A DNA stretch of 44,797 nucleotides from Myxococcales bacterium (GTDB lineage Bacteria; Myxococcota_A; Polyangia; Polyangiales; JAFGIB01), in assembly GCA_028817905.1 (NCBI GenBank), contig JAPPOR010000816.1:1-44797 (forward strand). The letters are read 5' to 3'. The notes under the pieces are model-generated. The model was not told the DNA's origin. It was given only the letters and a program-made list of their open reading frames with translations, and did no database searches. A program made the translations under genes and the position numbers. This document shows, piece by piece, positions 1 to 44,797 of this stretch (its first letter is position 1; each line of letters starts with the position of its first letter).

Positions 1-1098
1 CCCCCTGCTCCCACCCCTGGAGCCACAGCTGGGGTCGCAGGAGTCGCAGCAGGGCGCGCGACGGGGGTCGCAGGCGGGCGCGCCAGCGCTACCCCACACG
101 CGGGGGAAGCACGCAAGGCCGACCCGGGATCCGTGCGGGCGCCTCGCCTGGGCGCAAGCCAGCAGATGCCCGCGGCGCGCTGGTCCGCCGGTCCATCCCT
201 CGGCGCATCACAAAATCCCTCTTCTGGGCCTACGGCAGGAAGGGGTCGAGCCGCGAGGGGAAACACGGCCTCCCCCATTGACGGCCCCAAGCTACAACTC
301 GGTGACGACGATCGTGTTCCCGCGCGCGGCCGGGAGGGACCGCCCGCATGGGTCCCGATGTTGGTCGTCGCAGGACTCGGCACAGCGGCGCTTGCCTATT
401 TCGGCATGACGCGCGATGCAAAGAAGTCTCCTGGCGTGCAACCGCCAGCCTCCACCGCCACCAGCCCAAGCGAAGTCGCGCGGAACCCGCCCGCCATTGG
501 GGCAGGTTCTGGGACGGCCACGCAGAAAGCTGGAGCCGAAAACGCCGCCGCAAGCACCGGTGGGAAGCCAAGCGGCAAGCAAACGACGAAGGTAGCTGCC
601 CATCCCGACGACCGCGCGAAGGCACGCACCCCAGCCAAAGCAACCGCGGGAGCCGCTAAGACCGCGGCCAAGAGCACCAAGGCTGACAAAAGCACCAAGA
701 CTGGCAAGAACAGCAAAGCCAACAAGAGCACCAAAGCCAGCAAGAGCACAAAGGCGGCCAAGGCCCTCGCCCCCCGAAAGCGGGCCGCCGACAAGCCGCG
801 AAAGCCGAGGCCCAAGCGACAGGACAAGCCGAAGTACGACGAGGAAACCGCGGCCAGCATCGCCGGGGCACGAGACTCCCTCAAGGCGCTAGAAGCCATG
901 CCGCCGCCAGCGCCCGACCAGGAGCAAGCGCAAGACGACGGCAAGGACATCATCCAGCTGCGCAAGGCCGGGGAAGCGGCCGCCTCAGACGGACCCAAGG
1001 ACGACAGGGGGCAGGCACCCGCGCCTCCCGACCCGCCTGCTCCCGTGCGCATCGAGACGCCTCAAGACCCCTTCGACGCGCCTCCCATGCCGGACTGA
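1..1098 (+). CDS. Lys/Ala-rich single-pass membrane protein, 5' end outside window
   Basis: The reading frame is open from base 1, so the gene probably starts upstream; a GTG at 133 is the first in-window candidate start but has no convincing RBS. The visible part is Pro/Ala-rich and then has one hydrophobic segment of about 20 residues (about 345-405 nt, WVPMLVVAGLGTAALAYFG). After it comes a long hydrophilic tail with degenerate repeats of the type KSTKA/KSTKT (about 660-765) and a Pro/Asp-rich end. I recognise no catalytic domain. Myxobacterial Ser/Thr kinases and TonB-like proteins often carry tails like this after a single membrane helix, so the missing N-terminus may hold the functional domain; that is inference. 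The high Lys content suggests a flexible, positively charged region. Confidence 0.6.
   Translation, partial: PPAPTPGATAGVAGVAAGRATGVAGGRASATPHAGEARKADPGSVRAPRLGASQQMPAARWSAGPSLGASQNPSSGPTAGRGRAARGNTASPIDGPKLQLGDDDRVPARGREGPPAWVPMLVVAGLGTAALAYFGMTRDAKKSPGVQPPASTATSPSEVARNPPAIGAGSGTATQKAGAENAAASTGGKPSGKQTTKVAAHPDDRAKARTPAKATAGAAKTAAKSTKADKSTKTGKNSKANKSTKASKSTKAAKALAPRKRAADKPRKPRPKRQDKPKYDEETAASIAGARDSLKALEAMPPPAPDQEQAQDDGKDIIQLRKAGEAAASDGPKDDRGQAPAPPDPPAPVRIETPQDPFDAPPMPD
660..770 (+). repeat. degenerate 12-15 bp in-frame Lys/Ser/Thr repeat
   Basis: Imperfect tandem units of the form aag-agc-acc-aag-gcc encode KSTKA, KSTKT, NSKAN and KSTKAS. The repeats stay in frame with the surrounding gene and give a positively charged, probably unstructured segment. 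Confidence 0.6.
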
Positions 1099-1612
1099 TG
1101 CGGTGCACGCGCGTGTGCCATCGCCACGCGCCGACAGCAGTGCCACACCTGTAAGACAACCGGCTCTGGTGTCGTGCATCACCTGACCGCCGAAGCTTTG
1201 CGAGGGCGGCAGGGGCGTGCGAAAGAAGATGCGTCGGCACTGGGGTAATACGCTTCATGGCGGGACGCGAGTCCGGATACCCTTCCAGCACCGGCTCGCA
1301 GGGATTCGGCTTCACAGAGCTTTTCGGCAACGACCCGAAACACTGCCCGGTAGGAGCAACGCAGCCGCAGCGCTCATCGTTCGCTCCAAGCCCTAGGCAC
1401 GCCGCTTGGGGCGATGAAAGGGATCCTGTCGAGCATTGAGCCAGGTGCTTGATGATTGTGCAAAACGATCGGGGACGGACTCTTGGTCCTGAAAGAACTT
1501 GATGTATCTTCAACGCAGCCTCGCACATAGCGGAGTAGAAGAGCTGTGCGAAGCCGTAGGATTCGGGTGCATGGAGCGCGGGTCTTCGCGTCAGGCACGC
1601 GTGGAAGGGACG
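1099..1612. other. intergenic region, 514 bp, possible promoter near its 3' end
   Basis: I see no convincing gene. A weak sigma70-like promoter for the following lipoprotein gene may be TTGGTC (1483-1488) and TATCTT (1505-1510) with a 16-nt spacer. The stretch at 1300-1317 is shared exactly with an intergenic site at 21580-21597 and is listed as a repeat. Confidence 0.35.
1300..1317 (+). repeat. copy 1 of a short dispersed intergenic motif
   Basis: The 18-nt string AGGGATTCGGCTTCACAG recurs exactly at 21580-21597. A shorter version (AGGGATTCGGCCTCA, one mismatch in 15) is at 19469-19483. All three lie between genes. Flanking similarity between copies 1 and 2 continues weakly for about 40 nt. 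Confidence 0.4.
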
Positions 1613-2371
1613 ATGAACGACCAGGCAAGGACTCGCCTTCTCATTCTTACCCTGACCGTGTTCGGCACCAGCGGATGCGATGAACACTTCTTCCTGACCC
1701 CCGCCCCTGACACGACCAACACCGACTCAGACGCTACCCTGCGTCTCGCCGATGCGGGGCCCGATAGCGCAACCAGCGATTTCACCGGTGGCGGCTACCG
1801 CGCCGACGAGACGATGGAGCCCCGTTCCGAACGCGCCACGGGCGACGACGGCGAGCCCGATGATATCGACGACATCGCGGACTTCGATGACATCCCGGAC
1901 GCCGGGATCAAGGCGCTCCCCGCACGGCGGCCAGACGGACCATGTGTCGTCGGTGCCCAATGCGAAGCGACCTTCTGTCGATACGTTGGCAGGGCCGAGA
2001 TCGATGGCGTTGCCCCCACTCCGGCTGAGTTTGCAGACGGCGAACCCCTATCGGCAGGGTGCTACAGATTGAGCTACGTGGAAGGCACCTACGTGACGGG
2101 AGGCAGGGGCACCATGTCGAGACCGTACAGGTACGCGGTGGGCACGCTGCTGTACTCCGATGGCGAGCAGGTCGGCGATCGGATCGCCTCAGGCGCCTAT
2201 CCGAGCGCCGACGAAGCCGAAGCCTCGGGCGAGGATGCCAGGCTCGTATTCCAACACTGCGGTGGCACCATTGCAGTCGGAAACGGAGACCTCCCACCGG
2301 GCTCCGCCGACAACGACCAGGGCGACCCGAACCCCATCTGGCGACTCGAGACCTGCGAAAGCTTTGAGTAG
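1613..2371 (+). CDS. secreted lipoprotein, unknown function, acidic
   Basis: The ATG at 1613 is chosen because it is preceded by a GGAAGGGA ribosome site and begins a classic lipoprotein signal: charged start, hydrophobic core, then lipobox GTSGC with Cys at about residue 22. The 252-residue product has an Asp-rich, probably disordered linker (about residues 30-100, including a DDIDDIADFDDIPDAG stretch). A compact C-terminal region with several Cys, Tyr and Trp follows (QCEATFCRYVG, GCYRLSYVEGTYV). No family is recognised. It ends 12 bases from the convergent aldehyde dehydrogenase gene. The acidic linker is typical of myxobacterial surface lipoproteins. Function unknown. Confidence 0.75.
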   Translation: MNDQARTRLLILTLTVFGTSGCDEHFFLTPAPDTTNTDSDATLRLADAGPDSATSDFTGGGYRADETMEPRSERATGDDGEPDDIDDIADFDDIPDAGIKALPARRPDGPCVVGAQCEATFCRYVGRAEIDGVAPTPAEFADGEPLSAGCYRLSYVEGTYVTGGRGTMSRPYRYAVGTLLYSDGEQVGDRIASGAYPSADEAEASGEDARLVFQHCGGTIAVGNGDLPPGSADNDQGDPNPIWRLETCESFE

Positions 2372-2382
2372 CGACTCCTTCC

Positions 2383-3768
2383 CTACTTCTTGAGGTGATA
2401 CGACTTGGGCCGCGTCAACAGACCGAAGCCCAGGACCGACAAGGTGCAGCCTCTACCCGAATCCTTGACCCCCGTCCAAGCGAGATCTGGGTCAAGGTAG
2501 TCGCAACGGTTGGCGAACACGGTCCCGGTCTCGATGCGCTCGCCAAGCGCAGTCGCCGCCTCGAGGTCGCTGGTCCATACGGACGCCGTCAGGCCGAAGG
2601 CGCTATCATTCATCCGCGCAACCGCTTCATCGTCGTCCGCCACTGGCATGATACCGACGACGGGCCCGAAGCTCTCTTCGCGCATAACGTCCATGTTGTG
2701 GTCGACGTCGACGAGCACTTGGGGAGCCAAATAGGGCGTGCCCCTCCGAGAGTGCGCGAAGTCTGCTTCGTTCACGAGCGCGCGCGCCCCCGCGTCCACC
2801 GCCTGGGCGATCTGGGCGCGTACGAAGTCCGCTGCGGCGGTGCGCACCATCGGCCCCAGCGTGGTCTCCGGATCGGTGGGGTCGCCGAGCCGATAGGCGC
2901 GCGTGTGTGCGACGAACGCCTCGACAAACCGCCGGTACTGCTCCCGCTGAACGTAGATGCGCTCGATGCCGCAGCAGGACTGCCCGGTGTTGTAGAAACT
3001 CCCATCGACCAAGCTCGCCACCGCCACGTCGAGGTCCGCGTCGGCGCGCACGTAGGCGGGGTCCTTGCCACCTAGCTCGAGACCGGTCGCGACAAAGCGT
3101 TCGGACGCAGCCCGCTGGACCGCACGTCCCCCTTCTACCGATCCGGTGAAAGCGACGAAGTCCACGCGCGCATCGGCAATCAGGCGCGCGACGTCGCTGT
3201 GGTCCACGTGCAGGTAGGAAAACAGACCGTCCGGAAGCCCCGCCGCAGTGGCCGCCTCGGCATAGCGCTCAGCACACAGTGGGGTCTGGCTCGAGTGCTT
3301 CAGGATCACGGCATTGCCCGCGAGCAGAGCCGGGATCACCGTGTTGACCGAAGTCAGATAGGGATAGTTCCATGGAGCTAGGACCAGCACGACGCCCAGC
3401 GGCTCGCGACGTATGGTGCGAACGAAGCCCGGCTTTTCGGGCACGGTCACCGCCGACAGACCCGCCTCCGCCAACTCGATCATCCGTCGGCCGCGCTCCT
3501 CGAAACCGCGCACCTCGCCGGGACTATCGCGCGCCGGGCGACCCATCTGCCAGGTGATTTCCGCGGCAACGTCCTGCCCCCGGGCCACGAAGGCGTCGAC
3601 GAGCGCGGCACACAGGCGCATTCGCTCCGACAGCGGAGTTCGCCGCCACGCGCGCTGAGCCCGGCTCGCCTGCACCAAGGTCGCCTCGACCTCGTTCTCG
3701 TCCGCGAGTGGGCGGGAGGCGTACAGGCTCCCGTCCACGGGGGAGATGGTCTGCTGGATCTTGCTCAT
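2383..3768 (-). CDS. NAD(P)-dependent aldehyde dehydrogenase (succinate-semialdehyde dehydrogenase-like)
   Basis: This 461-residue protein spans essentially the whole aldehyde dehydrogenase fold. Visible motifs are the cofactor-binding block around VLAPWNYPYL, the Rossmann motif FTGSVEGGRAV, the general-base Glu in LELGGKDP, the nucleophile Cys in NTGQSCCG, and the C-terminal EESFGPVVGI block. It should oxidise an aldehyde to the acid with NAD or NADP. The overall pattern is closest to succinate-semialdehyde / gamma-aminobutyraldehyde-type enzymes, but the substrate cannot be fixed from sequence. It lies divergent from an acyl-CoA thioesterase-like gene, with a 69-81 bp shared upstream region. 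The start is supported by an AGGT just upstream. Confidence 0.88.
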   Translation of the reverse strand: MSKIQQTISPVDGSLYASRPLADENEVEATLVQASRAQRAWRRTPLSERMRLCAALVDAFVARGQDVAAEITWQMGRPARDSPGEVRGFEERGRRMIELAEAGLSAVTVPEKPGFVRTIRREPLGVVLVLAPWNYPYLTSVNTVIPALLAGNAVILKHSSQTPLCAERYAEAATAAGLPDGLFSYLHVDHSDVARLIADARVDFVAFTGSVEGGRAVQRAASERFVATGLELGGKDPAYVRADADLDVAVASLVDGSFYNTGQSCCGIERIYVQREQYRRFVEAFVAHTRAYRLGDPTDPETTLGPMVRTAAADFVRAQIAQAVDAGARALVNEADFAHSRRGTPYLAPQVLVDVDHNMDVMREESFGPVVGIMPVADDDEAVARMNDSAFGLTASVWTSDLEAATALGERIETGTVFANRCDYLDPDLAWTGVKDSGRGCTLSVLGFGLLTRPKSYHLKK

Positions 3769-3849
3769 ACCTGCATTGTCCGATCCCCGGCCGAAAAAGC
3801 GAGCGGGATCTGCGACGAAGGCCCACCCGCCCGTGCTATGGAGTTGCGC

Positions 3850-4638
3850 ATGGAAGCGCTATTTGTACGCGAGGCGGGGCGCATCGTACCCTGCGAGGGC
3901 GCCCTGAGTCCCTGGGCCGGCGATCGACTGCACGGCGGCCCCGTCCAGGGCCTGCTTGCATACGCGGCCCAGGCGACCGTTGACGATGGGTTCCAGTTGA
4001 CCCGACTGACAGCGGATCTGTTCGCGCCCGTGCCCAACGAACCCCTGGAGTTGGAGGTGTCCCATCTGCGTGATGGGCGCCGCATCCAGCTCATCCAGGT
4101 GTCGATCATGGCGAGCGGGCGCGAGGTGTCGCGCGGGACCTCGCTGTTCATGCGTCGCGGCGAGGGCACCTTTTGCGATCTCGATCACACGGTCCCGCCC
4201 GGCCCCGATGGTCTTCCCACGCGCAGCTTCATCAGCGAGCGACGCAGGGCCAAGATGCGCCCAGGATTTCATATGAAGGCGGAGACTCGCTGGCCCGAAC
4301 GGCTTCCCGGGCAGCCCAAGGCGATCTGGTTTCGAATGCCACTGTCGTTGATGGCCGACCAGGCGCTGGACCCGACGATCGCGGCCGTTACCTTGAGCGA
4401 CTTCAACAGCGGCATCTCATCCATCATGGCCTACGAGGACGGCCGCCCGGGCTCCCACCTCAATGCCGACGCCACCATGTACTTCGAGCGCGCCCCTATC
4501 GGCGAATGGTTCTGCTTGGTCGCCGATCGCCAAAGTGACGCCGACGCGATCAGCATCTCACAGGTCACGCACTACGACGTGAACGGGCGGTTCGGTCGCT
4601 CGATCCAGGCGCGCCTCGAAACACCCTTCGAACAGTGA
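3850..4638 (+). CDS. acyl-CoA thioesterase-like double hotdog protein
   Basis: The ATG at 3850 is preferred over the one at 3838 because GGAG lies 6 nt upstream of it. The 262-residue product has two hotdog-like halves. The N-terminal half contains the LHGGPVQGLLAYAAQ segment typical of TesB-like/thioesterase-superfamily proteins (HGG near the N-terminal helix), and the C-terminal half includes a DFNSGISSIMAY stretch and a GEWFCLVADR strand. It is expected to hydrolyse or bind acyl-CoA thioesters in the cytosol. Divergence from an aldehyde dehydrogenase suggests a shared role in fatty aldehyde or acyl metabolism, which is inference. The substrate is not defined. Confidence 0.72.
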   Translation: MEALFVREAGRIVPCEGALSPWAGDRLHGGPVQGLLAYAAQATVDDGFQLTRLTADLFAPVPNEPLELEVSHLRDGRRIQLIQVSIMASGREVSRGTSLFMRRGEGTFCDLDHTVPPGPDGLPTRSFISERRRAKMRPGFHMKAETRWPERLPGQPKAIWFRMPLSLMADQALDPTIAAVTLSDFNSGISSIMAYEDGRPGSHLNADATMYFERAPIGEWFCLVADRQSDADAISISQVTHYDVNGRFGRSIQARLETPFEQ

Positions 4639-4650
4639 GTGGGCCTGCTC

Positions 4651-7203
4651 CTATTGGCTCATCAGGCACACGTCGGCGCAGTTCATTTCTGTGCAGGTGC
4701 CGACGACGCCTGCTCGCCCGACGGGGTAGTTCACATTCGCGGAACGTTCGAGAACCACAAGTGGAGACGTGGTATCAGCAGCAGCCGTGATCTGCGGTAC
4801 ACAGGGCCCGTCCCCCTCGACGATGCATAGCAGCGCGTTGGTGCAGAAGCAGGGCGTCCCCGTACAGCCATTGGCCCGGCCGCACCGCAGCACGTCGGCG
4901 CACAGCTCGTTCTCCTCAGCATTCGGTCCGTTGGAACAGGCATTGAACTCGTCGGCGCAATGCTGGCATTGGCAGGCGACGCACGCCTCCTCCACCGAGG
5001 GCTCCATGGTGAACAGGTACTCACAGATCGCCTGAGGTGACTCCTCCTTGCACTCATGGCAACCGTCCCACTGGGTATCGTTGCCATCGTCGCACTCCTC
5101 GTCCCCCTCTTGCACCTGATTGCCGCAGGTTACGCGGCAATCGTTGTCGTTCTCGTTGTTGCAGGATGATGGGCAACACATGTCGTCGTCCATGCAAGCG
5201 GAGATCATCCGGTTGATGCATCGCACGTCGCAGGTCCGTGCGCTCCCAACCCTCGTGTCTACCGTGCACGGGTCGTCGTCATCGCAACTGGTCGGGCAGT
5301 CGCCGTCGCAGGTCTCACCCTGGTCTTGCCGCCCATTGCCGCAATCCTCCGGTCTGGGGCAATCATTGTCGCTGTTATGATCGCAGCCCGGCGCGCAGCA
5401 CATGTCGTCGTTCACGCACTCGGTCTTTTCCTCGAGCTCGCAAACCGAGTTGCACATGGCGGGATCGCCCGTCACAGAGACGCTGGCACAGACGTCGGTG
5501 TTGCCGCAGGTGCTCTCGGTCGGGCAGGACCCCGGAGGGTCGCACGTCTCGTCCGGCTCCACGACGCTGTTGCCACACACGCTCTCGCAGTCGTCGTCAT
5601 TCACGGCCGTCGCACCTGCATCGGCGGGGCAACAACCATCGCCATCCTCTGCGCTCGTGATCTCCATCGGGACACACTCCACCTGACAGCCCTCCCCCAC
5701 CAGCTTTTCAGGCTTGCACGGGTCCGCTTCGCTACAGGCAGAAGGACAAGCTCCCTCCTCGCCCTCGGGGATCCCGGTGTCGCACTTCTCGCTAAGCGCC
5801 AAGCGGCCATCGCCGCATCCGACCGGACAGCTGGGACTTCCCATGTTCTCGGAAAGACAGCAGTCCACCCGCGGGTTCACCTCGGCGGCAGGGCCCGGTG
5901 TGATCTGCTGGGACTCGAAGCCGATGGCGAGACTCATCGCATCGCAGGGCGTCTCCGCGTTCTTGCTGCCATCGGCAAGGAGGTCGAGTCCCTCCAAGAC
6001 AAACGTCTCGACGGTGTCGAAAATCGAGCCCAGGGCTTCGCCGGGACACAGCCCGAGCTGGTGAAACGAGCCGATCAGGTCATCGCCGCGTATGCGCCCC
6101 GCCATGAGACCGTGTTTGAGCGACCAGATCCCGTCGCGCCCCTTGATCAACTTGCCCGTGAGGACACCGCCTTGGACCCGCATCGACCAGCCGGGAAATA
6201 CGGAGTTGTCCCCGGGGAGGCTCATCTCCCACTCCCCGTTGAGAGCAACCAAGTAACCGTTGCGCACGTAGGCGCGGACCGCGGTGCGATTCGAGTTGGG
6301 CAGCTGCCCAGGCGCCTCGATGTCCTCAGCCAGGTCCGCCGCATTGACATGCCACTCGGCCGTGGGCTTCCAGCGGGTGTAGTTGTCCGCGAAGTCCGAC
6401 CGCGGGCACTCCCAGAACGTCGGAGGGCTTACGAGACCCGGAGAAGCGTAGTAATCGACTCGCACCTGGGGGTCATCGGGCCGGCCGTTGTAGCCACTGA
6501 TGCGTGTGATGAGCGTGTAGTCGCCGTGGTACAGCGAGCAGTTGAGCGCCGCTTCCGTCAGCCCATAGACCTCGCCCAAGTCAGGAGCCTGGGCAACCAG
6601 CGGCTGATAACGCGCGAACGTGTTGTCTCGGCAGGCATTGCCATCATAGGGCAGCTCCGCCCCGGTCTGCTTGCACGAAACGGTCGAGGTGGACGCCTCG
6701 CAGTCGGGACTGTTGGTGCAGGTATTGTCCAAGTCATAGCCAAACCCCGACCATGACTCGGCGATCTGCTCATCACTCAACCCATCGGCCGACCCGTTGC
6801 GAGGGGACTCGCCGAGCCAAACCCTCGACAGCCCGAGATAGATGTCCGGGACGCCTCGGTCATCTGCGTCGGGCTCCGCGGGCGGGGCCATGTCTGCCGT
6901 GGGAACGCCCACGCCCCCGCAGGCGGCCTCGGGATCCGACCACCAGCAGTCGCCGGTCGCACAGCGCTCGTCATCGTCGGTTGCGTCCCCTGAGGGCGAC
7001 GCTGTGGGATCACTTTGACCGTCCCCCGGCGGTGCAGCGTCACCATCCCCGTCACCATCGCCATCGCCATCGCCCGTGGACACCGGATCCGGCTCGTTCG
7101 TAACCACCTCGGCGCCGAACACGGTCTCAAGCCGGTCGCTGTCGGCCATGTTGCACGCCTGCAACAGCAAGAAAGGCAATACAGCCCCAATCCATGCCCG
7201 CAT
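4651..7203 (-). CDS. large Cys-rich secreted lipoprotein with DUF4215-type repeat
   Basis: The ATG at 7203 follows a GGCGGGGG ribosome site and starts a lipoprotein signal ending in lipobox LLLQAC (Cys about residue 17). In-frame upstream ATGs exist but would bury this signal. The product (850 residues) has a GDGDGDGDGD linker near residue 45. A central region has Trp/Tyr-rich strands (about 100-430), possibly a beta-rich binding domain. The C-terminal half holds many Cys in repeated CGNG...CD...C blocks, including one good Myxococcus cysteine-rich repeat of the DUF4215 type (CGNQVQEGDEECDDGND..WDGC). Such proteins are surface-exposed in Myxococcota; function unknown. It is convergent with the thioesterase gene, 12 bp apart. 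Confidence 0.82.
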   Translation of the reverse strand: MRAWIGAVLPFLLLQACNMADSDRLETVFGAEVVTNEPDPVSTGDGDGDGDGDGDAAPPGDGQSDPTASPSGDATDDDERCATGDCWWSDPEAACGGVGVPTADMAPPAEPDADDRGVPDIYLGLSRVWLGESPRNGSADGLSDEQIAESWSGFGYDLDNTCTNSPDCEASTSTVSCKQTGAELPYDGNACRDNTFARYQPLVAQAPDLGEVYGLTEAALNCSLYHGDYTLITRISGYNGRPDDPQVRVDYYASPGLVSPPTFWECPRSDFADNYTRWKPTAEWHVNAADLAEDIEAPGQLPNSNRTAVRAYVRNGYLVALNGEWEMSLPGDNSVFPGWSMRVQGGVLTGKLIKGRDGIWSLKHGLMAGRIRGDDLIGSFHQLGLCPGEALGSIFDTVETFVLEGLDLLADGSKNAETPCDAMSLAIGFESQQITPGPAAEVNPRVDCCLSENMGSPSCPVGCGDGRLALSEKCDTGIPEGEEGACPSACSEADPCKPEKLVGEGCQVECVPMEITSAEDGDGCCPADAGATAVNDDDCESVCGNSVVEPDETCDPPGSCPTESTCGNTDVCASVSVTGDPAMCNSVCELEEKTECVNDDMCCAPGCDHNSDNDCPRPEDCGNGRQDQGETCDGDCPTSCDDDDPCTVDTRVGSARTCDVRCINRMISACMDDDMCCPSSCNNENDNDCRVTCGNQVQEGDEECDDGNDTQWDGCHECKEESPQAICEYLFTMEPSVEEACVACQCQHCADEFNACSNGPNAEENELCADVLRCGRANGCTGTPCFCTNALLCIVEGDGPCVPQITAAADTTSPLVVLERSANVNYPVGRAGVVGTCTEMNCADVCLMSQ
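7041..7076 (-). repeat. 6-bp tandem microsatellite encoding Gly-Asp
   Basis: Tandem ccatcg hexamers on the plus strand (about five units) encode GDGDGDGDGD in the reverse-strand lipoprotein. The linker may vary in length by slippage. Confidence 0.6.
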
Positions 7204-7625
7204 GTTCCCCCGCCTGTTCAAGCTCGCATGCACCACCGTGCACTCACGTACTGCCAACGCCATAACAACGCATGATACCACCCCGACCGAGTCCCTGCAC
7301 ATCGAGCCAGGTCATCGGGAAGCCTCCCACAGCGGAAGAACTACGGGGCCGAGCTCCCCACGCTGCACCACGAGGCGAGCCCATCGCTACCGGCAAACAT
7401 TGGCAGACGAGGACACAAACACGGGCGAGCACTCACTAAATTGCGAAACAGCAGGGCGGGATCACGTGCCCACTGCGGACCACGCGCCCAGTGAAGGAGC
7501 CTAGTCGCCGGCCATGGGGCCTCACAGGCGACCGGGCAAGGCGTACGCGCCCGGAACTATCCAGGGAGCAGGCTTGAAGAGCCTGCAAGTATTCTCCGCC
7601 CCGTCGGAAACCGCTGCGAAGCCGA
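7204..7625. other. intergenic region, 422 bp, no gene recognised
   Basis: This lies between the lipoprotein start (reverse strand) and the end of the glycosyltransferase gene (reverse strand). It should hold the lipoprotein promoter, but I cannot point to clear boxes. The only structure seen is the hairpin at 7568-7586. Confidence 0.4.
7568..7586 (-). terminator. 7-bp hairpin downstream of the glycosyltransferase gene
   Basis: GCAGGCT and AGCCTGC form a perfect 7-bp stem with a 5-nt loop, about 40 nt beyond the reverse-strand stop at 7626. There is no U-run, so it is at best a weak or Rho-assisted terminator. Confidence 0.3.
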
Positions 7626-8891
7626 TCACTTGCACGACTGTAGGGTGTCTCGGTGGCTGGCCTTCTTGATGGCAGCCGCGGCGACGCTCGCGCAGGACGA
7701 ACCGGAACGCGGTCTGGGCGCTCGGGCCAGCGCGCCGGCGTAGGCGTGCTCCAGGCGGTCGGTCATGCGTGCCCAGGTCAGCTCGTTTTCGGCCAACCGC
7801 CGCGCACGCTGCCCCAACGTGTGCGCCTCTGCGGGATCATCCATGAGCCGCTGGATCGCCTCTGCCATCGCTTGGGGCGTCTCGTCCACGAGTACACCCA
7901 CCCCATGGCCCCGTACGAGCCCAGTCATTTCACCGACAGGATTGGAAACGATCGGCCGCCCCAGCGGCAGGTAGTTCCCAACCCTGCCCGGCCAACGCCC
8001 GCGATTGGCAAGGTTGTCGATGTACGGGATCGCATACACGTCGGCACACGAGAGCAGCTCCGAAAGGTCCGCTTGGGGGACAAAGCCGAAGTGACGGAAA
8101 TGCGCCGCCACCCCGTGCCGAGCGGCGAGCGCCTCGAGATCCCGTTGGCCGCGGCCCGTCATCATGAACAACACCCGGCGGCGGTGCGCAACCAAGCGTG
8201 CCACGGTCCGAAACGTCAGTTCGATGCCCATGGTCACATCGTGCGCCGAGTCGCATAGGATGAACGCGTCAAGCGGTAGACCGAAGCGCGCACGATGGGT
8301 TTGGGGCGGCACCACCTGGACTCCCTGCACGGAAACGCCGTTGGGAATCCACGTGATCGTCTCCTCGGGAATCCCCAGACCCATGGCCCGGTGTTTGAGT
8401 GCGTGGCTGATCACGGTAGTCGCCTGGGCCCCGCACCGAAAGCGCTCCTCGTAGTACGTTTCGAACCCGCCGAACAGCTTGCGGTACCACGCTGGCCGCT
8501 GATGTTCGATCAACCCCCCGCGCCCCCACCAATCGCTCCAATCGGTCACGAGCACGGCATTGCTGAGCCACAGGTTGAGCTGGCTTGGATGGATCACGGC
8601 GGGCCTGGTCTCGAACAGGTGCACCACGTCGAAGCGCTCGCGCACGAGGCACACGGCGCGATGCAGCGCATCCCACGGGTCCCAGCTCGAACGAAGCTTT
8701 CCGGTGAATAGGTCCGGCACTTCGACGAACCGCACCCCGTCCTCTCGGTGGTCGCGAATGCCCAGTCGACCGTGATCCGCGATGCACATCACCGTGACAT
8801 TGTGGCCACGCTCCGCAAGGCAGCGAGCCAGTGGGGTCGCGCGGAAGTCCGCTTTGCTTCGGCGATGGTAGCTATGCAGCAGGATCCGCAC
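7626..8891 (-). CDS. GT-B fold glycosyltransferase (GT4-like)
   Basis: The GTG at 8891 is preferred because GGAG lies 5 nt upstream and the protein then opens with the expected first strand VRILLHSYH. A longer form could begin at 8897 or upstream. The 421-residue product has an N-terminal acceptor-side domain with TPLARCLAERGHNVTV, a linker near WIPNGVSV, and a C-terminal donor-binding domain (ILCDSA, LFMMTGRG, FGFVPQADLSELLSCADVYAIPY, GRPIVSNPVGEM). The usual GT4 E-x7-E near the C-terminus is not obvious. It overlaps the end of the nucleotide-sugar dehydrogenase gene by 20 nt, so the two are probably co-translated and may act together in polysaccharide synthesis. Sugar and acceptor are unknown. 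Confidence 0.82.
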   Translation of the reverse strand: MRILLHSYHRRSKADFRATPLARCLAERGHNVTVMCIADHGRLGIRDHREDGVRFVEVPDLFTGKLRSSWDPWDALHRAVCLVRERFDVVHLFETRPAVIHPSQLNLWLSNAVLVTDWSDWWGRGGLIEHQRPAWYRKLFGGFETYYEERFRCGAQATTVISHALKHRAMGLGIPEETITWIPNGVSVQGVQVVPPQTHRARFGLPLDAFILCDSAHDVTMGIELTFRTVARLVAHRRRVLFMMTGRGQRDLEALAARHGVAAHFRHFGFVPQADLSELLSCADVYAIPYIDNLANRGRWPGRVGNYLPLGRPIVSNPVGEMTGLVRGHGVGVLVDETPQAMAEAIQRLMDDPAEAHTLGQRARRLAENELTWARMTDRLEHAYAGALARAPRPRSGSSCASVAAAAIKKASHRDTLQSCK

Positions 8892-10257
8892 GGTCACTCC
8901 ACCACAAGCCCGCGACCCGAGCACCCACGTCGTCACGCTGTGTGTCGCATCCGTATGGATAGTACGCGATGTTCGGCTCAGCACTCAGGGTGGGCGCGAG
9001 GATTCTCCAAAGGTCCATCACCACGACCCGCTCTCCATCTTCGCGTCGGAAATCCTCTGGGGTTAGGCGCGCAAAGGCGCGGTCAGGGGTCGTGATGATC
9101 ACCACGTCGGCTCGCCGCAAGCACGCGCCGATCGAGGGCAAGACCGAGGCGGCCTCGCCGAGCTCCGCGCGTGCGGTCTCGCCGGCCAGCGGATCGTATG
9201 CGACGACGCTCATGCCGGACTCGGACAGGCTGCGAATGATTTGCAGGGCTTGTGACTCCTCAACCACGTGTGAGTCGGGCTTGTAGGCCAACCCAAGCAC
9301 CGCCACGGTCGCGCCATCGCCGGCCCGCTCGCGCACCAGATGGGCGATCTGCCGCGCCACCGCCCGGTTGGTCAGGTCGGTTGCGCGCGGGATCGGAGCG
9401 GAGACCCCGACCGCCTCGGCGAAGGACGACAGCGCCTGGTTATCGCGTGGGAAGCATGGCCCCCCATAGCCGAGCGCACCCTTGAGATAGCGCGCGCCGA
9501 TGCGTGAGTCCTTGCCGAGAGCCGTGGTCACCACGTCGACATTGCCACCCGGGATGCGCTCACAAATCTGACTGAGGGTGTTGGCGAAGCTGATCTTGGT
9601 CGTGATGAACGCGTTGACCGCGACCTTGGTCAGTTCGGCGTTTTCGAAGCTCATGCGCTGCACTTCGGAGCGCTTCACCAGGATTTCATCGTACGCGGCG
9701 ACCAGATGGTCACCGGAGCGCGTATCGAACTCGCCGATCAGGGTGAAGTCGGGATGGAGGAAGTCCCGTATCACACTGCCGAGGGCGATGAACTCCGGGC
9801 TGTAGCACAAACCGAAATCGCGACCACATGTCTTGCCCGAGCTGGCCTCCAGGACGGGTAGCAACCCATAGCGCGTCGAGCCTGGCAGGACGGTGCTCGT
9901 GATGACCACGCTGTGATACTGCTGCTTGTGGGCAAGGGCCTGACCCAACCGTGTGAGCGCCTCGCGCAGATAGTCGAGCGAAAACCTCCCGCTGTCGTCG
10001 GACGGGGTCGGCACGATGACAAATGTCAGGTCCGAGGCGTCCACCAGCTCGCAGTAGTCGTGCGTGGTCGAAATGTGAGCGCGATACTCGGCGAGTGTCG
10101 CGTCGAGGTCCGTCTCCTGCACCGGGGCGCGACCCGCGCCCACCGCCGCAACCGCAGCCGGGTCGATGTCGAGCCCGATCACGGGCAGGCCCCGACTCGC
10201 GATCCCGGCCACCATCGATGCCCCGAGCTTTCCCAGCCCCACGATCGAGTATTTCAA
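8872..10257 (-). CDS. nucleotide-sugar dehydrogenase (UDP-glucose/UDP-ManNAc dehydrogenase family)
   Basis: This 461-residue protein starts at a TTG supported by AGGGGA 5 nt upstream. It has an N-terminal Rossmann motif IVGLGKLG, the central helical domain with SPEFIALGSVIRDF, Lys/Asn residues in ELTKVAVNAFITTKISFAN, and the catalytic Cys in GYGGPCFPRDN. The C-terminal UDP-binding domain begins VAVLGLAYKPDSHVVEESQAL. The family oxidises the 6-hydroxyl of a nucleotide sugar to a carboxylate in two NAD-dependent steps, giving uronic acids for surface polysaccharide. The substrate (UDP-glucose, UDP-ManNAc, GDP-mannose or other) cannot be decided. It sits directly upstream of, and overlaps, a glycosyltransferase gene. 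Confidence 0.88.
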   Translation of the reverse strand: MKYSIVGLGKLGASMVAGIASRGLPVIGLDIDPAAVAAVGAGRAPVQETDLDATLAEYRAHISTTHDYCELVDASDLTFVIVPTPSDDSGRFSLDYLREALTRLGQALAHKQQYHSVVITSTVLPGSTRYGLLPVLEASSGKTCGRDFGLCYSPEFIALGSVIRDFLHPDFTLIGEFDTRSGDHLVAAYDEILVKRSEVQRMSFENAELTKVAVNAFITTKISFANTLSQICERIPGGNVDVVTTALGKDSRIGARYLKGALGYGGPCFPRDNQALSSFAEAVGVSAPIPRATDLTNRAVARQIAHLVRERAGDGATVAVLGLAYKPDSHVVEESQALQIIRSLSESGMSVVAYDPLAGETARAELGEAASVLPSIGACLRRADVVIITTPDRAFARLTPEDFRREDGERVVVMDLWRILAPTLSAEPNIAYYPYGCDTQRDDVGARVAGLWWSDRADPAA

Positions 10258-10402
10258 AGCGATCCCCTCGCGTTCCGTTCCCCACCATTGTCACACGAAG
10301 GAAAGCGGCAGCGAAGGGACGTTATGGACGCACATGGACGCACCACGCCCGCATGGGGTCGGCCCGCTGTGACGGTTCTCGACAGCCGCAAGCCGCCGGG
10401 AC
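10258..10402. other. short intergenic region between ilvB-like and nucleotide-sugar dehydrogenase genes
   Basis: 145 bp with no gene or clear terminator recognised. Both flanking genes read on the reverse strand. Confidence 0.3.
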
Positions 10403-12118
10403 TCACGACGAGGTCAACATCTCGTGATTGGCAGCCCCAGGCGGCACCATCGGCAACACGTCGTCGCACTCGCTGACCTGCGCGTGGATCAAACTGGGGC
10501 GCTTGGCTGCCGATGCCTCCGAAAGGGCAGCCGCCAGGGCCGACCGCCGTGCCGCGCCGAAGGGCAGCCGGGTCGCCTCGAGCCCAAAGGCGCGCGCCGC
10601 GGCGACGAAGTCCACGCGCTGCGCAAAATGGGCCGAGGCATAGCGACCGCCATAGAAGAGGTGCTGCTGCTGACGCACGAGCCCGAGCTGGCCGTTGTCC
10701 AGTACCAGCACCGTCACCGGCAGGCGCTGCTCCACCAGCGTGGCTAGCTCCGGCAGACTCAGCATGAGCGAGCCGTCGCCTGTCACGCACAGGGTCCGAT
10801 GTCCCGTACCCAGGGCAGCACCGATGGCAGCGGGCAGGCCGAAGCCCATCGCGCCCAGGCCTCCCGAGGTGAGCAGCCTACGTGGCGAGCGGATGTTCAG
10901 ACGCTGGGCAACCCACATCTGGTGTTGACCCACATCGGTCGTCACCAGCATGCGGTCGTCGACCAGTTGGGCCAACGCCTCGATCAAGCCTGGCGCACTG
11001 TCCAGGCCCCCGGTCGGCGCCGCAAGCGGATGGGCACAGCGCAGGGCGTCGACGCGCCGGCGCCAATCCCTGCGGCTGCCCGCGGGCGCTCGAGCCGTGA
11101 GCGCCGCAAGGGTGGTCGCCCCATCTGCCCGAACCGCAAGCTCGGGACGCCGCAGCTTCCCGAGCTCGCGCGCATCGATATCCACATGCACGACGCGCGC
11201 CTCCGGACAGAAAGCGCTCAACCGGCCCGTGGCGCGGTCGTCGAAACGCACGCCAATGGCGAGCAACAGGTCGCACTCGGATAGGACCAGGTTCGTGTAG
11301 GGGGCTGCGTGCATCCCGAGCATCCCGAGCCAGAGCGGGTGCGCTGCGGGCAGGAGCCCCAGTCCCATCAGCGTGGCCGCCACGGGGATGTCACACCGCT
11401 CGGCGAACGCTCGCAGTGCTTGCGCGCCGGCCGCGCTGCCAAGACCACCACCGACATACAGAACAGGACGACGCGCGGCTCGCAGCAGCGAAAGCGCCTG
11501 TTCCAGTTCGGCTTCGGATGCCTGGGGAAGCGGCTCGCACGGGCGTGGCCCTGCGCCCGACGCTGGCGATGCGGTGGCCTGCTGCACATCCTTCGGCATG
11601 TCGAGCAGCACCGGACCCGGCCGCCCACCTCGGGCAAGGGCCAGGGCCCGGTGGACCGATTCCGACACCTCGGCGACATCCTGAACCTGGATCGCTGCCT
11701 TGGTGATCGGCCGCGCGAGGGCGCAGATGTCGACTTCCTGAAAGGCGTCGGTCCCTATCAGCCCGCGGGGCACCTGCCCGGTGACCGCAAGGATCGGAAC
11801 CGAGTCGCGGTGGGCGTCAGCCAGGGCCGTCAGCAGGTTGGTGGCACCGGGGCCCGAGGTCGCGAAGCACACACCCACCGAGCCGGATGCGCGTGCCAGG
11901 CCTTCTGCGATGAAACCGGCCGCTTGCTCGTGTCGCACGAGCACGCCGGCGAGGCGGCTACGTCCGAGCGCGTCGTAGAGCGGGAGGTTGGCGCCCCCAG
12001 GCATCCCCGCCACGACCCGTACACCCTCGCGCAGGAGCGCCTCGACCAGGATGTCGGCGCCGGATACCGGGCTCGCCCCCTGGGCATTGCTGACTTTCTC
12101 ACTTTGCTTGGACGCCAT
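10403..12118 (-). CDS. ilvB: acetolactate synthase-type ThDP enzyme, catalytic subunit
   Basis: The ATG at 12118 follows a strong GGAGGA site. The 571-residue product has the three domains of ThDP enzymes: an N-terminal PYR domain with catalytic Glu in LVRHEQAAGFIAEGLARASG and SGPGATNLL, a central domain (LYVGGGLGSAAG), and a C-terminal PP domain with the ThDP/Mg motif GDGSLMLSLPEL...NGQLGL. The GTDAFQEVDI segment is characteristic of acetohydroxyacid synthases. It should condense two pyruvates, or pyruvate and 2-oxobutyrate, in branched-chain amino acid synthesis. No small regulatory subunit gene follows. The upstream valine-rich leader peptide supports a role in Val/Leu/Ile synthesis over other ThDP carboligases such as glyoxylate carboligase. 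Confidence 0.85.
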   Translation of the reverse strand: MASKQSEKVSNAQGASPVSGADILVEALLREGVRVVAGMPGGANLPLYDALGRSRLAGVLVRHEQAAGFIAEGLARASGSVGVCFATSGPGATNLLTALADAHRDSVPILAVTGQVPRGLIGTDAFQEVDICALARPITKAAIQVQDVAEVSESVHRALALARGGRPGPVLLDMPKDVQQATASPASGAGPRPCEPLPQASEAELEQALSLLRAARRPVLYVGGGLGSAAGAQALRAFAERCDIPVAATLMGLGLLPAAHPLWLGMLGMHAAPYTNLVLSECDLLLAIGVRFDDRATGRLSAFCPEARVVHVDIDARELGKLRRPELAVRADGATTLAALTARAPAGSRRDWRRRVDALRCAHPLAAPTGGLDSAPGLIEALAQLVDDRMLVTTDVGQHQMWVAQRLNIRSPRRLLTSGGLGAMGFGLPAAIGAALGTGHRTLCVTGDGSLMLSLPELATLVEQRLPVTVLVLDNGQLGLVRQQQHLFYGGRYASAHFAQRVDFVAAARAFGLEATRLPFGAARRSALAAALSEASAAKRPSLIHAQVSECDDVLPMVPPGAANHEMLTSS

Positions 12119-12128
12119 GGGACGGTTT

Positions 12129-12157
12129 CCTCCAGACCCGACGGCCAAGGCTGGAGG
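12129..12157 (-). promoter_or_regulatory. hairpin that masks the ilvB ribosome-binding site
   Basis: On the reverse strand CCTCCAG (12157-12151) can pair with CTGGAGG (12135-12129) across a 15-nt loop. The second arm contains the GGAGG ribosome site of the ilvB-like gene. Formation would block translation initiation. The seven pairs are perfect as read. Confidence 0.55.
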
Positions 12158-12176
12158 GCGACCACCATGGTGCAGC

Positions 12177-12201
12177 CCCTGCCAGCCACGCGCCGGCAGG
12201 G
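12177..12201 (-). promoter_or_regulatory. upstream hairpin in the ilvB leader, possible attenuator element
   Basis: CCCTGCC and GGCAGGG form a perfect 7-bp stem with an 11-nt loop. It sits 17 nt after the leader-peptide stop codon and before the RBS-masking hairpin. This is where an element controlled by ribosome position would be expected. I have not shown pairing that excludes the downstream hairpin. Confidence 0.4.
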
Positions 12202-12217
12202 TCTTGCGATTGCTCCC

Positions 12218-12307
12218 CTACGGCGCGCGCATCACGACCACTACGACCTCTACCGAGACGGTGAAGGCGTCGTACGCGTGCTGGCCACGGGGAACGAGGT
12301 TGGACAT
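12218..12307 (-). CDS. valine-rich leader peptide of ilvB (29 aa)
   Basis: An ATG at 12307 on the reverse strand opens a 29-codon frame reading MSNLVPRGQHAYDAFT, then VSVEVVVVV, then MRAP and a TAG. Seven of nine consecutive codons are valine, five of them adjacent (GTC GTA GTG GTC GTG), immediately before the stop. It lies about 100 nt upstream of an acetolactate-synthase-type gene on the same strand, with two hairpins in between. This is the classic layout of an amino-acid leader peptide whose translation senses charged Val-tRNA. The peptide's own ribosome site is weak (a GAGG about 23 nt upstream). A TTGACG (12339-12344 on the reverse strand) could be a -35 box, but the -10 is poor. Confidence 0.6.
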   Translation of the reverse strand: MSNLVPRGQHAYDAFTVSVEVVVVVMRAP

Positions 12308-12625
12308 GTGTGTGCAAAATCTTGGCGATCCTCGGGCCCCCGTCAAGCAGATTGTTCGAACCGCGGGTGAACCCGGACACCTTGTCCCGACTTCGGACTC
12401 CACTCCCGTTCACCCCTTCCCTGTGGGCGTCCTCACCCGCGGCCGGTGCGCAGCCCGAACGGGTTGCATCCGGCGCCGTTTCCGTGCGACGTGTCGGATG
12501 ATGTGGTGCGGTGCCCATTCTTTGCCGCATCGGTTGGTTCGGAGCCAGACATCGGTGCCAAGCAAGGTCAGCGAGCGGTGAACGACGGGCGCGAAAATGG
12601 CGCACGGCCCGCAAGCGCAGTGCCC
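12308..12625. other. divergent intergenic region between ilvB leader and ABC exporter
   Basis: 318 bp that must hold promoters for both the reverse ilvB transcript and the forward ABC operon. The forward frame of the exporter is open back to a GTG at 12446, so part of this may be coding. I see no RNA gene. Confidence 0.35.
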
Positions 12626-14626
12626 ATGACGTTTCGCGGCCTGATGCGCTTGATGTGGCGCACGCTGCCGTATCTCAAGCAGGCCAGCCGCGACCTGCTC
12701 CTGCTCGGAGCCCTGGCGCTCGGATTGTTGGTGGTCGTGGTGCCGATCGCGCTGGTCTTCTACGACCTCGCCTACAACCGAATGCTGTTGGGCAAACCGC
12801 TGGCTGCGTACCAGGCGGGCCTGTTCCGCCTCGACCCGGCCATCTTCGTGGACGTCGAAGCGCTCACGGTGGAAGCGCGTGAGGTCCTGCGCATGCGGGT
12901 GGTGGTCTTCGTGCTGGGAGCGGCCGCCGCCCTCGCACCCCTGGGACTGCTCTTCTACCTCTGGTGGGTCCGGTTGCAGCAGCGCGTCAACCAGGCGTTG
13001 CGCGTGCAGATGGTCCAGCAGGTGCAGGCCATGTCCATGCGCTTCCATTCCGGTGCACCCATTGGGGACTCCATCTACCGCGCCTACCAGGATAGTGCGA
13101 TGGTGACCAGCCTGATGGCCATGATGGTCAAGCCGCTTCCCTGGGTGGTCTTCACCATTCTGGCCTTGCTGGCATTCCTGGCCCTGGAGCCGAGGCTCTG
13201 CTTGCTCATGATCGCGAGCTACGTCGTGATGTTCTTGATCGCAAGGGCCATGACCCCCGGCATGCGCACGCGGTTTCGGACTGCCCGGGAGACGAACAGC
13301 GAGCTCACCTCCCGCATCCAGGAGACGATGGCCGCGCTCAAGGTGGTCAAAGCCTTTGGCACGGAATCCGTCGAGCAAGCGCGCTTTGAAGAGGCCTCCG
13401 AGCGCGCCTTCGACGCCGCCTGCCGGGCACGGATGCACGCGACCTCGCTACAGCTCGTGGGGTTTGTGATCGTCGCGTTGCCGGCCGTGTTCACCGCGGT
13501 CTATGCGGCGGTATTGGCAGGTCGGGAAGCCCCCCTTAGAGCTGGCGCAGCGGTTGGGCTGTCGGGCTACACGGCCTGGAGTCTGGCAGCCTTCTCGCTA
13601 GCGGTCGGGCGGGCGATTTCAGCGAGCCGCGCGGTCAGCCGTCTCGTCACGTACTGGTCCGAGACGCAGGACATGGCGGTGGGCATGGATCGAGCGCTGC
13701 TACACGCCGACCTCGAGCCCGAGGTGCAGGACGACAAGGAGGCGATACCCTTCCCGGGCTTGCAGGCCGGCGTCGCATTCCGCGGCGTGAGCTTTGCCTA
13801 CCAGAAGGACAGGCCGGTCCTGTCCAAGATCGACCTGGAGCTGAAAGCTGGGGAAGTGACCGCGTTGGTGGGGCCCACCGGCTCCGGCAAGAGCACGCTG
13901 GTCAACCTGCTGCTGCGCCTATTTGACCCCGACGAGGGACGTATCGAGATCGGCGGAACCGATCTGCGAAAGCTCCAGATCGAGAGCTTGCGCAGCAACG
14001 TTTCGATAGCCTTGCAGGAGAACCTGCTGTTTGGCACGACCATCGCCGAGAACATCCGCTACGCGGTCCCTGACGCCAGCGATGAAGCAGTCCAGGCGGC
14101 GGCCAAGGTGGCGTGCGCGGACGAGTTCATTCAGGAGCAGCAGGGCGGATACCATGGCGAGCTTGGCGAGCGCGGCAGCAAGCTCTCCACGGGCCAGCGA
14201 CAGCGGCTGTCGATCGCTCGCGCGGTGATCAAGGACACCCCGATTCTCGTCCTGGATGAGCCCACCGCCTCGCTGGACGCGGAAACCGAAATGAAGGTCC
14301 TCGAGAATCTGGCCACGTGGGGACAGGGCAGAGCCATCGTGGTGATCGCCCATCGACTGTCCACCATTCGACGGGCCGACAAGATCGTCTACCTCCGGGA
14401 TGGGAGCATCGTGGAAACGGGCACACACGCCGAGCTCGTGCAAGCGGGAGGCGCCTATCGGCGCTTCGTGGACCTGGAGCAGGGAGGCGACCTGGACCCG
14501 GAGCAGGGCCGCGAAGCCCAGCAGGACAAAGCCCAGCAGGGAGCCAAGCAGGACAAAGCCCAGCAGGGAGCCAAGCAGGACAAAGCCCAGCAGGACCCTG
14601 GCGGCGTGCGAGAGGTTCCACTGTGA
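12626..14626 (+). CDS. ABC exporter half-transporter, subunit 1 (fused TMD-NBD)
   Basis: The 666-residue product (from ATG 12626; GTG starts at 12578 or 12446 are possible because the RBS is poor) has six predicted membrane helices in about residues 20-330. An ATPase domain follows: Walker A GPTGSGKST at about 415, signature LSTGQ at about 520 (canonical LSGGQ changed at position 3), Walker B ILVLDEP at about 540 and switch His in VVIAHRLS. This is the type I exporter architecture of multidrug and lipid exporters. It overlaps the next ABC gene by 4 nt (GTGA), so the two very likely form a heterodimer. The C-terminus carries a hydrophilic tail of Gln/Lys/Ala repeats. The substrate is unknown. 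Confidence 0.87.
   Translation: MTFRGLMRLMWRTLPYLKQASRDLLLLGALALGLLVVVVPIALVFYDLAYNRMLLGKPLAAYQAGLFRLDPAIFVDVEALTVEAREVLRMRVVVFVLGAAAALAPLGLLFYLWWVRLQQRVNQALRVQMVQQVQAMSMRFHSGAPIGDSIYRAYQDSAMVTSLMAMMVKPLPWVVFTILALLAFLALEPRLCLLMIASYVVMFLIARAMTPGMRTRFRTARETNSELTSRIQETMAALKVVKAFGTESVEQARFEEASERAFDAACRARMHATSLQLVGFVIVALPAVFTAVYAAVLAGREAPLRAGAAVGLSGYTAWSLAAFSLAVGRAISASRAVSRLVTYWSETQDMAVGMDRALLHADLEPEVQDDKEAIPFPGLQAGVAFRGVSFAYQKDRPVLSKIDLELKAGEVTALVGPTGSGKSTLVNLLLRLFDPDEGRIEIGGTDLRKLQIESLRSNVSIALQENLLFGTTIAENIRYAVPDASDEAVQAAAKVACADEFIQEQQGGYHGELGERGSKLSTGQRQRLSIARAVIKDTPILVLDEPTASLDAETEMKVLENLATWGQGRAIVVIAHRLSTIRRADKIVYLRDGSIVETGTHAELVQAGGAYRRFVDLEQGGDLDPEQGREAQQDKAQQGAKQDKAQQGAKQDKAQQDPGGVREVPL
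14517..14595 (+). repeat. 27-bp in-frame tandem repeat at the ABC subunit 1 C-terminus
   Basis: About 2.7 near-identical copies of a 27-bp unit encode QDKAQQGAK repeats. The repeat adds a charged, flexible tail after the ATPase domain. Exact copies suggest recent expansion, and copy number may vary among strains. Confidence 0.75.
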
Positions 14627-16584
14627 GCGAGCCTGCGAGCAAGCCGATCAACAACCGCGAGGCCTTCAAGCTCCTGGTCAGGGTTCTCGGCTACGCGCTG
14701 CCATTCAAGGGTCGGGTCATGACCAAGACGGCCCTCGCCCTGGTAGGCACATTCCCGGCGATTCTCTTGCCCTGGCCTGCCAAGCTGCTGATCGACCACG
14801 TGGTTCAGGGCAAGTCACCCGAGGACTCCCCGACCCAGTACCCGTTCTTCTTGCAACCGCTGGTGGACGCGATCGCCAGCGCCAGCATCACCGAGTCCGC
14901 CACGTACGTATTCTGGTGGGTCTCCCTGACCTTGGTCTTGATCGGTGCATGGCACACGCGGGGGCGGGACATCGCGCGAGATGAGTTCGCAGAGGGGCAT
15001 GACGCCGCTACCCGATCCGAAAAGCAGGCCAACTTCGCCTATAGCTTCATGGGCGGGCTGCTGGGATGGATCGAGTTCCGTGTCACCATGCGGCTCAGTC
15101 AGGTGCTCAACCACCACGTCCGCAGTCGCCTATTCGAGAAGCTGCAGCGCCTGCCGATGGCGGCGATGGACGACCGGCGCATCGGCGACTCGATCTATCG
15201 CGTGATGTACGACACGCCGTCGATCTCCCAGGTTCTCTACCGCGTAGGTATCACGCCCGTGGTGTCACCGATCGGGATCGCACTGTCGATCTGGGTAATA
15301 TCGTTGAGTTACGGGCACCTGCCCTTCGTGGTCTGGAGTCTTGTGGCCATGGTGCCCCTTGCGTTGCTGGTCACGTTGCCGTTCTCGGGCACCGTTCGCA
15401 AGCAGGCGCAACGGGCGCGTGACCGCGGTGCCGTCACGACCGTCGCCATGGAGGAGGGCTCCGCCAACGTGCTTGCGGTCCAGAGCCTGGGGGCGCAGGG
15501 ACGCGAGCGAGAGCGCTTCGCCAGCGATAGCTGGGATTCCTATGAGGAGTACCGGCGGTACATCAAACTATGGCTGGCCATGATCTTTCTAGCGGTGGCC
15601 TGTGGTCTCGGCCTCGGCGTGTGGGTCTGGTTCAACCTCACCGACCGGGTGTTCGCCGGTGCGCTCACGGTGGGCGATCTGAGCGTGCTGGCGGCGTACT
15701 ATTGGCAGGTCGCCTTCTCCGCGGGACGACTCGGGTCGGTCTGGATCTCCCTGCAGGAGAACGTAGCGGGTCTGCAGCGCGTGTTCGCGCTACTGGACAT
15801 GCCGGGTGAGCACCAACCCGATCATCCGAAGCCGCTGCCCGCCATTCGGGAGGGATACCACTTCGAGAACGTAGGCTTCGCGTATCCGGACGGCACCCAG
15901 GCCCTATCCGGAGTCACGCTGGAAGCCCACCGCGGGCAGATGGTGGCACTCGTCGGACCGGCTGGCGCTGGTAAGACGACCCTCGCGTATATGTTCGCGC
16001 GCTACCACCAGCCCAGCGAGGGGCGCGTGCTCGTGGACGGCGTCGACCTGACAGACGTCGACCGAGACGCCCTGCGAAAACAGGTCTCGTTCGTGTTCCA
16101 GGAGCCGGTGCTTATCGACGCGACCATCGCGGACAACATACGCCTCGGCAAACCGGACGCTACGCTGGAGGAGATGCGCGAAGCGGCGGAAACCGCGGGT
16201 GCGCTGGAGTTCATCGAACACATGCCCCAGGGCTTCGACACGCCGTTGGGGCGCAACGGCGGCAAGCTCTCGGTGGGACAGAAGCAGCGCCTGTCGATCG
16301 CCCGAGCCCTCGTGCGCCAGGCACCGGTACTGGTGCTGGATGAGCCAACCGCCGCCCTCGACCCCGAGACCGAGGCCCAGCTGGTCCGTACCCTGCAGAA
16401 GGCCAGTCGGGACAAGTTGGTCGTGGTCATCGCGCACCGCCTATCCACGATCCGGCGCGCCGACCAGATTCTGTTCGTTCGCGATGGACACATCGACGAA
16501 CGTGGCAGCCACCTCGAGTTGATGTCACGACCCGGTGGCGCCTACCGGCGCTTCGTAGAACTGCAGAGTGTCGCCGCGGCCTGA
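14623..16584 (+). CDS. ABC exporter half-transporter, subunit 2 (fused TMD-NBD)
   Basis: The GTG at 14623 overlaps the stop of subunit 1 (GTGA), indicating translational coupling. The frame is open further upstream, but that part is antisense-like filler. The 653-residue product has a membrane domain with about six helices (residues about 25-350). The ATPase domain has Walker A GPAGAGKTT at about 444, signature LSVGQ at about 548, Walker B VLVLDEP at about 568 and VVIAHRLS. Both halves keep the Walker B Glu, so neither nucleotide site is obviously dead. Together with subunit 1 it should export a lipid, peptide or drug. No substrate clue lies in the neighbours. Confidence 0.87.
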   Translation: MSEPASKPINNREAFKLLVRVLGYALPFKGRVMTKTALALVGTFPAILLPWPAKLLIDHVVQGKSPEDSPTQYPFFLQPLVDAIASASITESATYVFWWVSLTLVLIGAWHTRGRDIARDEFAEGHDAATRSEKQANFAYSFMGGLLGWIEFRVTMRLSQVLNHHVRSRLFEKLQRLPMAAMDDRRIGDSIYRVMYDTPSISQVLYRVGITPVVSPIGIALSIWVISLSYGHLPFVVWSLVAMVPLALLVTLPFSGTVRKQAQRARDRGAVTTVAMEEGSANVLAVQSLGAQGRERERFASDSWDSYEEYRRYIKLWLAMIFLAVACGLGLGVWVWFNLTDRVFAGALTVGDLSVLAAYYWQVAFSAGRLGSVWISLQENVAGLQRVFALLDMPGEHQPDHPKPLPAIREGYHFENVGFAYPDGTQALSGVTLEAHRGQMVALVGPAGAGKTTLAYMFARYHQPSEGRVLVDGVDLTDVDRDALRKQVSFVFQEPVLIDATIADNIRLGKPDATLEEMREAAETAGALEFIEHMPQGFDTPLGRNGGKLSVGQKQRLSIARALVRQAPVLVLDEPTAALDPETEAQLVRTLQKASRDKLVVVIAHRLSTIRRADQILFVRDGHIDERGSHLELMSRPGGAYRRFVELQSVAAA

Positions 16585-16632
16585 AGGGTGCGTGCCCTCC
16601 TGTTCCGCTTATCCGCCGAAGCCGGCGCGCGC

Positions 16633-17052
16633 TCAGACCCGTTGGCACACCATACGCACGGCCCGCGCCTCTTCTCCCCAGGGAGCGATATTGGTCATCT
16701 GCAAGACCAGCTCGGATGTGGGGACCCGGAAGCAAAGGGCAATGCGCCAGCCCCAGTCTCCTTCGGGACCATACCGACCCTCGGCCTGAAACAATCCCCA
16801 AGCCTCCTCGAGCAACCGGCACCGCATGGGCTGAGGCTGGTGCCAGCTGTCCTCGAACTCGGCCGCGTCGGCTCGCACGGCAATACTACCCTGTTGGTCC
16901 TTGCCTTCGCGACTCCACGTATAGCGGACCGATCCGTCCTCGACCGCCAGGGTGCACTCGCTGCGCTCGACTTGATCACCCAACGGGTCGACCCACAGCT
17001 CAGCGTTGCCCCTCCATCGCGTGCCGGCCAAGTCGGGGAATGTCGTTGCCAT
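16633..17052 (-). CDS. small conserved-looking protein, unknown function
   Basis: A 139-residue soluble protein without signal peptide or membrane helix. It begins TTFPDLAGTRWRGNAELWVDPLG and is rich in Trp and alternating hydrophobic residues, which suggests a beta-barrel such as a calycin/DUF1579-like fold; that is a guess from composition. It is convergent with the ABC exporter and precedes the acyltransferase gene on the reverse strand by about 110 bp. The RBS is weak. No catalytic motif is visible. Confidence 0.6.
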   Translation of the reverse strand: MATTFPDLAGTRWRGNAELWVDPLGDQVERSECTLAVEDGSVRYTWSREGKDQQGSIAVRADAAEFEDSWHQPQPMRCRLLEEAWGLFQAEGRYGPEGDWGWRIALCFRVPTSELVLQMTNIAPWGEEARAVRMVCQRV

Positions 17053-17131
17053 GGCGCGCAGCCTACACCGCCACCATCGGTTTGTCCCTCTGGCCTGGAG
17101 CTTCCCGAATGGAAGTTTCGGGCCAGCTTCT

Positions 17132-17154
17132 AGGAAAGGACGCGTGCCCTTCCT
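17132..17154 (-). terminator. possible terminator after the acyltransferase gene
   Basis: AGGAAAGG and CCCTTCCT form an 8-position stem with one A-C mismatch and a 7-nt loop, just beyond the reverse-strand stop at 17167. There is no U-run. Confidence 0.3.
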
Positions 17155-17166
17155 GGATGGGAGCCT

Positions 17167-17880
17167 TCAAGTGCGCAGGGGCAGGCCTGACAGCTCCGCG
17201 ACGCGCCGCCGGGTCATCTTGGCCAGCTGCCTCAGGGGCGTGGTGGTCACCGTCTCAGCTTCGATCGGTTCACCGATATGCACGTGAATCCGGCCAGGGT
17301 GAATCAGCCAGCCCTCCCGTGGCATCACGTCGCGACTGCCCGAGATCCCGACGGGAACCAGCGGCACGCCGGCCTCCTTGGCGAGATGAAAGGCGCCGGT
17401 CTTGAAGACCCCGATCGTGTTGGAACCGCCGCGTGTGCCCTCGGGAAACACCAGAACCGTTCGGCCGGACCGAATTTGGCCCGCCGCCTCTGCCAGGGAC
17501 TCCCTGGCCCGATCGCGATCTTGCCGGTCGATCAGGACGTGGCCGCCCAGGTCGAGCGCCTGGGACAGGAAGGGCACCTTCTTGAGTTCCTGTTTGGCCA
17601 CGAAGCCCGGCACCACAGGCAAGGTCATGAACAACACAACGATGTCGAGGTGGCTCAGATGGTTGGAGACGACGACGTAACCCTGCCCCTCTCGCATCCC
17701 CGAATCATCCCGCACGCTCACATCGATATCCGAAAAGTCCAGGATGCCGCGGGCCCACACCCGCTCCATGCGCCGAAACAACTCCCGGTCGCGGAGCAGC
17801 ACGGTACCGGTTCCGGCACAGGTGACCATCAGGGCGGTCCAGGAGGGAAGGAAAAGCGTGTTCAGTACCGGCTTGAGCAC
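17167..17880 (-). CDS. 1-acyl-sn-glycerol-3-phosphate acyltransferase (PlsC family)
   Basis: The 237-residue protein has the acyltransferase signature H-x4-D (SNHLSHLD, His74 and Asp79) and the glycerophosphate-binding FPEGTR block (about 145-150), followed by FKTGAFHLAKEAGVPLVPVGI. A hydrophobic N-terminal segment would hold it at the inner membrane. The family transfers an acyl chain to lysophosphatidic acid in phospholipid synthesis. Length fits bacterial PlsC. Paralogues acylating other lipids are common, so the exact acceptor is not certain. It lies upstream (in reading direction) of the small 16633 gene and downstream of the HAD nucleotidase gene. Confidence 0.85.
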   Translation of the reverse strand: MLKPVLNTLFLPSWTALMVTCAGTGTVLLRDRELFRRMERVWARGILDFSDIDVSVRDDSGMREGQGYVVVSNHLSHLDIVVLFMTLPVVPGFVAKQELKKVPFLSQALDLGGHVLIDRQDRDRARESLAEAAGQIRSGRTVLVFPEGTRGGSNTIGVFKTGAFHLAKEAGVPLVPVGISGSRDVMPREGWLIHPGRIHVHIGEPIEAETVTTTPLRQLAKMTRRRVAELSGLPLRT

Positions 17881-17973
17881 CGGACGAGTCTACGGGGGCC
17901 CCCGGGCCTGACAAGACAAATTTCGTGCGTTTCGCACGCGTGGCCGGTCCGGCGCGCACGCCGACCCCGCTCG

Positions 17974-19431
17974 TCAACCATCATGCGGCAGGCTGCCACC
18001 CGGAGCCCGCAGATACGCATACGGTGTGTAGGGCAGGAAGTTGGAGACCCTCGATGTGTACACGTCCGCGTAACGCTCCAGGGTCCGCGCCAGGCGGCTC
18101 TTGTCGCGCCCGGCCCGCATCAGGGGGCCCCAATGCGGGTTGAACGTCCTGGCGGCGCGCGCCGCGAGCGGGGTGATGGCGTCGTCCAAATCGAATAGCC
18201 GCTGCTTGATCTCCGCGAGGCCCGCCTTGTGGTCCCCTCCGCCAAGCCGACCGCCTGCACCCTGAACGACGGGACCATAGTTCGCTTCCGCCCGCTGGAG
18301 CGACAGGCGTAGCCGAGCCTGATGACGCTCCAGGTCCGCCTTCTGCCGCATCAAGGCCTCAAGGCGTTCCCGGTCAGCCTCGAAGCTCGCCTGCCCGGCC
18401 AGCTCCTCCTCGAGCTCGCGTACGATGAGGGCCGTGCGCCAGCGAAGAATCTCCTTGCATACGTGAACGTCCGCATAGAGATGATCGCCCACGTACAGGA
18501 TGTCCTCTCCGGGCACGCCCAAGTGCTGCTCCACCAGCCGCGCGTGTCCACCTATGAACACCTTGCCGGACTGCAGCTGGCCGCTGCTGGGCCTGCACAA
18601 CCCCGCCTCCTCGTCCACGATCTCATACAACGAACTCTGACCGGTGAAGAACAACGGCTTGCGGGCCGAGACGATTACGACGTCGAACAACTCGCGCCAG
18701 GTCATGCCGCCCGGCAGGTAGGCATCGAAGGCGTAGGCCATCATGAAGCGCGTATAGGCCCATTCGGAGTTCGTGACGACCATGAGCCGCTTGCCCGCAT
18801 GCTTCATGTCGAGCAACGCCAGAGGCAGTTCCTCGTCGAGCACCACGAAGCGGTCCGGGTCGCGCATGATCTCTTCCTTGAGTGTGCCCTCCATGTGGGC
18901 GACACCCATGTGTTGGGTCACGAGCGAATACAGGTCCCGGTAGCCCAGCTGCGGTGCCAGCGCCCCCGCGTCGAGCAGGTCAACGAGCTGGCCAAACAAG
19001 CACCCCTCCGACAAACTGAAGAGCGTGTTCAAGAACACCCAGCGCCCCTCCGAGAGGTCGACCAGGGTCCTCGCGTAGGCCTTTCGCTGTTGGTCGTGCG
19101 ACAGCATGCGCGTGCCATGCATGGCCCGCGTCACGTACCCGAAGCGACTGCACTTGACAACGTTCCCCCGCTCCAGGTCCAGCACCAACCCACGCGTGAC
19201 AAGCTGCGGGTCGAACTCGAAGTCCTGCACGGGATAGCCGGCCGCGAGCAGGCTGCGCTTAACGTGCTCGTAGGCGGTCTGTTCCCACAGGTCGTGGTTG
19301 TAGTGGACCAGCGTGTAGTCCATATCGCAGCCGATCGCCCGGATCCCCCGGAGATTGAGCGTGCGGTTGCAGTAAACACGCCGAGAAAGCGGAGGCATCG
19401 TCGGCGTCGACAAGCGCATCGGATCAGGCAT
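17974..19431 (-). CDS. HAD-IG family 5'-nucleotidase
   Basis: The 485-residue protein has the HAD motif I IGCDMDYTLVHYN (nucleophile Asp36, general acid Asp38). Further blocks characteristic of the purine 5'-nucleotidase-like HAD-IG family are VVTNSEWAYT (motif II), the FDVVIVSARKPLFF region, KVFIGGH and ILYVGDHLYADVHVCKE (motif IV acidic pair). The C-terminal part includes a helical, Arg-rich stretch. Relatives are the cytosolic IMP/GMP nucleotidases; bacterial members such as those of Legionella and myxobacteria are of similar length. Expected role is dephosphorylation of purine nucleotides. The promoter region (19432-19519) contains copy 3 of a short dispersed motif. Confidence 0.87.
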   Translation of the reverse strand: MPDPMRLSTPTMPPLSRRVYCNRTLNLRGIRAIGCDMDYTLVHYNHDLWEQTAYEHVKRSLLAAGYPVQDFEFDPQLVTRGLVLDLERGNVVKCSRFGYVTRAMHGTRMLSHDQQRKAYARTLVDLSEGRWVFLNTLFSLSEGCLFGQLVDLLDAGALAPQLGYRDLYSLVTQHMGVAHMEGTLKEEIMRDPDRFVVLDEELPLALLDMKHAGKRLMVVTNSEWAYTRFMMAYAFDAYLPGGMTWRELFDVVIVSARKPLFFTGQSSLYEIVDEEAGLCRPSSGQLQSGKVFIGGHARLVEQHLGVPGEDILYVGDHLYADVHVCKEILRWRTALIVRELEEELAGQASFEADRERLEALMRQKADLERHQARLRLSLQRAEANYGPVVQGAGGRLGGGDHKAGLAEIKQRLFDLDDAITPLAARAARTFNPHWGPLMRAGRDKSRLARTLERYADVYTSRVSNFLPYTPYAYLRAPGGSLPHDG

Positions 19432-19468
19432 GGCGCGAAGCTATCACCAAGTCGCGAACGGATCGCCC

Positions 19469-19483
19469 AGGGATTCGGCCTCA
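19469..19483 (+). repeat. copy 3 of a short dispersed intergenic motif
   Basis: AGGGATTCGGCCTCA matches 14 of 15 bases of copies 1 and 2. With copy 2 it also shares a preceding GGATCGC. It lies 38 nt upstream of the HAD nucleotidase start. Confidence 0.3.
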
Positions 19484-19519
19484 TCCGGCATTTCGTCCGC
19501 CGAGCGAAGCGCAACGACG

Positions 19520-21457
19520 CTACGGGCCACCCGTCGCCACAGGGATCAGGTGCCCGAGGGCGTAGCGCCCGTCGCCGCCGACCGGGAAGACCGCCACAGT
19601 ATCGTAGCCCGCCCCCGCGGCAGCGGCTGGAACGTCGACCACATGCGGCCGCAGACCCCGATAGCCACTCGAACGATCGATCGTTAGCCGCGCGAGAACC
19701 CTGTCCCCCCGCTGGAAGCGCAGCTCGTAGTCGTCATTGGCATCAGCCGATAGCTCGACACGGCGCGCGTGGGTCACCGTCGGCAGTTGAACCGCGATCG
19801 GCGTCCTCATGCGCACTGTGCCAGGTGCATTCCAGCGCGTGTGCGCCTCTCTACGCCGACTGAGGCGATCGGCAGCCACCGCCTTCGGCGAGATGTCCCG
19901 CTCGACGAGCATGCACGGCACGACGATGACCGCCATCGCTCCGCAGAGCAGTGCCGCGCGGGCTGCCCTGGACCACCCCTGCAGTTGAGGCAACAGCAGC
20001 GGGGGCTTCCAGACCAGGTCGTAGAGGTAGCCCAGCGTAAGGAATCCAAAGGTGCCGGCCAGACCTACCGAGGTCAACGACGTCGCGTAGTAGCGCAGCC
20101 CCGCATGCTCGCCATAGTACGTCAGGCATTCGGTCACGGCCAGCAACAGAAGACCACCCAAGGCCCGCAGGCGGCTTGGCTCCAGGGCCGCAAGCGACAC
20201 CACCAGCAGCAAGCGGATATTAAAGTAGGTGATGTTCGGCGTGGTCAGACAGTACAGAGGGATCACTCCGAGGGCCATCGTGGCCCAAGGTCGCGTGCGA
20301 TGCAGCCTCAGGGTCACGATCGCGATCAGGGCAAGCGACAGGCCGCCGACGAACCGCAAGGTCGGGGCCATGGCGCGGATCAGCTCCGCCTTGCCCAGGG
20401 TGCCACCGTGAAGATTCATGGCCGCGCGGGTGGTCTCGCCGTGAAACACCAGCAAATCCCCAAGGCCTACGCGCATCGAACTGTACGAATCGGGACCGCC
20501 GTGCAGCAGGATCTTTTGGAAACCCTCGACGAACGCTTCGCTCCCCAGATCGGCAAGCGCAGCGGCGCACAGCCCCGCGGTCATCAGGCTTCCACCGACG
20601 ATCAGACCCATGGACCCACGATCGATCCTGCGCGCCTGCCACAGACCCGCACCGATGACCACCAGATAGGGCCATAGCAGAATGGCGGGAAACACCCGGA
20701 CCAGGGTCGCGTAGGCGAGCAACGCCCCCGCCAACACCGCACGCCCCCGATGGGCGGCCGCGAGTCCAAGGGTCGCGGTCGCAAGCCAATCGAAGCGCAG
20801 CAGCGCTTGACCCACAAGCGGCCACATGGACGAGCCGGTCCAGAAGAAGAACAACAGGGCGCACAGCAGGGGCAGCTCGCCAAACGCCCAGGCAACGCCC
20901 ATGAACATCGCTGCCACCAGCAGGAGGTCCACTGACGTGATCCACTTCGCATGCCAAAGCGGGACGTGTGTCGATAGGAGCCTTCCGACGACCGTCCAGG
21001 TCGGTGGAGGGTTGTACCCGTGATCATTGAACAGGTACTGCCACGGCAGATTGTGGGCGCTGATATACTCGACATCGCGCGTGAACTGTCGGAAGCGGGC
21101 TTTACCGAAGCGCGCTCTGATCGCCTCGCTGCGCGCCAGCGCGCGGCGCGTGCTCACCACCCGATAGGTCTCGAGCTCGCGGTACCTTGTAACGTGCTGC
21201 AAACGCCGCGCCGACCCTGCGTCCGCCACCAGGATCGCTTCCGGCAACCCTGTGTAACCCAACTCGTGGTAGTACTTGGAGTTGAGGTAATAGAACGTGA
21301 GGTCGTAGAAGTCGACAGTCTCGGTGAGGTTGCGCAGATCGTACTCGAAGTAGCGGCCGGCACCGATACAGATCAGGACTGCGAACACGCCACGCAAGAC
21401 CCAACGCCGATGGCGGGGTAGCTCGCGGTAGCGCTGGGCGAGCGAGGGTTCCGTCAT
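19520..21457 (-). CDS. polytopic membrane protein, GT-C / DUF2029-like
   Basis: The ATG at 21457 is chosen over an upstream in-frame start because the membrane protein proper begins MTEPSLAQRYRELPRHRRW followed by the first helix. The 645-residue product has about 10-12 predicted membrane segments. There is an acidic periplasmic-type loop after helix 1 (ETVDFYDLTFYYLNSKYY), and a C-terminal soluble domain of about 100 residues ends the protein. This layout matches the GT-C fold of polyprenol-phosphate-dependent glycosyltransferases (GT87/DUF2029), with acidic residues in the first loop as the usual catalytic site. The lipid-linked sugar and acceptor are unknown. Confidence 0.65.
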   Translation of the reverse strand: MTEPSLAQRYRELPRHRRWVLRGVFAVLICIGAGRYFEYDLRNLTETVDFYDLTFYYLNSKYYHELGYTGLPEAILVADAGSARRLQHVTRYRELETYRVVSTRRALARSEAIRARFGKARFRQFTRDVEYISAHNLPWQYLFNDHGYNPPPTWTVVGRLLSTHVPLWHAKWITSVDLLLVAAMFMGVAWAFGELPLLCALLFFFWTGSSMWPLVGQALLRFDWLATATLGLAAAHRGRAVLAGALLAYATLVRVFPAILLWPYLVVIGAGLWQARRIDRGSMGLIVGGSLMTAGLCAAALADLGSEAFVEGFQKILLHGGPDSYSSMRVGLGDLLVFHGETTRAAMNLHGGTLGKAELIRAMAPTLRFVGGLSLALIAIVTLRLHRTRPWATMALGVIPLYCLTTPNITYFNIRLLLVVSLAALEPSRLRALGGLLLLAVTECLTYYGEHAGLRYYATSLTSVGLAGTFGFLTLGYLYDLVWKPPLLLPQLQGWSRAARAALLCGAMAVIVVPCMLVERDISPKAVAADRLSRRREAHTRWNAPGTVRMRTPIAVQLPTVTHARRVELSADANDDYELRFQRGDRVLARLTIDRSSGYRGLRPHVVDVPAAAAGAGYDTVAVFPVGGDGRYALGHLIPVATGGP

Positions 21458-21702
21458 GGCGCTGATTCTGTCCGTGGATAGCCGCATCCGGTGCGCCAGG
21501 CAAGCAAGTGACGACGTGCGGCGCGCACGTTCCACGTTCGCCAGCCCGCATCACTCACGACTTCGGCGTCGGATCGCGTAGGGATTCGGCTTCACAGGGC
21601 TCTCGACGACCGACCGAATACTCCCCGTATTGCCTAGGACGACGAAAGTCCTGTGGAGTCGAAGGACAAGCGAGGCGGCGTCGAAGTCGTGAAGGATGCG
21701 GG
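21458..21702. other. intergenic region, 245 bp
   Basis: This separates the AraC regulator stop from the GT-C-like gene start, both on the reverse strand. It contains copy 2 of the dispersed motif (21580-21597). No RNA gene is recognised. Confidence 0.35.
21580..21597 (+). repeat. copy 2 of a short dispersed intergenic motif
   Basis: Exact 18-nt match to 1300-1317. A related short copy is at 19469-19483. Confidence 0.4.
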
Positions 21703-22689
21703 CTAGACGGGCTCCGCCGCTTCCTGCTCGAACCGCCTGCGCCAGCTGGCCGGGGGCGAACCCATCTCACGCTTGAACGCCCGACTGAAGGCGGACTCCG
21801 ACTCATAGCCGACCTGCGCCGCGATCTCGGGGATGGACAGCTGCGTGTCATCCAATAGGTTGGTGGCCTGGCGAATGCGCCAACGGTAGAGATAGGTGAT
21901 CGGCGAGACCTCCAAGAGCTCTGTGAAGCGCGCCGAAAACGCAGACCGGGAGGCCCCCACCCTACGTGCCAACTCCGCTACCGTCCAGGCGTGCTGCGGC
22001 CGCTCGTGCATGTGACGGACCGCCGCGCCCACCAACGGATCCTTCAACGCTGCCAACCAGCCACGCTCGCTTTCCGGAAGCCGATCGATGTAGGTGCGGA
22101 TCGTCTCCACAAAGATGAGCTCCGTAAGGCGCGAGAGCAGGGTCTCGCTGCCCGGCCGCCCCGACTCCGCTTCCGTGATCAGGTGGGCGATGCTGGTCTT
22201 GAGCCAGACGGTGGACGGTCCCTCGTCCTGGGGGATCAGCAAGTACGGCGGCAAGGCTGAGAACAGTGGGCTGATCCCGCGCTCCACGAACTGCAGCATC
22301 CCGCACACCAGGCGCATCGATACATCGCCACGGCCCAAGTTGACCTCTGGCGGAGCCGCAGTCTTGGTGAACTCTGCGACGATCGATGCACTGGGAACCG
22401 TCGCCCGGCCGGGCACGTCCACAACGGAGTGCACGAGGTCGTCCAGGATGATGATCAGATCGCCGTCGCGGATCTGGCGAGGCTCGAAGCCCTCTACCTC
22501 CACGTAGCCCTGGCCTTCGCGAACGATGTGAAACATCACCAGCCGGTGGTCGGGAGTGGGTGGCCGCAAGCTCGGATGGGAAAGGGTCGGCGGGGGCATC
22601 TCGACACCGTACTGGTCCCGCAGCTGTGCGCGTAGGAAGACTACGCCGGAAAGCTTGATGGTCTTCAAAACGTCGGAAAGCGGGTCCAT
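21703..22689 (-). CDS. AraC-family transcription regulator with cupin-type sensor domain
   Basis: The ATG at 22689 is preferred: GAGGT lies just upstream and the protein then begins MDPLSDVLKTIKLSG, the usual opening of AraC regulators with a Cupin_6 domain. Of 328 residues, about 1-200 form the beta-barrel effector domain (LVMFHIVREGQGYVEVEG). The last 100 form two helix-turn-helix motifs (WTVAELARRVGASRSAFSARF and LSIPEIAAQVGYESESAFSRAFKREMGSPPASWRR). It is divergent from an acyl-CoA dehydrogenase gene across 154 bp and may control it, as is common for AraC regulators. The inducer is unknown. Confidence 0.88.
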   Translation of the reverse strand: MDPLSDVLKTIKLSGVVFLRAQLRDQYGVEMPPPTLSHPSLRPPTPDHRLVMFHIVREGQGYVEVEGFEPRQIRDGDLIIILDDLVHSVVDVPGRATVPSASIVAEFTKTAAPPEVNLGRGDVSMRLVCGMLQFVERGISPLFSALPPYLLIPQDEGPSTVWLKTSIAHLITEAESGRPGSETLLSRLTELIFVETIRTYIDRLPESERGWLAALKDPLVGAAVRHMHERPQHAWTVAELARRVGASRSAFSARFTELLEVSPITYLYRWRIRQATNLLDDTQLSIPEIAAQVGYESESAFSRAFKREMGSPPASWRRRFEQEAAEPV

Positions 22690-22843
22690 CCAGCACCTCG
22701 GAGCCCCGTATTGCCTCGCTTGGTCGAACGCGGCGTCGAGTTTGGACGCTGGGGCAAGCGGCTCGGACGCTCGGTCATAACAATTCGAGCTGCGATGGGA
22801 CAGCTTTGATCCAGCCGGTTGCCGGCGAGCAAGGAGATAGAGC
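22690..22843. promoter_or_regulatory. divergent promoter region of araC-type regulator and acyl-CoA dehydrogenase
   Basis: 154 bp between two divergent starts. It should hold both promoters and the operator of the AraC regulator; I could not define the boxes. The forward gene has an AAGGAGATAGAGC ribosome site. Confidence 0.4.
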
Positions 22844-23962
22844 ATGACGACAGAGGCATGGATCGAGCGAGCCCACAAGCTGGGCCCGGAGCTTTCGGAA
22901 TACGCCGCGCGCCACGACGAGGACGGGACCTTCGTCATGGAGAGTTGCGAAGCCCTGAAGGCAGAAGGCTACTATCGCGCCCTGGTGCCGCAGGAGCTGG
23001 GTGGGCTCGGTGCCGGACTCAGCGAGATTTGTGAGTTTATTCGCACGCTTGCACACTATTGCCCGGCCACCGCCCTCACCTACTCGATGCACTCGCACCT
23101 GGTGGCCACCACCGTTTGGAAATACCGCCAGGGGCAACCGGGCGAGGCGCTGTTGCGCAGGGTCGCGGAGCACAACCTCGTGCTCGTGAGCACCGGTGCC
23201 GGCGACTGGTTGGAATCGGGCGGCGAGCTCACGCGCGTCGACGGCGGCTATCGCTTCACCGCCCGAAAGGGCTTCTGCAGCGGCTCCCCGATCGGAGACC
23301 TCATGATCACCAGCGGCCGTTACGAAGACCCGGAAAAAGGCTCGCGCGTGCTGCACTTTCCGTTGGCGTTCAGTGCCGAGGGAGTGACCCGTGGCAACGA
23401 CTGGAACACGCACGGAATGCGAGGCACCGGCTCACACACCACGTCCATCGACGGGGCCTTCATCCCCGAGGGCAGCATCGACATGGAACGCCCCCGGGGA
23501 CCCTGGCATCCGGCCTTCGACGTGATCAGCACGGTCGCTTTTCCGATCATCATGAGCGTCTACACCGGCGTCGCCGAGCGCGCCTGTGAGTTGGCGATCG
23601 CCAGCGCAAAGGGCCGGCGCGAGGACCCCGACGTGCAGTACCTGGTCGGGGAGCTACTCAACGAACGAACGATCGTGCAGAGCTTGTACCGCACGATCGT
23701 CGACAACGCGGCCGACTACGCGTTTGCGGTGGACGCCGAGCGCACTCGGACGGCCGCCCAGGCCAAGACCACCCTGGCCGACGCGTGCGTCAGGACCGTA
23801 ACCAAGGCCATGGAGGCAGGCGGTGGCGGTGCATTCTTTCGCAAGCGCGGCATCGAGCAACTCATGCGCGACGTACGCGCCGCGCCCTACCATCCGCTTC
23901 AGCCAAAGCGCCAACAGCGCTTCTGTGGCCGTAGCGTCCTGGGCCTCGGCGACACGGGCTAG
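22844..23962 (+). CDS. acyl-CoA dehydrogenase family flavoprotein
   Basis: ATG with a strong AAGGAG site. The 372-residue protein has the helical N-terminal domain (ESCEALKAEGYYRALVPQELGGLGAG), a central beta domain with the FAD-contact segment TGAGDWLESGG and the RFTARKGFCSGSP strand, and WNTHGMRGTGSHT. The C-terminal helical domain contains EAGGGGAFFRKRGIEQLMRDVRAAPYHPLQPKR. Members oxidise acyl-CoA thioesters with FAD; the group with the C-terminal Arg-Asp-Val-Arg motif also includes flavin monooxygenases of the DszC type. The usual catalytic Glu is not evident, so the substrate or even reaction class is uncertain. Probably controlled by the divergent AraC gene. Confidence 0.83.
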   Translation: MTTEAWIERAHKLGPELSEYAARHDEDGTFVMESCEALKAEGYYRALVPQELGGLGAGLSEICEFIRTLAHYCPATALTYSMHSHLVATTVWKYRQGQPGEALLRRVAEHNLVLVSTGAGDWLESGGELTRVDGGYRFTARKGFCSGSPIGDLMITSGRYEDPEKGSRVLHFPLAFSAEGVTRGNDWNTHGMRGTGSHTTSIDGAFIPEGSIDMERPRGPWHPAFDVISTVAFPIIMSVYTGVAERACELAIASAKGRREDPDVQYLVGELLNERTIVQSLYRTIVDNAADYAFAVDAERTRTAAQAKTTLADACVRTVTKAMEAGGGGAFFRKRGIEQLMRDVRAAPYHPLQPKRQQRFCGRSVLGLGDTG

Positions 23963-23974
23963 CTATAGCTAGCC
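23957..23974. repeat. 18-bp perfect palindrome spanning two convergent stop codons
   Basis: GGCTAGCTATAGCTAGCC reads the same on both strands with no mismatch. It contains the TAG stop of the acyl-CoA dehydrogenase (23960-23962) and the reverse TAG stop of the SpoIIAA-like gene (23969-23971). It could form a short bidirectional hairpin or be a protein site. No T-run follows on either side. Confidence 0.7.
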
Positions 23975-24331
23975 TTGAGCCCAGGCGATCGCCTCGTCGA
24001 CGCTACGGAGTACCCGCGCCTGCACGCCCGCCGCATCGAGATACACCAGCGCCATGCGCGACAACCCGTAGTGCAGCGAGTCCGAGACGACGATCGCCAT
24101 CCGCGGTCCGAAGTGGTCGCGCGCCTCTACAAAGCGATACACGCGATCTCGAATCTCGGCGGCGCTTGCGCTCTCCCGTGATTCCCGGATGTCCAGAACC
24201 AGGCAGGGTTTGGCCGGACAGGCGGGATCCACGAGCCCTGCCCGCACCATCGCGCCCAGATCCTCGGTGGTAAACCGCGCTCCGGACTCGATGACCAGTG
24301 CCTTCGACTCGAACCGGTACGTCACCGCCAT
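23969..24331 (-). CDS. SpoIIAA-like (STAS-fold) protein
   Basis: The ATG at 24331 follows a G-rich site and gives a 120-residue protein with no leader. The pattern is that of the SpoIIAA-like family: an initial strand RFESKALVIESGARFTTEDL, LVLDIRESR, a long helix (EIRDRVYRFVEARDHFGPRMAIVVSDSLHYGLSRMALVY), and a final VRVLRSVDEAIAWAQG-like helix. The fold resembles STAS/Sec14 domains; bacterial members are of unknown role, perhaps ligand or partner binding. It converges with the acyl-CoA dehydrogenase, with stop codons in one palindrome. Confidence 0.72.
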   Translation of the reverse strand: MAVTYRFESKALVIESGARFTTEDLGAMVRAGLVDPACPAKPCLVLDIRESRESASAAEIRDRVYRFVEARDHFGPRMAIVVSDSLHYGLSRMALVYLDAAGVQARVLRSVDEAIAWAQG

Positions 24332-24468
24332 GCACAACCCCCGACGCGTCGCACAAGGATGGTATGGTAGCATGCAATCTTGGGTCTGGCCCAAATCGAT
24401 CAGGCCAGCTGTGCAAGTCACAGCTCGGTTACGGCAGTTCTGCCACCCCACGGGGCGCTCGCGCGACG

Positions 24469-24474
24469 TTGACA
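24469..24474 (+). promoter_or_regulatory. possible -35 box of the cbiZ operon
   Basis: TTGACA, a perfect -35 consensus, lies 40 nt upstream of the riboswitch core. A TACCCC about 17 nt downstream is only a poor -10. A matching TTGACA occurs before the second riboswitch at 30263. Confidence 0.35.
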
Positions 24475-24489
24475 GGGGTCAGGTCTCGG

Positions 24490-24665
24490 GCTACCCCATG
24501 CGCCGATGTCGTAGGGAAGCCGGTGAGAGTCCGGCGCGGTCCCGCCACTGTCAGCGGAGAGAGACGACTCCGGGCTATGCCCAGCCACTCGCTGTTGGCC
24601 ATTCGCCGACAAGGGGGAAGGCGAGCCGATCTCGGTGACCCGCGAGCCAGGATATCTGCGCCATC
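24490..24665 (+). promoter_or_regulatory. cobalamin riboswitch 1
   Basis: The conserved core GGGAAgCCGGTGAGAGTCCGGcGCGGTCCCGCCACTGT-like block (from 24514), an internal variable stem region, and the 3' box GAGCCAGGATATCTGC (about 24644-24659) are the hallmarks of the adenosylcobalamin-binding riboswitch class. Downstream genes are B12-salvage genes (cbiZ, cbiB, cobD), which fits. When B12 binds, expression should fall. There is no U-run terminator; the platform is probably translational. A 9-bp inverted repeat (24658-24666 with 24723-24731) lies between the riboswitch and the cbiZ ribosome site and may be part of it. Boundaries are approximate. Confidence 0.88.
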
Positions 24666-24731
24666 GTAGCCCTGTTGGCTCTGCGGATGCACGGAGAGGG
24701 GAAAGCGGTACGCGTGTTCTCTCGATGGCGC
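24658..24731 (+). promoter_or_regulatory. long-range 9-bp inverted repeat downstream of riboswitch 1
   Basis: GCGCCATCG (24658-24666) can pair with CGATGGCGC (24723-24731). It overlaps the 3' end of the riboswitch and ends about 30 nt before the cbiZ ribosome site (AGAGGT, start 24773), so it could link ligand binding to translation. Pairing is inferred by eye. Confidence 0.4.
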
Positions 24732-24772
24732 CAACGCGGCCAGCATCGCCGCGGAAGCGACAGAGGTAGCAC

Positions 24773-25495
24773 ATGGAACACGCCGCTTCGAAATCCGCCC
24801 GGTCGGACGGGCCCCGGTTGACCCTACATGCGGGTTCGCCCGAGCGGTGCATGGTGGTCGAATTCGAGACACCCCAGCAAGTTACCAGCTGGGCCATCTA
24901 CAATGGAGGCACCCGGCTTTCGACCAGGGTTGCGTGGGTCGAGGTGCGCGATGCAGAGCTCGGCCTCGACGCGGATCCCCATGCGCTACTGTCCGAGCGC
25001 CTGGCGGCGCTGGACGTCCACGACGCGGTGGGCATGCTGACCAGCCGCGATCTGCGCCGGCACGTCTCGCGGCGCGTCGCCCTTGACGGAATTGAAGCGC
25101 GGTGCATTGCGACCGTCGGCCTGAGCAACGCCCTCAGGGCGGGGGATCCACCCGCCGGACCAAGACCCAGGCCCTACGCGGGTACCATCAACCTACTGTG
25201 CTGGGTCTCGCAGCCCCTGGCACAGGAAGGCTCGCTCGAAGGTCTCTGTCTGGCAGCCGAGGCCCGAACGGTGGCGGTGTTCGAGGCAGGCGTGGCGAGT
25301 GGCGTGTCCGGCCTGGCCGCCTCAGGAACCGGCACGGATTGCATCGCGTTCGCCTGCCCAAGCGCTCCAACAAGGACCACACCAAGCGCCTACGCTGGCA
25401 AGCACACCTTGGTGGGGCATCTGATCGGCGCAGCGGTCCACGGAGCGGTCGCGCAAGCCACCCGAGCCTGGTGTGCCGAGCAGGAAGTACCCTGA
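24773..25495 (+). CDS. cbiZ: adenosylcobinamide amidohydrolase, cytosolic
   Basis: 240 residues, start with AGAGGT 5 nt upstream. It has the core of the CbiZ family: ATVGLSNALRAGDPP, GTINLLCWVSQPL, LCLAAEARTVAVFEAGVASGVSG, SGTGTDCIAFACPS and AYAGKHTLVGHLIGAAV. CbiZ removes the nucleotide loop from adenosylcobinamide or pseudo-type corrinoids to give adenosylcobyric acid, allowing remodelling with the cell's preferred lower ligand. No signal peptide, so the enzyme is cytosolic. It is the first gene after cobalamin riboswitch 1 and is followed 2 nt later by cbiB. A second, exported CbiZ-family protein is encoded at 36975-38291. Confidence 0.9.
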   Translation: MEHAASKSARSDGPRLTLHAGSPERCMVVEFETPQQVTSWAIYNGGTRLSTRVAWVEVRDAELGLDADPHALLSERLAALDVHDAVGMLTSRDLRRHVSRRVALDGIEARCIATVGLSNALRAGDPPAGPRPRPYAGTINLLCWVSQPLAQEGSLEGLCLAAEARTVAVFEAGVASGVSGLAASGTGTDCIAFACPSAPTRTTPSAYAGKHTLVGHLIGAAVHGAVAQATRAWCAEQEVP

Positions 25496-25497
25496 GC

Positions 25498-26472
25498 ATG
25501 CTGCTTGCGCCAGACTCGCACGTTGCACCCTCCGCCTTGGCACTCATGTTGGCCTTCGGTATAGACCAGCTGTGGGGCGAAGTGCCGGCCCGCGTGCACC
25601 CGGTCGTATGGATGGGGCACGTTGCCACCATGCTGCGCCGGCGCGTGCCCCAAAGCTCACCAGCAACCGCACTGGCAGGGGGAGCCCTCGTGGCGCTGGC
25701 ACTCCCGGCGCTCTTTGGGGCGGCGGCCTTCGGGCTGCTCCGCGCGCTGCCAGAAGGCCCGCTCGGAGCTGTCTGCGAAGCACTGCTGCTGTCCACCACC
25801 TTCGCGGTCCGGGCCCTCGGACAGGCCGTCCTCGCGGTCAGAGACGCATTGGAAGCGCAGGACCTGCAGGCTGCACGTCGCGCCCTGGGCCAGCTATGCA
25901 GTAGGAAGACCGAGCAGCTCGATGCTTCACAATGCAGCGCCGCCGCAATCGAGTCCGCGGCAGAGAATGCATCCGATAGCTTCGTGGCGCCCATGTGCTT
26001 CTACGTACTCTTCGGTCTACCGGGCGCGATGGCCTACCGAGCCATCAACACCCTGGACGCGATGCTTGGATACCGCGGCCCTTTGGAATACCTGGGCAAG
26101 GCATCGGCGCGGCTCGATGACGTTGCGAACCTGGTACCGGCACGCCTGACAGCCGGGCTCATGCTAATCGCAGGGGCTGGGGGGGCCATGCCCGCAGTGC
26201 GGGTGTGGTGGCGCGACGCACGCGCCACGGCCAGTCCCAACGCGGGCCATCCGATGGCCATGATGGCGGGCTTGCTCGGCGTGCGCCTCGACAAGAAAGG
26301 CGCCTACGCGCTCGGAGCGCACCTCCGACAGCCCGGCGCACCGGACGTCACGCGCGCCTGGAAGATCGTTTCGACGACCGCGTGGCTCAGCGTGGGTGCG
26401 GCCCTCACAGGCCTGGCAGGACTTACGGCACTTGCGCGGTTTACGGGACCTTCGCAACTAGGAACCTTCTGA
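25498..26472 (+). CDS. cbiB: adenosylcobinamide-phosphate synthase
   Basis: The ATG at 25498 is 2 nt after the cbiZ stop. The frame is open far upstream but that is an overlap with cbiZ. The 324-residue polytopic membrane protein has the CbiB/CobD pattern: GIDQLWGEVPARVHPVVWMGHVATMLRRR, DASQCSAAAIESAAENASDSFVAP, YRAINTLDAMLGYRGPLEYLGKASARLDDVANLVPARLTA and SPNAGHPMAMMAGLLGVRLDKKGAY. It amidates adenosylcobyric acid with (R)-1-amino-2-propanol O-phosphate to give adenosylcobinamide phosphate, consuming the product of CbiZ. The next gene starts within its stop (TGATG). Confidence 0.93.
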   Translation: MLLAPDSHVAPSALALMLAFGIDQLWGEVPARVHPVVWMGHVATMLRRRVPQSSPATALAGGALVALALPALFGAAAFGLLRALPEGPLGAVCEALLLSTTFAVRALGQAVLAVRDALEAQDLQAARRALGQLCSRKTEQLDASQCSAAAIESAAENASDSFVAPMCFYVLFGLPGAMAYRAINTLDAMLGYRGPLEYLGKASARLDDVANLVPARLTAGLMLIAGAGGAMPAVRVWWRDARATASPNAGHPMAMMAGLLGVRLDKKGAYALGAHLRQPGAPDVTRAWKIVSTTAWLSVGAALTGLAGLTALARFTGPSQLGTF

Positions 26473-27536
26473 TGCGTTCGGAACACGGCGGTATGCAAGA
26501 CGACGCGCTTCGGGCACTGGGATGGGAGCCGGAGCAGGTGCTCGACCTGAGCGTCAATCTAAACCCCTACGGGCCTCCCCCCTCCATGCTGGCGGCCATC
26601 GACGCAGCTCGGCTCGACCGATATCCGGACCCGGAGGCGCGGCGAGCGCGTCGGGCCCTTTCGAAGTGGCTCAACACCTCACCCGAGCGCGTCGTACTCG
26701 GCGCCGGTGCGTGCGAGCTCCTGTGGACCCTGGTGCACACGCTTGGGGCAGCCGGCTCCTCACACAGGCGGGCCGTCATCTCGACACCAGCATTCGGAGA
26801 GGTGGAAGAGGCGTGCAAGGCCTTCGGCGTCCCTGTGACGCGCGTGCCGGCCAGCGCAAGCGAATCACTGTCGCCAGACCCGGAGGACCTTTCCGCCGAG
26901 GCCAGGCGAGCACCAACCGCCTTTGTCTACCTATGCCATCCGGGCACACCGACCGGAGCCCCGCTCAGCTGGGAGCGGCTCTGCAGCCTGGCGCGCGAGC
27001 TCAAACCCACCCCGCTGATCCTCGACGAGTCCTTCCTGTCACTCAGCGACCGGTGGCAGGATGCACACGCACCCTTGCCGGAACACGTCGTCCGGGTGCG
27101 TTCGCTGACCAAGGCGTTCACGCTGCCGGGCGTGCGCGTGGGATACGCTATCGCGTCGCCAGCCATCTGCGAGGCGCTGGCCAACCGCCGCCCGGCCTGG
27201 TCGGTGTCCGCAGCCGCCCAAGCCGTCGCCGAGTGCACACCCGACCAGCAAGGCTTCATGGAGCAAAGCCGGATCCGCTTGCGGCAGGACAGGCAAGCAC
27301 TGCGCGCCGCCCTCGAGAATCTGGGGCTGCGACCCCTGCACTCCGTCGCTCCCTACCTGGCGTTCCCCTGGCGAGAGGCCCGGTCGCTGTGTGAGCGCAT
27401 GCTGTCGCGGCAGGGCATAGCATTGCGCGACTGCGCATCCTTCGGGATGCCCAGCCTGGTCCGGATGGCGGTTCGCGCCGAAGGCGACCGGGCTCGCGTG
27501 CTTTCAGCCTTGCGCGCAGAGCTGAAGGGTGAATGA
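26472..27536 (+). CDS. cobD: L-threonine-O-3-phosphate decarboxylase (PLP enzyme)
   Basis: The ATG at 26472 overlaps the cbiB stop. The 354-residue product is a class I PLP aminotransferase-fold protein: LNPYGPPPSMLAAI near the N-terminus, VLGAGACELLWTL (phosphate binding), LCHPGTPTGAPLS, LILDESFLSL (PLP-binding Asp), Lys214 in RSLTKAFTLPGVRVGYA, and a C-terminal RMAVRAEGDRARVLSAL. In cobalamin operons this family is CobD, which decarboxylates threonine phosphate to aminopropanol phosphate, the co-substrate of CbiB. The histidinol-phosphate aminotransferase family is similar in sequence; context decides in favour of CobD. No further cobalamin gene follows immediately. Confidence 0.87.
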   Translation: MRSEHGGMQDDALRALGWEPEQVLDLSVNLNPYGPPPSMLAAIDAARLDRYPDPEARRARRALSKWLNTSPERVVLGAGACELLWTLVHTLGAAGSSHRRAVISTPAFGEVEEACKAFGVPVTRVPASASESLSPDPEDLSAEARRAPTAFVYLCHPGTPTGAPLSWERLCSLARELKPTPLILDESFLSLSDRWQDAHAPLPEHVVRVRSLTKAFTLPGVRVGYAIASPAICEALANRRPAWSVSAAAQAVAECTPDQQGFMEQSRIRLRQDRQALRAALENLGLRPLHSVAPYLAFPWREARSLCERMLSRQGIALRDCASFGMPSLVRMAVRAEGDRARVLSALRAELKGE

Positions 27537-27644
27537 GAGCCGGTCGCACCAAGCGGCGAAGGGCCGGCGCCCAAAGCCCCGTCTGGAGCCCGAACCACGA
27601 CGCGTGGAAAATGGACGGCTCGGGGCTGTCGCAGTACACCCCGG

Positions 27645-28622
27645 ATGGTGCCTGCCACGCGTGAGCATCCCGGCGCCTACACGATCGTGCGCATCCTCGT
27701 CTTCGCGAGCATGCTGGCGGGCTCCGGTGTGGCCACCTACTACTGGATGCACGGACAAGCGGGCCCGAAGGTGAGTTCGCGCTTCCAGCGCGTAGCCGTG
27801 CCCGGCGAGCGCTACCATTTGGTGCGACCCGAGTGGCGGCCGCGCATCTTCGCTACCTCAACGGCCCGCGTGCTGGGCCTGGGCGAGCCCAGCAGGTCGC
27901 GCCATCGCATCGCACTGTTCTTCGCGCTGGGCTTGTGCCTCACCGGTCTCGCCTATCTGTTCGTGGACCAGCGCGCCGCCCCCTTCATGCTGCTCGGCAC
28001 CTTTGTGAGCCTCGTCTACAGCGGCTCTCCACGTGCGGAAAACACGTGGTACCCCTGGGACGTGCCCGCGCTGGTCCTGAGCGCCGCCATTTTGGCCCTT
28101 GCCGTCCGACGCAGGGTCATCCCCCTGGCCATGGTGGTCGTGCTGGCGGTGCTGTTCAAGGAAACACTCGCGGTCGCAGCATTCTTCTTCCTCTTCTACG
28201 AAGGCAGAAACTGGCGCTGGCGAGCCACATGGACGGGCGGCGTCCTCGCTATCTCGGGCGCGCTCCGGCTAGGAGTCGAGTCTGTCGTCGGGGGATCGTA
28301 TCCCCACCAGGATTTCCTGCACGTGCATGGCAAACCGGACCGTCCCCTGCGCCTGCTCGACAACCTACGCTATCTGTTCGAGACGCATCCGAACCACGTC
28401 CTGTGGACCAACGTCGGCCTATGGCTCACCGTGCTCATCATCCCAACCCGTGACCCGGTTCTCAAGGGCTTCAAGTGGATCGTCGCGCTCCACTACTTAG
28501 GGGTCTTTCTCGCGGGTAGCTTCAACGAGTTCCGGGTCTTCTACGAAGTGCTGCCCGGCTCCTTGCTGCTCGCCCACCAGGTGTTTGCCGACGCCAGGGA
28601 CAGACCGCGCGAGCTCCCATGA
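27645..28622 (+). CDS. polytopic membrane protein, possibly GT-C-like
   Basis: A 325-residue protein with about eight predicted membrane helices, starting with ARTYTIV-like signal-anchor (TIVRILVFASMLAGSGVATYYW). A loop contains SPRAENTWYPWDVPAL and a helix has VLFKETLAVAAFFFLFYE, a Lys-Glu pair often seen in GT-C-like glycosyltransferases. No catalytic assignment is made. The start ATG has a weak RBS. It is 108 bp after cobD and might be on the same transcript, but the gap and different function suggest an independent unit. Confidence 0.6.
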   Translation: MVPATREHPGAYTIVRILVFASMLAGSGVATYYWMHGQAGPKVSSRFQRVAVPGERYHLVRPEWRPRIFATSTARVLGLGEPSRSRHRIALFFALGLCLTGLAYLFVDQRAAPFMLLGTFVSLVYSGSPRAENTWYPWDVPALVLSAAILALAVRRRVIPLAMVVVLAVLFKETLAVAAFFFLFYEGRNWRWRATWTGGVLAISGALRLGVESVVGGSYPHQDFLHVHGKPDRPLRLLDNLRYLFETHPNHVLWTNVGLWLTVLIIPTRDPVLKGFKWIVALHYLGVFLAGSFNEFRVFYEVLPGSLLLAHQVFADARDRPRELP

Positions 28623-28718
28623 GCATGGGATGGCTAGATTTTGTGATTTGCGTTTGCGCGCACTCGATCCCCGCGTCATAACCTCGCAAGCAATCCGACG
28701 ACAACGAAAGGGATGACC

Positions 28719-30236
28719 ATGGCACCGCGTGAAAACGCGGTATTCGAGGCTGAGGGGGGGGCAGTATCCAGCCGCGGCACCGCATCCATCGATGTGCTGG
28801 GAGCGTTTTCGGTGCTACTCGCCATCACCGCGCTGACCCACCGCACGATTCCGAACTGGACCCGGGCACCAACGGGTCACCTCAGTGTAATCATGGCTCT
28901 GGCCCTATTGTGGAAGCCGACGAGTACCCGACGCTTCGGGCTATTCGTGGTGATCATGATCGTCGAGTGGCTGCGCCAGCTTCCGTTCGTGCCCAACCAC
29001 TTCTTCTTCGAAGGGCTCGTCTACGTCTCGCTGCTACTGACACTTGCCCGGCGCGCGTGGCTGGATCGCGGTTCCGCCATCCAGCGCGACCGCTTGTTTC
29101 GCGACCTGGCGCCGTTGATCCGTGTCGAGCTCTGCGTTCTGTACTTCTTCGCGGTCTTTCACAAGCTGAACACCGACTTCTTCAATCCCGACGTCAGCTG
29201 CGCCGTGCAAATGCACCAGGACGTGGCAGGCGAGCTGTTGCTCATCCCGTCCGGTCGCTGGACCGACTTTCCGGTGATCGCAGCCACCCTGTTGTTCGAG
29301 GCCCTGATCCCAGTCCTTCTCATGCTGCGGGGGACAGTCCGATTCGGTGTGCTGGCTGGGCTCTTCTTCCACTGGCTACTCGCGGTGCATCCCCATCCGG
29401 GCATCTACAGCTTCACGGCCATGATGTTCGCTCTCTACTTTCCCTTCTTGGCGGCCGACACGCAGGGGGAGCTCGGTGCCATGTGGGAGCGCGCCCTTGG
29501 GCGGTTTCGGCGCGTGAAGCTCCTTGGGAAGGTGCACCCGGTCTTCTGGATAGTGCTCCTCATGCTTTCGTCGGTGGCGGTCATGATGCGCGTCATGCAG
29601 GCCTCCACCAGCTTCAAGGAAGGGGTCTGGGCCACCGGACAGGTCGGGTTCTACACCTGGGTGCCCGCGGGCGTGTTCGTGACACTCAGCTATCTGCTGG
29701 CCTTGCGCCGCACGTGGGCCGCAAGGCGCGCGCGTTCTCCGCTGTCCCTACAGCCCGCCTGGTTGCTCGTGCCCGTCATGCTCGCAAATGGCTTTCTCCC
29801 CTACTTTGGGCTCAAGACCCTGACCGTGTGGTCCATGTTCAGCAACCTGCGCACCGAGTACCGATCCAATCACATGCTGATGCCCCAAGTTCCGCTCACC
29901 GATCTGCAAACGGACCATGTGGAGATCATCCACTCCAACAACCACGGAACCGTCGAGGAATGCGATCCCGTGCCAACCCTCGGCCAGTGGTGTTCCTACA
30001 CTGGGCAGAAGATCCCCATGTTCGAGTTTCGACGTTGGGTTAGCACGCATCGAAACGAGGATGGTTCGCAGCTCGAGGTGGAATACGTCTACCGCGGCCA
30101 ACGCTACCAGATCGGGTCGGACGGCGATCCGGAGTTGACCCGGCGAATGCGGAAACCCCATCCACTGTGGCTGGGCAAGCTGATGTTTCTGCGGCAGGTG
30201 CAGGACGAAAACCGACCCGCACCCTGCGGATGGTGA
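28719..30236 (+). CDS. HTTM / vitamin K-dependent carboxylase-like membrane protein
   Basis: The ATG at 28719 is preferred to 28713 because AAAGGG then lies at good spacing. The 505-residue product has an N-terminal multi-helix membrane part with YFFAVFHKLNTDFFNPDVSCAVQ (Lys about 149). This resembles the YFIAGVKKLDADW segment of human gamma-glutamyl carboxylase, where the Lys acts as the active-site base. A following segment (RFGVLAGLFFHWLLA) is also HTTM-like. The C-terminal 130 residues form a soluble domain with EIIHSNNHGTVEECDPVP. The HTTM family is widespread in myxobacteria but its bacterial substrates are mostly unknown. It lies between the two B12 units and may be independent. Confidence 0.58.
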   Translation: MAPRENAVFEAEGGAVSSRGTASIDVLGAFSVLLAITALTHRTIPNWTRAPTGHLSVIMALALLWKPTSTRRFGLFVVIMIVEWLRQLPFVPNHFFFEGLVYVSLLLTLARRAWLDRGSAIQRDRLFRDLAPLIRVELCVLYFFAVFHKLNTDFFNPDVSCAVQMHQDVAGELLLIPSGRWTDFPVIAATLLFEALIPVLLMLRGTVRFGVLAGLFFHWLLAVHPHPGIYSFTAMMFALYFPFLAADTQGELGAMWERALGRFRRVKLLGKVHPVFWIVLLMLSSVAVMMRVMQASTSFKEGVWATGQVGFYTWVPAGVFVTLSYLLALRRTWAARRARSPLSLQPAWLLVPVMLANGFLPYFGLKTLTVWSMFSNLRTEYRSNHMLMPQVPLTDLQTDHVEIIHSNNHGTVEECDPVPTLGQWCSYTGQKIPMFEFRRWVSTHRNEDGSQLEVEYVYRGQRYQIGSDGDPELTRRMRKPHPLWLGKLMFLRQVQDENRPAPCGW

Positions 30237-30262
30237 AGGCAACAGCGCGGCCTCAGAACGGC

Positions 30263-30268
30263 TTGACA
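30263..30268 (+). promoter_or_regulatory. possible -35 box of the exported corrinoid operon
   Basis: TTGACA lies 95 nt upstream of the riboswitch core, paralleling the TTGACA before riboswitch 1. I found no good -10 hexamer at 16-18 nt, so this is weak. Confidence 0.3.
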
Positions 30269-30299
30269 GTCTGGGTGGCTTCTGCCACACCCGGGCGCG

Positions 30300-30505
30300 A
30301 GGTTGATGCGTTGCCATAGGCGCATCGCGATGGGCGGCGGGATGGCCGTCGCTCAAGAGGGAAGTCGGTCAGAAGCCGACGCGGACCCGCCACGGTAGGC
30401 GGCCCAAATCCTTGCCACGGGGCGTTCGCCCCAGTCACTGGTTTCGTCTGAAGCCGGGAAGGCGGCAAGGGCCATGGTCGCGAGCCCGGAGACCTGCCTC
30501 CAGTT
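30300..30505 (+). promoter_or_regulatory. cobalamin riboswitch 2
   Basis: Core GGGAAGTCGGTCAGAAGCCGACGCGGACCCGCCACGGTA (from 30359; read as the GGGAA..GGT..A..CC..GCGG.CCCGC.ACtGT consensus) and 3' box GAGCCCGGAGACCTGCC (about 30482-30498) identify a second cobalamin riboswitch. It precedes the seven-gene operon starting at 30619. There is no U-run. A hairpin with TTCTCC (30578-30583) pairing GGAGAA (30606-30611) would mask the first gene's ribosome site, so control is probably at translation. Repression by B12 is expected from the class. Boundaries are approximate. Confidence 0.87.
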
Positions 30506-30577
30506 TGAACCACAACACCTCGGGAGATGGGTGTGGGCTGCTTCGCTAGTTTCGAACACAATAGCAGGTTCTCACCG

Positions 30578-30611
30578 TTCTCCCGGCTTTGGAGCCACTG
30601 CTCCCGGAGAA
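30578..30611 (+). promoter_or_regulatory. RBS-masking hairpin before the propeller gene
   Basis: TTCTCC (30578-30583) and GGAGAA (30606-30611) can pair across 22 nt. The second arm is the ribosome site of the gene starting at 30619. It is the likely expression platform of riboswitch 2. Confidence 0.45.
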
Positions 30612-30618
30612 TGGAACC

Positions 30619-31857
30619 ATGATGCAGGCTTTCACCGTGCGTTGCTGCGCCGCCGCTTTGGTGTCGTCGCTCGCCCTATGTGCTGGGTGCGCGGACGACG
30701 CAACGCACGCCGACCCGCCAGACGCAACGAAGGCGGCCCTGAAGCGCCGCGCATATGTGGTATCCGAGCGGTCGGACGACCTGTTCGTCATCGACCTCGA
30801 CACCCTGACGAAGGTGGGTCAAATCGACATTGGGGTCGGCGGGGGCAACGCCAACCACATGGTGGCCCTGGCAGCTGACGCCCGCAAAGTGTTCATCACC
30901 GCAGCGGATCAGAACGCTGTGGTCGTGGTCGACGCCGAAAGCCTCGCGGTCACCAACGTGATCGAAGTTGGATACCATGACACGCACTGCAACGTGTGCC
31001 TGGGATGCGGTGACCGCGGGCAGGACGAGCTGTGGGTTGTGAACGAGGGGGGCAACGGCCACCCCAGTAGTGTGTCCGTCATCGACGTGGAACGCGAGAC
31101 GGTAACCGATACGATCGAGCACGAATCACTCGTGGGGCCACACTTCGTGCGGTTCTCCGAGGGGCACGCCTATATCCCGAACATCGGCGGCAACCAGATC
31201 TCAATCGTCGACATGAAGACCCATCGCGTTAGCGATGTCCTCTTGACGGGCGGTGCCGAACAAACGGGCGCGTGCAGCGCCGATCCGTGCGGCTTCGCGG
31301 ATGCGCAGATCGATCGCAACGGAACCCTGTTCGCTGCCCACATCGAAAGCGGAGATGTACTGGTCTACGACACGCTCGCCGGACAACGACTGGCTGATGT
31401 CCCCATGGGCTTTCAACCCTGGGCGGTCTTCGTGGACACCCTGAGCGACGACTTCGGCACCGCCCTGATGCCCAACTGGGGCGACGCAACGGTCTCGGTG
31501 ATGGATGGGGCTGCCTTGCGGGAAATCGCGCGTAGTCCGGAAGGCGACCAGCAGTCCTACGGCATCAACTTCAGCCCCATGGCACCCGGGCAAGCCTTCG
31601 TGCTGAACCGCATCAAGAAACAGGTGGCGGTCATCGACCGCATGACGGGCAAGCTTGTCGAACGTCTCGACGTCGGCGGAACCACCGAAACCGCCTCGAC
31701 AACCTCGGATGGGCGTCATCTATTGCTGCCGGTCTCTAGCGCCAACGAGCTCAGCATCATCGATATGCAGACCCGTGAGGAGATCGAGCGGTTCGAGAAT
31801 GTGGGCCAGTACCCATGGTCGGTCGCGACCTGGGGCGGCCAAAACTACTGTCACTAG
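30619..31857 (+). CDS. YncE-like beta-propeller lipoprotein, B12-regulated (BtuG-like architecture)
   Basis: ATG at 30619 with GGAGA upstream. The 412-residue product has a lipoprotein signal ending LALCAGC. After it come seven to eight repeated strands of the type xVxVxD (LFVIDLDT, VVVVDAES, VSVIDVER, ISIVDMKT, VLVYDTLA, VSVMDGAA, VAVIDRMT, LSIIDMQT), the mark of a 7- or 8-bladed propeller. A Cys/His-rich loop HDTHCNVCLGCGD lies near residue 120. In Bacteroidota the surface lipoprotein BtuG is a beta-propeller that binds cobalamin very tightly, and this protein shares that architecture and the riboswitch context. Direct homology to BtuG is not proved; the general YncE fold is common. It is the first gene of the operon. 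Confidence 0.75.
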   Translation: MMQAFTVRCCAAALVSSLALCAGCADDATHADPPDATKAALKRRAYVVSERSDDLFVIDLDTLTKVGQIDIGVGGGNANHMVALAADARKVFITAADQNAVVVVDAESLAVTNVIEVGYHDTHCNVCLGCGDRGQDELWVVNEGGNGHPSSVSVIDVERETVTDTIEHESLVGPHFVRFSEGHAYIPNIGGNQISIVDMKTHRVSDVLLTGGAEQTGACSADPCGFADAQIDRNGTLFAAHIESGDVLVYDTLAGQRLADVPMGFQPWAVFVDTLSDDFGTALMPNWGDATVSVMDGAALREIARSPEGDQQSYGINFSPMAPGQAFVLNRIKKQVAVIDRMTGKLVERLDVGGTTETASTTSDGRHLLLPVSSANELSIIDMQTREEIERFENVGQYPWSVATWGGQNYCH

Positions 31858-31874
31858 CATCGTCACTAGCATCT
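31851..31874 (+). repeat. 12-bp tandem duplication across the propeller stop codon
   Basis: TCACTAGCATCG is followed directly by TCACTAGCATCT (11 of 12 identical). The first copy contains the TAG stop (31855-31857) and the second runs up to the cobN-like ribosome site. It looks like a simple slippage or duplication event. Confidence 0.6.
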
Positions 31875-31887
31875 CCGGAGTGAATTC

Positions 31888-34800
31888 GTGAGCCGGACAT
31901 GGGCAACGCGCGCGTTATTCACATGGGCAGCGTCGACCCTAGGACTGCTCCTGTTGTCTGCCGCTTCCGCGCGCGCAGACACGGTCGTCGCGATCGTGTC
32001 GGAAGCGTCGGCGCCGGAGTTCGCGGCCGCCGCGCAGGCGTTTGCGGCCCGTCGAACCTCGCACCGCCTGGTGTTCCGGTCGACGTCGCAGGTCGCACGC
32101 ATGGGCGATGCTGAGCTCCAAGCCCTGCTTGCGGCCGCGGACGTACTCGTGTTGGCCGCCGTGTTCGGCGAAGAAGCGGCTCGGCTGCGGCCGCTCCTAC
32201 ACGGGATACGTGCCCGCACGATCTTGCCGCTGCACGGAGACACGGGCTTCATGCGCCACGCCCGCATCGATGGGCGAGCGGCGTTCACCGGAGCGCCGCC
32301 CGACGAGGCCGCCCGGCGCCTGCGCGAACTGGCTGGCAAACCGCCTGCGTTCGCGGCTCCGACGGGGGAGCCGTCTCCCGAGCAACTCTTGGCCCAGGCG
32401 CGCCGCTACCGCGACGGGCGCGGCGTCAGCAACATGGTCGCCCTTCTTCGCTTCGTCCTCGCACAACCCGAGGGGCGTCCATCCGTACCGCCTCCCCGGT
32501 CGGGAACGGCATTGCGCTATCTCGACGCGAACGGTCAACCCCAGCAGACGCCCTCGACAACGGGTCCCGCCGTGGTGATCGTGGACTACGACTCGGGAGA
32601 CGGGGAAGGCGACACAGGCGTGCGAAGCGCCCTGTGCCGTGCACTGTCGGGGCGGGGGCTCACCTGTCTGTCTGTGCTTTCACGGTGGGGCAAGGCCAGC
32701 ATCGAGGCACTTCGCGCGCTCCTCGCAGCGCAGCGCTCGAAGGCGCTTTCCATCCGGGCGATCGTGATGCTGCAAGACTTCGTGATCGGCGGTGGCGCTG
32801 GAGCCGAAGAGGCCGCGGGGCTCCTGCGCGGCCTGGACGTCCCGGTGCTCAAGGCGGTGCGCATGGCCGACCGCAGCACCGGCGCCTGGAGCGTGAGCGA
32901 AGACGGTCTACCGGACGACAGCGTGCACTACCGCCTTGCCATGCCCGAGCTGCAGGGGGTCTCCCAACCATTCGTGGTTGCGGCTGCCGGGCCCACGCGC
33001 GTCGAACCGACGTGCGGGCTGGAGGTATCGCCGCCGGTCGCCATCATGCCCGAGGTCCAGGCCATGGCGTCACGGATCGCACGGCTATCCGCACTGCGCA
33101 CCAAGTCGAATGCGGACAAGCGCGTCGCCATCATCTACTACAATCACCCCCCCGGCCGGCACAACATCGGCGCCGACAACCTGGACGTGCCGGAATCGCT
33201 TCTTTCGATCCTCGCGCACCTGCGCGCCGCTGGCTACGACACAGGGGAACTGCCGGCGAGTGCCGCCAGTCTGCTCGGCAAGCTGCAGGCGCGTGGCGTA
33301 AACCTACCGCAGGATGATGAAGCGTTGCAGGCCATGGCCGGGCGCGTGGCCCGCGTCGCACCTGCCGACTACGGGGGCTACTTCGCACGTCTGCCCTCGC
33401 AGGCCCAGGCAAGCGTGCGCGACGGCCCGCTGTCGGCCTTGCGCCTGGCGGCCGAGCAGGCAATCAAGACGGGCGAGCGTGAGCTGGCATCCGAACGGGT
33501 CGAGCGCGTGCTTGCGGACGTTCGCCACCTGCTAGAAGGCGTGATCCACCCGGCACGCGAGCACGCCCTGTCGACGCTCGATCGCTTGGCGGATCGGTAC
33601 GGCGCATGGCTCGACGGACAGCCAGAAGCAAACGCCAAGGTCACGCGCCTGAGTTCGCAGCTCGCTGGGTTCGGCATCGAAGGGCTTGGCGGCTGGGGAC
33701 CCCCGCCGGGCCGCATCATGACCCACGCAGGCGAACTCGTGATCCCGGGACTGTCCTTTGGCAAGGTCTTTATCGGACCGCAACCCCCTCGGGGCTGGGA
33801 GCTAAACGAGGAACTCCTGCACGCCAACCTGGCGTTTCCGCCTCCGCACCAGTACCTGGCGTTCTATGAATACCTCCGCCACGTGTGGCGCGCCGACGTC
33901 TTGATCCACGTGGGTCGCCACTCGACCTACGAGTTCCTGCCGGGCCGGCGCGCGGGGGTCGGGGTCGATGACTTCTCCCGGATCGTGCTGGGTGACCTTC
34001 CCAGTGTGTACCTCTACATCGTGGACGGCGTCGGTGAAGGCATACAGGCCAAGCGTCGCGGGCAGGCGATCATCATCGACCACCTGACACCTTCCCTGAG
34101 CACGACCCCGCTCTACGATGACCTACTGTCGCTGCGGCAACTGGTCGAGAGCTACGAGGCGGGTGCCGGCATCAAGGGGCACGCAGGAGCCCGAGCGCTG
34201 TCGGAGATTCGAGACACGATCGAGCGCCTCAACATGCGTGACGAGCTAGAGGCGAGCATGCGCCCCGAGCTGCAGGCGCGGGGCATCGGCTTTGACCAGG
34301 CGGATGGCGAGCTGCTGGTGCACGAGGTCGGTCACTATCTGACCAAGCTCCAGGAACGCTTCATGCCCCATGGTCTGCATGTATTCGGGCAGCCGTGGAG
34401 CCCGGAGGCGATCGAACGCATGGTCCGGTCGATGGCCGGGGACCGAAAGCCAGACGCCTCCTGGCGCAAGGCGCTGCTCACGTCACCGCAACGGGAAGCA
34501 CAGGCGCTGCTATCGGCCCTGGAAGGACGCTTCGTTCCACCCGGCCCGGGTAACGATCCCGTACGCACGCCCGAAGTGCTTCCCACCGGCCGCAGCTTTC
34601 ACGCCCTCGATGCGAGCGTTCTTCCCACCAAGCTGGGGTACAAGTTGGGCGCAGAACTCGCAGCCCGCGCCCGCAAGGACGCTCCGGGTACGAGCGCGGG
34701 TGCCGAGGCGGTCGTGCTGTGGGCGTCCGACACCGTGCGCGATGAGGGCGCCATGGTCGGCTTCGGAATGGACATGCTGGGGATCGCACCACGCTGGAAC

Positions 34801-36186
34801 AGCCGGGGCATCGTTCAGGGGCTAAAGCGGCTCCCGCTGGTGGGCGGCCGCGTACGGCGCGATACGACCTTCATCGCCTCCGGGCTTTTTCGGGACCTGT
34901 ACCCACCGCTGTGCGACTACCTGGATCGGGCTGTTCTGCTGGCCATCGACGGCAGTTCGCAGCACATCGCATCCCACCATCCCGAACTGCGTGACGCCCT
35001 GGAAGCCACCATGGCCCCGCTCGGCGATGCCCGAGCCCCCGGAAACGAGGGGCCTTCGCACAACCAGGTGGCCGCGCACTGGGTACAAACCACCAAGGAG
35101 CTGCTCGCTCGCGGCACCCCGCCAGAGACTGCAGGACGCCTGGCGGCCGCACGCGTATTTGGCGACGCACCGGGCACCTACGGAGCCGGCATCAACCGCC
35201 TGGCCGAGCGGTCCGGCGCCTGGCAGGCGCGCAGCGAACTGGTGAAGACCTATGTGCGCCGCGTGGGTCATGCCTACGGGGGCGGCCGATCCGGCGCGCC
35301 GGCGCATGCGGTGTTGCGAGCCATGCTGGCACGCACGGAACACACGTACCTCGGCCGCGCCAGCAACCTGTACGGCATCCTGGACAACAACGACGTGTTC
35401 GACTACCTGGGTGGCCTCGGCATGGCCGTTGAACAGGCGCGTGGGACCCCACCCAAGGCCCACGTCGTCCAACATGCCGATCCCAAAGCCACCAGGGTTG
35501 AGCCCCTACCGAGCGCGTTGCTCCAGGAGCTGCGCGGGCGCCACCTGAACCCCACCTATCTGAAGGGCCTGATGGCCCACGGATACGCGGGCGCGCGAAC
35601 CATGGGTAGCGGCTTCGTGGAAAACCTGTGGGGCTGGCAAATCACCAGCCCGCACATCGTCCGTAGCTGGGTCTGGGACGAAGTCAAAGCCGTGTACCTG
35701 GATGATAAGTACGCCATCGGGGTTTCGAAGTTCCTTGCGCAGGACGACAACGTCCACGTTCGCACCAACGTACAGGCGATCCTGCTCGTGGCCGCCCACA
35801 AGGGATTCTGGCAGGCCGACGAGTCCGCCCTACGCGCCCTATCGGAGTCCTTCGCCCGGGCCGTCGTCGAACACGGGCTGCCGGGCAGCGGACACACCCG
35901 ACCGGACCATCCGATGCTCGCCGACGTTCTTCGGCGCCTGCCCGATGAGCTCGCACAAGCCCTGAGGGCGCGTCTCGACGCTGCCCTCGGTCGCAGCGCG
36001 CGCGCGCTGGTCAGCGAACTCGAGCACGCGCACCCTGCGAACCGACAGGGCGAGCAAGCGGATGCGGAGCCGACCTCGGCGCCCGCGGCCGCTACGGCCC
36101 TATGGCCCAGGGGCATGACCGTGGCGCTGGCGGCCCTCGGGCTCGTGGGCCTCGGGTTCGTACTGGAGCGTCGAAAGAGGATGTGA
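31888..36186 (+). CDS. CobN/HmuS-family chelatase, exported and membrane-anchored
   Basis: GTG at 31888 with GGAG 8 nt upstream; 1432 residues. Residues 1-30 form a signal peptide (LLLLSAASARADT). The body is the CobN/BchH fold: PGRHNIGADNLDVPESL, GWGPPPGRIM, YEYLRHVWRADVLIHVGRHSTYEFLPGR (676-687 correspond to the usual GTHGTLEFLPGK), DLPSVYLYIVDGVGEGIQAKRRGQAIIIDHLTP and YGAGINRLAERSGAW. Residues about 1406-1426 form a C-terminal helix followed by RRKRM, placing the protein outside the inner membrane. Canonical CobN is a cytosolic cobaltochelatase subunit working with CobS and CobT, which are absent here. The exported form matches the HmuS type of Bacteroidota, implicated in haem processing. 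B12 regulation suggests corrinoid as substrate here. Confidence 0.85.
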   Translation: MSRTWATRALFTWAASTLGLLLLSAASARADTVVAIVSEASAPEFAAAAQAFAARRTSHRLVFRSTSQVARMGDAELQALLAAADVLVLAAVFGEEAARLRPLLHGIRARTILPLHGDTGFMRHARIDGRAAFTGAPPDEAARRLRELAGKPPAFAAPTGEPSPEQLLAQARRYRDGRGVSNMVALLRFVLAQPEGRPSVPPPRSGTALRYLDANGQPQQTPSTTGPAVVIVDYDSGDGEGDTGVRSALCRALSGRGLTCLSVLSRWGKASIEALRALLAAQRSKALSIRAIVMLQDFVIGGGAGAEEAAGLLRGLDVPVLKAVRMADRSTGAWSVSEDGLPDDSVHYRLAMPELQGVSQPFVVAAAGPTRVEPTCGLEVSPPVAIMPEVQAMASRIARLSALRTKSNADKRVAIIYYNHPPGRHNIGADNLDVPESLLSILAHLRAAGYDTGELPASAASLLGKLQARGVNLPQDDEALQAMAGRVARVAPADYGGYFARLPSQAQASVRDGPLSALRLAAEQAIKTGERELASERVERVLADVRHLLEGVIHPAREHALSTLDRLADRYGAWLDGQPEANAKVTRLSSQLAGFGIEGLGGWGPPPGRIMTHAGELVIPGLSFGKVFIGPQPPRGWELNEELLHANLAFPPPHQYLAFYEYLRHVWRADVLIHVGRHSTYEFLPGRRAGVGVDDFSRIVLGDLPSVYLYIVDGVGEGIQAKRRGQAIIIDHLTPSLSTTPLYDDLLSLRQLVESYEAGAGIKGHAGARALSEIRDTIERLNMRDELEASMRPELQARGIGFDQADGELLVHEVGHYLTKLQERFMPHGLHVFGQPWSPEAIERMVRSMAGDRKPDASWRKALLTSPQREAQALLSALEGRFVPPGPGNDPVRTPEVLPTGRSFHALDASVLPTKLGYKLGAELAARARKDAPGTSAGAEAVVLWASDTVRDEGAMVGFGMDMLGIAPRWNSRGIVQGLKRLPLVGGRVRRDTTFIASGLFRDLYPPLCDYLDRAVLLAIDGSSQHIASHHPELRDALEATMAPLGDARAPGNEGPSHNQVAAHWVQTTKELLARGTPPETAGRLAAARVFGDAPGTYGAGINRLAERSGAWQARSELVKTYVRRVGHAYGGGRSGAPAHAVLRAMLARTEHTYLGRASNLYGILDNNDVFDYLGGLGMAVEQARGTPPKAHVVQHADPKATRVEPLPSALLQELRGRHLNPTYLKGLMAHGYAGARTMGSGFVENLWGWQITSPHIVRSWVWDEVKAVYLDDKYAIGVSKFLAQDDNVHVRTNVQAILLVAAHKGFWQADESALRALSESFARAVVEHGLPGSGHTRPDHPMLADVLRRLPDELAQALRARLDAALGRSARALVSELEHAHPANRQGEQADAEPTSAPAAATALWPRGMTVALAALGLVGLGFVLERRKRM

Positions 36187-36677
36187 TGGAAGGATTGCTA
36201 TCGTCAGCGTCATGGCTTCGGATGGTGTCCGAGGCACTGGAAGCGCCCACCCACGTGCTCCTGCTCGCAAGCGCGGCGCTTGGACTGCTCGAAGTGGGCG
36301 TGTATCTGCACGAACGGATGGGCAGTGCGCTTCGTCAGCTGGCACCCAGGGTGCTCCTTGACCATGGCCGGACCCGCATCGATCGGGCGGACCTTCTGGC
36401 ACGGGCCGGACCCATGCTCGGACTGATGGGGACCCTGATTCCCCTTGGGCCGGGCCTGTCCGCGCTGGGTCGCGGGGATGTCGCGACACTCGCCGCGGCA
36501 GTGACGGTGGCTTTCGACACCACGGTGTTGGGACTCGCGGTCGGCATCGTGGGGTTCGTGCTGGGGCGCGCGCGCCGTCGGCTCTATGACCGCCTGCTAG
36601 ACGCACAAGAGCCAGCGGTACGCGCCGACTCCGAGCCGGAGCCCGCGCTGGAGGTGGCCCGTGCGGCGGTGGAATAG
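36186..36677 (+). CDS. MotA/TolQ/ExbB-like proton channel protein
   Basis: The ATG overlaps the CobN-like stop (TGATG). The 163-residue product has three predicted membrane helices: about 23-44, and then the ExbB-type pair with GPMLGLMGTLIPLGPGLSAL (the GLLGTV...G motif) and AVTVAFDTTVLGLAVGIVGFVLG, where small residues and Thr line the proton path in the family. It is shorter than ExbB (about 240). With the next gene it should form a proton-motive-force-driven motor in the inner membrane, as TolQR/ExbBD do. In the hmu-type loci of Bacteroidota an equivalent protein accompanies HmuS. Confidence 0.8.
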   Translation: MEGLLSSASWLRMVSEALEAPTHVLLLASAALGLLEVGVYLHERMGSALRQLAPRVLLDHGRTRIDRADLLARAGPMLGLMGTLIPLGPGLSALGRGDVATLAAAVTVAFDTTVLGLAVGIVGFVLGRARRRLYDRLLDAQEPAVRADSEPEPALEVARAAVE

Positions 36678-36978
36678 CCGTTTCGATGAAGGCACCGAGG
36701 GCGACCCGATGGCCGCGATGGCCACCCTTGTCGACGTCATGTTGGTGTTCGCCTGTGGGTTGATGGCGGCCCTCGTGATGGGCCAGCTGAAGGAGCCGCA
36801 GCACGAAGGAAGCGGCGAGGAGGTACAGAAGGCGCGCGTTCTTTCACAGCCGCCACGCGGCATGGGAGACGTGGGAGGCGGCTTCCACCCGGTGGGCCGC
36901 GTGTTTCGAGATCCGGACAGCGGCAAGCTCATCCTGGTGGAGTCTCCCGGCGGCGCCTCCTCCGACGCTTCGCCATGA
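36661..36978 (+). CDS. DUF2149 / ExbD-like protein
   Basis: GTG start at 36661, overlapping the preceding gene by 17 nt. The 105-residue product has a short cytosolic start (VRRWNSRFDEGTEGDPM). A single membrane helix LVDVMLVFACGLMAALVM follows, whose Asp25 lies in the same place as the essential membrane Asp of ExbD/TolR (LIDVMLVLLIIFM). The rest is a periplasmic tail with GDVGGGFHPVGRVFRDPDSGKL. DUF2149 proteins are found next to CobN-like genes. I infer that it is the rotor/stator partner of the ExbB-like protein and touches the exported chelatase. Confidence 0.8.
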   Translation: MRRWNSRFDEGTEGDPMAAMATLVDVMLVFACGLMAALVMGQLKEPQHEGSGEEVQKARVLSQPPRGMGDVGGGFHPVGRVFRDPDSGKLILVESPGGASSDASP

Positions 36979-38291
36979 TCCGCTGCCTGACCACGATTGT
37001 CCGCGTGGTGCTGGTCGTGGCCGCGGCCCTGCTCACAACGCGCCCCGTGCTTGCCCAGGACCACGAGCTCGTGCGCACCGATGGGTTTGTCGCGCGGCGA
37101 AAGGGGGTAGCGCTTATCGTGGACCTGTTGACCCCACACAGGGTCCTCACCACCTCCACGGTTGGACCCGGGCTCGGGCACCGGCTGCGCCATATCGTTA
37201 ACATTCAAAGCATGGAAGCCCGTGGTCATGAGCGGAGATTGCAGGCTCGTCTGACGGTTGGCCGAGCACGTCATCACGAAATGACCGCCGGGCATCTCGG
37301 ACTGCCACCCGAAGCCACGGCCTTGATGGGCACAGCCGCGCATCAAGGCCACCTGGGTCATGCCTCGGGCACCTTCCGGGAGCTACGGGTCGACGCCTTC
37401 GCAACGGCTGGGGTGCACGGCAATGCAGTAAGCGCAGGGGATCCCGCGAGCTACCACCAGACCGGCAATGGCGCCCGCAAGGTCGCCGCCGATGGCACCA
37501 TCAATGTCATCTTGATCATCAACCAGCCCGTCGCGCCTGGCGCCGTGGTCAAGGCCGCAACCGTCGCCGTAGAAGCCAAGGTAGCCGCGCTCATGTCACT
37601 CGCGGTGCCCAGCACGAAGTCTTCCGAACTTGCGACAGGTACGGGGACGGACCAGCTCACGATCGCGGTGCGCCTTCCATCCAAACAGGGTCCGCCCAAG
37701 CCGAACTCGCCCAAGCCCCGTTCACCAACGTCGCGGCCGGCAACGCGGACTGCCGGCCGGGTCCTAGAGAGCGCAAGCCAGCACCTCAAGCTCGGCCAAC
37801 TGATCGGCGAAACCGTCCGCGACGCCGTGCGGGACGCCATCGAGCGACAGAACGGGCTTGCGCCAGGCGCGACCCGCAGCCTGTGCTACGCGCTGAAGCG
37901 CTTCGGACTCACGGAGTCGCGCCTGCGGGCCCGTCTGGCGCGCCATCTGAGCAGCGAGGCCCTACAGCTGTTGCTCGCCAACCTGTCAGCGATCGAGCGC
38001 GAGCCGCGCGTGGCCGCCGCTGGATTTGCCTTCGCCGCGATCCTCGACCGCGAGCAATATGGAACCATCGATCGCTTGTCGGCCCAAAGCGTTCTGCGTG
38101 ACCAGGCTGCGACCCTGGCGGTGGCTGTCGCCCAGCGCCCGGACCGCTACGCGGGCTTCTGGAAGCAGCTGAGCGGGCCCTACCAGGACCGCACCGACCT
38201 GGCGATCCACGCTCTGGCGATCGGCTTTGCGGCCAAGTGGCGCGACGACGTCGAAACTGTGGTGAGGAGAACGCACCCATGGCACCCCTGA
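36975..38291 (+). CDS. exported CbiZ-family protein with C-terminal helical domain
   Basis: ATG overlaps the previous stop (ATGA). The 438-residue product begins with a signal peptide (VVLVVAAALLTTRPVLAQ). Residues about 30-235 match the CbiZ core, almost motif for motif with the cytosolic CbiZ at 24773: ATAGVHGNAVSAGDPAS, GTINVILIINQPVAPGAVVKA, VAVEAKVAAL and ATGTGTDQLTIAV. A Pro/Lys-rich linker (about 236-258) then leads to a helical domain of about 180 residues with no family I recognise. CbiZ hydrolyses the amide bond holding the nucleotide loop in cobinamides; an exported form would cut corrinoids before uptake. Whether it is active is untested. Confidence 0.78.
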   Translation: MIRCLTTIVRVVLVVAAALLTTRPVLAQDHELVRTDGFVARRKGVALIVDLLTPHRVLTTSTVGPGLGHRLRHIVNIQSMEARGHERRLQARLTVGRARHHEMTAGHLGLPPEATALMGTAAHQGHLGHASGTFRELRVDAFATAGVHGNAVSAGDPASYHQTGNGARKVAADGTINVILIINQPVAPGAVVKAATVAVEAKVAALMSLAVPSTKSSELATGTGTDQLTIAVRLPSKQGPPKPNSPKPRSPTSRPATRTAGRVLESASQHLKLGQLIGETVRDAVRDAIERQNGLAPGATRSLCYALKRFGLTESRLRARLARHLSSEALQLLLANLSAIEREPRVAAAGFAFAAILDREQYGTIDRLSAQSVLRDQAATLAVAVAQRPDRYAGFWKQLSGPYQDRTDLAIHALAIGFAAKWRDDVETVVRRTHPWHP

Positions 38292-39139
38292 CGCGTCGCG
38301 ACTTCATGATGGGGGTGCTGCCGCTGCTCGGCTGTACGCCGCGTGCCAGGGGCCGGACAGGGCGTCTCGCTGGGCCAAACCGTGTGTTGAACGTGTGTCT
38401 GTGTCATCTCGACGTTCATGTTGGCGCGCTCGAACGCAACTGCGCGGCCCTCGAAGCTGCGATGCGCCTCGCGGCCAAGCACGGCGCCCAATGGTTCGTG
38501 ACACCCGAGCTCGCCCTGTCGGGCTACCACTTCGACCGACATATCGGAACCGACTGGATCGCCCCGGGGCCCGACCGCTACGCACGGCGCCTGGGCGAGC
38601 GGGCACAGGCGTTGGGACTGGCGCTCGTGCTCGGCCACGCCGAGCGCGTGTCCGGCCGGCTGTACAACACGCTGTTCGCGATCGACGCCAACGGCCGCCT
38701 TCGGGGTCGCCACCACAAGATCAATACAATTCCGGTCTCTGAAGACTGGTCGTCCCGCGGTCGCTCCCCGAACGTGTTCGAGCTGGACCGGACCCGGGTG
38801 GGCCCACTCATCTGCGCCGATGCCTGGCCCACCAACCACGCCCGCACGCTCAAGCAACAGGGGGCGGAAATGCTGGTGTCGTGCGCGAACTGGGCCCGCG
38901 GCGAACATGGTCCCGGCGACACCTGGGAACGGCGCAGTGCCGAAACCGACTTGCCGCTGTTCGTGTGCAACCGAACCGGCACCGACGATGGACTCGACTT
39001 CCGAAGCGCCCAGAGCGTCCTCAGTCATCGCGGTAGGCGCCTATTCTCGCTTGACGCGGCCACCACTACGCTCGCGATGCTGGCTTGGGATCGTTCGGCA
39101 CGGCGCCTGGTCCAGGTCGAACGCTGGGCGCTTCGATGA
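38279..39139 (+). CDS. Tat-exported lipoprotein carbon-nitrogen hydrolase (nitrilase superfamily)
   Basis: ATG at 38279 with GAGGAGA upstream, overlapping the previous gene by 13 nt. The 286-residue product starts APLTRRDFMMGVLPLLGC: a twin-arginine motif followed by a lipobox LLGC, so it is probably a Tat-exported lipoprotein. The nitrilase catalytic triad is visible: Glu77 (TPELAL), Lys147 (RHHKIN) and Cys179 (LICADAW). Members hydrolyse C-N bonds in amides, nitriles or carbamoyl groups; most are cytosolic. In this operon it may act on corrin amide side chains, but the substrate is inference. It precedes the PepSY gene with an ATGA overlap. Confidence 0.82.
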   Translation: MAPLTRRDFMMGVLPLLGCTPRARGRTGRLAGPNRVLNVCLCHLDVHVGALERNCAALEAAMRLAAKHGAQWFVTPELALSGYHFDRHIGTDWIAPGPDRYARRLGERAQALGLALVLGHAERVSGRLYNTLFAIDANGRLRGRHHKINTIPVSEDWSSRGRSPNVFELDRTRVGPLICADAWPTNHARTLKQQGAEMLVSCANWARGEHGPGDTWERRSAETDLPLFVCNRTGTDDGLDFRSAQSVLSHRGRRLFSLDAATTTLAMLAWDRSARRLVQVERWALR

Positions 39140-40722
39140 CCGTCGACGGGACGTGGAAGCCAGAAGATGGCGACCGGGATCGTCGCCCACGCGAGCCAGG
39201 CAGCGCGCACGCGTGGCGCGCCATGAAAGGGCTTTTTGGCTTTGTCCCGCGCCTGCATCGCTGGCTCGGAAGCGGGCTATTCCTGTTCATGCTGACCTGG
39301 TGTGGCTCAGGGATCGTCATGCTCTTTGCACGCTTCCCGCACGTGCCCGAAGCGGAGCGCCTGGCGCACCTCTCGCCGCTCCACCGCCAGGACCTCCCTA
39401 GCCCGGCTGCCCTTTCACAGCTGCCGCTTGCCGAGCAACCGGACCATGGAGCGAACATACGGATGCGCCGCGATCGCCTCGGTGCGCATTTCCTATTCGC
39501 AGCCCGCGCAGGAACACCTGCACGGATCGAAGCGCCACCTGGGAAGCGCCTCCAACTGGTCCACTCGATCGAACAACGGGATCTACACGCGCTGGCAACC
39601 CCCTACTTCCGTGACGAAGGGCCGATCGCCGAGAGCACGCACGTCATGGGCGACCGGTGGACGATGAGGCCGTTCTACGGTCGCCACTACCCCCTGCTGC
39701 GCGTGACCTCGGAAGCGGGCGACAACGTCTACCTCTGCGAGTCCACCGGTGAGGTGCTGCAGCGGACCACGCCTACAACACGCCTGTTGGCATGGCTCGG
39801 CGCGATCCCCCACTGGTGGTACCTGCGAGCCTTGCGCGAGCACCCCCCGCTCTGGGAGGGCGCAGTCTCGGTCGCTGCGGGTTGTCTGCTCGTCCTGTGC
39901 CTATCAGGCCTATGGGGCGGCCTGCGGCGACTGGCCCGTTCCCAAAGATTGAGCTGGCATGCAGTGCTAGGTCTTGGTTTTGGCGGCGTCGCGAGCGTGT
40001 GGGCCCTGAGCGGCGCCCTGTCCGTCAACCCCCTGGGCCTGCTGCCAGGGCCATGGTCAACCGGGTCGCTCGATCAATGCCTACAGGGCAGCGAACTCAG
40101 CGTAAATGCATACTCACGGCATCCATCCGACGCGCTGTCGGCCTGCCGACCTTTGCTCGGCCATGTCCGGGAGATCGAACTGACGCAGCTGGGCGGCAAG
40201 CCGTACTACCTGTGCAAGAACGAGTTCGCTTCCACGGCCGTAACGCCAGCGGACCGCCCGGGAGCCCCCGCTACACCCCACTTTACGTCAGCGCAGCTGC
40301 GGACAGCGCTCGCGTGCGAGGACCCAGCGGTGAAGGTCGACATCGAAACCCTTGTGCTCACGAGCAAGCCAGACGAGTTCCACCATGCTCGGCTAGACGG
40401 ATCGAAACTGCAGGTGCCCTACGGACGAGTCGAGATGGCTGGATCGCCTGGTGGGCGGGCCTATCTGGACGTGCACCGGGGTCGGGCCCTGGCGTTCTAT
40501 GATGCAGCGGGGGTCCGCCATCACTTCCTATTCACCAAGCTTCACACGTGGGACTACGCCTGGCTCCGGCGTCACCCCCAGCTCCGGCGCGCGCTGATGT
40601 TGGTGGCCCTCGCAGGCGGAACGCTCCTGGGCCTCAGCGGAACACGCGCCGCACTCGGGCGGGCCGTCGGAATGTCCCGCCGACGTCGCCGAAAGGCCCG
40701 CGACGCTGCCCCGCGTGCTTGA
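39136..40722 (+). CDS. PepSY-associated membrane protein
   Basis: ATG overlaps the nitrilase stop. The 528-residue product has an N-terminal segment FVPRLHRWLGSGLFLFMLTWCGSGIVMLF typical of PepSY_TM proteins (LHRWLG plus Gly in the helix), further helices at about 250-310, two periplasmic-type regions, and a final helix near the C-terminus with a His-containing lead (TKLHTWDYAWLRRH). Families of this layout include iron- and siderophore-reduction proteins such as FoxB/PiuB. I infer possible electron transfer to metal in the envelope. It is the last gene of the operon, ending 80 bp from the convergent kinase-like gene. Confidence 0.75.
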   Translation: MTVDGTWKPEDGDRDRRPREPGSAHAWRAMKGLFGFVPRLHRWLGSGLFLFMLTWCGSGIVMLFARFPHVPEAERLAHLSPLHRQDLPSPAALSQLPLAEQPDHGANIRMRRDRLGAHFLFAARAGTPARIEAPPGKRLQLVHSIEQRDLHALATPYFRDEGPIAESTHVMGDRWTMRPFYGRHYPLLRVTSEAGDNVYLCESTGEVLQRTTPTTRLLAWLGAIPHWWYLRALREHPPLWEGAVSVAAGCLLVLCLSGLWGGLRRLARSQRLSWHAVLGLGFGGVASVWALSGALSVNPLGLLPGPWSTGSLDQCLQGSELSVNAYSRHPSDALSACRPLLGHVREIELTQLGGKPYYLCKNEFASTAVTPADRPGAPATPHFTSAQLRTALACEDPAVKVDIETLVLTSKPDEFHHARLDGSKLQVPYGRVEMAGSPGGRAYLDVHRGRALAFYDAAGVRHHFLFTKLHTWDYAWLRRHPQLRRALMLVALAGGTLLGLSGTRAALGRAVGMSRRRRRKARDAAPRA

Positions 40723-40802
40723 GCGTCACCGTCGATAGATAGCAAGCTCGGGCGGTTGTCGCAGGCGGACGTGATCATTGACCCTGCCGAATCGGTAGAA
40801 GC
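40723..40802. other. convergent intergenic spacer
   Basis: 80 bp between two convergent stops. I saw no strong hairpin with a T-run. Confidence 0.3.
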
Positions 40803-42419
40803 TCAGGCGACGTCAGTCAGCCGGTGGCGTCCCCCTACCGGACCGATCCCGGAGGTGTGCCGCGGACCGGCATCGGAATCGCGCCCGGTTTCTCCCAGGA
40901 AGTACCCTGTCGTGAGTGTCAGCATCTCGCGCCAAGCACCGCGGATCGTTTCCCGTCGAACCGGGTCTTCGCACAGCGGGTCGAAGCGCTCGTCGCCGTC
41001 ACATACTGTGGCGATGAGCGTATCGGAAAACACCTTGTAATGCTCGAGCCCAATTTTCCTATCCGCGTGCCTGCGGGCGTGCTCCCTGAGTTGTCGGTTG
41101 CCCGCGCGATCGATCCCAGAAACCGGAGAAAGCACGTAATCGAAGCAGGCGTCGATTGCGCGGCGAAGCTGTTCTTCTTGCTTGGGCCAATCCTTGCGTT
41201 CGAAATGCCCGAAGAAACGCCTAATCAAGTCGTGCGCCGCGAACCGTTGATAGAAGACCGTGAAAAACGCCGGCGTACGCGCCGCTTCGAGGCAGCGCGC
41301 GTAGCTGTCACGCGCGGTCCACAACGTTTCGCGCTCGACGTAGCGGATCCTGTCGATGGCCTTGCCCAGTGAATGGAAGCGAGCACCCGAATCAAGCCGC
41401 GTCATCTTCTCCAAGGCTTCGCCGATCTGCCGCGGGATGAGCTGTCGTTCGTGAAGGGGAGGTAGCGGTTGATAGGCCGCACGGCCGCGTTCCCGCAGGG
41501 CCGTACGGGTCTCCTCTACAGCAAGCTCGCCCGGGGCACCGCGAAGCCCAGGTAGAATCGCAGGCAGCTCGCCGGTCAGCAACTCAATGGCCATCATGCC
41601 AAGGGCGTACTGGTCGCATTTCTCAGGACTGACCACGCCGCCGGAACCAGTCAGTAGTTCGGGTGCCGTATAGACGAGGTCCTCCTCCGTCAGATGGCCA
41701 TCGCGTAGGGCGTCCTGGAGCTGAGCTCGGTCCAGGAACGTCAAACGCGTGCGAGGACTGACAAGCGGGCGGCCATCAGCACCGCGCAGGATATTGCTGG
41801 GCTTGAGGTGCCCCAGCTGGACTCCCTGACTGTGCGCGACTTCGGCCGCTTCGCTCACCCGGCACAGGACCTCCCGCACGGTGGACCACGCGACCGGGCG
41901 AGCTTCGCGTTCGATGTACTCGCGAAGGCTTCCGTTCTGCGCGTACTGCATCAGGAAGTGTGGCCGGTCACCGGCGGCCTGCGCTGTGTAGACCGTGACG
42001 AAGTGGGTCTCGTTGCCGAGCTTCGCTACGCCCCGCATGGCCTCGACGAACTCCTGCTTTCGCTTCGGATCGGTCAGTTCCTTCTTGACCACCTTGCGGT
42101 TGAGCACTGGGTCGTGCCCAACCCACGTGGTTGAAATCGGGCTGCTCGAGGGAAGCTCCTCAAAGCCCTGCGGGACGACCAGCCGCCGTCCCAGCAACCA
42201 CCACATGGTCGCGAACGCGAGTAGCACTGCCGCCACGACGGCCAACCCGCATAGTGCCTCGAAGAGGTCGCCTTTCAGCAGTGGTACGACCCCGATCACG
42301 ATGAGTACTGTCAGGACGCCGCCCACCACCAGCACCCGGTCCCGCTCCGGCGTCTCCGCGATAATCCTGAGCAGGCTCCGCTCGAAAACCTGCTCTGTCC
42401 CCCCCGAGTCGCTTGGCAT
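40803..42419 (-). CDS. membrane pseudokinase fused to a globin-like domain
   Basis: ATG at 42419 with GGGAGGGG 7 nt upstream; 538 residues. Two membrane helices (about 28-47 and 53-78) are followed by a kinase-like domain (about 90-360). The Gly-rich loop is degenerate, the Lys row is VVKKEL (111-113), the catalytic loop reads LGHLKPSN (His204 in place of the catalytic Asp), the DFG motif is not recognisable (LTFLDRA), but YTAPELL is kept. It is therefore probably a pseudokinase. Residues about 372-507 look like a globin: FFTVFYQRF, DWPKQEEQLRRAIDACFDYV, LREHARRHADRKIGLEHYKVF (candidate proximal His451) and RGAWREMLTLTTGYF. It might sense O2, NO or haem and signal through the kinase-like domain. 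Confidence 0.7.
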   Translation of the reverse strand: MPSDSGGTEQVFERSLLRIIAETPERDRVLVVGGVLTVLIVIGVVPLLKGDLFEALCGLAVVAAVLLAFATMWWLLGRRLVVPQGFEELPSSSPISTTWVGHDPVLNRKVVKKELTDPKRKQEFVEAMRGVAKLGNETHFVTVYTAQAAGDRPHFLMQYAQNGSLREYIEREARPVAWSTVREVLCRVSEAAEVAHSQGVQLGHLKPSNILRGADGRPLVSPRTRLTFLDRAQLQDALRDGHLTEEDLVYTAPELLTGSGGVVSPEKCDQYALGMMAIELLTGELPAILPGLRGAPGELAVEETRTALRERGRAAYQPLPPLHERQLIPRQIGEALEKMTRLDSGARFHSLGKAIDRIRYVERETLWTARDSYARCLEAARTPAFFTVFYQRFAAHDLIRRFFGHFERKDWPKQEEQLRRAIDACFDYVLSPVSGIDRAGNRQLREHARRHADRKIGLEHYKVFSDTLIATVCDGDERFDPLCEDPVRRETIRGAWREMLTLTTGYFLGETGRDSDAGPRHTSGIGPVGGRHRLTDVA

Positions 42420-42654
42420 GCGCCGACCCCTCCCGACGTTGCAGCACCGTGTGACTCGAAGAATACCACTGAACCGGAAACGGGACCTCGCCTAAAGATG
42501 GGGCAGCACGTTGATATGGAGCAAACGCCTCGCTTCGAAGGGGCCCACTGCGGGGCGGCGTGAGGGTGTGGATCACGGACAGCAATATCCATATTCAGGG
42601 GACGAAACGGAAGGCATCTGCCACGCAGCGTCTGCTCGAGTAGGGTGACTGGCG
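42420..42654. promoter_or_regulatory. divergent promoter region
   Basis: 235 bp between the pseudokinase-globin gene and the winged-helix-like gene. An AT-rich patch (AATATCCATATT, near 42586) may contain a -10 element. No gene recognised. Confidence 0.35.
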
Positions 42655-43674
42655 ATGGACGCGAAGCTCCTCATCGACGGAATCGTTCAGCAGACGACGA
42701 TTCTGCTGGCCCAGGTCTCGACAGCCGCCGGGGTCCGCGCACCTCTCGCCCACGTAGCCGATCAGGTGTTCATCGAACTGGCCCGGGAAATCGAGGCCCA
42801 GGGCGTCAGGCGCAAGGTGGCCGCCGACATGTTTGGCCTGGCGCTGAGGACCTATCAGAAGCGGGTCCAGCGGCTGACGGGGGGGCCCCCGTCCCGCCAC
42901 CGTACGTTGTGGGAAGCGGTCTACGAGTTTCTGTCGCACAAGCAGCGCGTGACACGCGCGGAGGTCAACCAGCGCTTTCGATATGAGCCGGCCGAGCACG
43001 TGGGGGCCGTCCTATCGGATCTGGTGCAGCAGGGAATGGCGTTTGCGACTGGCCACGGGCAGGCAACGGTGTACCGGATCGTTGAGTCGGAGGACCGTGC
43101 AGCGCTGCTTGCCGACGGGACCGATGACGCGTTGACCGACATGGTCTGGTTGCATGTCTATCGGCATGGCCCGCTGCGCCGCTCCGAGTTGGAGTCTGCG
43201 TTCACGGTCGGCGAGCGACGCTTGACCGCGGCCGTCGACGTGCTGTCGCAACGGGGTCGCTTGCGCGCCCAGCTGGAGCGCGACCCGATCCTGGCCGCAG
43301 ACACCTTCGAGGTGCAGGTTGGAGACAAGCAGGGCTGGGAGGCGGCGGTGTTCGATCACTTCAGCACGGTTGCCACAGCGCTGGCGAGCAAGCTGCGCAT
43401 CGGCCCGCGGTCCAGTCACAACGACCGCGTTGGGGGAAGTACGCACAGCTTCGATGTGTATGCGGGACACCCCATGGAGGATGAGGTCTACGACCTGCTG
43501 CGTACGGTTCGGCAGCAGGTGGATGCCCTGTGGGAACGCGTCAGCCGCCACAACCGCGCGCATCCCGTTCACGATGATCGCAAAGTCAAGGTTTCGTTCT
43601 ATTTTGGTCAAACAGTATCCGATGCGGCCGAGGATGCCGCGGGACGAGGTGGGGAGCATGACACGCAAGAGTGA
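42655..43674 (+). CDS. winged-helix-like cytosolic protein, unknown function
   Basis: ATG at 42655; 339 residues, no signal or membrane helix. An N-terminal helix-turn-helix-like stretch (RRKVAADMFGLALRTYQKRVQRL) and two further winged-helix-like parts (WEAVYEFLSHKQRVTRAEVNQRFRY and MVWLHVYRHGPLRRSELESAF) suggest DNA binding. A C-terminal helical part of about 110 residues may be a coiled coil. I do not recognise the family. It overlaps the following lipoprotein gene by 17 nt, so the two are probably co-translated. Divergent from the pseudokinase-globin gene. Confidence 0.65.
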   Translation: MDAKLLIDGIVQQTTILLAQVSTAAGVRAPLAHVADQVFIELAREIEAQGVRRKVAADMFGLALRTYQKRVQRLTGGPPSRHRTLWEAVYEFLSHKQRVTRAEVNQRFRYEPAEHVGAVLSDLVQQGMAFATGHGQATVYRIVESEDRAALLADGTDDALTDMVWLHVYRHGPLRRSELESAFTVGERRLTAAVDVLSQRGRLRAQLERDPILAADTFEVQVGDKQGWEAAVFDHFSTVATALASKLRIGPRSSHNDRVGGSTHSFDVYAGHPMEDEVYDLLRTVRQQVDALWERVSRHNRAHPVHDDRKVKVSFYFGQTVSDAAEDAAGRGGEHDTQE

Positions 43675-44782
43675 AGGACAACTGACGGAGTTCGATCGGG
43701 TGAGCCGACAGGTGCTTGCACTGTCAGGTGTGATCACGGCGCTGCTTGTCGGCTGCGGGTTCACCACCCGACCACAGACGGACAGTCGGTCGAACTGGCT
43801 GCGGGCATGCGACGAGGATGCTGACTGCAGTAGCGAGCTAGCATGCGTATGCGGCGCATGCACCCAAGCTTGCGACCTGGAAACCGAGTGCGTAGGCGAG
43901 GGCATGGAGCTTTCGTGCCTGCGACCGGAGGATTTCGAAGGGCTCGGTGCGTGTGCATCGATGGAGTCGAGCCCAGTCCCCTCGGCCTGCCTACTTCCCT
44001 GCAGATCCGCCAGCGACTGTGGGGACGGGCTAGTGTGTGAGGGCGGGATCTGCATCGCGGAACCGGAACCAGCGGCGCCTCCGATTGCGGTTGGCGGCCC
44101 CGATGCGGGGCCGCAGGATCGGGAGGAACCCGGCACTGTGCCCGAGGTTGCCGCCTCGGACCAGGCGACTGCGGCTTCGGTCTCCGAGGAAGTGTCCGGA
44201 CAAGCGCCGAACAGTCCTCTTGGCGAAGAGTTTTCCGCGTGGTTGGGGGAATGGCCTCCGCAGCCACCGCCGCTACCCGGCGAGCCCGAGCTGCGGATCG
44301 ATGGCGAGCCGATCCCGTTCTTCCCCCCGGGCCTCTTCGACGAGGAAACGGGTCGGGCCCTGGCGGACTTCGATCCCTACCCGTACCAATTCGCGTGTCT
44401 GCTCGATGTCGACCCTGGCCGTGGGGGCCCTGTGCGCGTGTACTACGCCCATGCGCCGGGCACTATGGTGGAAGGTTTGCCCGCAGCTGACTGCCTGGAG
44501 GTGTGCCGCGGACCATATGACCTCCAGGGAACCATGGTTTCTAATGGCGCCTGTCCGGCTGCCTCCAGACCACGCTGCGCGACGACCAACGTCACGCGCT
44601 TTGTCAGCGGTGACGTCACCCGCGAGGCGTCGTTCACCTTCACCCCCAACGCGATCCTTCTGCACGTAAGCGTACATGGAGAGGGGAGCGAAGACCTTGA
44701 CTACACAACGAGAATTCCACTTGGAGCGTGTGTGGGGGACCTGCAGGCCATGCGGGACTGGATCGCCGCGAGCGACCCTTAG
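43658..44782 (+). CDS. Cys-rich secreted lipoprotein, unknown function
   Basis: The ATG at 43658 has a GGTGGGGAG ribosome site and is the last start that keeps the lipoprotein signal (ALSGVITALLVGC, Cys about 34). The 374-residue product has a Cys-rich N-terminal part (CDEDADCSSELACVCGACTQACD, then SDCGDGLVCEGGICI) in the style of small EGF/Dickkopf-like cysteine repeats seen in myxobacterial lipoproteins. A Pro/Glu-rich linker with PPQPPPLPGEP follows, then a C-terminal region with CLLDVDPGRGGPVRVYY and paired Cys that I do not recognise. It is probably displayed on the outer membrane. Function unknown. Confidence 0.75.
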   Translation: MTRKSEGQLTEFDRVSRQVLALSGVITALLVGCGFTTRPQTDSRSNWLRACDEDADCSSELACVCGACTQACDLETECVGEGMELSCLRPEDFEGLGACASMESSPVPSACLLPCRSASDCGDGLVCEGGICIAEPEPAAPPIAVGGPDAGPQDREEPGTVPEVAASDQATAASVSEEVSGQAPNSPLGEEFSAWLGEWPPQPPPLPGEPELRIDGEPIPFFPPGLFDEETGRALADFDPYPYQFACLLDVDPGRGGPVRVYYAHAPGTMVEGLPAADCLEVCRGPYDLQGTMVSNGACPAASRPRCATTNVTRFVSGDVTREASFTFTPNAILLHVSVHGEGSEDLDYTTRIPLGACVGDLQAMRDWIAASDP

Positions 44783-44797
44783 CCCGGCTCTCATGTT

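Follow-up and report, generated by a model that had tools for sequence, protein, structure and literature searches.

What kind of protein arises when a membrane-bound kinase fold with lost catalytic motifs is joined to a globin, and what might such a protein do? The question is raised by an open reading frame at positions 40803–42419 of the window, by which we mean the whole 44,797-nucleotide stretch analysed here (contig JAPPOR010000816.1 of a Myxococcales bacterium, assembly GCA_028817905.1). Located on the minus strand, the frame comprises 538 codons from an ATG start and encodes, in order, a transmembrane hairpin, a kinase-like domain with the features of a pseudokinase and a globin, as assigned by ORF analysis and Pfam. 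The frame is open, and the GC content at its three codon positions (0.70/0.46/0.75) is coding-like and sustained from end to end. A preliminary description of the locus had proposed a membrane pseudokinase fused to a C-terminal globin-like domain, and both domains are indeed found in the one frame with scores above the curated Pfam cut-offs.

The N-terminal part of the protein contains two helices that are hydrophobic by hydropathy analysis (residues ~29–48 and ~52–76; 42192–42335, minus strand), for which the AF2 model gives borders at 26–48 and 52–80. This is the sole region of the protein with a pLDDT of about 80, in a single-sequence model with a mean pLDDT of 41. An arginine- and lysine-rich N-terminus precedes the first helix, a polar turn (LKGD) connects the two, and the second is followed by GRR. 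The short turn and the basic flanks suggest a hairpin with both of its ends in the cytoplasm. The membrane part named in the preliminary description is present, and takes the form of a hairpin of two hydrophobic helices.

The kinase-like domain spans residues ~90–360 (41340–42152, minus strand), as delimited by a Pfam Pkinase match (residues 108–286, E = 2.8e-14, 53.6 bits) and an alignment with 12 related kinases. In this alignment LPSSSPISTT stands where the other kinases have their glycine-rich loop, and the alphaC glutamate is lost. The HRD motif reads L202-G203-H204 (41808–41816, minus strand), which places His204 at the position of the catalytic aspartate within the segment QLGHLKPSN (201–209), and the DFG motif is substituted by P222-R223-T224 (41748–41756, minus strand). 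The beta3 lysine (Lys113), Lys206 and Asn209 of the catalytic loop, the APE motif (252–254) and the alphaF aspartate (Asp269) are all kept. The alignment thus bears out the replaced aspartate, the missing DFG and the retained APE that had been picked out beforehand. A frameshift or assembly error behind the lost motifs can be ruled out, as the frame is open and neither HRD nor DFG is present in the other reading frames of the ORF. The two aspartates that mark a catalytically active Hanks kinase, those of HRD and DFG, are both absent, and the combination of a kinase-fold match with lost catalytic motifs is that of a pseudokinase; judged from its sequence, the domain is catalytically dead.

Other matches to the kinase part add little to its identity. 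Those to NCBIfam kinase models reflect the kinase fold only, and the same is true of the PADLOC defence kinases PD-T4-6 and mad6 (at most 58.5 bits); no defence context was seen at the locus. Beyond the phylum, relatives were sampled in two ways: a scan of genome contigs returned two weak, kinase-only matches, and in a plasmid collection the kinase part was matched in part, with no place covering 80% among the matches listed.

The globin domain occupies residues 364–510 (40890–41330, minus strand), leaving 28 residues after it, and was defined by Pfam, a shuffle control, a tree and alignment of the haem pocket. A profile search, as proposed in the preliminary description, matched Pfam Globin (PF00042) over residues 388–471 with 26.4 bits against a gathering score of 22. 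Two independent HMMs were built from other globins of the phylum with the window protein left out. The protein scored 27.5 bits with the model of globins in general and 45.3 bits with that of its own subfamily (13 sequences), whereas 2,000 shuffled versions of the domain reached maxima of only 4.8 and 7.1 bits, respectively. The assignment as a globin is thereby upheld.

The haem pocket can be followed residue by residue. Y390, F403, Q414 and H451 occupy positions that we take, from the general structure of globins, to be B10, CD1, E7 and F8. When seven diverse globins from the phylum are aligned, these four columns are invariant; the window globin shares only 18–27% identity with these, and 18–30% with the other globins compared, yet all four residues are kept. 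The histidine at F8 and the phenylalanine at CD1 are moreover invariant in all 13 subfamily relatives, and the candidate proximal histidine can be placed at H451 (41067–41069, minus strand), aligned with that F8 histidine. The HxxxIGxxHYxxF pattern noted earlier holds in its IGxxHY core, but the spacing is H-x4-I-G-x2-H-Y (HADRKIGLEHY) and not H-x3-IG. Relative to its subfamily the domain carries insertions in its loops, some 3, 5 and 9 residues long. A single-sequence AF2 model of the domain has seven helices, with a mean pLDDT of 46 that is too poor for use, and the closest solved structure in a sequence search of the PDB is 3wfw, HGbRL of Methylacidiphilum (E = 0.04). Overall, the globin retains, by sequence, a complete F-type, flavohaemoglobin-like haem pocket. 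The protein is nevertheless not a flavohaemoglobin, as Pfam identifies no FAD/NAD reductase module within it; no such reductase gene was seen by eye adjoining the ORF.

Is the joining of a globin to a kinase exceptional? It had been described beforehand as rare, which does not hold in the phylum of the host. One representative genome per species was searched with PF00042, and the long frames were then read and scanned for kinases. This gave 17 further kinase–globin proteins with no fewer than four architectures, spread over 16 of the 377 genomes, one of them the host genome, a count that may miss divergent fusions since the first pass with PF00042 missed the window's own globin; a subfamily search was added to lessen this effect. 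Like the window protein, all 17 carry a Hanks kinase and a PF00042 globin in one chain. A kinase–globin–abhydrolase arrangement is assigned by Pfam to L074, L076, L077, L082 and L086, and L085 is grouped with them on account of a globin nearly identical to that of L086. L096 (480 aa) is a shorter kinase–globin relative of this type, and resembles the window protein in domain order and approximate length but is without a membrane part. In L070, L075 and L078 the kinase and globin are followed by a large C-terminal part that looks cyclic-nucleotide-binding-like. A kinase–LRR–globin order is found by Pfam in L069 (from the host genome) and L072, and by eye in L071. Finally, L091, L093 and L094 have a ferredoxin/cyclase-like region between kinase and globin, and L087 is placed with them by its shared globin clade. 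Where a ferredoxin, cyclase or cyclic-nucleotide-binding part is named, it was recognised by eye in the sequence, without a profile match. HRD and DFG are kept in all 17, and their kinases look active. Those inspected by eye have no obvious N-terminal membrane hairpin, unlike the window protein. The combination with a dead kinase was found nowhere else in this search, with no other case among the 377 genomes of the phylum and none in the six other genomes of the same family. No report of kinase–globin fusions was found in the open-access papers searched. Among the other globins of the phylum, a protein of 566 aa (L073) joins a globin to cytochrome P450-like sequence, as read by eye from an FGIGKHYCPGA motif.

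The phylogenetic position of the globin bears on the origin of the fusion. A maximum-likelihood tree built from 52 globins places the window globin inside a clade of 14 rows with support of 97/96, and the 13 other members (L137–L149) are short ORFs with no kinase domain. The kinase-fused globins of the phylum all lie outside this clade, which sets the window protein apart from them in descent. The branch to the window globin is long (1.62), and its exact position within the clade is for this reason unsure. As the globin groups with proteins that lack kinase domains, the tree indicates that the fusion arose in an event separate from those behind the active kinase–globin proteins of the phylum, probably through the union of a decayed Ser/Thr kinase with a globin that had been a separate protein and belonged to a minor subfamily. 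A search of the phylum genomes for globins of this subfamily revealed no second kinase fusion, and the six other genomes of the family contain no orthologue of the N-terminal part or of the whole protein. A kinase gene stands beside one of the 13 separate subfamily globins (L138:4060-5449), where the globin gene and a kinase-like gene diverge with ~22 bp between the ORFs; the kinase-like gene has HQD, and its DFG has become QFG, with loss of the aspartate. This could be an unfused globin–pseudokinase pair, a suggestive but single case.

We found no conserved gene neighbour that points to a partner of the window protein. The gene upstream (42655–43674, plus strand) diverges from the ORF and encodes an uncharacterised HTH-like protein, whose family has 13 matches in the host genome and 3–11 in each of six genomes of the same family, while a further 49 genomes of the order gave no match. 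It was rejected as a dedicated partner because the family is paralogous and the upstream genes differ between copies. Copies of this gene are usually followed by a cysteine-rich lipoprotein with an SNWL..C / C.CG.C signature (here the frame 43319–44782, plus strand), and the two form a family-restricted cassette. On its other side the ORF converges with genes for a CobN-like protein (31888–36186), ExbB-like, DUF2149-like and CbiS-like proteins, a nitrilase and a PepSY protein. The cluster at 31888–38291 (plus strand) contains in a row a CobN/magnesium-chelatase-like protein, which has a membrane anchor at its C-terminus, and the ExbB-, DUF2149- and CbiS-like proteins, and looks like a system for the uptake and remodelling of corrinoids (or another metal-tetrapyrrole). 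Given the tail-to-tail arrangement, it is likely to be transcribed separately from the ORF. No match to a sigma-70-type promoter was found around the ORF, which carries little weight in such a genome.

The reading that we favour, with belief and doubt in about equal measure, is that the protein is a membrane-anchored haem sensor in which the pseudokinase relays the ligand state allosterically to a partner. The hairpin would tether the protein to the membrane, with the kinase-like and globin domains in the cytoplasm. The globin would bind haem and a gas ligand, for which the tyrosine at B10 and glutamine at E7 make O2 or NO the likeliest candidates. Binding of the ligand would move the CE loop and E helix and so shift the pseudokinase between conformations. 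In HGbRL, which links a globin to a Roadblock/LC7 domain, the CE loop and helix E have been described as moving with the ligand, and a relay to the neighbouring domain was proposed (PMC4476040). Presumably unable to transfer phosphate and probably unable to bind Mg-ATP, the pseudokinase would serve as an allosteric scaffold acting on a membrane partner. A bacterial precedent for a non-catalytic role is the transmembrane pseudokinase EssB/YukC, which has degraded catalytic motifs and glycine loop and recruits a secretion apparatus (PMC12599244). The partner might plausibly be one of the more than 150 Hanks-type Ser/Thr kinases of the host genome, in which 155 kinase matches were found. We also raise, more tentatively, a wider proposal: the pseudokinase could be haem-gated, in a membrane receptor that senses O2 or NO inside the cell and governs active Ser/Thr kinases through allostery alone. 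It would then stand at one extreme of an apparently unreported set of globin-regulated Hanks kinases that has evolved repeatedly in this phylum.

Three other explanations have to be set against a sensor. The globin may be an enzyme or O2 carrier, acting as an NO dioxygenase or O2 reservoir, with no sensing involved and the pseudokinase serving merely to dock it at the membrane or on a partner. A pocket with tyrosine at B10, glutamine at E7 and histidine at F8 is common to the flavohaemoglobin and Vitreoscilla haemoglobin types, and the closest relatives of the window globin are separate proteins without a kinase domain. The pocket of HGbI offers an example (PMC4476040). A reductase domain is, however, missing from the protein and none was seen beside the gene, and the recurrent fusion of globins to kinases in the phylum favours a signalling role, so that we regard this explanation as unlikely. 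Still less probable, in our estimation, is a weak or atypical enzyme, in which the kinase-like domain binds nucleotide or catalyses another transfer. The kinase-like protein SelO catalyses another kind of transfer, and the retention of Lys113, Lys206 and Asn209 would suit such a function. For the pseudokinase SidJ, polyglutamylation is documented (PMC6858067). Here, on the other hand, the metal-binding and catalytic aspartates are both gone, and with them the glycine loop and the alphaC glutamate.

The gene could also be in decay, a chance fusion of kinase and globin that is functionless and on its way to loss. It is a singleton even among genomes of the same family, its globin sits on a long branch, and its Pkinase score of 53.6 bits compares with scores from 193.5 down to ~89 bits, nearly all above 100, among the kinase matches listed for the host genome. 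Against decay stand the 538 intact codons with coding-like codon positions and the retention of all four haem-pocket residues in so divergent a globin, and we give this explanation a low probability. The membrane-anchored haem sensor remains our working model, and the signalling role within it is favoured by the repeated fusion of globins to kinases.

Haem-based gas sensing is well known to act through histidine kinases, cyclases and chemoreceptors; for Hanks Ser/Thr kinases we found no report of such coupling in the open-access papers searched. Globin–kinase coupling has apparently evolved at least five times in this phylum, in one instance with a kinase that is dead by sequence. The active-looking kinases that carry LRR, ferredoxin/cyclase-like or abhydrolase parts, together with the one pseudokinase, form a directly testable set in which to study the control of a kinase fold by a globin. 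Among membrane proteins with a kinase fold and degraded catalytic motifs, the window protein resembles EssB/YukC and MviN; neither of these has a globin, and the word globin is absent from the survey that describes them (PMC12599244). Like the globin-coupled sensors HemAT, GsGCS and HGbRL, it links a globin to another domain with a signalling or partner role. In the sensors, however, the globin is N-terminal (PMC4476040), whereas here it is C-terminal, matches PF00042 and not the protoglobin/sensor model, and is partnered by a pseudokinase with a membrane hairpin. The protein is thus not a globin-coupled sensor of the classical type, and its predicted architecture would place it among globin-coupled signalling proteins as a variant with a dead kinase.
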